Positions 1 through 64,000 of a stretch of DNA of 64,000 bases are shown here, in pieces. The stretch is from the NCBI RefSeq assembly GCF_004138485.1, contig NZ_RYEV01000006.1, positions 620,001 through 684,000 of the forward strand, given 5' to 3'. Below the pieces are notes generated by a model that saw only the letters and a list, made by a program, of their open reading frames with translations, was not told the origin of the DNA and did no database searches. Within the stretch, counting starts at the first letter, position 1, and each line of letters opens with the position of its first letter. This stretch comes from Peristeroidobacter soli (GTDB lineage Bacteria; Pseudomonadota; Gammaproteobacteria; Steroidobacterales; Steroidobacteraceae). Position numbers and translations under genes: made by a program.

Positions 1-1
1 G

Positions 2-259
2 ACCGTCGATCCGGGCACATGCGAATTCTCACGCGACAAAGGCGCCGGTCAGCTGCAAAGCGCCTGGAGCGATCCCGAGTTCGAACCGAGTCGGCATGCG
101 TTCTACTACGCGCGCGTGATCGAGAATCCGACCTGTCGCTGGTCCACGTGGGATGCGATCCGTGCCGGAGTGGCACCCAACCCGAAGCTCCCAAGGACGA
201 TCCAGGAGCGTGCCTATACATCGCCGATCTGGTTCGTACCGACCAAGCATGCCGAATGA
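2..259 (+). CDS. DUF3604 family protein, C-terminal end (partial)
   Basis: The reading frame is open from the first bases of the window to a TGA at 257-259, giving about 85 residues of a protein that starts outside the window. The segment has the typical tail of DUF3604 proteins: an F-Y-Y-A-R-V stretch, a conserved Trp-rich segment, then I-Q-E-R-A-Y-T-S-P-I-W just before the stop. DUF3604 proteins are large, probably secreted metal-dependent proteins of the PHP/metallophosphoesterase type with no settled reaction. The stop lies inside the start of the next gene, so the two are probably co-transcribed. Family assignment rests on the C-terminal signature only. Confidence 0.72.
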   Translation, partial: TVDPGTCEFSRDKGAGQLQSAWSDPEFEPSRHAFYYARVIENPTCRWSTWDAIRAGVAPNPKLPRTIQERAYTSPIWFVPTKHAE

Positions 260-1133
260 TGCAGTCAGCGAACGGGCCGCTCGCGGCGCGAACAACCTGT
301 TCACGCGCGCCATGCGCGAGCCGCTGCTGCAGTTCCTGGGCATCGCCGTCGTCCTGTTCGCGGCCAACCAGTTGATGCATGGTGGCAGCGTTCAGTTCTC
401 GAATGAGCTCATCACTATCTCGCAAGGACGCGTGCAACAGATTGCCGAGAGCTACCGGTTGCTTGCCGGGCGCATGCCGAGCCGGGCCGAGTTGCAGGCG
501 CTGGTGAACGACTTCGCGGACGAGGAGATCGCTTATCGCGAGGCCATCGCCCTGGGGCTCGATGCCGACGACACCATCGTCCGTCGACGCATGCGCCAGA
601 AGCTCGAGTTTCTGGCCGAGGAGGCCGAGGCCAGCGAGGAGCCGACGGATGAGCAACTCGCGGGCTGGCTGGCCGATCATGCCGCGGATTATCGATTGCC
701 GGAACGCATTTCGTTTCGACAGGTCATGGCGAGCGCCGACGTGCGCGGGAAGCGCATGAACGAGGAGGCGGCCGCACTACTGAACCAACTGCGCTCGGGC
801 GCGGACGCGAGCAGGCTGGGCGATCCATCCATGTTGCCAGCGACATTGCCGCCGACGACACAACGTGGCGTAGCCGCGTCATTCGGCGAAACGTTTGCCG
901 ACGCACTGTTCGCGCATGCGGGCGAGGGCTGGTTCGGTCCACTCGTCACGCCGCTGGGCGCACATCTCATACTGGTATTGACGCGAGAACCGGCGCGCGC
1001 CCCGGAGCTTGCGGACATTCGTGGCAAATTGCGATCGGACTGGATCGAGGCGCGCCGCCGGCAACAGCGCGAGCAGTTCCTCGCTCGACTGCGCCAACGT
1101 TATTCGGTGACGGTCGAGTGGCCGGAAATGTAG
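249..1133 (+). CDS. Membrane-anchored PpiC-type peptidyl-prolyl isomerase
   Basis: A 294-residue protein starting at the ATG that overlaps the upstream stop. An upstream in-frame start at 153 would bury about 100 bases in the DUF3604 gene and lacks family-like sequence. Residues about 18-38 form one transmembrane helix (L-L-Q-F-L-G-I-A-V-V-L-F-A). A SurA/parvulin-like helical region follows, then a PpiC-type rotamase domain at about 155-245 (F-R-Q-V-M near its start, G-W-F-G-P-L and G-A-H-L-I-L-V near its end). Such proteins help periplasmic or outer-membrane proteins fold. Its place between a DUF3604 protein and a HupE-like protein suggests one envelope-related operon. The domain call is good; the client protein is unknown. 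Confidence 0.8.
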   Translation: MPNDAVSERAARGANNLFTRAMREPLLQFLGIAVVLFAANQLMHGGSVQFSNELITISQGRVQQIAESYRLLAGRMPSRAELQALVNDFADEEIAYREAIALGLDADDTIVRRRMRQKLEFLAEEAEASEEPTDEQLAGWLADHAADYRLPERISFRQVMASADVRGKRMNEEAAALLNQLRSGADASRLGDPSMLPATLPPTTQRGVAASFGETFADALFAHAGEGWFGPLVTPLGAHLILVLTREPARAPELADIRGKLRSDWIEARRRQQREQFLARLRQRYSVTVEWPEM

Positions 1134-1136
1134 TGC

Positions 1137-2141
1137 ATGCCATTGCGGACGCTCGTCATTCTTGCGATCCCGTTCGCTGTTCTCGTGATAGCGGGCGCGC
1201 CGGCCTCGGCCCATGAAATTCGCCCCGCGTTCCTGCAGATTCGCGAGATCGAGCAGTCGACCTACGATGTGCTGTGGAAGACTCCGGCGCAGGGGGACAT
1301 GCGCCTGGCACTCGACGCCGTCATGCCGCCACAGTGTCGAGATCTCGGAGCGACGCGCGCGACGCTCGTCGATGCCGCCGCCATCGAGCACCGGCGCATC
1401 GTCTGCGAAGGCGGGATCTCCGGCAGGCAGATCGCCTTCGAGAATCTCGCAAGCACGCTGACCGATGTGATCGTGCGCTTCGAGCCGCTCGCAGGCTCAC
1501 CCAAGACCCTGCGCGTGAATGGCGCCACGCCTTTCATCGAGATTCCCGCGCGGCAGTCCATGGGGGAGCTGGCTGGCGAATATTTCCGTTTCGGCGTCGA
1601 GCACATCTGTTTCGGCTTCGATCATTTATTGTTCGTGCTCTGTCTGCTGATGCTCGTCGCCGACCGCAAGCGCCTGCTCTCAGCCATTACCGCCTTCACC
1701 GTGGCGCATACGATCACACTCGCAGGCACGACATTCGGCTGGCTGCGTCTGGCGAGCGCTCCGGTGGAGGCTTGCATAGCACTGTCGATCGCCTTCGTGG
1801 CGGCCGAAGTCATCAAGACGCGCGCAGGCCGACCCAGCTCGACGCAACTTCGCCCTGAGATTGCAGCGTTCGGGTTCGGCCTGTTACACGGATTCGGCTT
1901 CGCCTCGGCGCTGCATGACATCGGCCTGCCCGACGACGCGCTACCGCTCGCGCTGGTTTCGTTCAACCTGGGCGTGGAAGCGGGACAGATCGCATTCGTG
2001 GCTGTCGTGCTGGCGCTGACGTGGCTGTGGCGGCGGTACGCGCGGCAATTGCCGGCATCGCTGTACCGGGTGCCGGCTTACATGGCAGGCGTCACTGCGA
2101 GCTTTTGGTTCATCGAACGCAGCGTCCGGATAGTGCTTTGA
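1137..2141 (+). CDS. HupE/UreJ family membrane protein
   Basis: A 334-residue protein three bases downstream of the isomerase gene. It has a signal peptide (residues about 1-25, ending A-S-A), an N-terminal extracytoplasmic domain of about 120 residues starting H-E-I-R-P-A, then about six membrane helices from residue 140. The core signature G-x-E-H-I-x-x-G-x-D-H-L-L-F (about 144-157) is that of the HupE/UreJ_2 family, whose histidines are thought to bind nickel or cobalt. HupE proteins next to hydrogenase genes act in Ni uptake. No hydrogenase or urease is seen here, so the metal and role are open. The gene ends 25 bases before a tRNA-like fragment. Confidence 0.82.
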   Translation: MPLRTLVILAIPFAVLVIAGAPASAHEIRPAFLQIREIEQSTYDVLWKTPAQGDMRLALDAVMPPQCRDLGATRATLVDAAAIEHRRIVCEGGISGRQIAFENLASTLTDVIVRFEPLAGSPKTLRVNGATPFIEIPARQSMGELAGEYFRFGVEHICFGFDHLLFVLCLLMLVADRKRLLSAITAFTVAHTITLAGTTFGWLRLASAPVEACIALSIAFVAAEVIKTRAGRPSSTQLRPEIAAFGFGLLHGFGFASALHDIGLPDDALPLALVSFNLGVEAGQIAFVAVVLALTWLWRRYARQLPASLYRVPAYMAGVTASFWFIERSVRIVL

Positions 2142-2393
2142 CACAGGGAGCGATCCCCCGCACAGGACTCGAACCTATGACCAACCGATCAAGAGTCACA
2201 CCAAACGATCAGGGAAATCGAGGGTTGGCAGATTTTATTTATGGAGATCGGGCAAGAATAGCCGAGAGATGGCGCAGCGTCGAGCGTCAATTGTATAGAA
2301 GCGTTGGGAGACGAAGTTCAAGGCTTCACAGCAGTTGGAGTTTCGCCGGAAGAGGCGGCGGAATCCGCCGCGTTGAATTCTTGCCCACGACGG
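2142..2393. other. Intergenic region between convergent genes
   Basis: No credible gene is seen in these 252 bases. They hold the tRNA-like fragment (2166-2198), an AT-richer stretch around 2230-2310 and a tight GC-rich inverted repeat at 2355-2371 (GCGGCGGA, A, TCCGCCGC). The repeat lies about 23 bases past the cupin gene stop and could be part of a minus-strand terminator, though no T-run follows it. Confidence 0.5.
2166..2198 (-). other. tRNA-like 3'-half fragment, copy A
   Basis: Read on the minus strand, the bases resemble the anticodon loop, variable loop and T arm of a tRNA: CTCTTGATC, then GGTTGGTCATAGG, then TTCGAGTC. The flanking bases extend a T stem (ATAGG against CCTGT). The anticodon stem is not paired and no D arm or acceptor 5' half follows, so this is not a working tRNA. 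A second copy with 29 of 33 identical bases is at 41236-41268. Confidence 0.55.
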
Positions 2394-3338
2394 TCACGGG
2401 GATCGATTGCTCTCAGGTGGCTGGAAGTTGTGCATTCCGTCCGGGCGTGGATTGATCGCGAGCCGGGTGGCTGGCCCCGTGCCGCCGAAGCTGGCGCGAT
2501 GCCAGCGACCTTGAGGCGCGTAAACCACGTCACCCGGTTCGGCGGTGAACAGCGGCAGGCCTTCGATCAGATAATCGATCTTGCCTTCCAGTACCAGCCA
2601 GAACTCCGAATAGCCGATGTGAAAATGACCCAGGCTGCTGCTGGGAGGCGTTGGCTGGCCGGGTCCGCGAATGATATTGGCGAAGGTTTTGTCGTCCTTC
2701 ACGAATGGGCCACCGCGCCCATCGCCGGCAACGATTTGCTTCTGGAAATCCAGATACGGCTGGTTGATGTCGTCGTAAGTGCCGTGCCCGGTGTAAGTCA
2801 CCTTCATATATTTCCTGCCAGCGAGCGGTGCCGGCGTTTCATCGATCGGATAGAGCGGCACGGCTTGCGCGCCGGTCACTTCGAAGCGCAGCGACGGCTC
2901 CGGACCGTCGGTTTCGATGCTATAGGCAAGGCGGTAGGGAACTTGCACCAGGAAGCCGCGAGTTGCGACGAACGGCTCCTGGCCATCGATGGCGACGCGC
3001 ATGCGGCCGGACTGCACGATCCAGAAAACGCGGTCGTCGGCGAAGAACTGCCGCTTGGTTTTCTCACCGGGCGCCATGCTGATGTAACGAGCGATGAACT
3101 CCCGATCGCTGACGATGTCTTCCTGCCAGCTGCGCTGGCCGGAATGTTTGGCGAGCACTTCGGAGAGTTTCCAATGTGGCTTGTTGGGTGCGTTCCAGTC
3201 GGCCACGTGCTCCGGCTTTGCCGACCAGGCAACCAGCGGTTGCGGTCGCTGTGGAGCGGCGGGCTGTTGGGCCAGTGCGCCGCTCAGGCACAGGGAGCCT
3301 GCTAGCAGGCAGCTCAGCTGTCGGAGGATGCTGTCCAC
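2394..3338 (-). CDS. Secreted cupin-domain protein
   Basis: 314 residues from a GTG start preceded by GAGGAGAAA, which is why this start is chosen over the longer frame. Residues 1-23 are a clear signal peptide (L-L-A-G-S-L-C-L-S-G-A-L-A). The C-terminal half has a cupin fold: G-H-F-H-I-G-Y-S-E-F-W-L-V-L-E-G followed by A-E-P-G-D-V-V-Y-A-P-Q-G-R-W-H-R, which supplies the His/Glu/His metal ligands. A second, weaker cupin-like stretch lies around residues 95-150. It is the last gene of an operon with a PQQ dehydrogenase and a small cytochrome c, so it probably acts in the periplasm on the same substrate or its product. The reaction is unknown; dioxygenase or isomerase activity would both fit the fold. 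Confidence 0.72.
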   Translation of the reverse strand: MDSILRQLSCLLAGSLCLSGALAQQPAAPQRPQPLVAWSAKPEHVADWNAPNKPHWKLSEVLAKHSGQRSWQEDIVSDREFIARYISMAPGEKTKRQFFADDRVFWIVQSGRMRVAIDGQEPFVATRGFLVQVPYRLAYSIETDGPEPSLRFEVTGAQAVPLYPIDETPAPLAGRKYMKVTYTGHGTYDDINQPYLDFQKQIVAGDGRGGPFVKDDKTFANIIRGPGQPTPPSSSLGHFHIGYSEFWLVLEGKIDYLIEGLPLFTAEPGDVVYAPQGRWHRASFGGTGPATRLAINPRPDGMHNFQPPESNRSP

Positions 3339-3355
3339 TCGCGATTTCTCCTCGA

Positions 3356-3640
3356 TCAATGCTTCGATGCTGAATAGTTCCGCGACAGATATTCTTCGAT
3401 GATCTGCATTTCTTCCGGCGTCACTTCCGCGCCGCGAGCCGACATCAGGTCCATGACCTCGGCCCACTGCTCAGGCGTCTTGCGCTTCGAAGTGATCATA
3501 TAGATATCGTGGCAGCTGACGCAGCTGCGCTGAATCAGCTCGAGTCCCGGTCCAGCCGGCGGCTCGCCCGGCGCCTGCTCGGCTTGCAGCGACACACCGG
3601 CGAGCATCGATCCGACAACGGCGAGCCTGAGAACAAACAT
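3356..3640 (-). CDS. Small periplasmic c-type cytochrome
   Basis: 94 residues with a signal peptide (about 1-21) and a single C-V-S-C-H haem-attachment motif at residues 40-44. The start is the ATG just after the PQQ dehydrogenase stop; a longer in-frame start would run into that gene and adds only Arg/Ser-rich shadow sequence. The remainder (T-P-E-Q-W-A-E-V-M-D-L-M, then E-E-Y-L-S-R-N-Y) matches the short cytochromes that accompany quinoproteins. Likely role: take electrons from the reduced PQQ enzyme and pass them to the respiratory chain. Gaps are 13 bases on one side and 17 on the other, so this is a tight operon. Confidence 0.82.
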   Translation of the reverse strand: MFVLRLAVVGSMLAGVSLQAEQAPGEPPAGPGLELIQRSCVSCHDIYMITSKRKTPEQWAEVMDLMSARGAEVTPEEMQIIEEYLSRNYSASKH

Positions 3641-3653
3641 CGGCGACCTCGAC

Positions 3654-5549
3654 TTACGGCAGCGAGAACGCGGTGACGGTATCGCTCTCGATCGGGCCGC
3701 CGACGAACCCACCGGTGTTCACGGCCGCAACGAACTGCTTGCCGCTGCCGCCCCGATAAGTCATCGGTGTTCCGTAGATCGATGCCGTCAGCTTGAAGGT
3801 CCACAGTTCGGTGCCGGTGCGTGTGTCGAAGGCGCGGATTCGACTGTCGTCGGTGCCGCCTATGAACGTCAGGCCGCTGGCGGTGAGGATCGGTCCGCCT
3901 GCGCTGATGCGGCCGGTCTTTTGCAAGTGTTCCGGCAGGTTGTCGCTGACACCCAAGGTTGAGCGCCACGCAATGTTTCCTGTGTTCACATCCACGGCCA
4001 CCAGGCTGCCCCACGGCGGTTGCTGACAGGGCAGGCGGGTCTGCTGATCCCAGAAGTACACGTAGCCGTCTTTCAAACCCCACGAACCGTCGGGGCGCTT
4101 CGCGAGCTGCTGCGGGCTGGCCAGTTCGTTGACGTTCACGACGAAGTAGCCAAGGCGTGAGTCGAATGCGCCGCCGCCCCAATCGATGCCGCCGAGACTG
4201 CCGGGAAAGCTCGCCACGGCGGAGTCGCCGCGCAAGGGTTGAAAGGCGCGGCTCTCGACGATGTTCTTCTCGCGGATCAATTGTTCGCAGGCGGCACGGT
4301 GATCCGGTGTGAGGTCGGCGAGATCTGACATCTTGAATTCCATGCGCACGAGCGGAGGCGGAGTAACCGGCATGGGCTGCGTGGGCCACGGGGCTTCGTC
4401 TGGAATATCCGTGTCCATGGGCACCGGCACTTCTTTGACGTCGTACAACGGCTTGCCGGTGACACGGTCGAGCAGAAACAGCAGCGCGGTTTTGTTCATG
4501 ACCGCGATGGCGGGAATGCGCTTGCCGTTTCTCTTCACCTCGACGAGCGTGGCGGCCGGCAGATCGAGATCCCATATGTCGTGATGCACGGTCTGGAAGT
4601 GCCAGAGGTATTTGCCCGTGGCCGCCTCGACGGCGACGATGGAGTTGCTGAACAGGTTGGCACCTTTGCGATCACCGCCCCAGCGATCGAAGGTGGGCGC
4701 GCCGATGGGCAAGTACACGATGCCGCGCTCCGCATCGAGCACGGGCGAAGTCCATACATTCACGCCTGAACGATTCTTCCAGCTGTCGCCCTCCCAGGTG
4801 TCGTGCCCGAACTCTCCAGGGCGAGGTACGGTATGAAACGTCCAGACGAGCTGTCCGGTGCGGGCGTCCCAAGCGCGCACATCGCCGGCCGCTCCCAAGG
4901 AGGGAGTTTCCTGCACGCGAGATCCGGTGATCACGAGATTCTTATAAGTCAGGGGCGGCGAACTCATCCCGAATGCGGCGCGCGGCGAGCCGTTCATCAC
5001 CTCGGGCGTTTTCATATCGAGCAGGCCGGACTGAGCGAACGACGCGATGGGCTGGCCGGTTGCCGCCGACAGTTTGATGAGCTTGCCGCTGCGTGTGCCG
5101 AAGAAAATCGCAGGCTCCGCGCCGTCGCCGCCCGGCCAGTATTCGACGCCACGCATCGATGCCTGATCGTGGTTGGGCACCTCGTAGACCCACAGCTCGC
5201 GACCGTTCTCTGGATCCAACGCGACGACACGTCCGTACGGAGTCGACAGGAACATTCGGCCGTCCGCGACCACCGGCGTCGCCTCCGAAGGAATGAAGCG
5301 GCTGCGGCGCGTCGGTGTTTCATCGCCACCATCGCTCGAGGGCGGCTGCGGCGTGGTGCTCGGCGGCTTCATCTGGTAGGTCCAGGCGATCTGCAATTTC
5401 GAAACATTCGCCGGCGTGATCTGATCCAGAGGGGAGAAGCGCGAGCCACCGGCATCGCGGTGATAGGTCGGCCAATCGATCGAGACGGGCGGGCTGGTAC
5501 AGGCGGTTACCAAGGCGCTGAGCACGGCGATGACGAGACTTCGCTTCAT
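3654..5549 (-). CDS. PQQ-dependent dehydrogenase, lipoprotein type
   Basis: 631 residues. The chosen ATG gives a lipoprotein signal with lipobox L-V-T-A-C and Cys17 as the lipidation site; an upstream ATG adds a segment inside the promoter. Repeated W-motif blades of an eight-bladed quinoprotein propeller are visible (for example G-R-E-L-W-V-Y, G-Q-L-V-W-T-F, G-K-Y-L-W-H-F, G-N-I-A-W-R-S, G-T-E-L-W-T-F). There is no fused haem domain, and the neighbouring small cytochrome probably fills that role. Known enzymes of this family oxidise alcohols, aldoses or similar compounds in the periplasm. An inverted repeat 35 bases upstream of the start matches two others near the GntR gene, so regulation by that protein is likely. 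Confidence 0.87.
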   Translation of the reverse strand: MKRSLVIAVLSALVTACTSPPVSIDWPTYHRDAGGSRFSPLDQITPANVSKLQIAWTYQMKPPSTTPQPPSSDGGDETPTRRSRFIPSEATPVVADGRMFLSTPYGRVVALDPENGRELWVYEVPNHDQASMRGVEYWPGGDGAEPAIFFGTRSGKLIKLSAATGQPIASFAQSGLLDMKTPEVMNGSPRAAFGMSSPPLTYKNLVITGSRVQETPSLGAAGDVRAWDARTGQLVWTFHTVPRPGEFGHDTWEGDSWKNRSGVNVWTSPVLDAERGIVYLPIGAPTFDRWGGDRKGANLFSNSIVAVEAATGKYLWHFQTVHHDIWDLDLPAATLVEVKRNGKRIPAIAVMNKTALLFLLDRVTGKPLYDVKEVPVPMDTDIPDEAPWPTQPMPVTPPPLVRMEFKMSDLADLTPDHRAACEQLIREKNIVESRAFQPLRGDSAVASFPGSLGGIDWGGGAFDSRLGYFVVNVNELASPQQLAKRPDGSWGLKDGYVYFWDQQTRLPCQQPPWGSLVAVDVNTGNIAWRSTLGVSDNLPEHLQKTGRISAGGPILTASGLTFIGGTDDSRIRAFDTRTGTELWTFKLTASIYGTPMTYRGGSGKQFVAAVNTGGFVGGPIESDTVTAFSLP

Positions 5550-5584
5550 TATGACTTCCGCGTTGTCGTCCCTTACCAGGTCCG

Positions 5585-5600
5585 ATATCATATACGATAT
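5585..5600. promoter_or_regulatory. Putative GntR operator, site 1
   Basis: ATATCATATACGATAT: perfect 5-base arms ATATC/GATAT around a 6-base core. It lies between the divergent PQQ dehydrogenase and CoA-transferase genes. The same repeat recurs at 10458-10473 and 11341-11356. Confidence 0.7.
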
Positions 5601-5702
5601 GAAAGCCACGGCAATGAGCGTCTGCCAGTTCGCCTGGCCGACCCGGGTCGTCGACCTGGAGCAGGATCTCGACGATCATCGCGGAGGCCATTGAGAAAGA
5701 GC

Positions 5703-6893
5703 GTGGATACATCCAATCAAAACGACAGCACGGGCTTGCCGCTGGCGGGAATTCGCGTGCTGGACATCACGCAAGTGATGGCGGGGCCGTTCTGCTGCAT
5801 GCTCCTGGGCGACATGGGGGCGGATGTCATCAAGATCGAGCCGCCGCAAGTCGGCGACTCGACCCGACATTCGATGGGGTTTCGGCTCAAGGGCGAGGAC
5901 AGCCCGGGCTTTCTCGCCCTCAATAGAAACAAACGCAGCATCGCGCTCGACTTGAAGAATCCCGCCGATCGCGACGTGTTGTACGCACTCGTCAAAACCG
6001 CGGACGTGCTGGTGGAGAACGCGCGCCCTGGCGTCGCAGCTCGCCTCGGCATGGGTTACGAAACGTTGTCGGAGCTGAATCCTCGACTGGTGTATGCGAG
6101 CATTTCAGGCTTCGGACAGACGGGGCCCTGGGCGCAGCGCCCGGGTTTCGATCTGATCGCTCAGGCCATGTCCGGCGCCTTGAGCGCGACCGGACTGCCC
6201 GGCGGCGAGCCGGTCAAGAATGGCATTCCAGTCGCCGACCTGGGAGCGGGCTTGTTTGCTACCTATGGCATTCTGAGCGCGCTGATGGGTCGAGAAAAAT
6301 CCGGGCGGGGCCAGTTCATCGACGCCTCGCTGCTCGAAGCGGCGTTGGGCCTGTCGGTGTGGGAGACAACGGAGTTGTGGGGCACGGGTAAATCGCCACA
6401 ACCGATCGGCAGCGCGAACCGCATGTCGGCGCCCTATCAGGCGGTGCGAGCTTGCGACGGCTATTTCGTGATCGGCGCGGCCAATCAGAAGCTGTGGCTC
6501 ACGTTTCTCGAGGTGGTGCAGCGCTCGGAGCTGAACTCCGATCCTCGCTTCACCACCAATGCGCTGCGTGTGACGAATCGAATCGAGCTGATCGATGAGT
6601 TGCGGCCCACGCTGGCACGGCGCACGGTCCACGAATGGGTCGAGGCCTTGCTGGCGGCCGGCGTGCCCGCCGGTCCGATCTACAACTACGAGCAGGCGTT
6701 GGCGAGCGATCACGTGGCGGCGCGTGAGATGGTCATGAATATTCCGCATCCCGTCGAGGGTTCGTTCCGAGCGTTGGGCTTTCCGGTCAAGATGCGAGGC
6801 ACGCCGCAGCGAGTGCGCCATGCGCCGCCATTGCTCGATCAGCATAGCGAAGAGATTCGTCGCGAGTTGTCCGAGAAAGGGCTGCTGTCATGA
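5703..6893 (+). CDS. CaiB/BaiF family CoA-transferase
   Basis: 396 residues from a GTG with AGAAAGAG just upstream; the longer frame is the antisense of the PQQ gene. The family N-terminus L-A-G-I-R-V-L-D-I-T-Q-V-M-A-G-P is present, with the conserved Asp179 (V-A-D-L-G-A-G) as the likely nucleophile that carries the mixed anhydride. Class III CoA-transferases move CoA from a donor such as succinyl-CoA to a carboxylic acid. It overlaps an enoyl-CoA hydratase gene by four bases (ATGA), so the two act in sequence: activate an acid, then hydrate or isomerise the acyl-CoA. The acid is not identifiable from sequence. Confidence 0.88.
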   Translation: MDTSNQNDSTGLPLAGIRVLDITQVMAGPFCCMLLGDMGADVIKIEPPQVGDSTRHSMGFRLKGEDSPGFLALNRNKRSIALDLKNPADRDVLYALVKTADVLVENARPGVAARLGMGYETLSELNPRLVYASISGFGQTGPWAQRPGFDLIAQAMSGALSATGLPGGEPVKNGIPVADLGAGLFATYGILSALMGREKSGRGQFIDASLLEAALGLSVWETTELWGTGKSPQPIGSANRMSAPYQAVRACDGYFVIGAANQKLWLTFLEVVQRSELNSDPRFTTNALRVTNRIELIDELRPTLARRTVHEWVEALLAAGVPAGPIYNYEQALASDHVAAREMVMNIPHPVEGSFRALGFPVKMRGTPQRVRHAPPLLDQHSEEIRRELSEKGLLS

Positions 6894-7672
6894 GTGAAGG
6901 CAGGCTGGTCTACCAGAGGCGCGAGGCCGTCGCACAGCTCTCCTTCGACAATCCGTCGGCTCACAACGCATTGACGCATCGAATGTGGTGCGACCTGCGC
7001 GACACTTGCCGGCGCATCGCGGGAGATTCGAGTATTCGCGCCGTGACATTTCGTGGCGTGGGTGGCAAGGCCTTCATCTCCGGCACGGACATCAGCGGCT
7101 TTGTCGGATTTACGTCGGGCCGCGACGGCATCGACTATGAACGACACATCGACGAATGCATGGCCGCGGTCGACGCGTTGCCCATGACCACCATCGCCAT
7201 CATCGAGGGTTGGGCGGTGGGAGGTGGGTTGAATATCTTCAGCGCCGCCGACATTCGCATCGCCACGCCCGACGCGCGCTTCGCATCGCCCTTGGGTCGC
7301 ACCATCGGCAACTGTCTGTCGATGAGCAGCTGCGCCCGCATCGCCAGTGCGATCGGCGTCACCATGGCCAAGCGAATGCTGTTGCTCGGAGAGGTGATCT
7401 CGGCGCAGGAGATGATGAGCAGCGGAGTGCTATACAACCTCATCGAGGCCGCCGGTCTGGACGCCGCGGTGGAGACCCTTTGTCAGCGCGCGGTGTCGAA
7501 TGCGCCGCTGACGACTCGTGCCAGCAAGGAAATGATTCGCCGGTTGAGCGTCGCCAATCTGCCGAACATCGACGATCTCATCGAGCAGGTTTACGGCAGC
7601 GAAGACTTCAAGCGCGGTGTCCAGAACTTCATGGCCAAGAACAAGGACGTGCCGCAGTGGAGTGGCAAATAG
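6890..7672 (+). CDS. Enoyl-CoA hydratase/isomerase family protein
   Basis: 260 residues, the normal crotonase length. The oxyanion-hole segments are visible: K-A-F-I-S-G-T-D-I-S at about 60-69 and W-A-V-G-G-G-L-N-I-F-S-A-A-D-I-R at about 105-120. The usual catalytic glutamates of hydratases are not obvious: the 130-145 region reads L-G-R-T-I-G-N-C-L-S. The protein may therefore be an isomerase, lyase or other crotonase-fold enzyme rather than a classical hydratase. It is translationally coupled to the CoA-transferase upstream and ends 25 bases from the convergent aldehyde dehydrogenase gene. Confidence 0.85.
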   Translation: MSEGRLVYQRREAVAQLSFDNPSAHNALTHRMWCDLRDTCRRIAGDSSIRAVTFRGVGGKAFISGTDISGFVGFTSGRDGIDYERHIDECMAAVDALPMTTIAIIEGWAVGGGLNIFSAADIRIATPDARFASPLGRTIGNCLSMSSCARIASAIGVTMAKRMLLLGEVISAQEMMSSGVLYNLIEAAGLDAAVETLCQRAVSNAPLTTRASKEMIRRLSVANLPNIDDLIEQVYGSEDFKRGVQNFMAKNKDVPQWSGK

Positions 7673-7697
7673 CTCAACTGCAAATCTGAGATTCCGG

Positions 7698-9182
7698 TCA
7701 CCAATCGACCGCGATGTATTTGGCTTCGGTGAATTCGCGAATGCCATGATGTGAGCCTTCGCGTCCCAGGCCGCTCTGTTTCATTCCGCCGAACGGCGCG
7801 GCCGCGTCCGACACCAAACCGCGATTGAGCGCGATCATGCCGCTTTCCAGGCGCTCGGCGACGCGCAGTCCGGTCTTGAGATCGCCGGTATAGAGATAAG
7901 CGACCAGGCCGTACTCGGTGTCGTTCGCCAATCGAATCGCCTCATCGACCGAATCGAACGGCATCAGCACGGCCACCGGACCGAAGATCTCCTGCTCGAG
8001 AATCTCGGAGCCTGGCGCGACGTCGCTCAACACGGTCGGTGGAAAGAAGAAACCGGGGCCAGACGGCGCAGTGCCACCCAAGAGCACGCGAGCGCCTCGT
8101 TTCACCGCGTCCGCGACCAGCGTCTCGATCTTGGAGACCGCAGCCTGATTGATGAGCGCGCCACAGCCGGTGTCTGGAGCGCAGCCCTCGCCGAGCTTTA
8201 CGGCAGCCATTTTCGCGACCAGTTGCCTGGTGAATTCTGCGTAGACGCCACGTTGAACGTAGAAACGATTGGCCGCGGTACAGGCTTCGCCGCCGTTGCG
8301 CATCTTGGCGACCATGGCGCCGGCGATTGCGTCCGCGACATTCGCATCGTCGAGCACCAGGAACGGCGCGTTGCCGCCAAGCTCCATCGAACAATTGACG
8401 ATGGTATCGGCGGCTTCGTGCAGCAGCAGGCGACCCACTTCGGTCGAGCCGGTGAAGGAGAGCTTCCGAACCCGGCCCTCGTGCAACATAGCTTTGACGA
8501 CCGCCGCCGGCTTTGCGGTGGTGATTACATTCACGACGCCGGGCGGGATGCCGGCTTCCAGCATGAGCTGCGCGACAGCGTAGGCGGTGAGCGGTGTTTC
8601 TTCGGCGGGCTTGAGAATGCACGTGCAGCCCGCCGCGAGCGCTGGAGCGATCTTGCGAGTGGCCATCGCCGCTGGAAAATTCCAGGGAGTGATCAGTAGC
8701 GAGACACCGATGGGCTGATACATCACGACGATGCGATTGGTGCCGCTCGGCGCGGTGCTGATTTCTCCTTCCAGTCGCACGGCCTCTTCGGCATACCAGC
8801 GGAAAAACTCGGCGGCGTAGAGCACTTCTCCCTTGGCGTCCGCCAACGCCTTGCCGTTTTCGAGCGAGATCAGCTGCGCCAGCCAGTCGCTGTTGGCCAC
8901 CATCCTGTCGAAGCACGAACGCAGCAGCTCGGCGCGTTTTCTCGGCGGGGTCGCGGCCCATGCCGATGCGGCCCGCGACGCGGCTTCGATGCATTCGATT
9001 CCATCTTTGACGGTGGCGTCCGCAACGCAGGCGAGCACTTCACCGGTCGAGGGATTGATGACTTCGATGCGCTCGTTCTCGGCCCCCGTACGCCAGCGAT
9101 CGCCAATCAACAGATCGGTGGGGATCGCTCGTCCCGGGGCGGCGGAGGAGGCCGGCAGCAGATAGTTGTTGGTGGCTTTCAT
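7698..9182 (-). CDS. NAD(P)-dependent aldehyde dehydrogenase, succinate-semialdehyde type
   Basis: 494 residues with all key features of the superfamily: Asn168 in P-W-N-F-P, Gly-rich F-T-G-S-T-E-V-G (243-250), general base Glu267 in M-E-L-G-G-N, and nucleophile Cys301 in G-E-A-C-T-A-A-N-R. The overall pattern is closest to GabD-like succinate-semialdehyde dehydrogenases, but substrate choice cannot be fixed by motif. Its start codon overlaps the stop of the Fe-alcohol dehydrogenase gene, so the two make an alcohol to aldehyde to acid relay. It probably lies in the GntR-controlled set through site 2. Confidence 0.88.
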   Translation of the reverse strand: MKATNNYLLPASSAAPGRAIPTDLLIGDRWRTGAENERIEVINPSTGEVLACVADATVKDGIECIEAASRAASAWAATPPRKRAELLRSCFDRMVANSDWLAQLISLENGKALADAKGEVLYAAEFFRWYAEEAVRLEGEISTAPSGTNRIVVMYQPIGVSLLITPWNFPAAMATRKIAPALAAGCTCILKPAEETPLTAYAVAQLMLEAGIPPGVVNVITTAKPAAVVKAMLHEGRVRKLSFTGSTEVGRLLLHEAADTIVNCSMELGGNAPFLVLDDANVADAIAGAMVAKMRNGGEACTAANRFYVQRGVYAEFTRQLVAKMAAVKLGEGCAPDTGCGALINQAAVSKIETLVADAVKRGARVLLGGTAPSGPGFFFPPTVLSDVAPGSEILEQEIFGPVAVLMPFDSVDEAIRLANDTEYGLVAYLYTGDLKTGLRVAERLESGMIALNRGLVSDAAAPFGGMKQSGLGREGSHHGIREFTEAKYIAVDW

Positions 9183-10408
9183 TGGTGACGCAACGCTGCT
9201 CGATCGCCGGAGTAGGCGGCGGCGGTGATGGCTTGCATGGCGGGCAGGTCCAGCGGGCGCGGATTGTTCTTGACCAGACGCTGAATCGCGATGGCGCTCT
9301 CGGCGGTCCACTGTTGTTTGTCGGCGGGCAGCCCGAGATCTTTCAAGGTGCGAGGAATGCCCACTGATGCGAACAGCCCGGCCACTGCTTCGATGAGAAT
9401 GCGCGACAGATCATCGTCGCTGCCGCTGGCGTCGCCGAGGCCCAGCATCCGCGCAATCTGAGCAAAGCTATCGATACAAGCCGGCCGATTGAACTCCATC
9501 ACATAGGGCAACAGCGACGCCACGCCATCGCCGTGTGCGGTATGCGTGGCATTTCCAACGGGATATTGAATGGCATGCGCGGCGGCAGTGCCCGCCGTTC
9601 CGAACGCACAGCCCGCGGCAAGCGCGCCCATCATCAGATGCTCTCGCGCCTGCAGATCCTTACCGTTGACGTAGGCTCTATGCAGGCTCTTCCAGATCGA
9701 AGAGATCGCCAGCAGAGCGAAATGATCCGAGAGTGCGTTCTTGCCCACGAACACGTGCTGCAAGGTCAGATCGTGGCTCGCGGGTCGCGCCAGAGCCGTG
9801 AAAGACTCGATGGCATGAGTGAGCGCGTCGCCGCCGGAACATGCAGTCAACGCGGGCGGACAAGTCAACGTCAGCTCGGGATCGCACACTGCAACTTGCG
9901 GAATGAGGTGGGGGCTGGCGATGCCGATCTTCGTGCCCCTTGCCGTGTCCGATATCACGGCAACAGGGGTCACCTCGGAGCCGGTGCCTGACGTCGTGGG
10001 GACTGCGATTAGAGGAGTGACTGGGCCAGGAACTTTATATTCGCCGTAGTACGTGGATGGTTCGCCACCGTGAGTTACGAGTACCGCCACGGCCTTGGCC
10101 ATATCCATGCAGCTGCCGCCGCCCATGCCGATGATCACTTCAGGCATGAAGGGCATCGCCGTGCGCAAACAATCCACGATGGATTCGGTGGGCAGATCGG
10201 GCAGAGTGCGGTCGTACGCGAGTGCCACCGCGCCGAGACGCTCGAGATCGGCGATGAGTGTCTCGATCTCCCGGTCGGCACCCAATCTCGGATCGGTGCA
10301 GATCAACACTCGTCGGCCAAATTGCCGGGCCACTGCCGGCAGCGCCTGCCGTTGGCCGGACCCGAACAGCACGGACCTGGGCAGCCGCATGGCGCCGAAT
10401 AGGCTCAT
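9179..10408 (-). CDS. Iron-containing alcohol dehydrogenase
   Basis: 409 residues starting at the ATG preceded by GAGAG; a longer frame begins inside the intergenic region. Group III dehydrogenase motifs are clear: G-G-G-S-C-M-D-M-A-K-A (about 88-98), T-T-S-G-T-G-S-E-V-T, and the metal-binding histidines in G-G-D-A-L-T-H-A-I-E and A-H-A-I-Q-Y-P-V-G plus a downstream T-A-H-G-D-G. These enzymes are NAD(P)-linked and use Fe2+ (sometimes Zn2+). It oxidises an alcohol, or reduces an aldehyde, ahead of the coupled aldehyde dehydrogenase. Transcribed divergently from the GntR gene. Confidence 0.88.
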   Translation of the reverse strand: MSLFGAMRLPRSVLFGSGQRQALPAVARQFGRRVLICTDPRLGADREIETLIADLERLGAVALAYDRTLPDLPTESIVDCLRTAMPFMPEVIIGMGGGSCMDMAKAVAVLVTHGGEPSTYYGEYKVPGPVTPLIAVPTTSGTGSEVTPVAVISDTARGTKIGIASPHLIPQVAVCDPELTLTCPPALTACSGGDALTHAIESFTALARPASHDLTLQHVFVGKNALSDHFALLAISSIWKSLHRAYVNGKDLQAREHLMMGALAAGCAFGTAGTAAAHAIQYPVGNATHTAHGDGVASLLPYVMEFNRPACIDSFAQIARMLGLGDASGSDDDLSRILIEAVAGLFASVGIPRTLKDLGLPADKQQWTAESAIAIQRLVKNNPRPLDLPAMQAITAAAYSGDRAALRHQ

Positions 10409-10457
10409 AAAGCTCTCGTTACGGGATGGCGACTGGCCGTCCACTGCGACTCATCCT

Positions 10458-10473
10458 ATATCATATATGATAG
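10458..10473. promoter_or_regulatory. Putative GntR operator, site 2
   Basis: ATATCATATATGATAG, containing the exact palindrome TATCATATATGATA. It sits between the divergent Fe-alcohol dehydrogenase and GntR genes, where it could control both and give autoregulation. It matches sites 1 and 3 at 14 or more of 16 positions. Confidence 0.72.
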
Positions 10474-10497
10474 AATTACCAAGCACGGTAACCGACA

Positions 10498-11244
10498 ATG
10501 CCGTTCATACCGGTGGCCAATGACCGATTGCCGATCCCCATGAGCAGCCATTCCAAGAATTCACCCCCGGCGGCGCCAGAGAACTCACGTCAGATCAAGC
10601 GCGCGTCCGGGTTCGTCGAGGATGCGTACAGCCGTATTCGCGAAGACATCATGTCGCTGAAGATTCCACCCAACACGCGCATCTCGGTGGACAGCATGGC
10701 GCGCGAGTTCGGCATCTCGCAGACGCCGATTCGCGAGGCGCTCAGCATGCTCGAGGCCAATGGTCTGGTGACCAAGCAGCGCTTCATCGGCTACTGCACG
10801 GCGCCGACGTTGAATCGCAAGCAGTTCGAGGAATTGTTCGAAATCCGCTTGCTGATGGAGCCTTACGCGGCCCGCTGCGCGGCCGAGCGAATGAGCGATA
10901 AAGCCTTGATCGACCTATGCGGACTGGCGCTCGAGATGAATCCGGATCAAGCGACGCAGTCGCGTACTCTCTACGACCAGTTCGCCGATCAGGACGCCGA
11001 ATTTCACGACCAGATCGCCCGTGGCAGCAACAACGATCTGATCGCGGAATCGCTCAGCCGGCTGCACATTCATTTACACATCTTCCGGCTGCGCTTCCAC
11101 CGCGAGGTGACCAATGAAGCGGTGACCGAACACACGCTGATAACCAAGGCTCTACAACAGCGCGATCCCGACCAGGCCGAAGCGGCCATGCGCGCGCATC
11201 TCCAGAAGTCCTATCAGCGCCTCGTGAAGTTCACTCGCGAATAG
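10498..11244 (+). CDS. GntR family regulator, FCD (FadR-like) type
   Basis: 248 residues from the first ATG; a second ATG at 10540 would give 234 residues and neither has a strong ribosome site, so the start is uncertain. A winged helix occupies about 40-100 (V-D-S-M-A-R-E-F-G-I-S-Q-T-P-I-R-E-A-L-S). The FCD all-helical effector domain follows, with its conserved early segment F-E-E-L-F-E-I-R-L-L-M-E-P and later His residues that usually bind a metal and a carboxylate ligand. FCD regulators usually repress catabolic genes and release DNA when an acid intermediate binds. Three matching inverted repeats in neighbouring promoters make it the likely local regulator. Confidence 0.9.
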   Translation: MPFIPVANDRLPIPMSSHSKNSPPAAPENSRQIKRASGFVEDAYSRIREDIMSLKIPPNTRISVDSMAREFGISQTPIREALSMLEANGLVTKQRFIGYCTAPTLNRKQFEELFEIRLLMEPYAARCAAERMSDKALIDLCGLALEMNPDQATQSRTLYDQFADQDAEFHDQIARGSNNDLIAESLSRLHIHLHIFRLRFHREVTNEAVTEHTLITKALQQRDPDQAEAAMRAHLQKSYQRLVKFTRE

Positions 11245-11340
11245 CCCGCTCGCGCCTTTTTCTTGCGCCTCGGCAGCGGTGGCCTTAGATTTGATAGCGA
11301 TACCATTTGACTTTTGGCCCGGTCGGCCGCGATGATACCG

Positions 11341-11356
11341 ATATCATATAGGATAT
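11341..11356. promoter_or_regulatory. Putative GntR operator, site 3
   Basis: ATATCATATAGGATAT with exact ATATC/GATAT arms, 51 bases before the amidohydrolase start. It is identical to site 1 at 15 of 16 positions. Confidence 0.7.
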
Positions 11357-11407
11357 GAGCCATCTAAGGCGCCAGCCAATAAGGCGCCGGATACCGAAGG
11401 GGGATGA

Positions 11408-12799
11408 GTGCCGCTGTCCGTCCGTGTGGTCGCCGCTGTTCTCGGTTTAGGGGTCGTGTGCGCAGCTCAGGCGGCGCCGACCGTGCTGACGAACTTCACG
11501 CTGATCGATGGCACCGGCCGCGCTCCCGTTGCTGCTTCCGCCTTGGTCTTCGACGACGGTCGCGTCTCCTGGGTGGGATCCCGTGCGAGTTTGAAACTTC
11601 CCAGCGGCGCGACAGTGGTCGATTTGAGCGGCAAGTTCGTGCTTCCCGGCCTCATCGACAATCACGTGCACGTCGGTCTGGTTCACGACCTCACGCAAGA
11701 CGTGAATTTCTACTCGCGCGAGCTGGTGGAACAACAGCTGCGCATCTATGCAGCCTACGGTGTGACGGCGGTGCAGGTACTCGGCACCGACACCGATGTG
11801 ATATTCGGTATCCGCGCGGATCAGCGTCAGGCGCAGACGAACATGGCGCGCGTGTACACGTCCGGCCAGGGACTGGTGTTCAAAGGTTCCTATGGCGGCG
11901 TCGCCGGACTGAACAAACCGGTGGCCAACGCGGCGGAAGCGCGCCAGGCCGTCGATGAGCAGGTAGCCAAGGGCGTCGACTTCATCAAGCTGTGGGTCGA
12001 TGACGAATTCGGCGACTTGCCCTCGCGCATGCCGCCCGATATCAGCCAGGCCATCATCGATCAGGCGCACCGGCATCGGCTGCGCGCCATTGCTCACATC
12101 TTTTATCTCGAGAACGCGAAGACCCTCGCTTCGCAAGGCGTCGACGGTTTCGCGCACAGCGTGCGCGATCTGCCCGTCGATCGAGCGCTGCTGGATGAGA
12201 TGAAGCGACACCACACCGTCCAGATGGCGGCGACGCTCAGCCGCGAAGCCTCGTTCACTTACACACAATTGCCATTCCTCGACGATCCCTTCTTCAACCG
12301 GTCGATCACGCCGGCCGCACTGACGACGCTGAAGAGCCCGGAGCGTCAGCGGAAGCTGGCGGCGGGCAAGCACTTCAGCCAGTACCCCGGCGTGCTCGAG
12401 CTGGCGTTGAAGAATACCCAGCGTGAGATCGAAGCGGGCGTGCCTTATGGCGTCGGTAGCGACAGCGGACCCTCGGGGCGTTTCTCGGGTCATTTTCTTC
12501 ATTGGGAGCTGCAGTTGATGGTGCAGGCGGGCTTGTCGCCGCTGCAGGCATTGACCGCCGCCACGGCGACCAATGCGAAACTCATCGGCGCCAGAGATCT
12601 GGGCACGATCGAGCCAGGCAAGAGCGCCGATCTGCTGGTGCTCGATGCGGATCCTCTCGCCGACATTCGTAACACTCGAACGATTCATGCGGTGTATGTA
12701 GCAGGCAAGCCGGCAGCCACGATCTGGTCGATCTGTGCGGGCCGAGCCGCAACGGAGTGCAAGAGCACAGCAGGTGGCGGCAGCCATGGCGAGCGGTGA
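11408..12799 (+). CDS. Secreted amidohydrolase family protein
   Basis: 463 residues from a GTG preceded by AAGGGGGA. Residues 1-22 are a signal peptide ending A-Q-A. The amidohydrolase core begins with V-L-P-G-L-I-D-N-H-V-H-V, where the HxH pair binds the first metal. Later come A-I-A-H-I-F-Y and F-A-H-S-V-R-D histidines, a G-V-G-S-D-S-G Asp near 358, and the closing T-I-E-P-G-K-S-A-D-L-L-V-L typical of the imidazolonepropionase/prolidase-like branch. Likely hydrolyses an amide, lactone or cyclic substrate in the periplasm. It shares a transcript with the downstream MFS carrier and lies under operator site 3. Confidence 0.85.
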   Translation: MPLSVRVVAAVLGLGVVCAAQAAPTVLTNFTLIDGTGRAPVAASALVFDDGRVSWVGSRASLKLPSGATVVDLSGKFVLPGLIDNHVHVGLVHDLTQDVNFYSRELVEQQLRIYAAYGVTAVQVLGTDTDVIFGIRADQRQAQTNMARVYTSGQGLVFKGSYGGVAGLNKPVANAAEARQAVDEQVAKGVDFIKLWVDDEFGDLPSRMPPDISQAIIDQAHRHRLRAIAHIFYLENAKTLASQGVDGFAHSVRDLPVDRALLDEMKRHHTVQMAATLSREASFTYTQLPFLDDPFFNRSITPAALTTLKSPERQRKLAAGKHFSQYPGVLELALKNTQREIEAGVPYGVGSDSGPSGRFSGHFLHWELQLMVQAGLSPLQALTAATATNAKLIGARDLGTIEPGKSADLLVLDADPLADIRNTRTIHAVYVAGKPAATIWSICAGRAATECKSTAGGGSHGER

Positions 12800-14114
12800 T
12801 GCGGCCATCGTAGCGCCGGCTGCTGCGTCGGTGGATCACACTGCGACCATCGCGCCCACGCGCGTGCGTCACACGGTGCTGTGGCTCACCGTCGCCGCAT
12901 ACATGATCACTTACATCGACCGGGTAGTGATTTCGGCCGCGGTCCCTTCCATCCAGCAGGAGTTCGGCTTCTCCATCGTCACGATGGGTTGGATTCTCGG
13001 CGCCTACCAACTGTCGTATGCGTTGTTTCAAATTCCTGGCGGGTGGCTGGGAGATCGCTTCGGTCCCCGGCGTGCGCTGCCTGCGATCGTCGCATGGTGG
13101 TCGGCATTCACCGCCGCGACTGCGCTCACCTGGTCGGCGACGTCGATGATCGTCTGTCGATTCCTGTTTGGCATGGGCGAGGCGGGCGCATTTCCGATCG
13201 CGACCCGATCGCTGTCGCGCTGGATGCTGCCCTCGGAGCGAGGTTTCGCCCAAGGCATCACGCACGCGGGTTCCCGACTGGGCGGCGCGCTCACGCCGAT
13301 CGTCGTCGTCTTCATCATCGCTCACTACGGCTGGCGCGCGCCTTTTTATATCTTCGCGGTGCTGGGGTTGTTGTGGGCGGCGATCTGGTATTGGTTCTAC
13401 CGCGATTCTCCCAACGAACACCGCATGGTCAACGCCGCCGAGCGGGAGCTGATCGCCAGCGCGTTGGGCCACACCGCCAATCGATCGAAGATCGTGCCCT
13501 GGCGACCCATCCTGCGCAGCCCGCAGATGTGGCTGCTGTCAGCGATGTATTTCTGTTACGGCTACGACATCGGCATCTTTCTCACCTGGTTCCCGAAATA
13601 TCTGCATGCCGAGCGTCAGTTCGAGCTTCAGCAGATGGGTATCTACGCGAGCCTGCCGCTGCTCGCCGGTGTGGCTGGCGATGTCTGCGGTGGCTGGTTC
13701 TCCGACCTCGCGTTGAAGCGCACGGGCAATCTGAAATTCGCGCGGCGTGTCGTTGCGATTCCGGGGTTCCTGATCGCTGCCGTGACCATTCCGCTGGCCT
13801 GTCTCGCGAACGACCCGCTCGTCAGCGTCGGCTATTTCGCGCTCGCCGTGTTCGGCATCGAACTGACCGTCGGTGTTTCCTGGGCGGTGACGCTGGACAT
13901 CGGCGGGGTGTATGCGGGCTCGGTATCCGCGGTGATGAACACTTTCGGCAATCTGGGCGCCGCCATCGCGGCGGCGATGACTGGTTATATCGTGACCGCC
14001 AGCGGTTGGACGGCTGCGTTCTTCGTGCTGGCGGGCTACTCGTTGGTGGCGGCGATACTGTTCACGCGCATCGATGCATCGAAGCGTGTTTATGAGGACA
14101 CCGCACTGTCATAG
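12786..14114 (+). CDS. MFS transporter, anion:cation symporter-like
   Basis: 442 residues and about 12 membrane helices; it overlaps the amidohydrolase end by 14 bases. An upstream ATG at 12735 is possible but adds a non-membrane tail inside the previous gene. The first loop motif G-W-L-G-D-R-F-G-P-R-R and T-Y-I-D-R-V-V-I-S in helix 1 are typical of the ACS family, which imports organic acids such as hexuronates, phthalate or glucarate. It probably brings the substrate or a periplasmic product into the cell for the CoA-dependent enzymes of this island. Confidence 0.86.
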   Translation: MASGDAAIVAPAAASVDHTATIAPTRVRHTVLWLTVAAYMITYIDRVVISAAVPSIQQEFGFSIVTMGWILGAYQLSYALFQIPGGWLGDRFGPRRALPAIVAWWSAFTAATALTWSATSMIVCRFLFGMGEAGAFPIATRSLSRWMLPSERGFAQGITHAGSRLGGALTPIVVVFIIAHYGWRAPFYIFAVLGLLWAAIWYWFYRDSPNEHRMVNAAERELIASALGHTANRSKIVPWRPILRSPQMWLLSAMYFCYGYDIGIFLTWFPKYLHAERQFELQQMGIYASLPLLAGVAGDVCGGWFSDLALKRTGNLKFARRVVAIPGFLIAAVTIPLACLANDPLVSVGYFALAVFGIELTVGVSWAVTLDIGGVYAGSVSAVMNTFGNLGAAIAAAMTGYIVTASGWTAAFFVLAGYSLVAAILFTRIDASKRVYEDTALS

Positions 14115-14141
14115 CGCGAACCTGCGTCGACCGGGGGAAGG

Positions 14142-14891
14142 ATGTCTGAAGAAAACAATGTCGAGCCGAAGAAAGTGAATCGGCGCGCATGGCTGAAGCT
14201 CATCGGCGCCGGTGCTGCATCGGGTGTATTGCCGGCCGGCGACGCGGCTGCCGAGAACGCCATGGCCGGCATGCATCATCCCGTAGCCAAAACAACGGGC
14301 CCCGACGAGGAACCGGTCGCGGCCTACGAATTCCTGAATGGCGATGAAGCCGCGTTCATCGAAGCGGCGATCGATACGCTCATTCCGGCGGACGAGCTGG
14401 GCCCCGGGGCTTTGCAGCTGGGCGTGGCCGTGTTCATCGATCGGCAATTGAACTCCGGATTCGGCCGCGGCGATCGCATGTATCTGCAGGGGCCGTTCAT
14501 CGAAGGCACGCCGGAGCAGGGCTATCAGTTGCGCATGACACCGAGCGAGCTGATTCGCAACGGCATCATGGACGTCAACGCGCACGTGCGCGACCAATAC
14601 AAGCGCACATTCGATGCGCTCTCCGAAGAGGATCGAATCGTCGTCCTGACGCAACTCGAGAAGCACGAGATTCAGTTGCCCACGGTGCCCACCGTGATCT
14701 TCTTCAGTCTGCTGTACGACCTCACCATGCAGGGCTACTTCGCCGATCCCCTCCATGGCGGCAACAAGGGCAAGGCGTCGTGGAAGATGCTCGGCTTTCC
14801 CGGGATCGGCGGCATGTATGCGGACAAGATCGAGGCCTGGCGCAACAAGAAATACATGACCGGGCCCATGAGCATTCAGGACCTGCTGTGA
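14142..14891 (+). CDS. Gluconate 2-dehydrogenase subunit 3 family protein, Tat-exported
   Basis: 249 residues with a twin-arginine signal (R14-R15-A-W-L-K-L, then a hydrophobic A/G-rich stretch to about residue 37). The body follows the small-subunit pattern: F-I-E-A-A-I-D-T-L-I-P-A-D-E-L-G-P-G-A, and G-D-R-M-Y-L-Q-G-P-F further on. In known complexes this subunit binds and co-exports the flavin subunit, which has no signal of its own. That is exactly the situation with the GMC oxidoreductase coupled downstream. RBS GGGGGAAGG is just upstream. Confidence 0.9.
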   Translation: MSEENNVEPKKVNRRAWLKLIGAGAASGVLPAGDAAAENAMAGMHHPVAKTTGPDEEPVAAYEFLNGDEAAFIEAAIDTLIPADELGPGALQLGVAVFIDRQLNSGFGRGDRMYLQGPFIEGTPEQGYQLRMTPSELIRNGIMDVNAHVRDQYKRTFDALSEEDRIVVLTQLEKHEIQLPTVPTVIFFSLLYDLTMQGYFADPLHGGNKGKASWKMLGFPGIGGMYADKIEAWRNKKYMTGPMSIQDLL

Positions 14892-16663
14892 CGATGGTCA
14901 CCAAGCTGAAACCTGTCGATATCGCCATCGTCGGTCTGGGCTGGGCCGGCGGCATCCTTGCCAAGGAACTCGCGTCGACCGGCTTGAAGATAGTCGCCTT
15001 CGAGCGTGGCGGGCCGCGTGCGACCAATCCCGATTTTCTGGCTCCGCAGGTTCATGACGAGCTGCGCTATTCGCGTCGCCACGAGCTGATCCAGAATCTG
15101 CGCAAGGAAACATTGACCTTCCGCAACGACCCTTCGCAGCGAGGCTTGCCGATGCGCCAGCTCGGTTCGTTTCTGCCCGGCGAAGGTGTCGGCGGCGCGG
15201 GCACGCACTGGTCCGGACTGCATTGGCGCTGGACGGAGTGGGAGCACAAGATGTACTCGGGCACCGTCGCGAAGCACGGCAAGAGCGTCGTGCCGGCCGA
15301 CATGAACCTGCAAGACTGGCCGGTCGATTATCACGAGCTCGAGCCGTACTACGACAAGTTCGAAAAAGTCTGTGGCACCTCCGGCAAAGCCGGCAACTTG
15401 CAAGGCAAGAGGATCGACGGCGGCAATATTTTCGAAGCGCCGCGTGCCAACGAATTTCCGAATCCACCGCTGATTCAGTCGCATAACATGGTCTTGTTCG
15501 AGAAGGCCGCGCGCAATCTGGGCTATCACCCGTTCCCGGTGCCGGCCTCCAACGCGTCGCGCGCCTATGTGAACCCGGATGGAGTGGCGCTGGGCCAATG
15601 TCACTATTGCGGCTTCTGCACGGCCTTCGGCTGCGAAGCAAATGCCAAGGCGAGCCCGCATTTCACCGTCATTCCGCTCGCTTACAAGAACCCGAACTTC
15701 GAAGCGCGAACCAATTCCTATGTGATGAAGGTGAATCTCGATTCACGGCGCAAGCGCGCGGTGAGCGTCACCTACCTCGACGCTGGCGGGCGTGAGTTCG
15801 AGCAACCCGCGGACCTCGTGATCCTGGCGGCGTACGTCTTCGGCAACGTGCATCTGATGTTGCATTCGAGGATCGGCAAGCCTTACGACTTCCAGCGCAA
15901 CAGCGGCGTGGTGGGGCGCAACTATGCCTATCAGTCGATGGGCGGGGTGGCGGCTTTGTTCTCCAAGGACACCTACTTCAATCCCTTCATGGGCTCGGGC
16001 GCGCTGGGGACCTGGATCGACGACTTCAACAGCGACAACCCCGACTTCGCCAAGCTGGGCTTCATCGGTGGCGGTGGTATCAGCAGCGGCAGCAACGGTG
16101 GCGCACCGATTCAGCGTCATCCCACGCCGCCCGGGTCGCCGCGCTGGGGCAAGGGATGGAAGAAGGCGATCGTCGAGACGTATCACCGCATGACCACGGT
16201 GGGCAACCAAGGCTCGGTGATGAGTTATCGCCAGAATTATCTGGATCTCGATCCGACCTACACCGACTCTTTCGGCCGCCCGATGCTGCGGCTCACGTTC
16301 GATTGGCAGGAGAACGAATTCCGGCAAATGGAGTTCGCGCGCGGTATCTGCGCAACCATCGCCAAGGAGATGGGCGCGGAACAGGTGTTGAGTCGACGAG
16401 AGCGCGGACGATATTCCATCGTTCCGTATCAGACGACGCACAACACAGGCGGCACTGTGTTCGGCGACGACCCTCGCACCAGCGCCTTGAACAAACATCT
16501 GCAGAGTTGGGATGTTTCCAATGTGTTCGTGGTGGGGTCGAGTGCGTTTCCCCAGAACGCGGGGCGCAATCCGACCGGGCCGGTGGGGGCTCTGGCGTAC
16601 CGGCTCGCCGATACCCTCAAGGATCGGTATTTGAAACGGCCGGAACGCCTGGTGACTGTCTGA
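14888..16663 (+). CDS. GMC-family flavoprotein dehydrogenase (large subunit)
   Basis: 591 residues if the GTG in the GTGA overlap is used; ATG at 14894 would remove two residues. An FAD-binding Rossmann motif G-L-G-W-A-G-G is at 16-22, and the C-terminal GMC block with H-N-T-G-G-T and N-P-T-G-P-V-G-A-L-A is present. A cysteine-containing C-H-Y-C-G-F-C motif near residue 240 is typical of the gluconate/sorbosone dehydrogenase-like branch. No signal peptide, so export likely depends on the Tat-signalled small subunit. With the cytochrome c gene 13 bases downstream it forms a three-part periplasmic dehydrogenase for a sugar, polyol or similar alcohol. Confidence 0.88.
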   Translation: MTMVTKLKPVDIAIVGLGWAGGILAKELASTGLKIVAFERGGPRATNPDFLAPQVHDELRYSRRHELIQNLRKETLTFRNDPSQRGLPMRQLGSFLPGEGVGGAGTHWSGLHWRWTEWEHKMYSGTVAKHGKSVVPADMNLQDWPVDYHELEPYYDKFEKVCGTSGKAGNLQGKRIDGGNIFEAPRANEFPNPPLIQSHNMVLFEKAARNLGYHPFPVPASNASRAYVNPDGVALGQCHYCGFCTAFGCEANAKASPHFTVIPLAYKNPNFEARTNSYVMKVNLDSRRKRAVSVTYLDAGGREFEQPADLVILAAYVFGNVHLMLHSRIGKPYDFQRNSGVVGRNYAYQSMGGVAALFSKDTYFNPFMGSGALGTWIDDFNSDNPDFAKLGFIGGGGISSGSNGGAPIQRHPTPPGSPRWGKGWKKAIVETYHRMTTVGNQGSVMSYRQNYLDLDPTYTDSFGRPMLRLTFDWQENEFRQMEFARGICATIAKEMGAEQVLSRRERGRYSIVPYQTTHNTGGTVFGDDPRTSALNKHLQSWDVSNVFVVGSSAFPQNAGRNPTGPVGALAYRLADTLKDRYLKRPERLVTV

Positions 16664-16675
16664 CGGAGGTTCGAA

Positions 16676-17050
16676 GTGAAACTGGTTGCGATCACCGGTC
16701 TGGCTGCGCTGGCAGTGATGTCTCGAGCCGCGGCCGATGGCGATGTGTCGGCGGGCGCCACGGTGTTTGCGCAATGTGCGGCATGTCATGCCGTTGGCGC
16801 GAACGCTCAGAACAGCGTCGGCCCGGTGTTGAACGGCGTCGTCGGCCGGGCCGCGGGCACCTATCCGAGTTACCGCTATTCAGCCGCGATGAAGCGATCC
16901 GGCCTCACCTGGGACGAGGCGACGCTCAAACAATATCTCAAGGGTCCGGAACAGCTCGTGCCCGGTAGCAAGATGATGTTTCCCGGTCTGGCGAGCGACG
17001 CGGACGTTGCCAACGTGATTGCCTATCTCAAACAGCAGCGGGCTGAGTGA
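16676..17050 (+). CDS. Class I cytochrome c
   Basis: 124 residues from a GTG with GGAGG seven bases upstream. Residues 1-20 are a signal peptide. Haem is attached at C34-A-A-C-H38 and the distal ligand is Met100 or Met101 in S-K-M-M-F-P-G. The sequence pattern (N-G-V-V-G-R, Y-S-A-A-M-K) is that of mitochondrial-like c2/c552 cytochromes. It follows the GMC subunit directly and is the probable electron acceptor of that dehydrogenase. Confidence 0.92.
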   Translation: MKLVAITGLAALAVMSRAAADGDVSAGATVFAQCAACHAVGANAQNSVGPVLNGVVGRAAGTYPSYRYSAAMKRSGLTWDEATLKQYLKGPEQLVPGSKMMFPGLASDADVANVIAYLKQQRAE

Positions 17051-17088
17051 GTTGAACGGAAAGTAGGTTCTATCAAACAGGGGGAGCG

Positions 17089-20061
17089 ATGTCGAACAAT
17101 CATAGCAGTGACGTTTCCAACGCCGTGAAGAGGACGTTGGCGGGCTTTCAGACATTGGCGGCTTGCGGGCTGCTGATACCGCTGGCAGTACAGGCGCAAG
17201 GGACGTCGCCCGAGCCGCAGAACAGTGACGCCAGGGTAGGGCTCGAGGAAATCATGGTCACCGGTACGCGCATCATGACGGATGGCTACAACGCGCCGAC
17301 GCCGACGTCGGTCATCACTGCCGACGCAGTCGTCGCCAATGCGCAGCCCAACATCTTCAGCACGGTGGCGCAGCTGCCTTCGTTGCAAGGCTCCACTGGC
17401 ACGCAGGTGAATACGTTCAGCACGTCCAGCGGACAGCAGGGCTTGAGCTCGTTCTCGTTGCGCGGTTTGACGGCAATTCGCACACTGACGTTGCTCGACG
17501 GTCAGCGTGTGGTCGGCGCGAACGTGACTGGCGTGGTGGACGTGAGCATGTTTCCGCAGTTGCTGGTCGAGCGTGTCGACGTGGTCAACGGCGGCGCCTC
17601 TTCCTCGTACGGTTCCGACGCGGTCGGCGGCGTCGTGAACTTCGTCACGAATACGCGCTTCGAAGGTATCAAAGCAAACGTCCAGGGCGCGACGACCAAC
17701 TATGAGGACAACGATACAGTCGTCGCTCAGCTCGCGGCCGGCAGCAGCTTCTTCGACGGTCGCCTGCATGTCCTGGGCAGCGTCGAGTATCACGACGAAG
17801 ATGGCGTGGGACCGGGCCCGTTGGGTATCGGCCTCGCGAACGGTCGCGACTGGTTCACGCAGCGGGTGCTCGTCAATCGCAACGTGCTGAACGACGGCTC
17901 GCCGCAGTACAACGTGATCGACTACGCGCAGCCCTACAACTACACCAAGTACGGTCTGATCACGGCGGGGCCGTTGCAGGGCATTGCCTTCGACCAGAAC
18001 GGCAATCCGTTCCAGTTTCAGTACGGCTCGAACGGCACACCCGCACGAAACGCAGCGGGCACCGTCAATGGCTGCTTACCGGGGTTCTGCGTCGGTGGGG
18101 ATGTCTCCGGCAATGTCGACGCCGGCCGCTCACTCCAGTCCGATCTCGAACGAGTCAACGGCTACGGCCGCGTCGGCTTCCAGTTCGCGGACGACGACGA
18201 AATCTATTTAACGGCCAACCTGGCGCAGGTCCAGACTCACAACCAGCCGATCAACGGCATGGCTCGTCCCAACCTCACGATCCAATGCAGCAACGCCTAT
18301 TTGCCGGCGTCGGTCCAGACGATGTGCGCGAATGCCGGTATCACCAGTTTCCAGTTTGGCACCAGCAACGCGATCCTGCCGCCCAGCCAGGTGTACACCG
18401 ATCGCCGTCAATATCGTTTCGTGTTGGGCGCGATGGGCGGTGTCTCGCTGATCGGCAAGGACTGGAACTACAATGGCTACTACGAGCATGGCGTCAACTT
18501 CAGCGATGTCGATGTCAAGAGCATCATGCTGTCGCGTCGCTTCGACCAGGCGATCAACGCGACGACGTTGAACGGCAGTATCGTTTGCGCCGACGCGACG
18601 GCACGAGCGAATGGCTGCGTTCCCATCAACATCTTCGGCGGCACGCCGCTATCGGCCCAGGCGCTGGAGTACATCCTGCCCTCGAAGGGTCCCTATCAGC
18701 GGACGCGACAGAATCAGGAAGTGGCCAGCTTCAACGTGTCCGGCTCGCCGTTCGAGTTGTGGGCGGGGCCGCTCGCGCTCGCCTTCGGTGTCGAATATCG
18801 CAAGGAAGAGTACCGCGTCCGCGCCGATCCCTATGGCAACGGCATCAATACTCAAGCGGGTATCGAGGGCACGCCCTACAGCTCCGTCTATCCGGCGGAT
18901 CCGGTGCTGCTGACCGCGGGCAACAACTGGTTTGCAGGCAATTATAAAAATGGCGAGGGCGAGTACAGCGTCAAGGAAGCCTATCTGGAGTTCGACCTGC
19001 CGCTATTCGAGACGCAGGCCGCGGGTCGCGCGAACTTGAACGCCGCCTACCGCGTGACCGACTACAGCACGTCCGGGACGATCGATGTTTGGAAGGTCGG
19101 CGGCACTTGGGATACTCCGCTCGATGGGTTGCGCCTGCGCGCCACCACGTCGCGCGACGTACGTGCGCCGAATCTCTCCGAACTGTTCGCCGCGCCCGTC
19201 ACCACGACGCTGCCGAACTTCCTGGATCCGTTCCGTAACGTCAACGTGCTCGCGATCCAGAACGTGGTCGGCAACCCCGCCCTCACTCCGGAGATCGCCC
19301 GCAACACTTCGTTCGGTGTCGTGCTCGCCGAGCCGTCGTGGCTGCCGAATTTCAGCGTGTCGGTGGACTATTACAAGATCAAGATCGACGACGTGGTCTC
19401 CAGCCTGAGCGCGGCCGACATCGTCAACTTCTGTTTCAGCGGCGCCCTGCCGCAGACCTGCAACTCATTCAATCTCAACAACCCGAACGGGCCGAATTTC
19501 ATCAACGTGCAGTCGTTCAATTTCGCCTCGATCGAGACCGACGGCTACGACATCGAAGCGAGCTATCGCTGGCCGCAGCTGTTCGGTCTGGCCGGGACCT
19601 TCACCGTGCGCGCACTGGCCACACACGTTAGTGAATATCTGACTGACAACGGCTTGTCGGGCACGATTCCGGCCGACAGTGCCGGTGAAAACACCGGCAA
19701 CATTCCGGACTGGAAAGTGCTCGCCGTCCAAAGCTACGAGACCGACAAATTCTCGTTCCTGATTCAGGAGCGCTGGATCAGCGATGGTGTGTTGGGCAAC
19801 AAGTACATCGAATGTCAGCCCGGCACCTGCCCGGTCTCGACCGTGAATCGGCCGACCATCGACAACAACCACGTGGATGGGGCTCTCTACATCGACGTCG
19901 GTGGATCGTACGAGCTCCGGTCGGGTGCGACCGCGTATTTCAAGGTGGACAATGTGCTCGACGAGGAGCCGGGGCGGGTGCCGAATTTCGCCAACCCCGC
20001 GCTGTTCGACATGCTCGGTCGTGTGTATCGACTCGGCGTGCGCTTCGAGCTTGGCCGTTAG
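17089..20061 (+). CDS. TonB-dependent outer-membrane receptor
   Basis: 990 residues with a long signal peptide (about 1-37, ending V-Q-A-Q-G) and GGGGGAGCG before the ATG. A TonB-box-like I-M-V-T-G-T-R segment precedes the plug (about 55-175: F-S-L-R-G-L, then L-L-D-G-Q-R and G-S-D-A-V-G-G-V-V-N-F). The rest is a 22-strand barrel with a typical C-terminal strand ending in V-R-F-E-L-G-R. The style is that of large receptors for plant or polymer-derived compounds rather than siderophores. It follows the GMC dehydrogenase operon by 38 bases and is closed by a strong hairpin. Confidence 0.92.
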   Translation: MSNNHSSDVSNAVKRTLAGFQTLAACGLLIPLAVQAQGTSPEPQNSDARVGLEEIMVTGTRIMTDGYNAPTPTSVITADAVVANAQPNIFSTVAQLPSLQGSTGTQVNTFSTSSGQQGLSSFSLRGLTAIRTLTLLDGQRVVGANVTGVVDVSMFPQLLVERVDVVNGGASSSYGSDAVGGVVNFVTNTRFEGIKANVQGATTNYEDNDTVVAQLAAGSSFFDGRLHVLGSVEYHDEDGVGPGPLGIGLANGRDWFTQRVLVNRNVLNDGSPQYNVIDYAQPYNYTKYGLITAGPLQGIAFDQNGNPFQFQYGSNGTPARNAAGTVNGCLPGFCVGGDVSGNVDAGRSLQSDLERVNGYGRVGFQFADDDEIYLTANLAQVQTHNQPINGMARPNLTIQCSNAYLPASVQTMCANAGITSFQFGTSNAILPPSQVYTDRRQYRFVLGAMGGVSLIGKDWNYNGYYEHGVNFSDVDVKSIMLSRRFDQAINATTLNGSIVCADATARANGCVPINIFGGTPLSAQALEYILPSKGPYQRTRQNQEVASFNVSGSPFELWAGPLALAFGVEYRKEEYRVRADPYGNGINTQAGIEGTPYSSVYPADPVLLTAGNNWFAGNYKNGEGEYSVKEAYLEFDLPLFETQAAGRANLNAAYRVTDYSTSGTIDVWKVGGTWDTPLDGLRLRATTSRDVRAPNLSELFAAPVTTTLPNFLDPFRNVNVLAIQNVVGNPALTPEIARNTSFGVVLAEPSWLPNFSVSVDYYKIKIDDVVSSLSAADIVNFCFSGALPQTCNSFNLNNPNGPNFINVQSFNFASIETDGYDIEASYRWPQLFGLAGTFTVRALATHVSEYLTDNGLSGTIPADSAGENTGNIPDWKVLAVQSYETDKFSFLIQERWISDGVLGNKYIECQPGTCPVSTVNRPTIDNNHVDGALYIDVGGSYELRSGATAYFKVDNVLDEEPGRVPNFANPALFDMLGRVYRLGVRFELGR

Positions 20062-20066
20062 CACCG

Positions 20067-20098
20067 CGCGAGGGCTGCAGGCGACTGCAGCCCTCGCG
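20067..20098 (+). terminator. Strong hairpin after TonB receptor gene
   Basis: Arms CGCGAGGGCTGCAG and CTGCAGCCCTCGCG pair perfectly (14 bp) around a GCGA loop, six bases after the receptor stop. Only a weak T-containing tail follows (CCTGTTGTAACTTT), so it may be an imperfect intrinsic terminator or an mRNA-stabilising hairpin. Confidence 0.7.
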
Positions 20099-20125
20099 AC
20101 CCTGTTGTAACTTTCTGAGTGCGGC

Positions 20126-23100
20126 ATGACGACCATGGATGAAGAGGCATACGCAGTGACGGCTCTACGTCGGATCGGGTGCGCACTGTTATGCGTTGCC
20201 GCGCTGACTGTGGCGAGATCGCCGGCGCTTGCCGCGACCTCGGTTTTCGAAGTGGCGCCGACCGAGCCGCGCGCAGTCACTGTCCAGGGCAAGGGTGACG
20301 GCCGAGCCGACGACACGGATGCCATCCAGCGCGCGCTCGACAAAGTCGCCGAGTCGCCGGGCGGCGGCATCGTATTTCTTCCCTCCGGTCGTTACCGGAT
20401 CAGTCGCACGATCCTGGTATGGCCGTCGGTGCGCCTGCTGGGTACCGGACGCACGCGCCCGACGCTCCTGCTCGGGGACAACACGCCAGGCTTCCAGACG
20501 GGCATCGGCAGCATGGTGGTCTTCACCGGTGCGCGGCGGGGAGACAACGCGCGAGGCGATATCGGTCGTATCGAATTGCCCCGCGTGCCGTTTCCGCCGC
20601 CGACCGTCGTGCCGTTCGATCCGAAGCTATGGGACGCGAATCCCAGCACGTTTTACTCGGCGATGAGCAATGTCGACATCGAGATCGGTGCGGGCAATCC
20701 GGCGGCCACGGGCATTCGGTTTCGAATCGCCCAGCATGGTTTCCTGAGCCACATGGATTTTCGACTGGGCTCGGGCTTTGCCGGCATCTATCAAGCCGGT
20801 AACGTGGTCCAGCACCTGCGCTTTTTCGGTGGCCGCTACGGCATCGTGACGGAGAAGCCGTCGCCGGCCTGGCCATTCACGGTGATCGACTCGACCTTCG
20901 AAGGCCAAAGGAGTGCGGCGATCCGCGAGCACGAAGCGGGGCTGACGTTGGTCAACGTCTCGGTGCGCGATGTGCCCGTGGGTATCGAGATCGATCGGGG
21001 TTACGGCGACTGGCTGTGGGGCAAGGATGTTCGCTTCGAGCGCGTCAGACGAGCCGCTGTCGTGATCTCCAATGAGAACAATGTCTATACGCAGGTTGGC
21101 TTCGATGACGCGCTCGCGAGCGACACGCCGGTGTTCGCAGAATTTCGAGATAGCAAACGAACCGTCGCCGGTAAGGGGCGGAGCTATCGCGTGACTGCGT
21201 TCAGTCACGGACTGGCAGTGCCGGCGCTCGGACAGCTCGGCCAGGTCGCAACCGAGGCCAATATCGAGCCAGTCGACAGGTTGCCGAAGCGCAAAGCATC
21301 CGCCATTCGATTGCTACCACCGGTGTCGCAGTGGACGAACGCGCGCGAGTCGGGTGTAGTGGGGGACGGGCAAGCAGACGACACCGCGGCTCTGCAGCGC
21401 GCAATCGACTCGCATAAAACAGTTTATCTGCCGCTTGGCGTCTACAAAGTCACCGACACGATTCGGTTGCGGCCAGATTCGGTGTTGATCGCTTTACATC
21501 CGAGTCTCACGCAAATTGCTCTCGCGGACAACACGCCGGCTTATCAGGGAGTCGGTGGACCGAAGGCGTTGGTTCAATCGGCCGAGGGCGGCGACGCAAT
21601 CGTCTCCGGCGTCGGATTGTTCACGGGCGGTATCAATCCACGCGCGACCGCGCTGCTGTGGAGTGCAGGTGAGAACTCTCTCGTCGACGATGTGAGATTC
21701 GAAGGTGGCCACGGCGGGCCGGCGCTCGCGACCGGAGTGAGAGCCAATGGCTACAATGCCAACCACAGCGGCGATGCCGATCCCGCACGACGCTGGGACG
21801 GTCAGTATCCGAGCCTGTGGGTGCGGGGCGGCGGTGGAACCTTCAACGGCATCTGGAGCCCGAACACCTACGCGAGTGCGGGGCTGTACGTCTCGGACAC
21901 CAACATACCCGGGCACGTCTACCAGATTTCCGTCGAGCATCACGTGCGCAATGAGATCGTGCTGAATCGCGTCGCCAACTGGGAGCTACTCGCTCCACAG
22001 ACGGAGGAAGAGTATGGCGAGGGCAGGGATGCTGTATCTCTCGAGATCCGCGATTCCCGAGACCTCCTTATTGCCAATTATCACGGCTATCGAGTGACGC
22101 GCACGCTCGGGCCGGCCCCTGCAGCGGTGCGACTCTACAACGTTCGTGACATACGCTTTCGCAACGTTCACGTAAATGCCGAGAGCGGCTTCGCGACTTG
22201 CGATGGCGATGACTGCGCGACCTTCCTCCGGCTCAGCAAATATCCCTTCGAGAATGCGATCGAAGATGTTTCCAGCGGGCTCGTCGTCCGTGAGCGGGAA
22301 TTCGCGCGTCTCGATGTTTCCAGCCCAGGCGTGGCGCCGGTGGCGGGGACTGCACCGCGAGCAAGCGAGGTGAAGAAGCTGGTTGGAGGGTTTGGGGCGC
22401 TGGGCGGCGGCATCGTCGATTCGCGCGGCACGCTGTATTTCGTCGACCGCATCTTCCGGCGCATCCATAGCTGGTCCGCGGAGACCGGGCTGGGCATCGT
22501 CAGCAGCCATTCGCTCGATCCCGTCAATCTCGCCGTGGATCGTTCGGATCATCTGCTCGTGCTGTCTTCGGATGGCCATGACGCTTCGGTGTATAGCCTC
22601 GATCCGCAGGGACTGGATGGTGTTGTCACTCGCCTCGAACCGCAACCCGCGGGCTCGCATCCGAACGCCGATATCGCGATGCCAGTCAACTGGTGGGCCA
22701 ATGGGGAGTTCAGAGATCAGTATGACCCCGCACGCGACGAGTTCACTACGCTTGCCGAGCTGTTTGCTCGCGAGGTTGCTCCGGGAGCACCCCGCGAATA
22801 TGTGTCGCCGGATAAGAGTCTGGTGCTGCCGGCCTTCCGCGTTTTCCATCAAGGACCGCCGGACTATCGCGGCTGGCGATTCTCGCATTCACTCGATACG
22901 TACGGTTTCGCTATTGCAAAGCCAGGAACGCGGCTCTACGTGAGCAACGGATCCGAGGCACGGACTTATTCCGCAACCGTCGGGCCAACAGGTGCCCTAC
23001 AGAATCTCGAAGTGTTCGCCGAACGTGGCGGCGAAAGTGTCGTGACCGATGCCGCCGGTCGAGTCTACGTCGCGAATGGTCAGATCTTCGTCTATGCCGC

Positions 23101-23266
23101 CGATCGCAAGGAGCTCGGACGCATCGAGGTGCCGGAACGTCCGTTGCAGCTCATCTTTGGTGGCGCGAATCGTCAGACGTTGTTCATCCTCACTCATCGG
23201 GCGCTGTACTCGATGGAAGTGACGCCGACAGTCGACTCGGCTGCGACGGCGGCAAGGCGGGATTGA
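20126..23266 (+). CDS. Large secreted protein with two pectate-lyase-3 type beta-helix regions
   Basis: 1046 residues from the first ATG; a GTG at 20156 would start right at the hydrophobic signal (about 15-37 of the long form). The first parallel beta-helix opens with G-D-G-R-A-D-D-T-D-A-I-Q-R-A-L-D near residue 55, and a second opens with G-V-V-G-D-G-Q-A-D-D-T-A-A-L-Q-R-A near 412. Both are the start signature of Pectate_lyase_3/GH55-like domains. From about 750 the sequence changes to short repeats with Y-F-V-D-R-I and L-A-V-D-R-S-D-H-L-L-V-L, resembling an NHL/SMP-30-like propeller. The tandem helix resembles GH55 glucanases, but catalytic residues cannot be assigned. Likely a polysaccharide-active or cell-surface protein. 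Confidence 0.75.
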   Translation: MTTMDEEAYAVTALRRIGCALLCVAALTVARSPALAATSVFEVAPTEPRAVTVQGKGDGRADDTDAIQRALDKVAESPGGGIVFLPSGRYRISRTILVWPSVRLLGTGRTRPTLLLGDNTPGFQTGIGSMVVFTGARRGDNARGDIGRIELPRVPFPPPTVVPFDPKLWDANPSTFYSAMSNVDIEIGAGNPAATGIRFRIAQHGFLSHMDFRLGSGFAGIYQAGNVVQHLRFFGGRYGIVTEKPSPAWPFTVIDSTFEGQRSAAIREHEAGLTLVNVSVRDVPVGIEIDRGYGDWLWGKDVRFERVRRAAVVISNENNVYTQVGFDDALASDTPVFAEFRDSKRTVAGKGRSYRVTAFSHGLAVPALGQLGQVATEANIEPVDRLPKRKASAIRLLPPVSQWTNARESGVVGDGQADDTAALQRAIDSHKTVYLPLGVYKVTDTIRLRPDSVLIALHPSLTQIALADNTPAYQGVGGPKALVQSAEGGDAIVSGVGLFTGGINPRATALLWSAGENSLVDDVRFEGGHGGPALATGVRANGYNANHSGDADPARRWDGQYPSLWVRGGGGTFNGIWSPNTYASAGLYVSDTNIPGHVYQISVEHHVRNEIVLNRVANWELLAPQTEEEYGEGRDAVSLEIRDSRDLLIANYHGYRVTRTLGPAPAAVRLYNVRDIRFRNVHVNAESGFATCDGDDCATFLRLSKYPFENAIEDVSSGLVVREREFARLDVSSPGVAPVAGTAPRASEVKKLVGGFGALGGGIVDSRGTLYFVDRIFRRIHSWSAETGLGIVSSHSLDPVNLAVDRSDHLLVLSSDGHDASVYSLDPQGLDGVVTRLEPQPAGSHPNADIAMPVNWWANGEFRDQYDPARDEFTTLAELFAREVAPGAPREYVSPDKSLVLPAFRVFHQGPPDYRGWRFSHSLDTYGFAIAKPGTRLYVSNGSEARTYSATVGPTGALQNLEVFAERGGESVVTDAAGRVYVANGQIFVYAADRKELGRIEVPERPLQLIFGGANRQTLFILTHRALYSMEVTPTVDSAATAARRD

Positions 23267-23526
23267 TCCTCAAATAATGTAATTGCCACCGGGCGTCGCG
23301 CACCCGTCGGTGCTGCCCATCGGTGATCGAGACCATTGCCAGAGGTCGCCCCGAAAGCAGGCCTGGTGCGGGCGATGGCATGGAAGGTTACCCCCGCAAA
23401 GCGAATCATCCGCTGCGCTATTTCCGCCGCCTCTTGCCATGGGGGAGGCGTCCAGGTCTGTGGCTACCCCAATTCGGATAGGTATCCATTTTTCCGTTTC
23501 GAATACCCTAGGCTTCAGGGAGCGGA
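23267..23526. other. Intergenic region before the ECF sigma gene
   Basis: 260 bases with no convincing gene. Short frames here have no coding character and none looks like a lasso-peptide precursor (no Thr at position -2 before a Gly-started core). It should contain the promoter of the sigma/FecR/receptor/isopeptidase operon. Confidence 0.5.
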
Positions 23527-24063
23527 ATGTCCGTGGAGCGACAGCGCGTGACTTTGGAAGAAAAGCAAGCCTTTGTGGCAGCCGTTGAGGCGCAGCACGG
23601 GAAGCGGCTGCGCCGATTCCTGTTGGCGCGCGTACGGAGCGCAGCGGATGCGGCGGATCTGGTGCAGGAGGTTTTCTTACGACTGCTGCGGGTCGAGGAT
23701 CACGAGAGTATTCGCATGCCCGAGGCCTACGTGTTTGCACTCGCCAATCATGTGCTTTATCAGCACCGCCTGCGGCAGGCAAAGACCAGCGCCGTGGACA
23801 TTCTCGAGGTGTTGGCTGAGGTGCAGACCATGCCGCAGAGCGACCCGGCGGCACAGGCTGAAACCCAGCAGCGGGTCGAGGAATTGGAGCTTGCGCTGAC
23901 CCAACTCTCGCCAAGAGCGCAGGCCGCGTTGGTCCTGCACCGTCGCGACGGTTTCTCGATCGAGGAAATTGCGGAGCAGTTCGGGGTGTCGCGGCCCATG
24001 GCCAAGAAGTACCTCGCGAAAGCCTTGTTGCATTGTCGGCAGCGGCTGGAGAAGAAGGAGTGA
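23527..24063 (+). CDS. FecI-type ECF RNA polymerase sigma factor
   Basis: 178 residues. Region 2 is at about 20-90 (A-A-D-A-A-D-L-V-Q-E-V-F-L-R-L-L, then A-Y-V-F-A-L-A-N-H-V). Region 4 is at about 118-172 with helix-turn-helix I-E-E-I-A-E-Q-F-G-V-S-R-P-M-A-K-K-Y-L. It is ten bases from the FecR-like anti-sigma gene and drives, by family precedent, transcription of the receptor operon when the outer-membrane receptor binds its ligand. Confidence 0.93.
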   Translation: MSVERQRVTLEEKQAFVAAVEAQHGKRLRRFLLARVRSAADAADLVQEVFLRLLRVEDHESIRMPEAYVFALANHVLYQHRLRQAKTSAVDILEVLAEVQTMPQSDPAAQAETQQRVEELELALTQLSPRAQAALVLHRRDGFSIEEIAEQFGVSRPMAKKYLAKALLHCRQRLEKKE

Positions 24064-24073
24064 GGGATCGGGT

Positions 24074-25144
24074 ATGAGCAAACGTACCGTGTCCGCGGGC
24101 TTCAATAGTCAGATCTATGAGGAAGCCTGCGATTGGTTCATCGATATGCGTGCGGGCGATGTCGACGCAGCCGGGAAACAGCGCTTCGATGCCTGGGTGC
24201 GCAAGTCCCCCGAGCATTTGCGCGCCTACCTCGAGATCAGCGAGATCTGGGATGACGCGCCCCTGGTAGATTCGTCTCGTACTGCAAATTCCGCGGACTT
24301 GATCGATCGGGCGCAGACTGCGGGGGCTGACATTGTCACGCTCAGTGGCAAGTCCGGGGGGGCGGCACCCATCCGCTCGTTGCCGCCACCGCGTGCGCGG
24401 GTTGGCCTCGTCGCGGCCGCGACGATTGCGTTCATGGCGATCGGTTTGGCCGTGGGATATCAAATGTGGCGTGAGCCCACGTATTCGACCGGAATCGGTG
24501 AGCAGCGAAGCATCGTGCTTGCGGATGGCAGTCGGGTGCAGCTGAATTCGCGTACGCGCATCAAAGTGCATTTTACCGAGCATGCCCGCGACATCGAGCT
24601 GCAACAAGGACAGGCGCTATTCAAAGTGGCTAAAAGTCCGAGGCGCCCGTTCATCGTCAGAAGCGGAGATTTCTCGGTTCGTGCAGTCGGTACAGTGTTC
24701 GATGTCGATCGCAAGCAGAGCGCGACCACAGTCACCGTGCTGGAGGGACGAGTTGCCGTCAGCTCGCCCGCCAGTCTGCGGCCGCAGATGTCCGGACCGT
24801 CTGTTATCGATGTCCCCGCGCCGCAAGTATTTGTGGCCGCGGGTGAGCAGGTGAAGACCCATGACCGCAGCACAACTCAACCTTCGCCCACGAACGTTGC
24901 CGCTGCCACGGCGTGGACGCAGGGCTCATTGGTGTTCGCCGGCTCGAGGCTCGCCGATGTGGTGGAAGAGTTCAACCGTCACAACGAGCGGCAGCTCGTC
25001 ATCGGCGAGCCTTCCCTGGCCGATATGCGGATCAGCGGCGTATACGCTTCGACCGATCCGGCACTGCTCGTGCGGTTTCTGCGCGAGCAACCTGCGTTGA
25101 GCGTTGAGGAAACGGAGTCGACCATCGTGATCGGCGCTCGGTAA
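24074..25144 (+). CDS. FecR-type transmembrane anti-sigma regulator
   Basis: 356 residues. The cytoplasmic N-terminus has the DUF4880 pattern (A-C-D-W-F-I-D-M-R-A-G near 14-24 and R-F-D-A-W-V-R-K-S-P-E-H). One membrane helix lies at about 114-132. The periplasmic FecR domain contains T-G-I-G-E-Q-R-S-I-V-L-A-D-G-S, L-N-S-R-T-R-I-K-V and V-R-A-V-G-T-V-F-D-V, and a DUF4974-like domain ends the protein. It relays signal from the STN domain of the downstream receptor to the sigma factor. Confidence 0.93.
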   Translation: MSKRTVSAGFNSQIYEEACDWFIDMRAGDVDAAGKQRFDAWVRKSPEHLRAYLEISEIWDDAPLVDSSRTANSADLIDRAQTAGADIVTLSGKSGGAAPIRSLPPPRARVGLVAAATIAFMAIGLAVGYQMWREPTYSTGIGEQRSIVLADGSRVQLNSRTRIKVHFTEHARDIELQQGQALFKVAKSPRRPFIVRSGDFSVRAVGTVFDVDRKQSATTVTVLEGRVAVSSPASLRPQMSGPSVIDVPAPQVFVAAGEQVKTHDRSTTQPSPTNVAAATAWTQGSLVFAGSRLADVVEEFNRHNERQLVIGEPSLADMRISGVYASTDPALLVRFLREQPALSVEETESTIVIGAR

Positions 25145-25185
25145 TTGCAATCTCACGGTAGCCATTCTTCGTCGACGAGCACCCT

Positions 25186-27861
25186 ATGTTTGCTGAAACG
25201 CCACCGTCGTGGTTGGTGGCGGTAATTCAAAGCCTACTCAGAAGGCGGGGAGTGCTCGTGAAATCGGCAAGCGTGGGTGTGCTGTTACTGTCGGTCGTCG
25301 GTTTTTCGTTCGCGGCCGATAGCTGGGCCGAGATCAAACGCTCGACACACGTTGAGGCCCAGGGCTTGGGTCCGGCGTTGGAAATGTTGGCGAAGGAACA
25401 TGGCTTTCAGGTGCTCTATCGAACCGAGATTGTCGGTACATTGCGTAGCCGTCCGCTGCAAGGCGAGTTCAGTACCGATGAAGCGTTGCGAGCGCTGCTG
25501 GATGGCACGGGGCTCACGTATCGCGTCCTCGGCGATCAGGCGATCACCATCGTTCCGGTGGGTGGGGGCTCGTCCTCGAGTGAGGGATCTTCAGATAAGG
25601 AAACCAGCAGCCAGACGAATCCCTCTGGGGTAGGCAGGGGCGAGGAGGTTGTTGTGACAGGAAGCCATATTCGTGGCGCCCCCACCGCCTCGACGGTGAT
25701 TTCATTGGATCAGAAGCAGATGCTCGATGCCGGGCAGAACAGTCTCGCCGACGTGGTGCGAGCGATTCCGCAGAATTTCGGCGGCGGGCAGAATCCCGGC
25801 GTCGGATTCAACGTCCCGTCGGGCAGCGGCGTCAATCTCGGTGGTGCTTCCAGCATCAATCTGCGCGGGCTCGGCTCCGATGCGACGCTGACATTGTTGA
25901 ACGGTCATCGCCTCAGCTACAGCAGTTCGCGGCAGTCGGTGGATATTTCTTCGATCCCAGTCATCGCCGTCGATCGTATCGAGATCGTCGCCGACGGTGC
26001 CTCGGCGCTGTATGGGTCGGACGCCGTCGCGGGCGTCGCCAACATCGTGCTCAAGCGCGACTATGATGGTCTCGGTGCGTCGGCTCGCTACGGCTTTGCC
26101 ACCGACGGCGGCGACCGCCAACAGCAATATAGCGCGATCGGCGGCAAGACCTGGGACGGCGGTGGATTCATGGCCGCCTATGAATTCGAACACGATACGG
26201 CGATCACGGCCGATCAGCGTTCCTACGCCGCGACGCGTTCGCCGGGTCTGACATTGTTTCCGGAACTGAAGCATCACAACCTGATCGTCGCCGGGCACCA
26301 GGAGATTGCGCCCGACCTCGTCGCCGAATTCGACGCGATGTACAACAAGCGCTGGACCAACAATACCTATGCGCTGAACAGCGCCGGGAACTATATGTTG
26401 AGCGGCGCGCGCTACTACTACGAAGTCGAATCCTACGCGGTCGCGCCGGCGCTGAAATATACGTTCGGAAACGCCTGGCGTGCCTCGATGTCGGGAATGT
26501 ATGGCGTCGACCGAACGCATTTCGGCAGCGATCAGTACGCGGCCGCGAGTCTCGCCCAGTCGATTTACGCCTGCTACTGTAACAATGCGCGCTCGCTCGA
26601 ACTCACCGCGGATGGGCCGCTCTTCTCCTTGCCCGCGGGCGACGCCAAGGTCGCGCTCGGTGCCGGCTATCGTAGCAATCAATTCCGGCTGGTTCCGATC
26701 CGGTCGACGGCAGCGCCGATCGATGCGACCACCAACGCCTATTTCGGCGTCGCGGAGCTCAGTCTGCCGTTGATCAGCGCCAGCCAGAATGTCCCTTTCA
26801 TACGCGAAATGAACTTCAGCGCCGCAATCCGGTACGAGGACTATGCGGACGTCGATCAGGTTGCGACGCCCAAGCTGGGGCTCATCTACGCGCCGTCACG
26901 TGATTTCGAATTCAAAGCGTCCTGGGGGAAGTCGTTCCGAACGCCGACCCTGTTTCAGCTCTACAATGTGCGCGGCGTCACGCTGTACAGCGCCGCGAGC
27001 CGCGGTGGTGTCGGCTATCCATCAACTGCCACCGCGCTAATGATCACGGGAGGTAATCCCGACTTGGAGTCCGAGCGTGCGACGACCTGGTCGGCGACGA
27101 TTTCTGTCCAGCCTCGCGTGCTCGACGGAGCGAAGTTTGAACTGAGCTATTACGACGTCCGCTACAAGGACCGCATCGTCGCACCGATTACCTTCACGGC
27201 GCAGGCGCTGAGAAACCCGATCTATGGCGATCAGGTAAATTTCGCTCCAACCGACGCCGACAAGGCCGCGGCCATCGCGGGCGGTACATTCAGCAACACG
27301 CTCACCGTTCCATACAATCCCGCAAACGTGATCGCGATCATCAACAACGGCAACCTGAACGCCGCGAATCTCACGGTGCATGGGTTCGACCTGTCGACGA
27401 GCTATCCGTGGGATCTGCGCGGCGCCGGTACGCTGAACCTGGTCGCAAATGCCAGTTTCATTCGCAGCAAGCAGCAGCTCAGCAGCCGGCAACCGGTCGT
27501 GCAGCTCGCAGGCCGCCTGTTCAATCCACCGCACTATCGCGGCCGCGCCGGTTTCGCTTGGGAGAATGGCGAAACCACGGTGAGCTCGTTCGTGACCTAT
27601 ATCGGCGGCGTCACCGATGCGCGCACAACGACGGTTACGAAAGTCAGCGGCATGACGACGTGGGATATGACGCTGCGCCATCAATTGGGAGCGGGCACCG
27701 GCCTTCTCTCGGACATGGATTTCACACTCTCGGTACAGAATCTGCTGAACGCCAGGCCGGACGTCATCAGCACCAGTGTGGGGTTCGACATGCCGTACGA
27801 CTCGACGAACTATTCGCCGGTGGGACGCTTCATCGACCTCTCGATCGCGAAGCGCTGGTGA
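25186..27861 (+). CDS. TonB-dependent receptor with N-terminal STN signalling domain
   Basis: 891 residues from the first ATG. GTG codons at 25252 or 25258 would start just before the signal peptide (V-K-S-A-S-V-G-V-L-L-L-S-V-V-G) and may be the real start. The STN domain is at about 55-125 (A-L-E-M-L-A-K-E-H-G-F-Q-V-L-Y, then T-D-E-A-L-R-A-L-L-D-G-T-G-L-T-Y). The plug follows (V-V-V-T-G-S-H-I-R-G; L-R-G-L-G; L-L-N-G-H-R; G-S-D-A-V-A-G-V-A-N) and then a barrel. With the FecI/FecR pair it makes a ligand-sensing importer. Its partner downstream is a lasso-peptide isopeptidase, so a lasso peptide is the likely ligand. Confidence 0.9.
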   Translation: MFAETPPSWLVAVIQSLLRRRGVLVKSASVGVLLLSVVGFSFAADSWAEIKRSTHVEAQGLGPALEMLAKEHGFQVLYRTEIVGTLRSRPLQGEFSTDEALRALLDGTGLTYRVLGDQAITIVPVGGGSSSSEGSSDKETSSQTNPSGVGRGEEVVVTGSHIRGAPTASTVISLDQKQMLDAGQNSLADVVRAIPQNFGGGQNPGVGFNVPSGSGVNLGGASSINLRGLGSDATLTLLNGHRLSYSSSRQSVDISSIPVIAVDRIEIVADGASALYGSDAVAGVANIVLKRDYDGLGASARYGFATDGGDRQQQYSAIGGKTWDGGGFMAAYEFEHDTAITADQRSYAATRSPGLTLFPELKHHNLIVAGHQEIAPDLVAEFDAMYNKRWTNNTYALNSAGNYMLSGARYYYEVESYAVAPALKYTFGNAWRASMSGMYGVDRTHFGSDQYAAASLAQSIYACYCNNARSLELTADGPLFSLPAGDAKVALGAGYRSNQFRLVPIRSTAAPIDATTNAYFGVAELSLPLISASQNVPFIREMNFSAAIRYEDYADVDQVATPKLGLIYAPSRDFEFKASWGKSFRTPTLFQLYNVRGVTLYSAASRGGVGYPSTATALMITGGNPDLESERATTWSATISVQPRVLDGAKFELSYYDVRYKDRIVAPITFTAQALRNPIYGDQVNFAPTDADKAAAIAGGTFSNTLTVPYNPANVIAIINNGNLNAANLTVHGFDLSTSYPWDLRGAGTLNLVANASFIRSKQQLSSRQPVVQLAGRLFNPPHYRGRAGFAWENGETTVSSFVTYIGGVTDARTTTVTKVSGMTTWDMTLRHQLGAGTGLLSDMDFTLSVQNLLNARPDVISTSVGFDMPYDSTNYSPVGRFIDLSIAKRW

Positions 27862-27869
27862 GTACCGCC

Positions 27870-29975
27870 ATGATGAGAATTTCCTTCCACTCGCTTGCCG
27901 CCATCAGCCTTGGATGGGTTGCCGCCGCTATGCCGGCACGGGCCGCGGATTGCGGCAACATGTTTCCCAATGCCGCGGCGATTGAAATGACGTCGCAGCC
28001 GGTTACGGCCGGCGACTTGGTCAGGCTGCGCGACATTGGTTTCAGTAACAGTATCTCCGGTGCAACACCATTCACCGTCGACCCGGACGGGAGACGTATC
28101 GCCTTCATGTTGACCCGAGCCGATCCCGTCACCAACGACTATTGCCAACAGTTGGCGACACTCGAGCTTCGGCCGGGCGCGCGGCCGCAAGTCATCGCCG
28201 ACGGAGGCGCATTGAGCGTGGTTACGCAAGATGTACGCGGCATATTGATTCCTGTCGGCGTGCCCCGCAGCGCGACGCCTCAATGGTCGCCGGACGGGCG
28301 CTGGCTGGCGTTCCTGAAACAACGGGAAGGGGTCATGCAGGTATGGCGTGTTGCCGCCGACGGCCGCGAAGCTGCCCGTTACCTCACTACTGGCGCGGCG
28401 GAAGTCGAATCCTTCGTCTGGAGCAAGTCGGGCGATGCAATTCTCTATGCCACTCGCGCCGGGTTGGAAGCCCAGAAACAAGCCTATGCGCAGGAGGCAC
28501 GCGAGGGATTCACGTATGACGAGCGCTTCGGTCTCAACCGGGCTTTAGAGCCTTCAATGCGGTCTCGTAAGATGGTTCAGCTGGCGTTGAACATCGCGAC
28601 CGGTGAAACACGTGTCGCAACTACGGACGAGCGGGATCTTCTTACCGGCTCGTTGAGCGACGGCCGTCCGGCGCATGCGCTCAGTGCGATGCGCGGAGCC
28701 GACGGTCGCATTGCCTGGACGCAGCGCCAGGATCCGGCGCGTATATTGAGCCCGGTGGAACTGTGGGTCACGGGGCGCGACGGCCAACGCATCAAATGCG
28801 ACGCGTGCCGGTTCGATCATCATGACCTGGAACGGATCTGGTGGGATCCGGCCGGCGACGGATTGCTCTATTTTGTGCGCGAAGGATGGGGGCGGAGCGA
28901 GCTCGTTCTCTATCGCTGGGTGCCGGGTAACGTGCCGCGTTCGATCCTGCGCACGGAGGACATACTCACCGGCTGTCAGTTGTCGGCAGACCGCATGCTG
29001 TGCGCGCGGGAAGGCTCCACAACGCCGCGCCATCTCGAGTCGATCGATCTCGCGCGAGGCACTTCGCAGCTACTGTTCGATCCCAACCCCGAGGTTACGC
29101 CGGCGCGTCTGGGCAAGGTCGAGCGACTGCACTGGAAGAACGCGGCCGGTTTTGAGATTTTCGGCGATCTGATCCTGCCGCGGGACCGAAAGCGGGATGA
29201 GAAACTGCCGCTGATCATTGTCCAGTACCGCACGCGCGGCTTTCTTCGCGGCGGGACCGGCGACGAATATCCGATTCATGTCTTCGCTGCGCGGGGCTAT
29301 GCCGTTCTCAGCGTCGACCGGCCGCCGCCCTATTTTGAGTCGATTCCGGAAGGTTCCTGGTCGAGCTGGAACGAAGCCGATCCCCTCAACCAAGAAAATT
29401 GGAACGACCGTCGCAACGTTCTGTCGGCAATCGAAGGCGGCGTGCAACTGCTACAGGCGCGTGGTGTAATCGATCCGCGCCGGATCGGGATCACCGGTCT
29501 CAGCGAAGGTGCCACGTCGACCCGCTTCGCGCTGGTCAATCGGCCGGACATGTTCGCCGCGGCTGCGATCAGCACCTGCTGCTTCGACGTGCGGGCGATG
29601 ATGGTCTATGGCGGCACGGCCGTCGCCGAGGAGCGGCGACGAGCCGGCTTTCCATCGGCGTTCGGCGACCTCTCGCCGTGGAAGAGTCTCGCTCTCTCAG
29701 AAAATGCCGCAACGTTTCATACGCCGTTACTGATTCAGGTCGCCGATGCCGAGACCGTGACTGCGCTCGAAACGTTCATGGCGCTGCGTGAGTTCAAAAA
29801 GCCGGTCGACATGTATGTTTTCCCCGGCGAGTTTCACAACAAGTGGCAGCCCGCGCATCGGCTGGCCATCTACGATCGCAATTTGGACTGGTTCGACTTC
29901 TGGCTGCGTCAGCGCGAAGACGCGGACCAGGCCAAGGCTGCACAATATGCGCGCTGGCGCAAATTGCGACCATGA
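27870..29975 (+). CDS. Atxe2-family lasso peptide isopeptidase (S9 fold)
   Basis: 701 residues from ATG 27870; a GTG four bases into the receptor stop (27858) is also possible. A signal peptide ends A-R-A-A. The N-terminal propeller opens with P-V-T-A-G-D-L-V-R-L-R-D-I-G, a phrase typical of this family. The C-terminal alpha/beta-hydrolase carries Ser545 in G-L-S-E-G, Asp626 in V-A-D-A-E and His656 in F-H-N-K-W-Q-P-A-H-R. Known Atxe2 enzymes open the isopeptide ring of lasso peptides and sit beside TonB receptors and FecI/FecR, as here. No cyclase, leader peptidase or precursor gene is in this window, so this is a receptor/degradation unit without visible biosynthesis. A plain S9 peptidase is the alternative. 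Confidence 0.85.
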   Translation: MMRISFHSLAAISLGWVAAAMPARAADCGNMFPNAAAIEMTSQPVTAGDLVRLRDIGFSNSISGATPFTVDPDGRRIAFMLTRADPVTNDYCQQLATLELRPGARPQVIADGGALSVVTQDVRGILIPVGVPRSATPQWSPDGRWLAFLKQREGVMQVWRVAADGREAARYLTTGAAEVESFVWSKSGDAILYATRAGLEAQKQAYAQEAREGFTYDERFGLNRALEPSMRSRKMVQLALNIATGETRVATTDERDLLTGSLSDGRPAHALSAMRGADGRIAWTQRQDPARILSPVELWVTGRDGQRIKCDACRFDHHDLERIWWDPAGDGLLYFVREGWGRSELVLYRWVPGNVPRSILRTEDILTGCQLSADRMLCAREGSTTPRHLESIDLARGTSQLLFDPNPEVTPARLGKVERLHWKNAAGFEIFGDLILPRDRKRDEKLPLIIVQYRTRGFLRGGTGDEYPIHVFAARGYAVLSVDRPPPYFESIPEGSWSSWNEADPLNQENWNDRRNVLSAIEGGVQLLQARGVIDPRRIGITGLSEGATSTRFALVNRPDMFAAAAISTCCFDVRAMMVYGGTAVAEERRRAGFPSAFGDLSPWKSLALSENAATFHTPLLIQVADAETVTALETFMALREFKKPVDMYVFPGEFHNKWQPAHRLAIYDRNLDWFDFWLRQREDADQAKAAQYARWRKLRP

Positions 29976-30024
29976 CGGCAGTTCCTCAGCAAGCACGGTT
30001 GGGAGCGGACAGGCTCCATCTGCC

Positions 30025-30057
30025 GACATAGGACCGCGTGAAGATCGGTCCTATGTC
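30025..30057. terminator. Perfect hairpin between convergent genes
   Basis: GACATAGGACCG and CGGTCCTATGTC form a perfect 12-bp stem with a 9-base loop, between the isopeptidase and the minus-strand ABC permease, reaching into the last codons of the permease gene. A bidirectional terminator is likely, though no long T-run is present. Confidence 0.65.
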
Positions 30058-31184
30058 TGCATATCGGCAATCGATCGCCGGAACCGGCTCAGCGCGATCC
30101 CGAAGAACGTGCCTCCAATCGCGAGGATGCACAACATCGGTCGCCACACAACATCGAGGCCCGCGCCCCGATACAGAATCGCTTGTGCCATTTCCACGAA
30201 ATGAGTGGTGGGCGCGGCCAGCATCAAAGTTGCGACGGCGTCGGGCATGCTTTCGCGGGGAGTGGTGCCGCCGGACAGGATCTGCAAAGGCAGCAGCACC
30301 ATGATCATCAGCAGCCCGAATTGGGGCATGGAGCGTGCAACCGTGCCGAGGAAGATGCCGAGCGCCGTTGTGGCGAACAGATGCAAGGCGGTACCGGCCA
30401 GGAACAACGGCACCGAGCCCGAGATGGGCACTTGTAACAGGCCCTGCACGATCAGGTAGAGCGAGAGGGCCGCCGTGACGAGCACAACCAGGCCCATCGA
30501 CCACACCTTGGCAAGCATGATTTCAAGGGGCCGCAGCGGCATCACCAGCAGGTGCTCGACGGTCCCATGCTCGCGCTCGCGGATGAGCGCGGCGCCCGCG
30601 AGCACGATGGAAAGCAAAGTCACATTGTTGATCAGCTCCATCACGGAGCCGAACCAGACGTGGGAGCCGATCTGATTGAACATGAGCCGCGGCACCAGAT
30701 CGATCTGCGGCGTCGAGGCTAGTTGCTGCCGCTTCGCGAATTCCATCACCTCACGGTCGACGATGGCTTCGACATAACCCGTACCGACCAGTGCTTGCGA
30801 CAGCCGCGTCGCGTCCACGTTGAGCTGCAGGGCAGGGTTGCGACCGGCCAGCACGTCGCGTTCGAAGTGCGGAGGGATGTCGAGGCTGAACGTGTAGTTG
30901 CCGCTATCCAGGCCGCGGTCGGCCTCGTGCATCGAGACCATCTCGGGGCTGCGGAAATACGGTGGATAAAAAGCTCCGACGATGCGCGAGGACAGCTGTG
31001 ACTGGTCCTCATCGACGATGGCCAGAGGCGCGGCGTTCAGCGTCTCCGGCTGCGCGCGCGCCGCGGTATAGATCCCGACCGTGAATGCCCACGCGATCAG
31101 GAACAACAGCGTTCGATCGCGATACAGGCTCCGAAATTCCTTCAGGCCGAGCTGCCACGTATTTCGAAGCGTCCGTGCAATCAC
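30051..31184 (-). CDS. ABC-2 type permease (YhhJ-like)
   Basis: 377 residues from the GTG in a GTGA overlap with the RbbA-like gene. It has an N-terminal helix ([15 protein letters not shown]), a large extracytoplasmic loop, then five helices from about residue 180, the ABC2_membrane_3 layout. The order HlyD, double-ATPase permease, permease matches the yhiI-rbbA-yhhJ locus of enterobacteria. It likely forms the second membrane half of this exporter. The transported compound is unknown. Confidence 0.85.
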
Positions 31185-33922
31185 TTGGCTTGTTTCCTCA
31201 GCAGTGCGACAGAGAGCACGGCGATGCACGGCAGCGTCGCTGCGAGCGCGATGAACTCTCCGCGCAGATCGGCGAACCCGAGCGACTTCGAGAACACGCC
31301 GCGACTGATCGCCAGGAAATGCGTCGTGGGATAGAGCTGCCCGATCACCGCGCCCGGCCCCTGCAGGGAGGACACGGGATTCAGCAGGCCGGCGAACTGA
31401 ATCGCCGGGATCAGTGTGCCGAGGGCGGCGGCGAAGATTGCGGCGATCTGGCTGTTGGTGAATGCGGAGATCAGCAAGCCATAGCTGGTGGCGCAGGTGA
31501 TATACAGAACGGCCGCGAGAGTGAGCGCCAGAGCGCTGCCTTTCATGGGCACGGCGAACACCGTCACCGCCGCCAGGACCATCATCCCGAAATTGAATAG
31601 ACCGAGCCCGATGTACGGCAGTTGCTTGCCGACCAGAAATTCCAGCCGGGTCACGGGCGTGGTGTAGAAGTTGAGGATGGAGCCGAGCTCCTTCTCCCGC
31701 ACTACGCCCAGCGCTGAAAGCATCGCCGGAATGAAGATGAGCAGTAACGGAATGACGGCCGGCACCATGGCATCGAGACTGCGCACTTCCGGGTTGTAGC
31801 GATAACGCGTTGCCACGCTGGCGGGCGATGAGGCCGCCGCGATGGGCTGGCGTCGCGCCAGCTCCACCAGGTAACCAATGTGCAGACCTTGCAAGTAGCC
31901 CAGGATGGTTTCTGCGCGCAGCGGCATGGCGCCATCGACCCAGACACCGACTTGCGGAGTGCGACCCGCATCCAATTCACGTCCATAGCCCGGCGGAATT
32001 TCGATGGCAAGAGACAGCTCGCCGCTGCGCATGCGCCGATCCAAGTCGGCGTGATTCGCAATCGGAGCGGCCTGTTTGAAATAGCGCGAGCCCGAGAACT
32101 GTTGCAAGTAGTCTCGACTCGCGACCGTCTGATCCTGGTCCAGCGCCGCGAAACGCAGATCCTCGACGTCCATGCTGATGCCATAGCCGATGATGAACAT
32201 CAGCACGAAAGTGCCGAGCATCGCCAGGGTCAATCGGACCGGATCCCGCCGCAGCTCCATGCTCTCGCGACGAGCATAGGTCAGCAGTCGACGCAGGCTG
32301 AAGCGGCTGGCGGAGAGATGGCGCCGGTCGCTGGGGACGGGCTGTGCTGGCGCCGGCCTGGCAGCAGACAGCGGCTCGGATGCGGGTTCGCTGGCTTGCT
32401 CCAGACAGCTGACGAACGCGTCTTCGAGCGTGCCGCCGCCGTGCGCCCTGATCAGCTCTCGTGGGGCGCCGCTTGCGAGAACGCGCCCGGCGTGCATGAA
32501 TGAGATCCGGTCGCAGCGTTCGGCCTCATTCATGAAATGCGTGGAAATGAAGATGGTGACGCGCTCTCGTCGTGACAGGTCGATGAGCAATTCCCAGAAT
32601 CGATCCCGCGCTACCGGATCCACCCCCGAGGTGGGTTCGTCGAGAATCAGGATTTCGGGCCGGTGGATGACGGCGACGGCCAGCGACAGGCGTTGACGCA
32701 TGCCGAGGGGCAGGGTCTCGGGCAAGTCGTCCAACTGTTCGGTGAGCCCGAACTGCCCGGCCGTCTGCGCGATGCGAGCATTGATGTGCTCAGCGGGCAC
32801 TTCGAACAATCTGGCGTGCAAGCGCAAGTTCTGCCGAACCGTGAGCTCCGTGTACAAGGAGAACGATTGCGACATGTAGCCGACGCGGCGGCGGGTATCC
32901 AGATCGTTCGCCGCCACCGGCTTGTCGAACAGCCGAGCCGTTCCTTCGCTCGCCGGCGTCAGGCCGGTCAGCATCTTCATGGTCGTGGTCTTGCCACAGC
33001 CATTGGAACCCAGGAAGCCGAAGATCTCACCGGTACCGATCGAGAAATCGACGTGATCGACGGCAACGAAGTCGCCGAAGCGCTTGGTGAGTCCGTGTGC
33101 CTCGATGGCGGGCGCATCGAAAGTGCTCGACGTTGGCGGCGAGATGACCGGCTCGCGATGCCCGCCGCGGCGCTCGGCAGGCAGCAACGCGATGAATGCC
33201 TCCTCGAGGCGTTCAGTCCGAGTGGCTGCGCGGATTTCGGCGGGAGAGCCGGTGGCGAGGACCTTGCTTGCGTCCATCACGGCGAGATAGTCGAATCGCT
33301 CGGCTTCTTCCATGTACGCGGTGGCCGTGAGAATGCTCATCCCGGGGCGTCGCGCCCGAATGCGGTCGATCAAATCCCAGAAGCGACGGCGGGACAGGGG
33401 GTCGACGCCAGTGGTGGGCTCATCCAGGATCAGCAGGTCGGGGTCGTGTATGAGCGCGCAGCAGAGCGCCAGTTTCTGTTTCATGCCTCCGGAGAGTTTG
33501 CCGGCTTGCCGCTGGCGAAAGGCCGCAAGGCCGGTGTCCTCCAGCAGCTCGCTGATGCGCTGCTGTCGCTGCTGCCGGGTTTGTCCGAACAGGCGGCCGA
33601 AGAACTGCAGATTTTCGTTGACGGAAAGCGTCGGATACAGATTCTTGCCGAGCCCTTGCGGCATATAGGCGATGCGCGAGCAAACATCGCGTCGATGAGC
33701 TGCGCTCGACATGTTTCCTTCGAGCACCCGCACCGTTCCGGTCTGCACGCGTCGTGCACCCGCCACCAAGCCAAGCAGCGTCGACTTGCCCACACCGTCC
33801 GGGCCGATCAAACCAGCCATCGACCCGGCAGGGATGTCGAGGGTTACCGCATCCAGCGCGACCGTCTTGCCGTAGCGATGAGTGATTGCATCGAGCTGCG
33901 CCACCGCCCGTTGGGCGCTCAC
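31181..33922 (-). CDS. rbbA: Fused double-ATPase/permease ABC protein, RbbA-like
   Basis: 913 residues, close to the RbbA length. The first ATPase has Walker [10 protein letters not shown] (40-48), signature L-S-G-G-M-K-Q (143-149) and Walker B L-L-I-L-D-E-P. The second has Walker [10 protein letters not shown] (305-313), an altered signature L-P-L-G-M-R-Q (404-410) and a second L-I-L-D-E-P. An ABC-2 membrane domain fills residues about 550-913. E. coli RbbA was described as ribosome-associated, but the fused permease and the operon with HlyD and YhhJ argue for an export role. It overlaps both neighbours by four bases. Confidence 0.87.
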
Positions 33923-35079
33923 GGCAATTTCACCTCGAGCTCCGGTGACCAGCGCGCGGTGTCATCGAGCTTGACGTGCGCCACCCCGGGCAGGCCGGTC
34001 TTGACCCGATTCGCGTAACTCTTCAGCAATTGGGGGTCGAGACGTGCTTTGACCCGAAACATCAGCTTCTGCCGTTCGCTTTGGGTCTCGACCGTCTTGG
34101 GCGTGAACTGCGCGACACTGGCAACATAACTGACTCGCGCGGGGAAGACATACGTCGGCGCGGCATCGAGCACCAGCCGAACTTCGCTGCCGATGGCGAC
34201 CCGACCGGCGACTGTCTCCGGCAAGAAGAAGCTCATCGTCACATCGGTGAGATCGACAATATTGAGAACCTTGCCGCCCGCGCCCAGCACTTCTCCAGGC
34301 TGTGCCACTCGATACTGGACGCGACCGTCGCGCGGTGATCGCAGTGTACTGTCCTCGATCGTCGTGTGAACTTGAGCGACCGTCGCGCGCGCGGCCTCGA
34401 CCGCGGAATGCGCTTGTGTGACTTGCGCCTTCGCCGCAACGACGGCGGCGTCCGCCGCGGCGATCTGAGCGGTCGCGGCGATGACCGCAGCTTCAGTACT
34501 GCGATACTCCGCCTCCGCTTGCTCATTCGATTGTTGTGAAACGGCTCGTTGCTTCAGCAGATTGGCCGAGCGTGTCCAGCGTTTGGCGCTCAAGTCGCGA
34601 TCCGCCTGTCGTTGAGCGAGTACGGCGCGAGACGCGGCCCGCTCGTTTTCACGTTGCTTCACCACCGCGGACGCGGTGAGCGCGGCGTCTTCGGCCTGTC
34701 TGAGCTGCGCTTCCGCTTGCGCCAGTTGCGCCTGCAGAGTCGCGGTGTCCATCGTGGCGAGCACTTGACCGACCGCGACCGGGTCGCCCTCGTCGACCAG
34801 GATGCTGTCGATACGACCGGGCGCTTTCGCTGCGATGTCCACTTCGATAGCTTCGATGCGCCCGTTGCCGCTGGCAAACGCGAGGGGGGCTTCGACGGTG
34901 CTCGCACGCCACCATTGCCAGGCCCCGATCGCAGCCACGCCGAGGAGCGTCACCCAGCCCAGGATACGCCAGCGCGCTTTCCACAAGCGACGGATGGTTT
35001 CATCTTCGCTCGGCGGCGGACGATGCAATTCACTCGACCGTTCCCCGGTCAGTGCTGACGAAGTGGAATTCACCTTCAA
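33919..35079 (-). CDS. HlyD-family membrane fusion protein
   Basis: 386 residues with one N-terminal helix ([16 protein letters not shown], about 39-56). A split biotinyl-lipoyl-like domain follows ([18 protein letters not shown] and [12 protein letters not shown]), separated by a long Ala/Gln-rich alpha-helical hairpin (about 125-250). This is the periplasmic adaptor of the RbbA-type exporter. It is the first gene of the three overlapping ABC genes and lies 53 bases downstream of the universal stress gene on the same strand, so all four may share a transcript. Confidence 0.9.
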
Positions 35080-35132
35080 TGTTCCTCGAGGAGGTCGGCC
35101 CTGCCGTGGGTTTATCGACGTCGCGCTTTGAG

Positions 35133-36113
35133 CTAGTCGGTGATCAGCAAGCTGCTGACGAAGCCCGGTTGTTTGATCACGAGCAAATCGCAGTCGACGT
35201 GGTCCAGCAGCTGGGCGGCGGCCCCCCCGGCGAGCAACTCGTCTCGGCGGGGGCGCGCCGGCGCGCCTATCACCAAAATGTTGGGATGGTGTCTCGCGGT
35301 GAATGACAGCAGTGTCTTAGCGACGGGGCCGTGCTCGAGATGGATGGGGCACTCAACGTCAGCGGTACCTAAGAGAGCGCGCACCTCGACCAATGCCTTG
35401 GCTTCGGCCGCCGCGCGTGCTTCGTCGGTGACGGCAACATCTGGCAGATGCGGCGGCGTGCCGACGACATGTACGACCTCTAGAGACCCTGCGAGTCGGG
35501 TCGAAAGCGAGCGTGCCACCTCCATCAATCTGCCGTCCAGTTGCGGCGAGCGCTCGACCGGGTGGCACGGGTCGACGGCCACAGCGAGCTTTGGCGTGCT
35601 CGACCAGTTGTTCGGATGAACCAGCAGCAGCGCGCTGGGGACTTCACGGATCAAGTTGGGATCGGTGTGCGATGTCGCCCACATCGGTGCCGGCAGGTGG
35701 CGGTGCGCGTCTTTCACCACGAGGTCCACACTCGTTCTGAGGGCGTGCTCGGTGATGCCGGTGGCAAGCGAGCTGTTCCAGGCTGCGGCAGTGCTGACAT
35801 TGAGCCCGGCCGCGCGCAGGGGGCCTGCCAGACCTTCGAGCATTTCCAGTCGGCGCAACCGGGCTTGCTGACGATGTTCGTACGCGGCGAGGGCCGAGCC
35901 TCCGCCTTCGTGAAGCGACTGATCGGTGTCGCAAATGAATAGCTCGATGGCGCTGCCGTAACGAACGGCGAGGCGCACCGCCTTGTCGATACAAGGATGC
36001 TGATCCGCCAACGGATCGACGGCAACCAGCACGTTGCGAAGTGAAAACGGCACCGACGCCTCGTGCCCTGTTCGAGGAGTGGCGCTCGCTGCGCATGAGC
36101 AAGAGACATTCAT
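35133..36113 (-). CDS. Tandem-domain universal stress protein (UspE-like)
   Basis: 326 residues from the ATG at 36113; longer in-frame ATGs add a Cys-rich segment unlike the family. Two Usp domains can be seen: the first begins N-V-L-V-A-V-D-P-L-A-D near residue 26 and ends with L-L-L-V-H, and the second begins K-L-A-V-A-V-D-P and ends N-I-L-V-I-G-A-P-A-R then C-D-L-L-V-I-K. The usual G-x2-G-x9-G-[ST] ATP loop is not apparent in the second domain, so it may not bind ATP. It is divergent from the agmatine operon, and universal stress genes often accompany fermentative ATP-yielding pathways. Confidence 0.85.
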   Translation of the reverse strand: MNVSCSCAASATPRTGHEASVPFSLRNVLVAVDPLADQHPCIDKAVRLAVRYGSAIELFICDTDQSLHEGGGSALAAYEHRQQARLRRLEMLEGLAGPLRAAGLNVSTAAAWNSSLATGITEHALRTSVDLVVKDAHRHLPAPMWATSHTDPNLIREVPSALLLVHPNNWSSTPKLAVAVDPCHPVERSPQLDGRLMEVARSLSTRLAGSLEVVHVVGTPPHLPDVAVTDEARAAAEAKALVEVRALLGTADVECPIHLEHGPVAKTLLSFTARHHPNILVIGAPARPRRDELLAGGAAAQLLDHVDCDLLVIKQPGFVSSLLITD

Positions 36114-36280
36114 GATTGCCGACTCCATAGTGCTGCAGAACGTGCCTGAATTAGAGCACTGCGCGAGTCCATGGCAGTTAAGGAACATCCCGCAAGCGCG
36201 CAGTGGTTCACCTGATTGGGCGGGTGGCAGCGCTTTCCTTACTGTGGGGTCGCCTGATAAATCGACTCAGCGAGCCCATC
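36114..36280. promoter_or_regulatory. Divergent promoter region: stress/exporter genes and agmatine operon
   Basis: 167 bases between two divergent start codons. No clear FNR/Anr box (TTGAT-N4-ATCAA) is visible on either strand. No other operator could be named. Confidence 0.4.
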
Positions 36281-37327
36281 GTGAACCCGATCCGCCATTT
36301 CATTGATACTCAGGACTTCAGCAAGGACGAGTTGCTGACCCTCATGAGCTTGATCGGTCAGCTGAAGGAGGCGGACGCGGCCGGGGCCTGCCCGAAGCTG
36401 CTGGAAGGAGCCTCGCTCGGCATGCTGTTCGAGGAACCGTCGACGCGCACGCGCGTGTCGTTCGAAGTGGCGATGACCAAGCTGGGCGGACATGCCTTGT
36501 ATCTGAAACCCGGGGAAATCCACCTGGGACAGCGGGAATCCCTGAACGACACCGCCGATGTGCTCGAGCGCATGGTGGATGTGATCGAAGCGCGCACCTT
36601 GAAGCATTCGACAGTCACGGGATTGGCCCGCCAGGCGGACGTGCCGGTCATCAACGGTCTCACCGATTACAACCATCCCACGCAGGTGCTCTGCGACGTG
36701 TTCACCATGATGGAGCACGCCCCGGCGGGCAAGCGGCTCGAGGACGTTCGCGTTACGTTCGTCGGCGACGCCACCAATGTTTGCAACTCGCTGGCGGCGA
36801 TCTGCACCCGCATGGGCATGCATTTCACGCATGCGGCGCCAAAGCGCTACCAGATCGGCGAACAGGTGCGAGCCCTCGCCGAGGAGAACTGCAAACTGTC
36901 CGGCGGGTCCTGGACTGCCACCGACGACGTGAACGCGGCCGTGCGTGAGGCCGATTTCCTATATACGGATCTGTGGTGGTGGGTAGGGCAGGAGAGCGAG
37001 ATCCCGGAGCGCAGCCGCGCATTCATGCCCGACTATCAACTCAATCGCGCCCTGCTCTCGAAGGCGCCGGCGCACTGCCGGGTCATGCACTGCCTGCCGG
37101 CCTCGCGGGGCGTGGAGGCCACCGACGAAGTTCTGGATTCGCCGCAATCCATCATCTTCGATCAGGCGGAAAACCGGTTGCACACCGAAAAGGGTTTGCT
37201 GGTCTGGTTCGTCTATCCGCGACTGAAGCGGCCGAGCGAGGCGCTCAAAGCTCATTATCGCGGGCAACTGGAATCGTTCATGAGTCGCACCAGCGAGCTC
37301 GCTCTGGGAGAAGGACATGGTCGATAA
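36281..37327 (+). CDS. Putrescine (or ornithine) carbamoyltransferase
   Basis: 348 residues from a GTG (N-P-I-R-H-F-I-D); the ribosome site is weak and an upstream ATG at 36203 is possible. The carbamoyl-phosphate site S-T-R-T-R is at 54-58 and H-C-L-P-A at 270-274, so it is a transcarbamylase. At 230-238 the ornithine-specific SMG loop is replaced by D-L-W-W-W-V-G-Q-E, as expected when the substrate is not ornithine. With agmatine deiminase, a carrier and carbamate kinase downstream, the likely reaction is phosphorolysis of N-carbamoylputrescine to putrescine and carbamoyl phosphate. The stop overlaps the next gene by 11 bases. Confidence 0.83.
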   Translation: MNPIRHFIDTQDFSKDELLTLMSLIGQLKEADAAGACPKLLEGASLGMLFEEPSTRTRVSFEVAMTKLGGHALYLKPGEIHLGQRESLNDTADVLERMVDVIEARTLKHSTVTGLARQADVPVINGLTDYNHPTQVLCDVFTMMEHAPAGKRLEDVRVTFVGDATNVCNSLAAICTRMGMHFTHAAPKRYQIGEQVRALAEENCKLSGGSWTATDDVNAAVREADFLYTDLWWWVGQESEIPERSRAFMPDYQLNRALLSKAPAHCRVMHCLPASRGVEATDEVLDSPQSIIFDQAENRLHTEKGLLVWFVYPRLKRPSEALKAHYRGQLESFMSRTSELALGEGHGR

Positions 37328-38747
37328 AACCGCGCCGCGCACGCTCCCGAAAGTGATGCGTGCGCTCGATGTCACGCTGTTCAGCGTGTGCGCCATCCTC
37401 GTCATCGACCAGCTCGCAGCGGCCGCGGCGATCGGTCCGTCAGCGGTCTTTTGGTGGATCGCGACGCTCGTTCTGTTCTTCGTGCCATACGGCCTGATCT
37501 CCGCGGAGCTCGGCACGACCTATCCGGAGGAAGGTGGCATCTATGCCTGGGTGCGCCGGGCATTCGGTCCCCGCTGGGGCGCCCGGGCGTCGTGGCTGTA
37601 CTGGATCAATGTCGCACTGTGGATGCCGTCGGTGTACGTACTGTTTGCGGGCATGCTGGCGCAGATGTTCATGCCCGAAATGTCGTTGTGGATGCAGATC
37701 GCCATCGGCATTGGCATGACCTGGGTGACGGTGCTCATCAATGTGATCGCTCTGACGCTGGGCAAATGGGTACCGAACGTCGGTGCAGTCGTAAAGGCGG
37801 CGATCATGTTGTCGATCGGCGTCGGCGGCTTCGTGTTCGCCGCGCATCACGGTGTCGCAAACGATCTGAGCCTGCGCAACCTCGCACCTACCTGGGACGC
37901 CGGGCTCGCCTTCCTGCCGGTGATCGTTTACTGCTTCATGGGGTTTGAGCTCATCTCCGGCGCGAGCGAGGAGATGCGCAATCCACGTCGCGACGTACCG
38001 GTCGCCATCGTCACCGCCGGCGTGCTGATCGCGGTGTTCTACCTGCTCGCAACCGTCGGCATGCTGATGGCGCTGCCGGTCGAGCAGATCGGCTTGATTG
38101 AGGGCATGCTCGACTCTCTCCATAAAATCTTCGACTCCTTGCCTGGCGGGGCGGCCATCGTCACTGTGCTGGGCGTGGGGGCTCTGTTCACGTTCCTGGC
38201 AAACATGGTGACTTGGACCATGGGCGCGAATCGCTCGGCGGCCGAGGCCGCGCAGCGCGGCGATCTGCCGCCGGTGTTTGGAAAATTGCACGCGAAATAT
38301 CAGACGCCTGCCAACGCAGCGGTGATCACCGGAATCGTCTCCACGGTCGTCATCGTGCTCTACGGGCTCATGGCCGGGAGTGCGGAAGATCTGTTCTGGA
38401 CGCTGTTCGCCTTCAGCTCGGTGGTCTTCCTCCTGCCTTATCTGCCGATGTTCGCCGCATTCGTGGTATTGCGGCGCCGTGATGCCGAGCGCCAGCGGCC
38501 CTACCACGTGCCGGGCGGCGCGGTGGGAATGTGGGGCAGCGCAATCCTGTGTTCGCTCTTTGTGCTGCAGGCCATCGTCCTTTTCATCTGGCCGCCCGGC
38601 GGCGAGCAGACGACTCAGAAGACGCTGGCAATTGTCATCGGTGTGATCGTCACGCTGCTGGCAGGAGAGTGGTTGATCCATCTTGCGCAGCGTGGACGCG
38701 TCACTGTGAAGTCAGCGCGGATCGTGGAACGGGAGCAGCACGCATGA
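37317..38747 (+). CDS. APC-family amine/amino-acid antiporter
   Basis: 476 residues with about 12 membrane helices. APC features include an early G-P-S-A-V-F-W-W region, [17 protein letters not shown] near 68-84 and [25 protein letters not shown] near 200. The last is the family hallmark before helix 7. Its position inside the agmatine operon makes agmatine/putrescine exchange the best guess. It is coupled by overlap to both neighbours. Confidence 0.85.
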
Positions 38748-39850
38748 GCCGTCTGATCGAGTCGACACCGCGCCAGGACGGGTTCTGGATGCCGGCCGAG
38801 TTCGAGCCGCACGCCGGCACGTGGATGTTATGGCCGGAACGTCCCGACAACTGGCGACTGGGCGGTAAGCCTGCGCAACGTGCGTTCGTGGCGGTGGCGA
38901 GCGCCATTGCACGTTTCGAACCGGTGACCGTCGGCGTGAATCATCGCCAGTACGACAACGCGCGAAATCTCCTGCCGCCGGACGTCAGGGTCGTGGAAAT
39001 CTCGAACAACGATTCGTGGATGCGCGATTGCGGACCGACGTTCGTTGTAAACGATCGCGGCGGCGTGCGCGGGGTGAACTGGCAGTTCAACGCCTGGGGC
39101 GGGTTGACCAGCGGTTTGTATTTCCCCTGGGACCTGGACGACGCGGTGCCGGTCAAGGCGCTCGAGATCGAGCGGCTGGATCGTTACGATGCGCCGCTGG
39201 TGCTCGAGGGCGGCTCCATTCACGTCGACGGCGAGGGCACGTTGTTCACGACCGAGGAATGTTTGCTGAGCCCGAGCCGTAACCCGCAGTTGTCGCGAAC
39301 CGAGATCGAGCGCTTGCTTGGCGACTATCTCGGCATCCGCAAAGTCATCTGGCTGGGGCAGGGGTTCATCGACGACGAGACCGACGGGCATGTGGACAAT
39401 CTGGTCTGCCCGGTACGTCCGGGTGTCGTGGCGTTGGCCTGGACCGATGACACTGCCGATCCTCAGCACGCCATTTCACGCGATGCCTTGGAGCGTCTTG
39501 GCAGGGCGACCGACGCGAAGGGGCGCAGGATCGAGGTGGTCAAGCTCCACATCCCGGAACCGGTGATCATTTCGCAAGCCGAGAGCGACGGCGTAGATGC
39601 CGTCAACGGTACGTTGCCGCGCAAGTGTGGCGATCGGATGGCGGCCTCATACGTCAATTACTACACCTGCAACGGCGGCATCGTCGTGCCTGGCTTCGGT
39701 GATCCCCGGGATGCGGACGCTCAGGTCACGTTGCGCGAGTTGTATCCCGGTCGCGAGATCGTCACGGTCCCGGCTCGGGAGATTCTGCTGGGAGGCGGCA
39801 ACATTCATTGCATCACTCAGCAACAGCCAATGCCGCGCAAGGCGACCTGA
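38744..39850 (+). CDS. aguA: Agmatine deiminase
   Basis: 368 residues, the usual length. It opens with [22 protein letters not shown], the family signature, and has [12 protein letters not shown] at 89-100. The catalytic cysteine is Cys356 in [11 protein letters not shown]. It converts agmatine to N-carbamoylputrescine and ammonia in the cytoplasm. Its ATG overlaps the carrier stop. Together with the transferase and carbamate kinase it forms an ATP-yielding agmatine pathway. Confidence 0.96.
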
Positions 39851-39852
39851 CG

Positions 39853-40800
39853 ATGCGGATCGTCATCGCCCTGGGGGGCAACGCATTGCTGAAACGCGGC
39901 GAGCCGCAGGATATCGAGACTCAGCGCCGCAACGTCCGCGCCGCCGTGCGCTCGGTAGCCGCATTGTTGCCGGGAAACGAAGTGGTGATCACGCATGGCA
40001 ACGGCCCGCAGATTGGACTGCTGGCTCTGCAGATGTCGGCCGCCAGCGGCACACCGTTGCCTGGCCTCGATGTGTTGGGCGCTCAAACCGATGGCATGAT
40101 CGGCTATTGGCTCGAGCGCGAGTTCGGCAACCTCCTGCAGCAGTCTCGCGCGGTGACGTTGTTGACGCAGGTGGAGGTTGATCTCGAGGATCGGGCGTTC
40201 AAGGCGCCGACGAAATTCATCGGGCCCGTCTACGAAGCAGCAGAGGGACAACGTCTGGCGAGCTTGAATGGATGGAGCATGGCTCTGGATGGAACGCGCT
40301 GGCGACGCGTCGTGCCATCGCCGGCGCCGCGGAGCGTTTGCCAGGTGGCTGCTATCGATCGCCTGTTGGCAGGTGGCTTCCTGGTGATCTGTGCGGGCGG
40401 AGGCGGTATTCCAGTGGCACGCGATGCCAGCACCGGCGAGCTCACAGGCGTGGATGCCGTCGTCGACAAGGACCTTACTTCCGAACTGGTCGCGGAGCAG
40501 CTCCATGCCGATGTATTCATGATGCTAACCGACGCATCGGCCGTGTATCTCGACTGGGGCCAGCCAACACAACGTGAGATTCGTTCCGCGAGCCCATCGG
40601 CCTTGCGCGAGCTGACTTTCGCCGCCGGATCCATGGGGCCGAAGGTCGCAGCCGCCTGTCGTTTCGCCGAGTCAGGCGTACGCCGAGCTTATATCGGCTC
40701 TCTCGAAGCTGCCGCGAACATGATCGACGGCGAGGCGGGAACGTTGGTCAGCTGCGAGATGAGCGGCATTACTCTTCGGGATGTCGAAGGCGCTGCGTAG
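39853..40800 (+). CDS. arcC: Carbamate kinase
   Basis: 315 residues starting two bases after the agmatine deiminase stop. The start R-I-V-I-A-L-G-G-N-A-L-L, then H-G-N-G-P-Q-I-G-L-L, A-G-G-G-G-I-P-V and D-K-D-L-T-S-E-L are all family-typical. It transfers phosphate from carbamoyl phosphate to ADP and gives one ATP per agmatine. The gene order transferase, antiporter, deiminase, kinase is the same as in the enterococcal agmatine operon. Confidence 0.96.
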   Translation: MRIVIALGGNALLKRGEPQDIETQRRNVRAAVRSVAALLPGNEVVITHGNGPQIGLLALQMSAASGTPLPGLDVLGAQTDGMIGYWLEREFGNLLQQSRAVTLLTQVEVDLEDRAFKAPTKFIGPVYEAAEGQRLASLNGWSMALDGTRWRRVVPSPAPRSVCQVAAIDRLLAGGFLVICAGGGGIPVARDASTGELTGVDAVVDKDLTSELVAEQLHADVFMMLTDASAVYLDWGQPTQREIRSASPSALRELTFAAGSMGPKVAAACRFAESGVRRAYIGSLEAAANMIDGEAGTLVSCEMSGITLRDVEGAA

Positions 40801-40810
40801 AGCACATATC

Positions 40811-41152
40811 ATGAGTACCGACGTTACACCTCTGGATCAGATCCGCACCCGGTTGCTCGCCCGGCGCACCGAGTTGCAGCAGCGCCAGCAACGAATCGGC
40901 CAGGATCTCTCGCGGCAATACGAGCCGCTCAGTAACGATTCCAGCGATCGGGCCATCCAGCTCGAGAATGACGAGTCGCTCGAGGCCATCGATCGTGCGG
41001 CCGGGAGTGAACTCGAGGCCATCGACACGGCGCTCGCCAGAGTGGCGCAGGGATCGTACGGAGTCTGCACGATGTGTGGCGAGCAAATCGCTGCTGAGCG
41101 TCTCGCGGCAGTACCACACGCCGCGGTCTGCCAGAGTTGCGGACAGCGATGA
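40811..41152 (+). CDS. DksA/TraR family C4 zinc-finger protein
   Basis: 113 residues with a coiled-coil N-terminal half (about 10-80, rich in Arg/Gln/Glu). The zinc finger uses Cys86, Cys89, Cys107 and Cys110 (C-T-M-C ... C-Q-S-C). It is shorter than DksA and resembles the YbiI/TraR-like stand-alone group that binds the RNA polymerase secondary channel. It lies ten bases after the carbamate kinase gene, so it is expressed with the agmatine operon and may tie that energy pathway to transcription control. Function is inferred from the family. Confidence 0.87.
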   Translation: MSTDVTPLDQIRTRLLARRTELQQRQQRIGQDLSRQYEPLSNDSSDRAIQLENDESLEAIDRAAGSELEAIDTALARVAQGSYGVCTMCGEQIAAERLAAVPHAAVCQSCGQR

Positions 41153-41459
41153 TATGAAAGGGCTCATCGCATCGTTGCGGTGGCAGCCTGGATCGGAATC
41201 CTCGACCCGAGACGGGTGACGGATCGCGACGACGCGACTCGAACCTATAACCAACTGATTGAGAGTCAGGGGAGCCGGCCTGCGGAATCAAAGGGGTGAG
41301 TCGACTATTGTTAGGGAGAACGCCTTCATCTGATCATTGACGGTGCGGGCTCGGCGCCGAAGCCGTGCTGAGGGCCACTGCGCTAGTCACCTGCCACCCG
41401 GGGCGCGTACTCTGGCGCGACAAGGCAGTATGCTGCAAGTGTCGCTGAGCGGGAAAAAA
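41153..41459. other. Intergenic region with tRNA-like fragment
   Basis: 307 bases without a credible gene, between the DksA-like gene and the receptor remnant. The only structure seen is the tRNA-like fragment at 41236-41268. Confidence 0.5.
41236..41268 (-). other. tRNA-like 3'-half fragment, copy B
   Basis: Minus-strand reading gives TGACTCTCAATCAGTTGG, then TTATAGG, then TTCGAGTC. CTGA/TCAG can form four pairs of an anticodon stem around CTCTCAA, but the T stem is broken and the 5' half is missing. It matches copy A (2166-2198) at 29 of 33 bases. Confidence 0.55.
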
Positions 41460-42004
41460 ATGAAGCAAGCGCTGCTGCGTGCGGCCTGTCTGTCGATGGG
41501 GACGCTGATCTGCCACGCCGCCTGGGCTCGGATTGTCCGAAGCGGCGCCGAGAGTCTATGCGGTCGTTGCCGCTCCGCAGGCGATGCCGCGTCTGGCGGA
41601 TGAAACATTGCGAGCCGTGCAACGGCTGCCGGGCACTGCGAGCAACGGTATCTCCAGCCTCGGGGCGGTGCGCGGCGGCGAGCCTGATGAGACGGCAATT
41701 ATCCTGAACGGCCTGCGCCTGTATGAACCGTTTCATTTAAAAAAACTTCTACAGCCCCGTCAGCCTGCTCGACTCGCGCCTGATCGAGAATATCGAGTTC
41801 TATTCCGGGGGATTTCCAGTCCCGTACGGCGATCGCATGAGCGCGATCATCGATGCAACCACAGTGCAACCGGCGCAACGGTACTACGAGCTCGGCTTGA
41901 GTCTGTTTCATACCAGCGCGCTGGCGGCAACATCGTTTGCCGACGAGCACCTTGAACGCGCGTTGAGAGCAACTCCAATGGGCCGGAGAAATTGGAACTT
42001 CTAA
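41460..42004 (+). pseudogene. Decayed, truncated TonB-dependent receptor
   Basis: A signal-peptide-like start (M-K-Q-A-L-L-R-A-A-C-L-S) is in one frame. Plug-domain sequence R-A-V-Q-R-L-P-G, V-R-G-G-E-P-D-E-T and N-G-L-R-L-Y-E-P-F-H-L-K continues in another, and after a 7-A run at 41739-41745 the match resumes in a third as F-Y-S-P-V-S-L-L-D-S and F-Y-S-G-G-F-P-V-P-Y-G-D-R-M-S-A. It ends at TAA 42002-42004 soon after Y-Y-E-L-G-L-S-L-F. So two frameshifts (near 41530 and at the A-run, one base too many) and loss of the whole barrel leave about 180 codons. Not functional. Confidence 0.8.
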
Positions 42005-42023
42005 GCAGCACGAACGTTCGCGG

Positions 42024-42050
42024 CTCCCGCCGGTCGCCGACCGGCGGGAG
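42024..42050. terminator. Perfect GC-rich inverted repeat
   Basis: CTCCCGCCGGTCG and CGACCGGCGGGAG flank a single base; a real hairpin would have a small loop at the centre. It lies 17 bases past the stop of the minus-strand ferredoxin reductase and 20 bases after the receptor remnant, a position that suits a terminator. No T-run is present. Confidence 0.5.
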
Positions 42051-42066
42051 TGCAGCGGGCTCTCGG

Positions 42067-43293
42067 TCACGTTGGCAGCAGTGTCTTCAGGTCGAAGCGC
42101 TCATCCGCGGCTTGCTGTGGGGTCAGCTCGATATTCCGAGCGATCAGCTTCCGAGCGAGCAAGTGCAGGGCCGGACGATTGAGCGTTTCCACGCAAGCCA
42201 GGCGGCCGTCGCGCAGGTGCAGGACGCTGCAGCTGGCGCCGTTCGAGTCGCCGCGAATCACTGTCTGGTCGCTCGCGAGCGCCAGACCGGCGATCTGCAG
42301 TTTCAAGTGCGCTTGGTCGCTCCAGAACCAGGGCACAGCACGATAGCGCTGCGGCCGACCTGCGATCGCCGCGGCTACGCAGCGCGCTTGGTCCGACGCA
42401 TTCTGAATCGACTCGATGCGGATTAATGCGCCGTTCGCATGGTCGCTGCGATGGGCGGCAACGTCGCCGATGGCGCTCACGTGCGGGTCCGAGGTGCGCA
42501 AGTGCTCGTCCACGACGATGCCGTTGTCCACCGCCAGGCCGCTGGCCGCGGCAAGCTCTGAATTGGGCATGACGCCCACGCCGATCAGCACCAGCGAAGC
42601 TGCGAAAGTTTCACCGTCCTTCGTCTGCACTCCGCCGACGCGCCCGTTCGAACCGATGATGCCGGTAATTGCGGTGTTGAACCGCAGCTGCACGCCGAGC
42701 TTTTCGTACTCGGCCACACAGAGGCTGGCAATGCTGCTCGACACCGCGCGAGCCATCGGACGGTCGGCAAGCTCGAGCACGCTGACGCGCATGCCGAGTT
42801 GTGTCGCGCAGGCTGCGAACTCCAAGCCAATGAACCCGGCACCGATGACGACCACATGTTTGCCGGGTTGCATCTGCCCGCGCAGGATGTCAGCGTCGGC
42901 CAGCGTGCGCAGGTAACAGACGCCCTCCAGATCCGCGCCAGGAATTGTGAGCGGGCGATTGCGTGCGCCCGTGGCCAGGATCAAATGTTCGTAAGCAACG
43001 ATTCCGCCGTCGTCGAGGATGACGTCGCGGCGGAGTCGATCGATCTCGGCGGCAGGCCTGCCAGATAGCAGTTCGATGTTTCTATCCGCATAGAACGATG
43101 CAGGCCGCAATGCGAGTCGCGGTGTGGGCGTGTGTCCGAGCAGATATCCCTTGGACAAAGGCGGACGTTCGTAGGGCGGGTACGGTTCCGCTCCGATCAT
43201 TACGATACGTCCGCTGTATTGCTGTTCCCGTAGAGACGCCGCGGCTTGCAAACCCGCGTGGCCCGTTCCAACGATCGCTACGGTGGGTTGCAT
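42067..43293 (-). CDS. FAD/NAD-dependent ferredoxin reductase
   Basis: 408 residues. The FAD dinucleotide fold is V-G-T-G-H-A-G-L-Q-A-A near 8-18 with P-Y-E-R-P-P-L-S-K at 40-48. The NAD fold is V-I-G-A-G-F-I-G-L-E near 149-158, and the late FAD contact is A-I-G-D-V-A near 273. This is the putidaredoxin-reductase type that feeds P450-linked [2Fe-2S] ferredoxins. The window has two such ferredoxins and two P450s at 54-64 kb and no other reductase, so this is the likely electron source. Its start overlaps the upstream lyase gene by 16 bases. Confidence 0.9.
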   Translation of the reverse strand: MQPTVAIVGTGHAGLQAAASLREQQYSGRIVMIGAEPYPPYERPPLSKGYLLGHTPTPRLALRPASFYADRNIELLSGRPAAEIDRLRRDVILDDGGIVAYEHLILATGARNRPLTIPGADLEGVCYLRTLADADILRGQMQPGKHVVVIGAGFIGLEFAACATQLGMRVSVLELADRPMARAVSSSIASLCVAEYEKLGVQLRFNTAITGIIGSNGRVGGVQTKDGETFAASLVLIGVGVMPNSELAAASGLAVDNGIVVDEHLRTSDPHVSAIGDVAAHRSDHANGALIRIESIQNASDQARCVAAAIAGRPQRYRAVPWFWSDQAHLKLQIAGLALASDQTVIRGDSNGASCSVLHLRDGRLACVETLNRPALHLLARKLIARNIELTPQQAADERFDLKTLLPT

Positions 43294-44234
43294 GATGCTG
43301 AACTCTGGTCAGTCGCTGGCAGGGGATAGCGTCGGTTCGCCGGTCCGGCTTTCGCGACCTGACCGGCGACGTCATGACTCACTAGAGCCGGCATGGCCTG
43401 CGCCTGGCGCAGCAGTGCCGCCAGATCAATGCCGGTCGTGAACCCCATCTCGTGCAACATGTGGACGACATCTTCGCTGCATACGTTGCCGCTGGCACCC
43501 GGCGCAAAGGGACAACCGCCGAGCCCGGCAAGCGAAGCATCGAAGCGATCGACGCCGGCGGCGATGCCCGCGAGCACGTTCGCGAGCCCCATGCCACGCG
43601 TGTCGTGGAAGTGCAGCGTCAATCGCAGCGACGGCCACCGCTGCCGCACGCTTTGACTCATCGAAAAGACCTGCGCAGGGTTGGCAACGCCGGTGGTGTC
43701 GCACAGCGTGACGCGTTCCATGCCGAGCGCAGCGATGCGATCGAGCAGAGAGAAAACGTCCGCCGCCGCGATTCGGCCTTCGAAGGGGCAGCCGAATGCG
43801 GTGGAGATGGAAACATTGAGCGGCACTCGATCGCGGACCACGGCTGCGATCTTTGCGAACTCGGACAACGAATCCTCGGGTGCCATCCGAAGATTCGCCT
43901 GGCTGTGGGTGCGGCTGGCCGACATGACCAGATTCAGTTCGTCCAGTTCGCAGGCAAGCGCGCGCTCGGCGCCGCGAGCGTTCGGCACCAGGGCGGCGTA
44001 TTCGACGCCCGGCACGCGATCGATACCGGTCAACACAGCTTCCGCGTCCGCCATCGAGGGCACGGCACGAGGCGAAACGAACGAAGTTGTTTCTATCTTC
44101 GGCACGCCCGCGTGCGACAGCGCGTTGATGAGCTCGATTTTCTCGTGCGTGGCGATCTGTCTCGGCTCGATCTGCAGCCCGTCTCGAGGTGCGACGTCCT
44201 GGATGTGAATGTATCTGGGCGACAAGTCGAGCAC
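43278..44234 (-). CDS. Hydroxymethylglutaryl-CoA lyase family protein
   Basis: 318 residues from a GTG seven bases after the CoA-transferase stop; a longer ATG form would overlap that gene by about 60 bases. HMGL-like TIM-barrel residues are present: D-V-A-P-R-D-G-L-Q near the start, the metal pair in L-H-F-H-D-T-R-G, and the active-site cysteine loop G-L-G-G-C-P-F-A-P-G-A-S-G-N. Family members cleave HMG-CoA to acetyl-CoA and acetoacetate, or related 3-hydroxy acyl-CoAs. The coupled CoA-transferase would supply the CoA ester. Confidence 0.88.
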   Translation of the reverse strand: MLDLSPRYIHIQDVAPRDGLQIEPRQIATHEKIELINALSHAGVPKIETTSFVSPRAVPSMADAEAVLTGIDRVPGVEYAALVPNARGAERALACELDELNLVMSASRTHSQANLRMAPEDSLSEFAKIAAVVRDRVPLNVSISTAFGCPFEGRIAAADVFSLLDRIAALGMERVTLCDTTGVANPAQVFSMSQSVRQRWPSLRLTLHFHDTRGMGLANVLAGIAAGVDRFDASLAGLGGCPFAPGASGNVCSEDVVHMLHEMGFTTGIDLAALLRQAQAMPALVSHDVAGQVAKAGPANRRYPLPATDQSSASCNPP

Positions 44235-44241
44235 GACAGTC

Positions 44242-45423
44242 TCAGGTGCATTTTGTTGTGGAGGCGGGCGGCGCGGCGCCCAGGATTTCTTCCGTGTGCG
44301 CACCGAGCCGCGGTCCGAGCCAGCGTGTTCGGCCCGGGGTCGCCGAAAGCTTGGGTACGATGCCGGGAATCGTCATGCGTAACCCATCGGGCAGCTGCGT
44401 CGATTCGAGCATGCCACGCGCCTGCAGTTGTGGATCGTTGACGATGTCGGCGGCTGAATGAATTTTGCTCGCGGGCACGGCAGCGAGTTCCAGCAGTCGC
44501 ACGACTTCGTCGATGGGCATTCGGGCCGTCCAGGCATTGATGGCCGCGTCGAGCTCATCGGCGCGGGCGACGCGACCGTCGTTTCGCTGCAAGTCGGGGT
44601 CCTTGGCCAGATCCTCTCGATCGATGGCGATCATCAGTCGCTGGAACAGAGAATCGGCGTTCGCTGCGATCACCACGTGCCGCCCGTCGGCGCATTCATA
44701 GGTATTGGAAGGAGCGATGCCGGGCAGGCTTGCGCCGCTGCGCTCGCGGACGAAGCCCAGGGTGGAATATTCCGGGACCAGGGACTCCATGACGGCGAAC
44801 ACGGCTTCATTGAGCGCCATGTCCACGATCTGTCCCGCGCCACCGTTCTTGACGTGATGGAGCGCGACCATCGTCCCGATCGTGCCGTACAGCGCTGCAA
44901 GCGTGTCACCGAGGCTCACGCCAGTGCGCACCGGCGGCCGATCGGCGAAACCGGTGACGTAGCGCAGGCCGCCGACGGCCTCGGCAATGGCGGCGAAGCC
45001 GGGCTGGTCGCGTTTCGGGCCGTCCTGTCCGTAGCCCGAGACTCGCAGCATCACGAGCCTGGGATTGATTCGCGACAACTCATCCCAGCCGAGCCCCCAG
45101 CGTTCCAGGGTACCGGGCCGGAAGTTCTCGATGACCACGTCCGCGCGCTCGACCAGCTTCTTCAACGCTGCCTGGCCGTCGACGCCGGCGAGATCCAGCG
45201 CAACGGATTTCTTGTTCCGGCTCTGTACATACCACCACAGCGACGTGTCGTTGTGCAGCTTGCGCCACGTGCGCAGCGGATCGCCGCCCGGCGGTTCGAT
45301 CTTGATCACTTCCGCGCCGAACTGCGCGAACAATGAGCCCGCGTAGGGCCCGGCGATCAGCGAACCGAGTTCGATGACGGTGATGCCACTGAGCGGCAAT
45401 GCGCTCGAATCGTCCACGCTCAT
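44242..45423 (-). CDS. CaiB/BaiF family CoA-transferase
   Basis: 393 residues beginning L-S-G-I-T-V-I-E-L-G-S-L-I-A-G-P-Y-A-G, with F-G-A-E-V-I-K-I-E-P-P and the likely catalytic Asp173 in S-L-G-D-T-L-A-A-L. In front of an HMG-CoA-lyase-like gene the best guess is CoA transfer to a hydroxymethylglutarate-like or other branched dicarboxylic acid, as done by the mammalian SUGCT homologue. First gene of the minus-strand operon with the lyase and ferredoxin reductase. A GTCCC-N8-GGGAC palindrome lies 51 bases upstream. Confidence 0.88.
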   Translation of the reverse strand: MSVDDSSALPLSGITVIELGSLIAGPYAGSLFAQFGAEVIKIEPPGGDPLRTWRKLHNDTSLWWYVQSRNKKSVALDLAGVDGQAALKKLVERADVVIENFRPGTLERWGLGWDELSRINPRLVMLRVSGYGQDGPKRDQPGFAAIAEAVGGLRYVTGFADRPPVRTGVSLGDTLAALYGTIGTMVALHHVKNGGAGQIVDMALNEAVFAVMESLVPEYSTLGFVRERSGASLPGIAPSNTYECADGRHVVIAANADSLFQRLMIAIDREDLAKDPDLQRNDGRVARADELDAAINAWTARMPIDEVVRLLELAAVPASKIHSAADIVNDPQLQARGMLESTQLPDGLRMTIPGIVPKLSATPGRTRWLGPRLGAHTEEILGAAPPASTTKCT

Positions 45424-45474
45424 TCCTGTTACTCCTGATAGTGTCAGCCTATCCGGCGAGTATGGTGTGCCACA

Positions 45475-45492
45475 GTCCCCGGGGCGGGGGAC
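45475..45492. promoter_or_regulatory. Putative LuxR-type operator, site c
   Basis: GTCCC-CGGGGCGG-GGGAC, an 18-base palindrome in the divergent promoter of the CoA-transferase and aldo/keto reductase genes. The same arms and spacing recur at 48559 and 53354. Confidence 0.65.
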
Positions 45493-45628
45493 GCGGATTC
45501 AGCGCCCGCGCACGGCGTCCCGTGCCGCAGGGACAGCGAGCCCGGTTACGAATGTGATATCCATTCCTGGCGGCGTCGGACAGGCGCCGGATTTTTCAAA
45601 CGACGGTCGACGCCATCGAGGGGGCTCA

Positions 45629-46636
45629 ATGAAATATCGAACGCTGGGGCAGGGACTGCAGGTATCGGCGCTGGGGCTGGGCTGCTCTCCACTGTCCGGC
45701 ACGCCCCTTGGGGACTACGGCTACGTCGAGGATGACGTTGCGCTGGCGATCATGCATCGGGCCATGGATATGGGCGTTACGATGTTCGACAGCGCCGAAT
45801 GTTATGGCCCATGGCGCAGCGAAGAGCAGATCGGTCGCGCGCTCAAGGGGCGCAAGCGCGAGCAGATGGTGATCGCCACCAAGTATGGCTTCACCTTCGC
45901 GAAGGATGGCAGTTCCGTAACTGGGCAGGACGGCAGCGCTGCGAGCGCCCGGCGCGTCTGCGAAGAGGCGCTTCGGCGGCTCGGTACCGATTACATCGAT
46001 CTCTATTATCTGCATCGGGTCGATGCGAAGGTGCCCATCGAGGAGTCCGTGGGCGCGATGGCCGAGCTGGTTCGTGAAGGAAAGGTTCGCTACCTTGGTC
46101 TCTCGGAGCCGGGCATGGATACGTTGCGTCGTGCGCATGCCATCCATCCGATCGCCGCCGTGGAGTCGGAATATTCCTTGTGGGAGCGGCGCGTCGAGGT
46201 GGACGTGTTGCCGACGCTGCGTGAGCTGGGCGTCGCGCTCGTGCCGTTCGCTCCGCTGGGTCGCGGCTTTCTCACCGGTGCCATCACTTCGACCAAGGAT
46301 CTCGGCGAGCGCGACTTGCGCCGTTCCGGATTCGACCCTCGCTTCAACGAAGGCAACTTTGAGAAGAACTATCGGATGGTCGAAGCCGTGCTCGATGTGG
46401 CGCGCGCGCACGGGACCACCGGAGCACGCATCGCCATCGCGTGGCTGCTCTCGAAAGGAAACGACATCATTCCAATCCCTGGCGTCCGCAAGTTGGTCGA
46501 GTTGGAAGACACGTTCGGCGGGGTGGACGTGCAGCTGACCGAGCTGGATATTCGTAAGCTCGAAACTGCCGCGCCTGTCGGTGGAACGGCGGGCGACCGC
46601 TATTCCAAAGCACAGTTGGATCAAGTACGACGCTGA
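45629..46636 (+). CDS. Aldo/keto reductase
   Basis: 335 residues starting M-K-Y-R-T-L-G; a longer frame runs through the promoter and is rejected. The catalytic tetrad can be placed as Asp54 and Tyr59 (D-S-A-E-C-Y-G), Lys85 (A-T-K-Y-G-F) and His129 (Y-L-H-R). NADP-binding G-L-S-E near 164 and the late I-P-I-P-G-V-R-K are typical of the YajO/AKR13-like group. It reduces or oxidises a carbonyl or alcohol intermediate. Its 3' end overlaps the convergent IclR gene by 16 bases. Confidence 0.9.
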   Translation: MKYRTLGQGLQVSALGLGCSPLSGTPLGDYGYVEDDVALAIMHRAMDMGVTMFDSAECYGPWRSEEQIGRALKGRKREQMVIATKYGFTFAKDGSSVTGQDGSAASARRVCEEALRRLGTDYIDLYYLHRVDAKVPIEESVGAMAELVREGKVRYLGLSEPGMDTLRRAHAIHPIAAVESEYSLWERRVEVDVLPTLRELGVALVPFAPLGRGFLTGAITSTKDLGERDLRRSGFDPRFNEGNFEKNYRMVEAVLDVARAHGTTGARIAIAWLLSKGNDIIPIPGVRKLVELEDTFGGVDVQLTELDIRKLETAAPVGGTAGDRYSKAQLDQVRR

Positions 46637-47472
46637 GGCGCGCTGGCGCCGTGCTCGCGTTCGGAGCGCGGCGCCGGAATCTGGCTCGCCCCTTCCGGGC
46701 GCGTGAGTTGCGACTCCAGTCGTTCTACTTCGGTGCGAAGCATCGTCGCCAGCTCCTGTCGGCGTTCAGCGGCCAGGCGCTGTTCGATGGCGGCGACTGA
46801 CAACGCGCCGATGCATTCGCCATGCGCATCGCGCACGGCGACGGCGACACCGCAGCTGCCGGCGGTCAGGCGACCGGGATTGAATGCGAAGCCGTGACGG
46901 TGTGCGAGCTCGCGATCGTTGCGAAGGACGGCGGGCGAGTACCCTGGATAACGAGTCGCAATTTCGGCAGCGTTCGCCGCGATCGCCGCCTCGGCATCCT
47001 CGTCTGACAATGCGGCCAGAATAGCCATGCCGCCCGCGCCAATGCCGAGCGGCAATCGGTCACCGACTTTCAGCGCGTGCGTCCTGATCGGAAACGCGCC
47101 TTCCTCCCGGTGCAGGCACACTGACTGCCAGTCTCGCCGCACTGTCAGAAAGCTGGTATCCCCGGAGACTGCGGAAAGCCGATACAGTGCCGGCAGCGCC
47201 GTACGGTGGATGCCATAACGCTCGGCTGCGAGCGTGCCGAGTACGAATGCTTCCGGGCCGAGGTGATAGCTCATCGAATCCCCGTCGCGGTGGATCAGCC
47301 CCTCCCGTTCGAGCGCCGAAAGGAGCCGATGCGCTGTCGGCTTGGACAGCTTTGCTCGCCGCGCCAGATCGCTGAGGCGTGCGCCGTGTGCGGCGTTCGC
47401 CGCCACCAGCCGCAACAGCAGGATTGCCCGACCCAGACTTTGCGAACGGCCGCCCCGAGGCTTCCCCGCCAC
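46621..47472 (-). CDS. IclR family transcriptional regulator
   Basis: 283 residues. The winged helix is at about 12-70 (L-S-D-L-A-R-R-A-K-L-S-K-P-T-A-H-R-L-L-S-A-L-E-R-E-G-L). An IclR effector domain follows at about 85-255 with L-P-L-G-I-G-A-G-G-M-A-I-L-A and the late segment S-C-G-V-A-V-A-V-R-D. Members respond to aromatic or small-acid ligands. It is transcribed divergently from the LuxR-type gene. Two related inverted repeats in that gap, one 17 bases from its own start, suggest autoregulation and control of the LuxR gene. Confidence 0.92.
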   Translation of the reverse strand: MAGKPRGGRSQSLGRAILLLRLVAANAAHGARLSDLARRAKLSKPTAHRLLSALEREGLIHRDGDSMSYHLGPEAFVLGTLAAERYGIHRTALPALYRLSAVSGDTSFLTVRRDWQSVCLHREEGAFPIRTHALKVGDRLPLGIGAGGMAILAALSDEDAEAAIAANAAEIATRYPGYSPAVLRNDRELAHRHGFAFNPGRLTAGSCGVAVAVRDAHGECIGALSVAAIEQRLAAERRQELATMLRTEVERLESQLTRPEGASQIPAPRSEREHGASAPQRRT

Positions 47473-47488
47473 GATGTTCCTCGTGTGT

Positions 47489-47505
47489 GTTCCACATTAG
47501 GAAAC
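47489..47505. promoter_or_regulatory. Putative IclR operator 1
   Basis: GTTCCACATTAGGAAAC, an imperfect inverted repeat just upstream of the IclR start. It shares 12 of 17 bases with the repeat at 47610-47626. Confidence 0.5.
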
Positions 47506-47508
47506 AAA

Positions 47509-47525
47509 TTCATGGAACCCATGAA
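47509..47525. promoter_or_regulatory. Perfect palindrome in regulator promoter
   Basis: TTCATGG-AAC-CCATGAA, perfect 7-base arms, three bases past IclR operator 1. It may be a binding site of unknown owner. Confidence 0.4.
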
Positions 47526-47609
47526 TCCCCTCGCCGCGTGCTTTACAGCGCGGCGAACTCAGCATATGGTCGGTACCGTAGACCTGTCAAAGCAGGCGCG
47601 AAGTAAAGT

Positions 47610-47626
47610 GTTTCATATTGTGAGAC
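47610..47626. promoter_or_regulatory. Putative IclR operator 2
   Basis: GTTTCATATTGTGAGAC, 44 bases before the LuxR-type gene. It is related to the repeat at 47489, and both fit the pattern GTTYCAYATTRKGARAC. Confidence 0.5.
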
Positions 47627-47670
47627 ATCCGGCGGGCCTTCATAGGGCCGCACGGGCAAGGGGGTGAAGT

Positions 47671-48540
47671 ATGGCGGCGAATCCGCATTCGCTCGATCAT
47701 GCCGCCGCGCCAGTCGCGGCGGGAGATTTGTCGCAGCTCATCAGCTCCATCGGTGAGCCTGCTTTCGAACCTCGCCTGATGGATTATCTGCATCACCTCT
47801 GTGGTGCCGAACACTGCTCCATCTTCCAACTCGGCTCCGCCGAGGAGCCGGTGCAGTTCACCGCTGTCAGCCTCGACGGCACCGACACAGCACGCCGTCA
47901 GGCGAGCATCTACATTGGCCGTGAATGGTGGCGTCGCGACCCGGCATTTCGCGAAGCTCAGCGTGGGCTGGACGCTCCACGGCCGAGTTTAGTGCGTCTC
48001 GACGTGCGCACATTGGAAGACCTCGAGCTGCGCGACATCCTTTACGGCCGCACTCACATTCGCGATCGCCTGCTGGTCTGTGGCGCGTCGGCCGGCATGG
48101 CCTTCGGCGTCAGCATTCTGCGCTCCGACCGACGCGGCCCGTTCGATGCGGGTCAGATCGAAGAGCTGGGTGGCGTCTCCGGCACGCTGCTGTCGCTGAT
48201 CGCAAAGAACGCTGGCGTGCGCTGGCAGAAATCCAGCCTGGCGAGCGCGCTCACTTCGCTGGCCGAGATCGAAGCCTGCCTTCTCAAGGCGCCACAGCAG
48301 TTTCCTCGGCGTGAAGCCGAAGTGTGCGCGCGCATTCTGTACGGCATGACCTCGCTTGGCATCGCGCTCGACCTGGGCATCGGCGAGGAGACGGTGATGA
48401 CGTACCGCAAGCGCGCGTACCAGCGGTTGCAGCTCGGCAGTCATCGCGAGCTGCTGTTGTGGTATCTCGCACTGTGGAGTTCTCTGCCGGCTCAAGCGGC
48501 GCGGTTGGCGGCGGTACGCGTGGAGCGGCACGACGCTTGA
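47671..48540 (+). CDS. LuxR-type helix-turn-helix transcriptional regulator
   Basis: 289 residues. The C-terminal HTH reads P-R-R-E-A-E-V-C-A-R-I-L-Y-G-M-T-S-L-G-I-A-L-D-L-G-I-G-E-E-T-V with a run of Y-R-K-R-A-Y-Q-R-L, a good GerE/LuxR domain at about 215-270. The N-terminal 200 residues form no recognised receiver and lack clear homoserine-lactone pocket residues; a GAF-like sensor is possible. It sits at the centre of the 42-64 kb island, and three identical palindromes lie in promoters around it, so it is a likely island-wide activator. Confidence 0.88.
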   Translation: MAANPHSLDHAAAPVAAGDLSQLISSIGEPAFEPRLMDYLHHLCGAEHCSIFQLGSAEEPVQFTAVSLDGTDTARRQASIYIGREWWRRDPAFREAQRGLDAPRPSLVRLDVRTLEDLELRDILYGRTHIRDRLLVCGASAGMAFGVSILRSDRRGPFDAGQIEELGGVSGTLLSLIAKNAGVRWQKSSLASALTSLAEIEACLLKAPQQFPRREAEVCARILYGMTSLGIALDLGIGEETVMTYRKRAYQRLQLGSHRELLLWYLALWSSLPAQAARLAAVRVERHDA

Positions 48541-48558
48541 TTGCCGTCCAGGCCGGCT

Positions 48559-48576
48559 GTCCCTTGGGATGGGGAC
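48559..48576. promoter_or_regulatory. Putative LuxR-type operator, site a
   Basis: GTCCC-TTGGGATG-GGGAC, 34 bases upstream of the hydrolase start and directly after the LuxR gene. It has the same arms and spacing as sites b and c. Confidence 0.65.
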
Positions 48577-48610
48577 GGAAGTGTCCAGTGGTGGCGGCTA
48601 AGGTTGCGCC

Positions 48611-49819
48611 ATGCTCAACATCCCCACATCGCCGACTCAGCATGCCGACAGCGAGCTGCAATTCGACTGGGTGCATGTCACGCACGGCGGCACGCCGGCC
48701 TTCGTGGAGACCTACGGGTTCTCGGGCAGCCAGAACGTCGTCAACCTCGAGGGCGTGCTGATCCGTCCTCGCAATCGGCCGTCCCGGACGTTGCATGTCT
48801 TCATGCATCCGTCATCCACACTGCAACTGTTGCCTGTGCCACGTGCATTCGCCAAGCGCGGCGCTCACGTTCTGTGCGCGGGTAGCCGATACGCGCGCAA
48901 CGATACCGCGGGCGTTCTGGAGAACGTGCTGGTCGATCTCGGGGCTTACATCCATTACGCACGCGAAGTTTTGGGTTACGAGAAGATCGTGCTGGCGGGT
49001 TGGAGCGGCGGCGGCGCGCTCGCGATGTGCTATCAGGCCGAGGCCGAGCAGCCAAGTATCGAACGCACGCCGGCGGGAGATGCAATCGATCTGCGTTCCG
49101 CGCGTCTGATTCCAGCCGATGCGGTGATCTTCCAAGCCGCGCACGTATCGCGCGCGCAGTTGCTGCTCGACTGTATCGATCCGTCGGTGCTCGATGAGAA
49201 CGACCCCGATCGGCGTAATGCCGAGCTGGATATCTACGATCCGAAGAATCCCAATCAGCCGCCGTATTCGGCGGATTTCATCCGCGCGTATCGCGCCGCG
49301 CAGCTACGTCGCATGCGAGCAATCACGGCGCGTGTGAAGCAGACGCTTGCGGATCTACGGAGCCGTGGCACTGGCGAAGTCGAGCGTGGCTTGATCACTC
49401 ATCGAACGATGGCCGATCCACGCTATCTCGACAGCACGCTGGATCCGAACGATCGCCGTCCCAAGTGGTGCTACCTCGGTGTGCCCGAGACCGTGAACAA
49501 CGGGCCGGTGGGCCTGGCGCGCTTCACGACGCTGCGCTCGTGGCTGTCGCAATGGTCCATCGAGGACAGTCGCGGAGACGCGTGTGCGTGCGCCAAGCGC
49601 GTGAGTGTGCCGTTGCTGGTGATGGAGAACTCGGCGGACGACGCCGTGCCGCAGCCACATTCGCGCATGCTGTTCGACGCGGCGACGACACAGGACAAGA
49701 CGTTCACCGTGATTCGAGGGGCGAACCATTACTACGCCGGGCAGCCGGAACAGCTCGAACAGGCCATGCGCCAGATTTTCGACTGGTCGGGCGCGCGCGG
49801 CTTCGATGTCGGCAGTTGA
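48611..49819 (+). CDS. Alpha/beta hydrolase
   Basis: 402 residues with the nucleophile elbow G-W-S132-G-G-G and a likely acid/His pair later in L-V-M-E-N-S-A-D-D-A-V-P and G-A-N-H-Y-Y-A-G. A long insertion at about 150-310 forms a lid. No signal peptide. It leads the 2-oxoacid dehydrogenase operon, 23 bases before the lipoyl gene, and could hydrolyse an ester, lactone or diketone to give the substrate for that complex. An operator-like palindrome lies just upstream. Confidence 0.85.
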   Translation: MLNIPTSPTQHADSELQFDWVHVTHGGTPAFVETYGFSGSQNVVNLEGVLIRPRNRPSRTLHVFMHPSSTLQLLPVPRAFAKRGAHVLCAGSRYARNDTAGVLENVLVDLGAYIHYAREVLGYEKIVLAGWSGGGALAMCYQAEAEQPSIERTPAGDAIDLRSARLIPADAVIFQAAHVSRAQLLLDCIDPSVLDENDPDRRNAELDIYDPKNPNQPPYSADFIRAYRAAQLRRMRAITARVKQTLADLRSRGTGEVERGLITHRTMADPRYLDSTLDPNDRRPKWCYLGVPETVNNGPVGLARFTTLRSWLSQWSIEDSRGDACACAKRVSVPLLVMENSADDAVPQPHSRMLFDAATTQDKTFTVIRGANHYYAGQPEQLEQAMRQIFDWSGARGFDVGS

Positions 49820-49842
49820 TCGCAATTGAGAGGACCGCAAGC

Positions 49843-50070
49843 GTGGATGTAATTGTCACCGAGCAGGTGCTGGGCGAGGAGAGTGAGGCCGACCTCGTCG
49901 AGTGGCTGGTTGCCGACGGCGCGAGCGTGCAGGCCGGGCAGCCCATCGCGGAGTTGGAAACCGCCAAGGTGCGTGTGCAGATCGAGTCGCCCGCCGCGGG
50001 CACCGTGAGCATCCTCGTCGGACCCAGCTCCGTGGTCGAGCTGAATGCCGTGATCGCACGCGTCGCCTGA
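49843..50070 (+). CDS. Stand-alone lipoyl (biotinyl-lipoyl) carrier protein
   Basis: 75 residues from a GTG; the whole gene is one lipoyl domain. The modified lysine is Lys42 in E-L-E-T-A-K-V, flanked by P-I-A-E and I-E-S-P-A-A-G-T-V. In normal E2 proteins this domain is fused to the catalytic core. Here the E2 catalytic gene at 52097 lacks it, so this small protein is the swinging arm supplied in trans. It could also serve as a biotinyl domain, but the E1/E2 neighbours argue for lipoate. Confidence 0.88.
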   Translation: MDVIVTEQVLGEESEADLVEWLVADGASVQAGQPIAELETAKVRVQIESPAAGTVSILVGPSSVVELNAVIARVA

Positions 50071-50085
50071 CAGGAGAACGTCCGA

Positions 50086-51069
50086 ATGAATTTACGCGAA
50101 CACGGTCGGATGGCGCTGCGAATGATGCTGCTGATCCGCGAATTCGAGCAGCGTCTGAAGGGATTCGCCGACGAGAAATTGATCCGCGGTTCGACGCATC
50201 CCTCCGTGGGCATGGAGGCAGTGGCGGTCGGCGTATCGATGGCGCTGGGCCCGAACGACTGCATCGCCAGCAATCATCGCGGCCACGCGCACTGTCTGGC
50301 GCGTGGCGCCGATCCAGGACGCACGCTCGCGGAAATTTTCGGACGCGCCGACGGCTATTGCAAAGGCAAGGGCGGCTCCATGCATATTGGCGTGCAGGAG
50401 TTGGGAATTCTCGGTACCAACGGCATCGTCGGCGCGGGCATCGGGCTAGCGACGGGCGCGGCGCTTGCGGCGTCGGTGAGCAACCGGAACGAAGTCGCGG
50501 TCGCGTATTTCGGCGACGGCGGATCCAACCAGGGGGTGCTGGCCGAGAGCATGAATCTCGCGGCGATCTGGAAATTGCCGGTGATCTTCGTCTGCGAGAA
50601 CAACCATTACGCACAATCTTCGGCCATCGAACGCATGTTCGCGCAGCCGCAGATCAGTCAGCGCGGTCCCGCCTATGGCGTTCCTTCTGTCGATGTAGAC
50701 GGCATGGACGTGGCGGCGGTTTACGACGCCGCGGAAGCGGCCGTTACACGCGCGAGAAGTCAAGGCGGTCCGACGCTCATCGTCGCCGACACCTATCGCT
50801 TCCTAGGTCACATGGCCGACGACACGCAGATGTATCGCGCACTCGTCGAAGTCGATGAGTGGCGCGGTAAATGTCCCATCGATCGGCTGGCAAACACACT
50901 CACCGCCGCGGGCCTGCTCTCGGATCAGGAGCGAAATGAGATGAGCGCCGAAGCAAAGCGTGAGGTTGATGATGCCGAACACATGGCGCGGCAGTCGCCG
51001 GTGCCGTCGGCGCAGTGGGCGTTCACCGATGTCGATACCTGGCAAGCGGCGGAAGGAGTGGTTGCGTGA
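50086..51069 (+). CDS. 2-oxoacid/acetoin dehydrogenase E1 alpha subunit
   Basis: 327 residues. Thiamine-diphosphate motif G-D-G-G-S-N-Q-G is at 143-150 with its closing Asn in C-E-N-N-H-Y at 170-175. S-N-H-R-G-H-A-H at 62-69 and G-K-G-G-S-M-H at 94-100 are the conserved E1 alpha active-site segments. The pattern is closest to acetoin dehydrogenase/pyruvate-type E1 of the two-subunit kind. Ribosome site AGGAGAA precedes the ATG. It overlaps E1 beta by four bases. Confidence 0.9.
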   Translation: MNLREHGRMALRMMLLIREFEQRLKGFADEKLIRGSTHPSVGMEAVAVGVSMALGPNDCIASNHRGHAHCLARGADPGRTLAEIFGRADGYCKGKGGSMHIGVQELGILGTNGIVGAGIGLATGAALAASVSNRNEVAVAYFGDGGSNQGVLAESMNLAAIWKLPVIFVCENNHYAQSSAIERMFAQPQISQRGPAYGVPSVDVDGMDVAAVYDAAEAAVTRARSQGGPTLIVADTYRFLGHMADDTQMYRALVEVDEWRGKCPIDRLANTLTAAGLLSDQERNEMSAEAKREVDDAEHMARQSPVPSAQWAFTDVDTWQAAEGVVA

Positions 51070-52097
51070 GCGTAGTAGCTGCTGCAGCTGTAGATGTGTC
51101 CCAGGCTGCCGCCGGCAGCCGTCCCGTGCCGATGTGGCGCGCCTTGAATGCAGCGCTGCGCGATGCGATGAGCGCCGATGCAAGCGTCTTCGTCATGGGC
51201 GAAGATCTGACGCGCTGGGGGACGGGCGGAGGCATCTACGGAGTCACGAAGGGCTTGCTCGAACAATTCGGTGCCGCGCGGGTGCGCGATACGCCGATCA
51301 GCGAAGAGGCCATTGTCGCGGCCGCAGTCGGCGCCGCTGCGCGCGGCGTGCGGCCGGTCGTCGAGATCATGTACTCGGACTTCATGTTGCTCGCGATGGA
51401 CGCCATCGTGAACCAAGCGGCCAAGGCACGGTACATGTTCGGCGGTCAGTTCCAGATTCCTTTGGTGATTCGTACCAACGGCGGTTCCGGTATCGGCAAG
51501 GCCGCGCAGCACTCGCAATCGCTCGAGACGTTGTTCGCGCACATTCCGGGGCTGGAAGTCGTGGTGCCGGGCACGCCGGCGGATGCTTATGGACTGATGC
51601 TATCGGCCATCGCGAGCCCCAACCCCACGATCTTCCTGGAGCACAAGGCCCTGTACAACGAGCGCGGTGTGGTTGCTTCGGAGCCGATTCCGCTAGGTCG
51701 TGCGTCGGTGGTGCGCGGAGGTAAAGATGTCACAGTGATCGCGACTCAGCTGATGCGCAAGCGAGTGCTCGAAGCGGCGGAGATCCTCGCTGCCGAACAG
51801 ATCGAGATCGAAGTCGTCGATCCGCGCACGCTCTATCCGCTGGATATGGAAACGATCGCCGCTTCAGTCACGCGGACGGGGCGCGTGCTGATCGCTCATG
51901 AAGCGCCGCTGCTGTATGGATTCGGTGCGGAGTTGGCCGCGCAGCTTGCGTCACGGCTGTGGCGCTCGTTGAAGGCTCCGCCACAACGACTGGGTGGCGC
52001 ACGCACGCCGATTCCCTATGCGGAAGATCTGGAGAAGCGCGTCATACCCGACGTTGCGGCGGTGGTCTCGGCCGTTCGCGGACTGGTGAAGTCTTGA
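51066..52097 (+). CDS. 2-oxoacid/acetoin dehydrogenase E1 beta subunit
   Basis: 343 residues from a GTG in a GTGA overlap. It carries F-V-M-G-E-D-L, D-T-P-I-S-E-E-A-I (with the catalytic Glu), G-V-R-P-V-V-E-I-M-Y-S-D-F near 95-110 and the closing A-H-E-A-P-L-L-Y-G-F-G. It forms the alpha2beta2 E1 with the preceding gene, decarboxylating a 2-oxoacid or cleaving a diketone or acyloin onto lipoamide. Its stop overlaps the E2 start by one base. Confidence 0.9.
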   Translation: MSVVAAAAVDVSQAAAGSRPVPMWRALNAALRDAMSADASVFVMGEDLTRWGTGGGIYGVTKGLLEQFGAARVRDTPISEEAIVAAAVGAAARGVRPVVEIMYSDFMLLAMDAIVNQAAKARYMFGGQFQIPLVIRTNGGSGIGKAAQHSQSLETLFAHIPGLEVVVPGTPADAYGLMLSAIASPNPTIFLEHKALYNERGVVASEPIPLGRASVVRGGKDVTVIATQLMRKRVLEAAEILAAEQIEIEVVDPRTLYPLDMETIAASVTRTGRVLIAHEAPLLYGFGAELAAQLASRLWRSLKAPPQRLGGARTPIPYAEDLEKRVIPDVAAVVSAVRGLVKS

Positions 52098-52807
52098 TGA
52101 ACAAGAGCGACATGTCGGCAGTCACCGCGATTCCTATGAGCCGGCTGCGTCGGACCATCGCGGAACGGTTGACCCTGAGTGCGACCACGGTGCCGCAGTT
52201 CACCGTCACTGTCGCCGCGGATGTCACGCAACTCCTGCAACTGCGAGCTGAAGCGAAGGAGCGTGCCGGCGGTGCCTACAGCATCACGGACTTCGTGCTC
52301 GCCGCGGTTGCCCGCTCGCTGCTCGAATTCCCGATGTTGAATGCACACACCGACGGGCGGGCGATCTGGCCTCGCACCGAGGTCAATATCGGGGTGGCGG
52401 TGGACGTCGACGGCGGGTTGCTGGTACCCGTGATCCGCCAGGCCGAGCGGTTGTCATTGCGCGAGCTGAGTGCCGAAGCGCGGCGGCTGGCGGAAGCCGC
52501 GCGAGCGCGCACTCTTTCGGCGGCGGACATGTCGGATGGCACCTTCACCGTGTCCAATCTCGGCATGTTCGGCGTCGATCAGTTCTGCGCCATCGTCAAT
52601 CCCGGCGAGTCCGCGATTCTGGCGGTGGCCGCGGTGGTGTCGACGGCGGTTCCGCACGGCGATGGCTTCGTCGCTCGAATGCTCATGAAAATGACATTGA
52701 CCGCCGACCACAGGTTGGTCGACGGCGCGTTGGCCGCGCGTTTCCTTGGTGTGTTGCGCGGCCGGTTGGAGGATGCAGATGCGTGGCGTGCGGAAGCCGA
52801 GAGTTGA
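52097..52807 (+). CDS. Dihydrolipoamide acyltransferase E2, catalytic domain only
   Basis: 236 residues that correspond to the E2 catalytic core alone. It starts at I-P-M-S-R-L-R-R-T-I-A-E-R and ends with the active site A-D-H205-R-L-V-D209-G. There is no N-terminal lipoyl domain and no recognisable E1/E3-binding domain, both normally present. The lipoyl arm is encoded separately at 49843. No E3 (dihydrolipoyl dehydrogenase) gene is in the operon, so E3 must be borrowed from elsewhere. The gene is coupled to E1 beta. Confidence 0.88.
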   Translation: MNKSDMSAVTAIPMSRLRRTIAERLTLSATTVPQFTVTVAADVTQLLQLRAEAKERAGGAYSITDFVLAAVARSLLEFPMLNAHTDGRAIWPRTEVNIGVAVDVDGGLLVPVIRQAERLSLRELSAEARRLAEAARARTLSAADMSDGTFTVSNLGMFGVDQFCAIVNPGESAILAVAAVVSTAVPHGDGFVARMLMKMTLTADHRLVDGALAARFLGVLRGRLEDADAWRAEAES

Positions 52808-52829
52808 TCGGGGGCCGCGGGCTCGCCGC

Positions 52830-53294
52830 TCACAGCACTTCGTAGATCTCGTAGACGGCGGCATCGCGTTCGCGCCGGCCGGTGCCGACGACCATGATGT
52901 CGTTGAGCCAGCCCAGCGTCGTGGTCGGCGCTTCGAACGAACCGACGATACGGTAGTAGTCCTCGCCCGGCGCAATGAGCTCGCCGCGATGAATGCGCGC
53001 CACGACTTCAGGCGAGCCGCCGCGCCGTCCGGTGTAAGTGAAATAGATCGCTTCACCGTCGTGGGTCTGCAGCATCAAGCGCACGTCGAGGGCGAGCACG
53101 CCATCGGGCCGGATCATCAGTGCATCGGCGCCACCGCTCAATACGATGCCGCTCAAACGCTCGCCGGCAAATTCGCCGCCGCTGACGCGCATGATTCGGC
53201 GCTGGTAGCCCATCGCCGTCGGACTGACGAGCACGGGCGGGTCGGTGACTCGAGCTGTCAGCGTGAACAGGCGGCGCAGAGAGATGTCGTTCAT
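52830..53294 (-). CDS. DUF3237 family protein
   Basis: 154 residues from ATG 53294; longer frames run back through the VOC gene promoter. It opens L-R-R-L-F-T-L-T-A-R-V and has G-G-A-D-A-L-M-I-R-P-D-G-V-L-A-L-D-V-R-L-M-L and Y-F-T-Y-T-G-R-R-G-G-S, which are DUF3237 hallmarks. These small beta-barrel proteins are common in aromatic and terpenoid catabolic clusters but have no proven reaction. It is divergent from the VOC/SDR/P450 operon and shares its promoter with operator site b. Confidence 0.85.
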   Translation of the reverse strand: MNDISLRRLFTLTARVTDPPVLVSPTAMGYQRRIMRVSGGEFAGERLSGIVLSGGADALMIRPDGVLALDVRLMLQTHDGEAIYFTYTGRRGGSPEVVARIHRGELIAPGEDYYRIVGSFEAPTTTLGWLNDIMVVGTGRRERDAAVYEIYEVL

Positions 53295-53353
53295 GGCGAA
53301 TTCCGTGAAGCAGGCCTGGGATCGATGATGCCGCAGCAGCCGGCTGGGCAGCG

Positions 53354-53371
53354 GTCCCATCGCACGGGGAC
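53354..53371. promoter_or_regulatory. Putative LuxR-type operator, site b
   Basis: GTCCC-ATCGCACG-GGGAC in the divergent promoter of the DUF3237 and VOC genes. A short second palindrome, GACAGCTGTC, overlaps its right end. Confidence 0.65.
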
Positions 53372-53443
53372 AGCTGTCGCGGTCCAACGTGGTTACGTTA
53401 TCACCTGAAACAGCGAATGGCTCAGACGAGAGGGGGCTTGGGT

Positions 53444-54067
53444 ATGTCGGCAACGAAGGAACAACCAGTAGCACGCGTGGCGCGGTCCGCCAATCCGGGG
53501 CTGACGCCGCTGATGCTCAATCACGCGGCTTGGGTGACGCACGACGTCGAAGCTACCGCCGAGTTCTATACGCGCGTCATGGGTATGGAACTGGCGAGCA
53601 CCGTGTACGACGACCGCGTGCCGTCCACCGGCGATCCGTTTCCTTACTTTCATATTTTCTTCCGCATGGCCGACGGCTCGACCATCGCCTTCTTCGAGGC
53701 GCCGGGACTGCCGCAGCGTCCGGCCGTGACCCATCCGGCCTACGACATCTTCGATCACTTCGCGATGCAGGCGAAAGATCGCGCCGAAGTGGATCGCTGG
53801 CACGCCTGGCTGGTGAGCAACGACGTCGAGGTGGTCGGTCCCACCGATCACAAGGGGCTCATCTACAGCATCTATTTCTACGATCCCAACGGCATTCGCC
53901 TGGAGATCACCACGCCGCTGGACAAGGACTGGAACTTCCACACCGCGCAAGGTCAGGCCGATCTGAAGGCCTGGTGCGACACCAAGAAAGCGGCTCAGCG
54001 CGGCGGTCTGGATGTAACCGCCGAGCTGGTCGCGTTCATCCGCAAGCAGCGTCAACGTTACAAGTAA
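53444..54067 (+). CDS. VOC (glyoxalase/extradiol dioxygenase fold) protein
   Basis: 207 residues from the ATG preceded by GAGGGGG; an ATG at 53417 has no such site. A beta-alpha-beta-beta-beta module starts L-N-H-A-A-W-V-T-H-D-V-E-A-T-A-E-F-Y-T near residue 25. Likely metal ligands are His in this segment and H-F-A-M-Q-A, with Glu in I-R-L-E-I-T-T. It could be a ring-cleaving dioxygenase, an isomerase or a lyase. It leads the SDR/P450 operon. Confidence 0.82.
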   Translation: MSATKEQPVARVARSANPGLTPLMLNHAAWVTHDVEATAEFYTRVMGMELASTVYDDRVPSTGDPFPYFHIFFRMADGSTIAFFEAPGLPQRPAVTHPAYDIFDHFAMQAKDRAEVDRWHAWLVSNDVEVVGPTDHKGLIYSIYFYDPNGIRLEITTPLDKDWNFHTAQGQADLKAWCDTKKAAQRGGLDVTAELVAFIRKQRQRYK

Positions 54068-54071
54068 CACC

Positions 54072-54836
54072 ATGACCAGGATCGCTCTCATCACGGGTGG
54101 CGCGGGCGGCATCGGGCTGGCAACGGCACGCCGTTTTGCCGAGGCCGGCATGACGGTCGCGCTCGCCGATCTCGATTCGGACGCGTGTGTCGCGGCGGCG
54201 AAGCTGTCAGGTTCGAAACACATCGGTGTGCGCATAGACGTGTCCGACGGGCAGAGCGTGGTGAGTGCATTCGATGAAGTGGAACGGCGACTCGGGCCCA
54301 TCGCCGTGCTCGCTCATTTCGCTGGCGTGCTTGGCCAGCGCCTCGATCAGCCGCGACCGGGCATCGACGAATATGACCTGGAGAGTTGGGAGCACGTGTT
54401 CGCAATCAACGCGCGCGGTGCGTTTCTAGTCATTCGAGAGATGGCGCGCCGGCGCAAGGCGACCCCGGTGCCGCACGGTCGCATCGTCACGATCTCTTCG
54501 GCGGCGGCGCAGCTCGGCGGTTATCAGGCGAACGCTGCTTACATCGCGTCGAAGGGCGCCGTGTTGAGTCTGACTAAAGGCGCGGCGCGCGAGCTGGCTC
54601 AATACGGCATCACCGTCAACGCCATCGCTCCCGGTCCCATCGATACGCCGATGTTGCATGCGGCCCGCGGCCAGTCGGCCGGCGATGAAGGCTTTTCGCG
54701 CCTGAGCATGTTGCCGGTGGGCAGGATCGGACGCCCCGAGGAAGTGGCTGCGGCAGCCGCGTATCTCGTTTCCGAGGAAGCCGCATTCGTCACTGGAGCG
54801 ACGCTCGACGTCAATGGCGGATTGAGGATGCAGTGA
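54072..54836 (+). CDS. Short-chain dehydrogenase/reductase
   Basis: 254 residues. Cofactor motif T-G-G-A-G-G-I-G at 8-15, then an acidic A-D-L-D after strand 2 that favours NAD. Catalytic Ser142/Ser143, Tyr157 and Lys161 (A-A-Y-I-A-S-K). It ends with G-A-T-L-D-V-N-G-G. Four bases after the VOC gene and overlapping the P450 gene by four. Likely oxidises the alcohol made by one of the P450s. Confidence 0.92.
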   Translation: MTRIALITGGAGGIGLATARRFAEAGMTVALADLDSDACVAAAKLSGSKHIGVRIDVSDGQSVVSAFDEVERRLGPIAVLAHFAGVLGQRLDQPRPGIDEYDLESWEHVFAINARGAFLVIREMARRRKATPVPHGRIVTISSAAAQLGGYQANAAYIASKGAVLSLTKGAARELAQYGITVNAIAPGPIDTPMLHAARGQSAGDEGFSRLSMLPVGRIGRPEEVAAAAAYLVSEEAAFVTGATLDVNGGLRMQ

Positions 54837-56020
54837 TGACAGCCCCGGACTTGAACATCGATCCGTTCTCCGACCCGGTGCTGCGCGATCCGTATCCGTT
54901 CTTCGAACAGCTGCGCGAGCTTGCCCCGGTTGTCACGTTGCCGACGTACGGCTGCTACGCGGTGGGGCGATACAAAGAAGCGTTCGAGCTGGTGTCCCAC
55001 CCGGAACGTTTCGTTTCTTCCTATGGCATGGGGATGAGTAATATTCAGGAGCCCGGTGCGTGGCGGACCGCGAGTCCCATCAGCGAGATCGATCCACCCG
55101 TGCATACCCGTGTGCGCAAGGCGCTCGCGAAAATACTGTCGCCCAGTGTGATCCGTCAGTGGCAACACGCGTTCGAGCAGGAGGCCGGGCAAGTCGTCGA
55201 TCGCGCCGTCGAGCTCGGCACGGTGGACGGCATCAAGGACATCTGCGAGCGCTTCGTACTGAGCGTGTTTCCGCGAGTGCTCGGTGTCGACGTTTCGCCG
55301 GAGCTGTTCATCGCGATCGGTGACATGAATTTCAATCAGCTCGGGCCGAACAACGAGCGCACTCAGGCGTCGGTCGCGAACGCGCAGCCGTACCTCGCCA
55401 GGTACGAACAGAGTTTTCAGCGCGCCAGCATGATTCCCGGCGGCTTCGGCCAGCAGATATTCGAGGCTGAGGACGCAGGTGAGCTGCTGCCGGGAACGGC
55501 GACCGCGCACGTGCGCAGTTTCCTGCGCGGCGGAGTCGACACGACGATTTCAGGCATCGGCTTCGCGCTGAATCAATTGGCGCGCAACTCGCTGCAATGG
55601 GATCTGCTGCGCGCTGAGCCCAATCGTTCGCGCAACGCTTTCGATGAGGCGATCCGGCATGAATCGCCGGCGCAGGTGCTGTTCCGAACCACGCTCGAGG
55701 AAACCGAATTGGGCGGCATCCGCCTGCGTGCACGCACCAAAGTTGCGTACTTCGTTGGCGCCGCCAATCGCGATCCACGCAAGTGGCTGGATCCGGATAT
55801 CTACGACATGACGCGCCGAGGCCTGAGCTCGCAACTGGCCTTCGGCGGTGGGCCGCATATGTGCATCGGGCAGCTGATTGCCAAGCTCGAAGCCGACAGC
55901 GTGCTGGGGGCGCTGACACGGAAAGTGGCCCGCATGGAGCCGGCCGGAGAGCCGGAGTATCGCCTGGTGAACACACTGCGCACGCTCGACCGGCTGCCGT
56001 TGCGGCTGCACGCCGCATGA
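54833..56020 (+). CDS. Cytochrome P450 (first)
   Basis: 395 residues, soluble bacterial type. I-helix G-G-V-D-T-T at 233-238, K-helix E272-A-I-R275, and haem ligand Cys344 in F-G-G-G-P-H-M-C-I-G. There is no fused reductase, so it needs ferredoxin and reductase. It is translationally coupled to the SDR and sits 66 bases before a TonB receptor. It is only distantly similar to the second P450 of the window, so the two probably act on different positions or intermediates. Confidence 0.95.
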   Translation: MMTAPDLNIDPFSDPVLRDPYPFFEQLRELAPVVTLPTYGCYAVGRYKEAFELVSHPERFVSSYGMGMSNIQEPGAWRTASPISEIDPPVHTRVRKALAKILSPSVIRQWQHAFEQEAGQVVDRAVELGTVDGIKDICERFVLSVFPRVLGVDVSPELFIAIGDMNFNQLGPNNERTQASVANAQPYLARYEQSFQRASMIPGGFGQQIFEAEDAGELLPGTATAHVRSFLRGGVDTTISGIGFALNQLARNSLQWDLLRAEPNRSRNAFDEAIRHESPAQVLFRTTLEETELGGIRLRARTKVAYFVGAANRDPRKWLDPDIYDMTRRGLSSQLAFGGGPHMCIGQLIAKLEADSVLGALTRKVARMEPAGEPEYRLVNTLRTLDRLPLRLHAA

Positions 56021-56086
56021 GCTGAGGAACCCACCGCAAACATTGCGAGACACGCGCACGAACACAGCACGATCGACGGGGGATGT

Positions 56087-58255
56087 ATGCATAAGATCAG
56101 AATGATGCCGATGATGGGGTTGACCTGCGCCGCATTCGTCACACAGCCTGCGGTGGCACAGTCCACTGAAGCGCGTGCCGACGAAACGGCACCGGTCTCG
56201 GCGCTGCTCGAGGGCGTGGTGGTCACCGCCACGAAAAAGACGCAGGCCGAGGATCTGCAGGAGGTACCGGCGAGCATCTCGGCGTTCGGCGCCGCTCAGC
56301 TCGAAGCCATGCAAGTAAGAAACATCGAGAGCCTGGCCTTCTCGATGCCGAACGTGGCGCTCGATGCGCTCGGTACGGTGAAGGGCGTCGCCAGCTTTTC
56401 GATTCGCGGCCTCGGCGTGAACAGTTCGATTCCCTCCATCGAGCCGGCGGTCGGTACGTTCGTCGATGGCATCTACATGGGCACGAACTATGGCGTGGTC
56501 GTCGACACGTTCGATCTGGAAGCCATCGAAGTGTTGCGCGGTCCGCAGGGCGTGCTGTTCGGTCGCAATGTCACCGGCGGCGCGGTCTCGATCCGCACGC
56601 GGCGGCCCGGCGATGAATTCGCGATCAACGGTCGGCTCGGCTACGAGGATTACGGCAACGTGCTGGCGTCAGGCTCGATCGAGGGTCCGCTCGGCGGCCC
56701 GAAGCTGCTCGCCAAGCTCACCGGTTACTACAACGACGATCCGGGCTATTTCAAGAACCGCTTCACCGGCCGCGACGATGGCGAGACCCGAACCTGGTTC
56801 GTGCGTCCGACGCTGGTGTTCATGCCGACCGATGACATCACCACGACGTTGATCGTCGAGCACTCGGATATGACCGGCGATGGCCCGGTCAATCGGAATC
56901 CACGCTACGCCTCGAAGTTCGAAACGGTCTCGGGCGAGGTCGGCTTCAGCGATCTCACCGCCAGTTCCGTGGTGTCCGAAACGGTGGTGAATGTCGGCTT
57001 CGGCGACGGCAGCATCACCAACATCGCCGGCTATCGCGAGGTGGACAACAAGTCGCTGTTCGATATCGATGGCGTGCCCACCGCGTACGGTACGCTGGGC
57101 AATTCGCTGGAGCAGGACCAGTTCAGCGACGAGCTGCGTTACGCGGGCCGTTTCGGCAGCACCGACCTGGTGACCGGCCTGTACTACTTCGAGCAGGACT
57201 TCTTATATATAGAGCGCACCACGGTTGATCAGTCCGGTCTGGTCGGCGACTACGGCGGCCATCAGGATCAGCAGTCCTTCGGCGTATTCGTCAATGCCGA
57301 TATCGGCTTCGCCGACAAGTACACGCTCGGCCTCGGCGGCCGTTACTCGAGCGACCGCAAGAGTGTCAAAGTCAACACGCGTAACTTCGCCAACAGCCTT
57401 TGCGATTTCGATACGCGTACCTGTAGTGCCTATCCGTTCCAGGACAGCAAGACATTCACCAGCTTCACGCCGCGCGTGATGCTGAAGTACGAGATCAACG
57501 ACGACTCCAATGCGTATGTTTCCTACACCAAGGGCTACCGCAGCGGCGGCTATAACATCCGTAGCCAGACCGCGGCGCCGCCGGGGCCGTTCGACGACGA
57601 GAAGTCGGACGCGTACGAAGTGGGTTTCAAATCCGCGCTGCTCGACCGCAGGCTGCTGTTGAACATTGGCGTGTTCTATCAGGAAATCGGCAACCTGCAG
57701 CGCGAGACCAGCTACTCGCTGCCAACGGGGCAGGTGACCATCATCGGTAACGCAGCCGATGCGCGTATCCAGGGTATCGAAGCCGAGGTCACCTATTCCG
57801 CGGGCGGCGGGTTGGTGCTGAAGGGTTCGGTCGGCAAGACCGACGCCGACTACGTCACCGTCTTCGCCGATTTGAATCGCGACGGTGTCGTCGATCGCAA
57901 CGACAAGGCATTGAAGCTGCCGCGCCAAGCGCCGCTCACTTACAGCATCGGCGCCTATTTCGATCGGGAGTTGAATGCCGGCAGCCTCGGTCTGCAGCTC
58001 TCGCTCGATCACCGCGATGCGTCCTTCTTCAACGATGCCAACACTGGACCGTTGCCCGCGGTCGACAACCTGTATGCGAGCGTGTCGTTCGCGCCGGCGC
58101 GCATGGAGTCGGTGAAGTTCACGGTGTATGGCAAGAACCTGTTGGACGAGTTCAATACTGGCAACAACAGTCCGCTCGCGTTCCCGAGCGGCGGCAACGT
58201 CAATTTCCCGGTGAAGGGGCGCGTGGTCGGTGGCGATGTCACAGTCAGGTTCTAG
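56087..58255 (+). CDS. TonB-dependent outer-membrane receptor
   Basis: 722 residues with a signal peptide (about 1-24, ending A-V-A-Q). TonB-box-like V-V-V-T-A-T-K is at about 44-50, the plug at about 57-170 (F-S-I-R-G-L-G-V-N, V-D-G-I-Y-M-G, L-R-G-P-Q-G-V-L-F-G-R-N), and a barrel ends D-V-T-V-R-F. This shorter receptor type is common in P450-rich sphingomonad-like clusters for hydrophobic ring compounds. It lies within the operon between the first P450 and the MFS carrier. Confidence 0.93.
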   Translation: MHKIRMMPMMGLTCAAFVTQPAVAQSTEARADETAPVSALLEGVVVTATKKTQAEDLQEVPASISAFGAAQLEAMQVRNIESLAFSMPNVALDALGTVKGVASFSIRGLGVNSSIPSIEPAVGTFVDGIYMGTNYGVVVDTFDLEAIEVLRGPQGVLFGRNVTGGAVSIRTRRPGDEFAINGRLGYEDYGNVLASGSIEGPLGGPKLLAKLTGYYNDDPGYFKNRFTGRDDGETRTWFVRPTLVFMPTDDITTTLIVEHSDMTGDGPVNRNPRYASKFETVSGEVGFSDLTASSVVSETVVNVGFGDGSITNIAGYREVDNKSLFDIDGVPTAYGTLGNSLEQDQFSDELRYAGRFGSTDLVTGLYYFEQDFLYIERTTVDQSGLVGDYGGHQDQQSFGVFVNADIGFADKYTLGLGGRYSSDRKSVKVNTRNFANSLCDFDTRTCSAYPFQDSKTFTSFTPRVMLKYEINDDSNAYVSYTKGYRSGGYNIRSQTAAPPGPFDDEKSDAYEVGFKSALLDRRLLLNIGVFYQEIGNLQRETSYSLPTGQVTIIGNAADARIQGIEAEVTYSAGGGLVLKGSVGKTDADYVTVFADLNRDGVVDRNDKALKLPRQAPLTYSIGAYFDRELNAGSLGLQLSLDHRDASFFNDANTGPLPAVDNLYASVSFAPARMESVKFTVYGKNLLDEFNTGNNSPLAFPSGGNVNFPVKGRVVGGDVTVRF

Positions 58256-59600
58256 TGTGGGCACTTGCGAGCTCGGGCGGCCGCTGCCGACAGCGTCGCC
58301 CGAGGCCCACACGCCGCACGCGACAGTCGCGGCGGAGCAGGCCGAGCTCATCGGCGGCTGGCGCCTGCTACTCGCATGTGTCGCCGGCGTGGCCTTCGGG
58401 TCGATCGGGTTCGCGACGTATTCCATCGGAGCCTTCGTCAAGCCGTTGGAAGCCGAGTTTGGCTGGAGCCGTGCGGACGTGCAGGGAGCCATTCTGTTCA
58501 GCATGGGACTCGGCGGCATCGCGGCACCGCTCGCGGGCATGCTCATCGATCGCTTCGGTGCGCGGCTCATCGCGCTCACCGGATTGATCGGCGCGGGCAT
58601 CGGTTTTCTCAGCGCGGCGTGGGCCACGTCGTCGATCTGGACGTTCTATCTCGCTTACGCATTGGTGGCTTGTTTGGGCGCGGGCAGCGGTCCGGTGTCG
58701 TGGACACGCGCGATCGCCGGTCAGTTTCAGAAGTCGCGCGGACTCGCGCTCGGATTGGCGTTGTCAGGCACGGGCGTTTCCGCCATCTTCGTGCCGCCTT
58801 ACGTAGTCTCGCTCATCGAGAGCTTTGGCTGGCGCATCGGGTTCGTCGGCCTGTCGCTGCTGCCGGTGGCGATTGCATTGCCGATCGCCTATCTCTTTTT
58901 CCGTCCGCGCGATACCGCGATGCCAAAGCCAGGTAGCGGCGTGCAGGCCACGCAGCAGCCGGGCCTCACGGCACTCGAAGCACTACGTTCATATCGCTTC
59001 TGGGTGTTGATGTTGTCGATCATCGCCATGTACCTGGGGATCACCGGCATCATTCCCAATCTCATTCCGGCACTCACGGATCGCGGCTATTCGCCATCGG
59101 CGGCGGCTGCCGTGCAGAGCGTATTCGGTCTCGCCGTGATCTTCGGCCGGCTGCTGGTCGGTTGGCTCATCGACCGCTATTGGGCGCCCGCTGTCGCGGC
59201 GGCCGTGCTGACGCCGCCGGTGGTCGCCTGCATCATCTTCCTCAATGACGTTCCGTACGCGGCTTATCTGTTCGCCGCATTGCTGGCCGGGATGGCGGCC
59301 GGGGCCGAGCTCGATCTGCTGGCATTCTTCACTGCGCGTTACTTCGGATTGCGTAGTTACGCTCGCACTTACAGTCTTCTGTACGCCGGTGTCGCCGTCG
59401 CGGCGGGCATAGGTCCCGCGGCGTTCGCCTACGTTTATGAAATGACCGGGAGCTACAACGCCAGTTTCACGCTCGCCGCGATTCTTTTCGCCATCGGTGG
59501 GCCGTGCGTGCTGACGCTCGGTCGCTATCCCTCGTTCACGCAGGCGCAGTCGGCCGGAGCCGCGCCTGCCGAGATCACTGCCGGCAGGGGGAAGCGTTGA
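58236..59600 (+). CDS. MFS transporter, oxalate/formate antiporter-like
   Basis: 454 residues from ATG 58236; GTG 58230 is possible. About 12 helices. A-Y-S-I-type start region F-A-T-Y-S-I-G-A-F-V-K-P-L-E-A-E-F-G-W-S-R-A-D-V near 60-85 and G-M-L-I-D-R-F-G-A-R in the first loop are typical of OFA/monocarboxylate-type carriers. It overlaps the receptor gene by 20 bases, so uptake across both membranes is encoded together. Confidence 0.88.
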   Translation: MSQSGSSVGTCELGRPLPTASPEAHTPHATVAAEQAELIGGWRLLLACVAGVAFGSIGFATYSIGAFVKPLEAEFGWSRADVQGAILFSMGLGGIAAPLAGMLIDRFGARLIALTGLIGAGIGFLSAAWATSSIWTFYLAYALVACLGAGSGPVSWTRAIAGQFQKSRGLALGLALSGTGVSAIFVPPYVVSLIESFGWRIGFVGLSLLPVAIALPIAYLFFRPRDTAMPKPGSGVQATQQPGLTALEALRSYRFWVLMLSIIAMYLGITGIIPNLIPALTDRGYSPSAAAAVQSVFGLAVIFGRLLVGWLIDRYWAPAVAAAVLTPPVVACIIFLNDVPYAAYLFAALLAGMAAGAELDLLAFFTARYFGLRSYARTYSLLYAGVAVAAGIGPAAFAYVYEMTGSYNASFTLAAILFAIGGPCVLTLGRYPSFTQAQSAGAAPAEITAGRGKR

Positions 59601-60332
59601 ATGGACAATGGGCTTTGGGCGAGCTGGTACGACATCGATCCGGCCGACGAGACGGAGTGGCTCGCGTGGCTGCACGACGTCTATCTGCCGAAACTGTTGC
59701 AGCGGCCGGGCATCGCCTGGGCAGCCCACTATCGCAACACCGGGGGCGGCGAATCGATGCGTGAGTTGCATCGAGTAGCCGCACGTCCCGACGAAGCGGT
59801 GCCCGAGGGTTGCGCGTTCCTGTTACTGGTCGGCGCACCTTCGCCGCACACATTCTTCAATCCACATGTGCTGGATATGCAGGAGACGGCCGAGGATGGG
59901 CAGCGGCTGGCGAAGCGCCGAGGTTTGCGCCACGAGTTCTATGTCGAGGAAACGCGCGTGGACGGTTGCGCCATCGAGCACAGATTCCCCGGTTCCACCA
60001 GTGCGCCGGCGATCCAGTTCGGCGCCTATCGCATGCGGACCGTCGAGGCGGAGCTGGAGTTGAGCCGCTGGTACTCGCAACAGCGCTTGCCGCTGATGAG
60101 CCGGATGAAGAGTTGCGTGCGCACGCGCAAGCTGGTCAGCGTCGCCGGCTGGGCCAAGCATGGTGTGTTGTATGAATTCTCCTCGTTGGCCGACCGGCTC
60201 GCCGATCACGAGCAGCCGCATGAATCGAAGACGCTCGACCCGCAGGCGTGGACTGGAAAGATCACGTCCAACGCGGTGTATCCGCCGGGCTCGCCCTTCG
60301 TCGGCGAGCGCATCTGGCCGCCGGTGCGTTGA
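59601..60332 (+). CDS. Unknown protein, probably two fused dimeric alpha/beta-barrel domains
   Basis: 243 residues starting on the base after the MFS stop codon. I do not recognise the family. The N-terminal half (W-L-A-W-L-H-D-V-Y-L-P-K-L-L-Q-R-P-G-I) and the C-terminal half (S-R-W-Y-S-Q-Q-R-L-P-L-M-S-R-M) each look like the helix of an EthD/NIPSNAP-type ferredoxin fold, so the chain may be a covalent pseudo-dimer. Three more small proteins of this fold follow within 4 kb. No cysteine pair or cofactor motif is seen. A role near the P450 is inferred from position only. Confidence 0.6.
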   Translation: MDNGLWASWYDIDPADETEWLAWLHDVYLPKLLQRPGIAWAAHYRNTGGGESMRELHRVAARPDEAVPEGCAFLLLVGAPSPHTFFNPHVLDMQETAEDGQRLAKRRGLRHEFYVEETRVDGCAIEHRFPGSTSAPAIQFGAYRMRTVEAELELSRWYSQQRLPLMSRMKSCVRTRKLVSVAGWAKHGVLYEFSSLADRLADHEQPHESKTLDPQAWTGKITSNAVYPPGSPFVGERIWPPVR

Positions 60333-60375
60333 GCGCGATGCGGGTAACGACTCACGACGATAGGGGGCATCACTC

Positions 60376-61599
60376 ATGAGCACAGATTTCTCCGCGGAGT
60401 TGTCGACGAAATTTCCGCCCAAACGCAATTCGGCGCGGCCGTTCGATCCGCCGGATCAACTGTTGGCATTGCTCTCGCAACCGCTGGTACGCATCCGGCA
60501 ATGGGATGGCGTCAATGCATGGCTGATCGCGCGCTACGAGGATGTGCGATCCGTCCTCAACAGTGCGAACTTCAGCGCCGATCCGCGCAAGCCCGGATAT
60601 CCCGAGAAGAGCGCGGCATACGGTGCGACCGTCGGCCAGGATCACAACCTCCGGACCATGGACGAGCCCGAGCATGGCGTGCAGAAACGCATGCTGCTGC
60701 AGGACTTCTCGGTGAAGCGTGTGAATGAGCTGCGCCCCGCGATCCAGGCGAAGGTGGACCAGTTGCTCGATGACATGATTGCCAAAGGTCCGCCGGCCGA
60801 GTTCGTGCATGATTTCGCATTGGCGATTCCGACCATGGTGATCTGCGAACTGCTTGGCGTGCCATACGTCGACCGCGACTACTTCGCCGAGCAGACGGCG
60901 ATCTGTCTGTCCTCCGATCATCCGGCCGAGGAGGGCGCCGCCGCCGGACGCAATCTGTCCGAGTACATCGACCGTCTGCTCGACGTAAAGGAAGCTGCGC
61001 CGGAAAACGATTTGCTGAGCCGGCTCGTGGTCGAGCAGCTGCGCACCGGCGCGCTGTCTCGCAAAGACGTGGTCGGACTCGCTCGTCTGATTCTCATCGC
61101 CGGTCATGAGACGACCGCCAACACCATCGCGCTGAGCACGCTGGCATTGCTGATCAACCCGGATCAAGCGCAGATCCTGCGCGCGGGTACGGACGCGGCG
61201 ACGCTGTCGAATGCGATCGACGAGCTGCTTCGTTATCTTTCCGTCACCCATACGGGCCGCCGTCGCGTGGCGATCGCCGATGTCCAGATCAATGGACAGC
61301 TGATCCGCGCCGGCGAAGGCGTGATCATCCTGACCAACATCGCGGATCGCGACGAGCGCATCTTCGATGGAGCCGCGAAGCTCGACCTGAAGCGCAAGAA
61401 CGCGCGCAATCTGATGACGTTCGGCACCGGGTCGCATCGTTGCCTGGGCGCCTTCCTGTCCAAGGTGGAACTGGAGATCGCGCACTCGACCCTGTGGCGG
61501 CGCTTGCCCGGGTTTCGACTCGCCTGTCCGTTCGAGCAGATCGAGTTCATCGAGAGCGGGCAAGTGCTGGGCGTGCGGCGCCTGCCGGTGGCGTGGTGA
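60376..61599 (+). CDS. Cytochrome P450 (second)
   Basis: 407 residues. I-helix A-G-H-E-T-T at 242-247, K-helix E283-L-L-R286, haem ligand Cys356 in F-G-T-G-S-H-R-C-L-G. The general pattern is that of CYP105/CYP107-like soluble enzymes that use [2Fe-2S] or [3Fe-4S] ferredoxins. Its stop overlaps the EthD-like gene start (GTGA) and a ferredoxin gene follows, so P450, small barrel protein and ferredoxin are made together. Confidence 0.95.
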   Translation: MSTDFSAELSTKFPPKRNSARPFDPPDQLLALLSQPLVRIRQWDGVNAWLIARYEDVRSVLNSANFSADPRKPGYPEKSAAYGATVGQDHNLRTMDEPEHGVQKRMLLQDFSVKRVNELRPAIQAKVDQLLDDMIAKGPPAEFVHDFALAIPTMVICELLGVPYVDRDYFAEQTAICLSSDHPAEEGAAAGRNLSEYIDRLLDVKEAAPENDLLSRLVVEQLRTGALSRKDVVGLARLILIAGHETTANTIALSTLALLINPDQAQILRAGTDAATLSNAIDELLRYLSVTHTGRRRVAIADVQINGQLIRAGEGVIILTNIADRDERIFDGAAKLDLKRKNARNLMTFGTGSHRCLGAFLSKVELEIAHSTLWRRLPGFRLACPFEQIEFIESGQVLGVRRLPVAW

Positions 61600-61946
61600 C
61601 GCACTGGACCTACATCGTCCTGTGCTCGGCGCTGCCGGGCCGGGACGACGCGTTGAATGAGTGGTACTCGGATCGACATGTGCCCGACGTACTGCGCATT
61701 CCCGGTGTCCTTGCGGCTCAACGGTTCCGGCTGGCGCCTGTGCAGCGAACCGATCCGCCGCACGCATACAACTATCTTGCGATCTATGAGATCGACCCCG
61801 AGAAGGCGGCCGGCGTGATGGCCAGGTTACGACGCGATACAGGAACGCCGGCGTTGCCTGTCAGCGATGCGGTCGCCCCGGAATATTTGCAATTGATGTT
61901 TGAGCCGCTGACGCCGCGACGCGTGCGCCCGTCGGCACAGGGTTAG
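61596..61946 (+). CDS. EthD-like dimeric alpha/beta-barrel protein (first)
   Basis: 116 residues from a GTG overlapping the P450 stop. It reads Y-I-V-L-C-S-A near the start, N-E-W-Y-S-D-R-H-V-P-D-V-L near 27-39 and A-A-Q-R-F-R-L-A-P, the layout of EthD/DUF4286-like barrels. Known EthD is required for P450-dependent ether degradation in Rhodococcus, and there too the gene lies beside P450 and ferredoxin. A close paralogue is at 63053. The function is inferred from fold and position. Confidence 0.72.
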   Translation: MTHWTYIVLCSALPGRDDALNEWYSDRHVPDVLRIPGVLAAQRFRLAPVQRTDPPHAYNYLAIYEIDPEKAAGVMARLRRDTGTPALPVSDAVAPEYLQLMFEPLTPRRVRPSAQG

Positions 61947-61953
61947 CACTGTC

Positions 61954-62274
61954 ATGCCGAAGGTTGTGTTCTTGCGGTCCGGAAAGCCGAACGCCGAAGT
62001 CGAGGTGCCGGTGGGCGCGAGCCTGATGCGTGGCGCGGTCGAGAATCAGATCTACGAAATTCTCGCCGAGTGCGGCGGCAATATGGCCTGCGCGACCTGC
62101 CATGTGTATGTGAACGAGGAAGATCTGCCTCGGCTCACGGCGCCGACGCCGGGCGAAATCGACATGCTCGAATACGCCCGTGCACCGAAGCGGCCGAACA
62201 GCCGGCTGAGCTGTCAGATCGTCGTGACCGAAGCGCTCGATGGCTTGACCGCGACGATTCCGGAGGAGGAGTGA
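61954..62274 (+). CDS. [2Fe-2S] ferredoxin (first, putidaredoxin type)
   Basis: 106 residues with cluster ligands Cys40, Cys46, Cys49 and Cys87 in the pattern C-x5-C-x2-C ... C (C-G-G-N-M-A-C-A-T-C; R-L-S-C-Q-I). This is the adrenodoxin/putidaredoxin class. It should carry electrons from the reductase at 42-43 kb to one or both P450s. Seven bases follow before the SDR gene. Confidence 0.94.
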   Translation: MPKVVFLRSGKPNAEVEVPVGASLMRGAVENQIYEILAECGGNMACATCHVYVNEEDLPRLTAPTPGEIDMLEYARAPKRPNSRLSCQIVVTEALDGLTATIPEEE

Positions 62275-62280
62275 AAATCC

Positions 62281-63021
62281 ATGCTCGACTTGACGGGCAA
62301 AGTTGCTTTGATTACCGGGGCAGCGCGAGGACAGGGTGCCGCGGAAGCCGAACTGTTCGCTCGTCACGGCGCACGCGTAGTGCTAGCGGATATTCTCGAT
62401 GCCGAAGGGCAGACACGCGCCGCGGAGATTGCTGGGGCGGAGTACCTGCATCTCGATGTTTCCAGTGAGCAGCAGTGGCAGGCCGCCGTGCAGCGGACGC
62501 TGAGTCGATTCGGCCGACTCGACATTTTGGTGAACAACGCCGCGGCTCTCGGCGTCGGCTCCATCGAGGAGACTTCGCTGCAGGACTTCATGCGCATGCA
62601 ATCCATCAACCTGGCCGGCGTCTTCCTCGGCATGAAGACGGCAGTGTCGGCGTTGAAAGCGAATGGCGGCGCCATCGTGAATGTTTCTTCCATTGCCGGC
62701 ATCCGTGGACGGGCGAACCTGGCGGCGTACGGCGCGAGTAAATGGGGCGTGCGTGGACTGACCCAATCCGCCGCTCTGGAGTTCGGGCGCTACGGCGTAC
62801 GTGTGAATCTGATCGTGCCCGGCCTGATCGATACCGACATGACTCGCGGTCGCTACGGCCTGGAGAAGGTGCGCGACCGAGGTTTAACGCTCCCTGTGGG
62901 CCGGCACGGCGAGTCGCTCGATGTGGCCCGGCTGGCGTTGTTTCTGGTGGCTGCCGAGAGCGGCTTCTGCACGGGCGCGGAATTCGTGTGCGATGGCGGT
63001 GAGACAGTGGGGTGGCTCTGA
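62281..63021 (+). CDS. Short-chain dehydrogenase/reductase (second)
   Basis: 246 residues. T-G-A-A-R-G-Q-G at 12-19, acidic L-A-D-I after strand 2 (NAD preference), N-N-A-A-A-L near 85-90, Ser136/Ser137 and catalytic Tyr150 and Lys154 (A-A-Y-G-A-S-K). It lies between the two EthD-like/ferredoxin pairs and probably oxidises a hydroxyl made by the second P450. Confidence 0.92.
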   Translation: MLDLTGKVALITGAARGQGAAEAELFARHGARVVLADILDAEGQTRAAEIAGAEYLHLDVSSEQQWQAAVQRTLSRFGRLDILVNNAAALGVGSIEETSLQDFMRMQSINLAGVFLGMKTAVSALKANGGAIVNVSSIAGIRGRANLAAYGASKWGVRGLTQSAALEFGRYGVRVNLIVPGLIDTDMTRGRYGLEKVRDRGLTLPVGRHGESLDVARLALFLVAAESGFCTGAEFVCDGGETVGWL

Positions 63022-63052
63022 AGGGCCACGGTGCGAATGACGGAGGTGTGAG

Positions 63053-63415
63053 TTGAGCGAACAGAAATACTTCTACATTGTGCTGTCCAACGCGGCTGAA
63101 GGGTGTGACGACGAGTTCAACGACTGGTACACCAATCAGCACGTCGTCGACGTACTGAAGGTCGACGGCGTGATTGCCGCGCAACGCTTCCGGCTCGCGC
63201 CCGAGCAGCGCCGTGATCCGCCTTTCCCTTATCGCTATCTCACCATTTATGAAGTGATGGCGGGGGCTGCGCGACACGTGATGGACACTTTGCGCCGCGA
63301 CTCCGGATCGCTGGTGATGCCGGTAAGTGATACGTTCCAGCGCGATCATATCGCCCTGGTGTTCGACCCGATCACACCACGTCGCGTGGCCAGCGATGTG
63401 CGTGGCGCAGCCTGA
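63053..63415 (+). CDS. EthD-like dimeric alpha/beta-barrel protein (second)
   Basis: 120 residues from a TTG with CGGAGGTG about ten bases upstream. It is clearly paralogous to the protein at 61596: Y-I-V-L-S-N-A, N-D-W-Y-T-N-Q-H-V-V-D-V-L and A-A-Q-R-F-R-L-A-P align without gaps, and the tail F-D-P-I-T-P-R-R-V matches F-E-P-L-T-P-R-R-V. It is followed by a second ferredoxin gene, repeating the order seen at 61.6-62.3 kb. Confidence 0.72.
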   Translation: MSEQKYFYIVLSNAAEGCDDEFNDWYTNQHVVDVLKVDGVIAAQRFRLAPEQRRDPPFPYRYLTIYEVMAGAARHVMDTLRRDSGSLVMPVSDTFQRDHIALVFDPITPRRVASDVRGAA

Positions 63416-63425
63416 GAAAGCAGTC

Positions 63426-63740
63426 ATGAGCAAAGTCATTGTGATCGATCGCAACGGAATCGAGCGGGAGGTCGAGGCGGTTGCCGGGTCGAGTCTGATG
63501 GAGACGCTGCGCAATCTCGATGCCGGCGTCGCCGCGATCTGCGGCGGCATCTGTGCGTGCGCCACGTGCCATGTATTCGTGGATGAGGCGTGGTATCCCC
63601 GGCTCATTCCGCCCGGCGGCGACGAACGAGACCTGCTCGCGGAAGTGTCGCATTGTCGGCCAACGTCGCGCCTGTCCTGCCAGATCGCATTCGAACCCGA
63701 GCTCGGTGGTCTGCGAGTCACGCTGGCCCCCGAGGATTGA
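63426..63740 (+). CDS. [2Fe-2S] ferredoxin (second, putidaredoxin type)
   Basis: 104 residues with ligands Cys39, Cys45, Cys48 and Cys85. It has an extra cysteine inside the loop (Cys43, I-C-A-C) and another at Cys77. It aligns with the first ferredoxin over the cluster region and the R-L-S-C-Q-I end. A second ferredoxin may suit the first P450 or a partner outside the window. Confidence 0.93.
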   Translation: MSKVIVIDRNGIEREVEAVAGSSLMETLRNLDAGVAAICGGICACATCHVFVDEAWYPRLIPPGGDERDLLAEVSHCRPTSRLSCQIAFEPELGGLRVTLAPED

Positions 63741-63756
63741 ACCGAGGCCGCCGCTC

Positions 63757-64000
63757 TTGATCTTCGAACTACGACGCTATCGTGTTGCATCGGGACGATT
63801 GCCGGATGTGCGCGACCGTTTCGTCGAGCATCTGCCGCCACTATTCGCCCGGCATCATCTCAATGTCCTGGGGCGTTGGACGGCGACGGCCAGCGAGGAC
63901 TCCGCATCGTTTGTCTACCTGCTGGGCTTCGAGCGGCTCGACGCCAGGCAGTCTGCGTGGGCGGGCTTCTACATCGACCCTCAGTGGCAGCGGGTCCGCA
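63757..64000 (+). CDS. NIPSNAP-like family protein, N-terminal part (cut by window end)
   Basis: 81 residues to the window end from a TTG (I-F-E-L-R-R-Y-R-V-A-S-G-R-L). The opening, then F-V-E-H-L-P-P-L-F-A-R-H-H and L-G-R-W-T, and V-Y-L-L-G-F are typical of NIPSNAP-type dimeric alpha/beta barrels. It is the fourth protein of this fold in the operon. Start codon and full length are uncertain. Confidence 0.65.
   Translation, partial: MIFELRRYRVASGRLPDVRDRFVEHLPPLFARHHLNVLGRWTATASEDSASFVYLLGFERLDARQSAWAGFYIDPQWQRVR

Follow-up and report, generated by a model that had tools for sequence, protein, structure and literature searches.

Palindromic GTCCC-N8-GGGAC sites in a catabolic island of Peristeroidobacter soli as probable operators of a LuxR-type activator

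A catabolic island of Peristeroidobacter soli carries exact GTCCC-N8-GGGAC palindromes in its promoter gaps, and the question that this raises is which regulator reads them and to what effect. The window, which is the whole 64-kb stretch of DNA that was analysed, had been described in a first-pass annotation as holding three such palindromes, at 45475, 48559 and 53354. These three are exact, but the count is four; a further exact copy at 45517, 42 bp centre to centre from that at 45475, had been missed. The other claims of that annotation were borne out: all four sites lie in promoter gaps, their 8-base spacers all differ, as is expected if they are not a copied repeat, and the chance expectation, said to be below one in 64 kb, came to 0.07 per shuffle of the window, with at least four sites in 0 of 100 shuffles. 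The annotation had also asked for a scan of the whole genome, in which copies scattered over coding DNA would have told against a regulon. No such scatter is seen; there are only seven copies in 9.37 Mb, four of them within one 7.9-kb stretch (Poisson p 5e-11, or 2e-10 when the rate of the reversed pattern is used). That the clustering merely reflects GC-rich promoter DNA has hardly any credibility against such figures, even though the reversed pattern is no rarer in the genome (10 copies) and sites with two mismatches give no signal in the window (42 found, 39 expected). Since these degenerate sites are at background level, it is the exact arms that carry the signal. None of the three copies elsewhere in the genome (L001-L003) has a TANNNT at 21-23 bp, and one of them, L002, is inside a long open frame.

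The putative operators 1 (GTCCCCGGGGCGGGGGAC, 45475..45492) and 2 (GTCCCGTGCCGCAGGGAC, 45517..45534), neither of which is assigned a strand, share the gap between two divergent genes. On the - strand is a family III (CaiB) CoA-transferase (44242..45423), the first gene of an operon that continues with an HMG-CoA-lyase-like enzyme (43278..44303) and a ferredoxin reductase-like flavoprotein (42067..43293); on the + strand is an aldo-keto reductase (45629..46636). Operator 1 has a TAGGCT 23 bp beyond it in the direction of the - strand operon, which it probably drives. Operator 2 presumably serves the aldo-keto reductase; no TANNNT was found at 21-23 bp from it in either direction. Operator 3 (GTCCCTTGGGATGGGGAC, 48559..48576, +) lies between the end of the luxR gene at 48540 and the hydrolase start at 48611, and is followed after exactly 22 bp by a putative -10 element, TAAGGT (48599..48604, +). 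The operon downstream, all on the + strand, encodes a 402-aa alpha/beta hydrolase (48611..49819), a free-standing lipoyl domain protein of 75 aa (49843..50070) and the 2-oxoacid dehydrogenase components E1 alpha (50086..51069), E1 beta (51132..52097) and E2 catalytic core (52097..52807); the starts of the last two are from the gene call, the Pfam matches being on frames 51015-52097 and 51959-52807 respectively. Homologues of the hydrolase, 63-70% identical, occur in 16 of 84 related loci. Operator 4 (GTCCCATCGCACGGGGAC, 53354..53371, +) separates a DUF3237 gene on the - strand (52830..53294, the ATG at 53294 being its likely start) from the + strand gene for a VOC-fold (glyoxalase/extradiol) protein (53417..54067, start at 53417 or later), and again a putative -10 element, TACGTT (53394..53399, +), follows after exactly 22 bp. 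The gene caller places the DUF3237 start at 53360, 7 bases into operator 4. The VOC gene heads an operon with a short-chain dehydrogenase (54072..54836, +) and a cytochrome P450 (54833..56020, +) whose best PDB matches include CYP199A4. Taken with the VOC protein, the hydrolase and the HMG-CoA-lyase, the CYP199-like P450 suggests that the pathway substrate is aromatic or branched.

The 22-bp distance is not peculiar to the window. In one set of loci (set A), 19 of 93 site orientations show a TANNNT -10 element at a distance of exactly 22 bp, against a background of 0.3%; in another, mostly bradyrhizobial (set B), 31 of 35 do. Because the -10 element is fixed at 22 bp, the dyad centre can be placed near -43 of the predicted promoter, a position that would be that of a class II activator. 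The -35 hexamer is best at 17-bp spacing and yet poor there, with a mean of 2.35 matches out of 6 in 23 oriented set-A promoters and 3.06 out of 6 in 31 set-B promoters. At this spacing the site extends by its final base into the -35 position, so that a bound LuxR-type protein could alternatively repress by blocking the -35 region until its ligand releases it. Some proteins of this type do repress, such as a LuxR-like repressor in Comamonas mentioned in PMC8700777. Repression is nevertheless unlikely; the fixed 22-bp spacing together with the poor -35 hexamer fits dependence on an activator, since a repressor would need no single exact distance. A search of 369 genomes of the class with a combined operator-plus-promoter pattern gave 0 matches, including 0 in this genome itself, the pattern being too strict.

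The gene at the centre of the island, 47671..48540 on the + strand, encodes a LuxR-type regulator of 289 aa, with a GerE domain at residues 213-263 (PF00196, scoring 33.7 bits where 23.5 is the cut-off) and, N-terminal to it, a domain with a predicted signal-domain fold. The predicted structure of the latter has the alpha-beta-alpha arrangement of the LasR/TraR type and resembles the quorum-sensing LuxR proteins VqsR, LasR and CepR2. At an E value of 0.01 all 44 relatives of the regulator that were scanned match PF00196, and 0 of 44 match the Pfam autoinducer-binding model PF03472. The LuxI synthase model PF00765 has 0 matches in this genome; 14 control genomes also gave none.

It was on position alone that the first-pass annotation had picked out this gene as the best candidate for reading the palindromes; comparative data now support the choice. 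Among the best 80 of 158 loci found by LuxR homology (27-51% identity), 60 carry GTCCC-N7/8-GGGAC, a recurrence beside homologous regulators that also speaks against chance. The N8 form occurs 83 times in the LuxR-homology loci, versus 3 for the reversed control, and 53 of the 57 N8 sites in set A are free of any overlap with called genes. Across 24 genomes, 40 of 162 sites fall within the 0.34% of the DNA that surrounds the regulator, and in other soil bacteria, too, regulator and site are found together next to degradation genes. Furthermore, a second genome of the genus has a LuxR of 32% identity adjoined by other catabolic genes, and there an exact site comes immediately after luxR and ahead of a hydrolase, as in the window. 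The exact N8 site is absent from the more distant LuxR-type loci L011, L024, L026-L029 and L112-L115. An unnormalised ranking of palindromes was swamped by GC-rich words and a spacing-normalised ranking was used instead; in set B it places GTCCC-N8 second, a rank that is uninformative there because the loci are near relatives sharing many palindromes.

The GC-rich arms are able to pair and one genome (G007) has a repeated element with the same arms, so that RNA hairpins, terminators or REP-like repeats might be suspected in place of protein-binding sites. This is very improbable: spacers are little conserved in set A, the four window sites are not copies of one repeat, and the sites are upstream of the -10 element and therefore untranscribed from that promoter. 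A different owner of the sites has a little more in its favour, namely the IclR-type regulator encoded in the same island (46621..47472, -), with the LuxR protein a bystander. IclR-family regulators frequently bind palindromes, and an iclR homologue is found near luxR in the window and in nine further set-A loci, all ten of which have the site; the iclR-bearing set-A loci that are named belong to Comamonadaceae (Variovorax, Ramlibacter, Rhodoferax, Caenimonas). Against this, no more than 10 of the 32 set-A loci with a site have an IclR homologue (E 1e-5), the other 22 lacking one; at L010 and at most Bradyrhizobium loci, LuxR and sites occur together with no IclR; and the -43 geometry suits an activator of LuxR type. 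Ownership by IclR is thus a poor prospect, and the LuxR-type protein is, judged from sequence comparison, very probably the cognate regulator.

The reading that we favour, with a probability of roughly 85%, is that the four palindromes are operators of the 47671-48540 protein, a ligand-sensing activator with class II geometry whose regulon is the island. A LuxR dimer would read the two GTCCC arms through its two GerE helix-turn-helix domains, as the dyad and the protein family suggest, with its centre some 43 bp ahead of the point where transcription starts and adjoining the poor -35 hexamer. From there it would activate RNA polymerase in the class II manner, as the constant spacing to the -10 element suggests. 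What the N-terminal domain detects is probably a substrate or intermediate of the pathway and not an acyl-homoserine lactone. The predicted regulon would comprise the CoA-transferase/HMG-CoA-lyase/reductase operon, the aldo-keto reductase, and the hydrolase/2-oxoacid dehydrogenase and VOC/SDR/P450 operons.

Such a regulator resembles quorum-sensing LuxR proteins and solos (LuxR, TraR, LasR, QscR) in its two-domain plan of signal-domain fold plus GerE. The lux box, as generally known, is a dyad of 18-20 bp with two short arms of five bases, about 8 bases between them, near -42 of the transcription start; the layout here, 5-8-5 with its centre near -43 of the inferred promoter, is of the same type, although the arms are GTCCC here and CCTGT-like there. 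The neighbours differ as well, being catabolic genes where quorum-sensing targets would be expected of those proteins. The Pseudomonas aeruginosa protein VqsR is 16% identical in the aligned domain, serves quorum sensing, not catabolism, and has a different arm sequence. The lack of PF03472 in all 44 relatives scanned also sets them apart from quorum-sensing LuxR proteins and solos; a large census of LuxR solos took this model as its entry criterion (PMC10134790).

Comparable by description are three regulators from steroid degraders, TeiR, TesR and the LuxR of the pdc cluster, which are likewise of LuxR type and belong to catabolic clusters. In the passages covered of PMC8700777, PMC6895838 and PMC12239570, TeiR and TesR are positive regulators and the pdc LuxR a possible activator, and no GTCCC operator is mentioned for them; the pdc LuxR clusters with a luciferase-like monooxygenase, as does the LuxR of L088. 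Nor was a description of a GTCCC-N7/8-GGGAC operator found in the literature listings and passages covered, those of PMC4211393 and PMC4176358 included. The odds seem about even that these proteins form an undescribed family of substrate-sensing LuxR catabolic activators, missed by PF03472 surveys and travelling with their operator between proteobacteria and actinobacteria. If so, a whole degradation pathway could be read from the operators of the family. The proposed regulator-operator pair can be used directly to predict catabolic regulons and transcription starts in many soil bacteria as well as orphan pathway genes (P450, VOC, hydrolase, hemerythrin). It also marks out a LuxR-type group with a predicted quorum-sensing fold, invisible to the Pfam signal-domain model, which appears to serve catabolism.

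The GerE domain is shared also with the response regulators FixJ, NarL and StyR, and the top sequence matches of the profile in the PDB include FixJ, NarL and one further response regulator; unlike these, the 47671 protein has a predicted LuxR-type signal-domain fold in place of the receiver domain. At one locus, L012, the gene for a GerE-containing response regulator is itself preceded by an exact N8 site, 34 bp from the start.

The window holds four exact copies of the palindrome GTCCC-N8-GGGAC (45475, 45517, 48559 and 53354), against a mean of 0.07 when it is shuffled. The first-pass annotation had listed three of these and overlooked the copy at 45517; its placing of the sites in promoter gaps holds for all four, and its rough estimate of well below one chance match in 64 kb agrees with the shuffles. 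The whole genome (9.37 Mb, 17 contigs) contains seven exact copies and ten of the reversed control pattern, so the motif is not over-represented genome-wide; four of the seven nevertheless lie within 7.9 kb (p 5e-11), a clustering far beyond chance.

Genes in the window were named with Pfam and NCBIfam. Those for a ferredoxin reductase, an HMG-CoA-lyase-like protein and a CaiB CoA-transferase lie on the minus strand; also present are an aldo-keto reductase, an IclR-type regulator (46621-47472, minus strand), the LuxR-type regulator (47671-48540, plus strand), an alpha/beta hydrolase, the E1 alpha, E1 beta and E2 subunits of a 2-oxoacid dehydrogenase, DUF3237, VOC, SDR and P450 proteins, a TonB receptor, an MFS transporter and a second P450. 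The PDB entries nearest to the first P450 are of the CYP199A4 type. In the dehydrogenase set (49843-52807) a free-standing protein of 75 aa supplies the lipoyl domain, and the E2 gene as called encodes the catalytic core only, which is an unusual split.

Of 60 genomes from the family neighbourhood, the window's own among them, 15 gave some match to LuxR at E 0.001, and only one other, a member of the same genus, a convincing homologue covering most of the protein (32%, E 2.6e-22). The 3.7-kb locus of that genome, L010, has one exact site, GTCCCAAGATCATGGGAC, immediately 3' of luxR and 5' of a hydrolase gene; this is the layout seen at 48559, but with different catabolic genes. Scanning the GTDB genome collection with both LuxR proteins gave 158 relatives, of which the best 80 (27-51% identity to the window's LuxR in the best segment) were retained as loci. 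These 80 contain 83 N8 sites, where the reversed control gives 3; sites with a 7-base spacer (N7) number 16, every one among the first 33 loci. The sites recur in related islands, behind luxR in L010 and, in N7 or N8 form, at 60 of the 80 relatives. In set A (L030-L065 and L067) 28 of 37 loci have at least one; in set B (L066 and L068-L109, mostly Bradyrhizobium) the figure is 32 of 43. When 21,504 arm-by-spacing combinations were ranked over 38 loci (set A and L010), GTCCC-N8 came first with 51 found, followed by TCCCC-N6, a shifted form of it, and GTCCC-N7. The N7 form (16 sites in 12 loci within L030-L062) is found mainly at loci of Comamonadaceae type, and some of these loci also have N8 sites.

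Genes were called with our own codon-based caller, which was compared with one annotated plasmid record; by strict count, the fraction of non-coding DNA is 19%. Across 41 loci (set A, the window, L010, L110 and L111), 53 of the 57 N8 sites are clear of every called gene; of the other four, one pair run over a gene's edge by 1 and 7 bases and one pair (L041, L058) fall inside the final 30 bases of a called gene. The 7-base case is 53354, where the called start is probably wrong. For 54 of the 57 a called start lies no more than 280 bp from the site centre (median 75 bp). All 33 N8 sites of set B are free of overlap, 32 being upstream of a gene and one between converging genes; four of 18 N7 sites in set A are wholly inside called genes. 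The annotated Sphingobium plasmid pMI1 carries its exact sites in front of hydrolase/luxR and in front of VOC; the two sites with one mismatch (GTCAC arm) precede two P450 genes.

A putative -10 element, TANNNT, stands exactly 22 bp beyond the site in 19 of 93 orientations facing a gene in set A (background 0.3%; three at 21 bp, two at 23 bp); for set B the count is 31 of 35. The expected transcription start, 34 bp downstream of the site, is enriched in A (43% in set A); together these spacings place the dyad centre near -43. At the -35 position the hexamer matches poorly, with a mean of 2.35 of 6 in 23 oriented set-A promoters and 3.06 in 31 of set B, yet it is best at the canonical 17-bp spacing. 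The predicted geometry is that of a class II activator. In the window, TAAGGT and TACGTT lie exactly 22 bp beyond 48559 and 53354, and TAGGCT 23 bp beyond 45475, towards the CoA-transferase; none was found at 21-23 bp from 45517. Paired sites occur in six divergent gaps. The pairs of L033 (spaced 42 bp, like that in the window) and L037 have, at each site, a -10 directed only at the gene closer to it; in the window and in L040 the left site alone has a -10, and in L035 and L058 one was sought for both sites and found for neither.

Over 24 whole genomes, 40 of 162 exact sites fall in regulator loci, which make up 0.34% of bases (genome sizes rounded). As a distal control, 20 of the 122 other sites were taken, plus the three that the window's genome has elsewhere. 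Of these 23, the caller placed 12 in coding sequence and overlooked an open frame around a thirteenth (L002); TANNNT occurs at 21-23 bp in two. One of the two, L125, may be genuine, since it falls between genes on a contig that also carries a LuxR gene. In a same-genus genome, G007, a repeated element on several contigs, with arms GTCCCACT and AGTGGGAC, supplies many of 21 exact matches and looks like a REP-type repeat; no regulator was detected in that genome. In another genome of the family, a two-component response regulator with helix TVMTYVKRIYRK is preceded at 34 bp by an exact site (L012:2188-2205); this protein may also use the operator, or the match may be due to chance. The window's genome also encodes one PF03472-positive LuxR protein distinct from the window's (G000:C1:1240701-1241138).

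Lux-box operators are known. TeiR and TesR are LuxR-type regulators of catabolism (PMC8700777, PMC6895838). Neither a GTCCC-N8-GGGAC operator nor a family characterised by one was found described in the open-access literature searched, within which the predicted operator is apparently new.

Among 80 site-adjoining genes (84 listed, minus three luxR genes and one duplicate) the commonest encode P450 (9), VOC (9), hydrolases (8) and hemerythrin (7). Of 84 loci, 16 have a homologue of the window's hydrolase and 11 one of its VOC protein; the actinobacterium Amycolatopsis (L045) has both, at 67% and 71%. In a tree with several open forks and long branches, the Amycolatopsis regulator is nested in an otherwise proteobacterial clade and the window's LuxR groups with sphingomonad and Burkholderia proteins; a 369-genome sample of the window's class gave only distant relatives besides its own. 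Taken together, these suggest that regulator and pathway were transferred between lineages.

The iclR gene close to luxR in the window (46621-48540) has a counterpart, likewise close to luxR, in a Comamonadaceae group (L111:10969-12819), and may give the same pathway a second input. In Bradyrhizobium loci such as L088:8533-12028, luxR and the site adjoin a luciferase-like monooxygenase gene and one more gene, which is a P450 in the similar L070, L074, L080 and L098; in the kinds of gene present these loci resemble the pdc cluster of steroid degraders.
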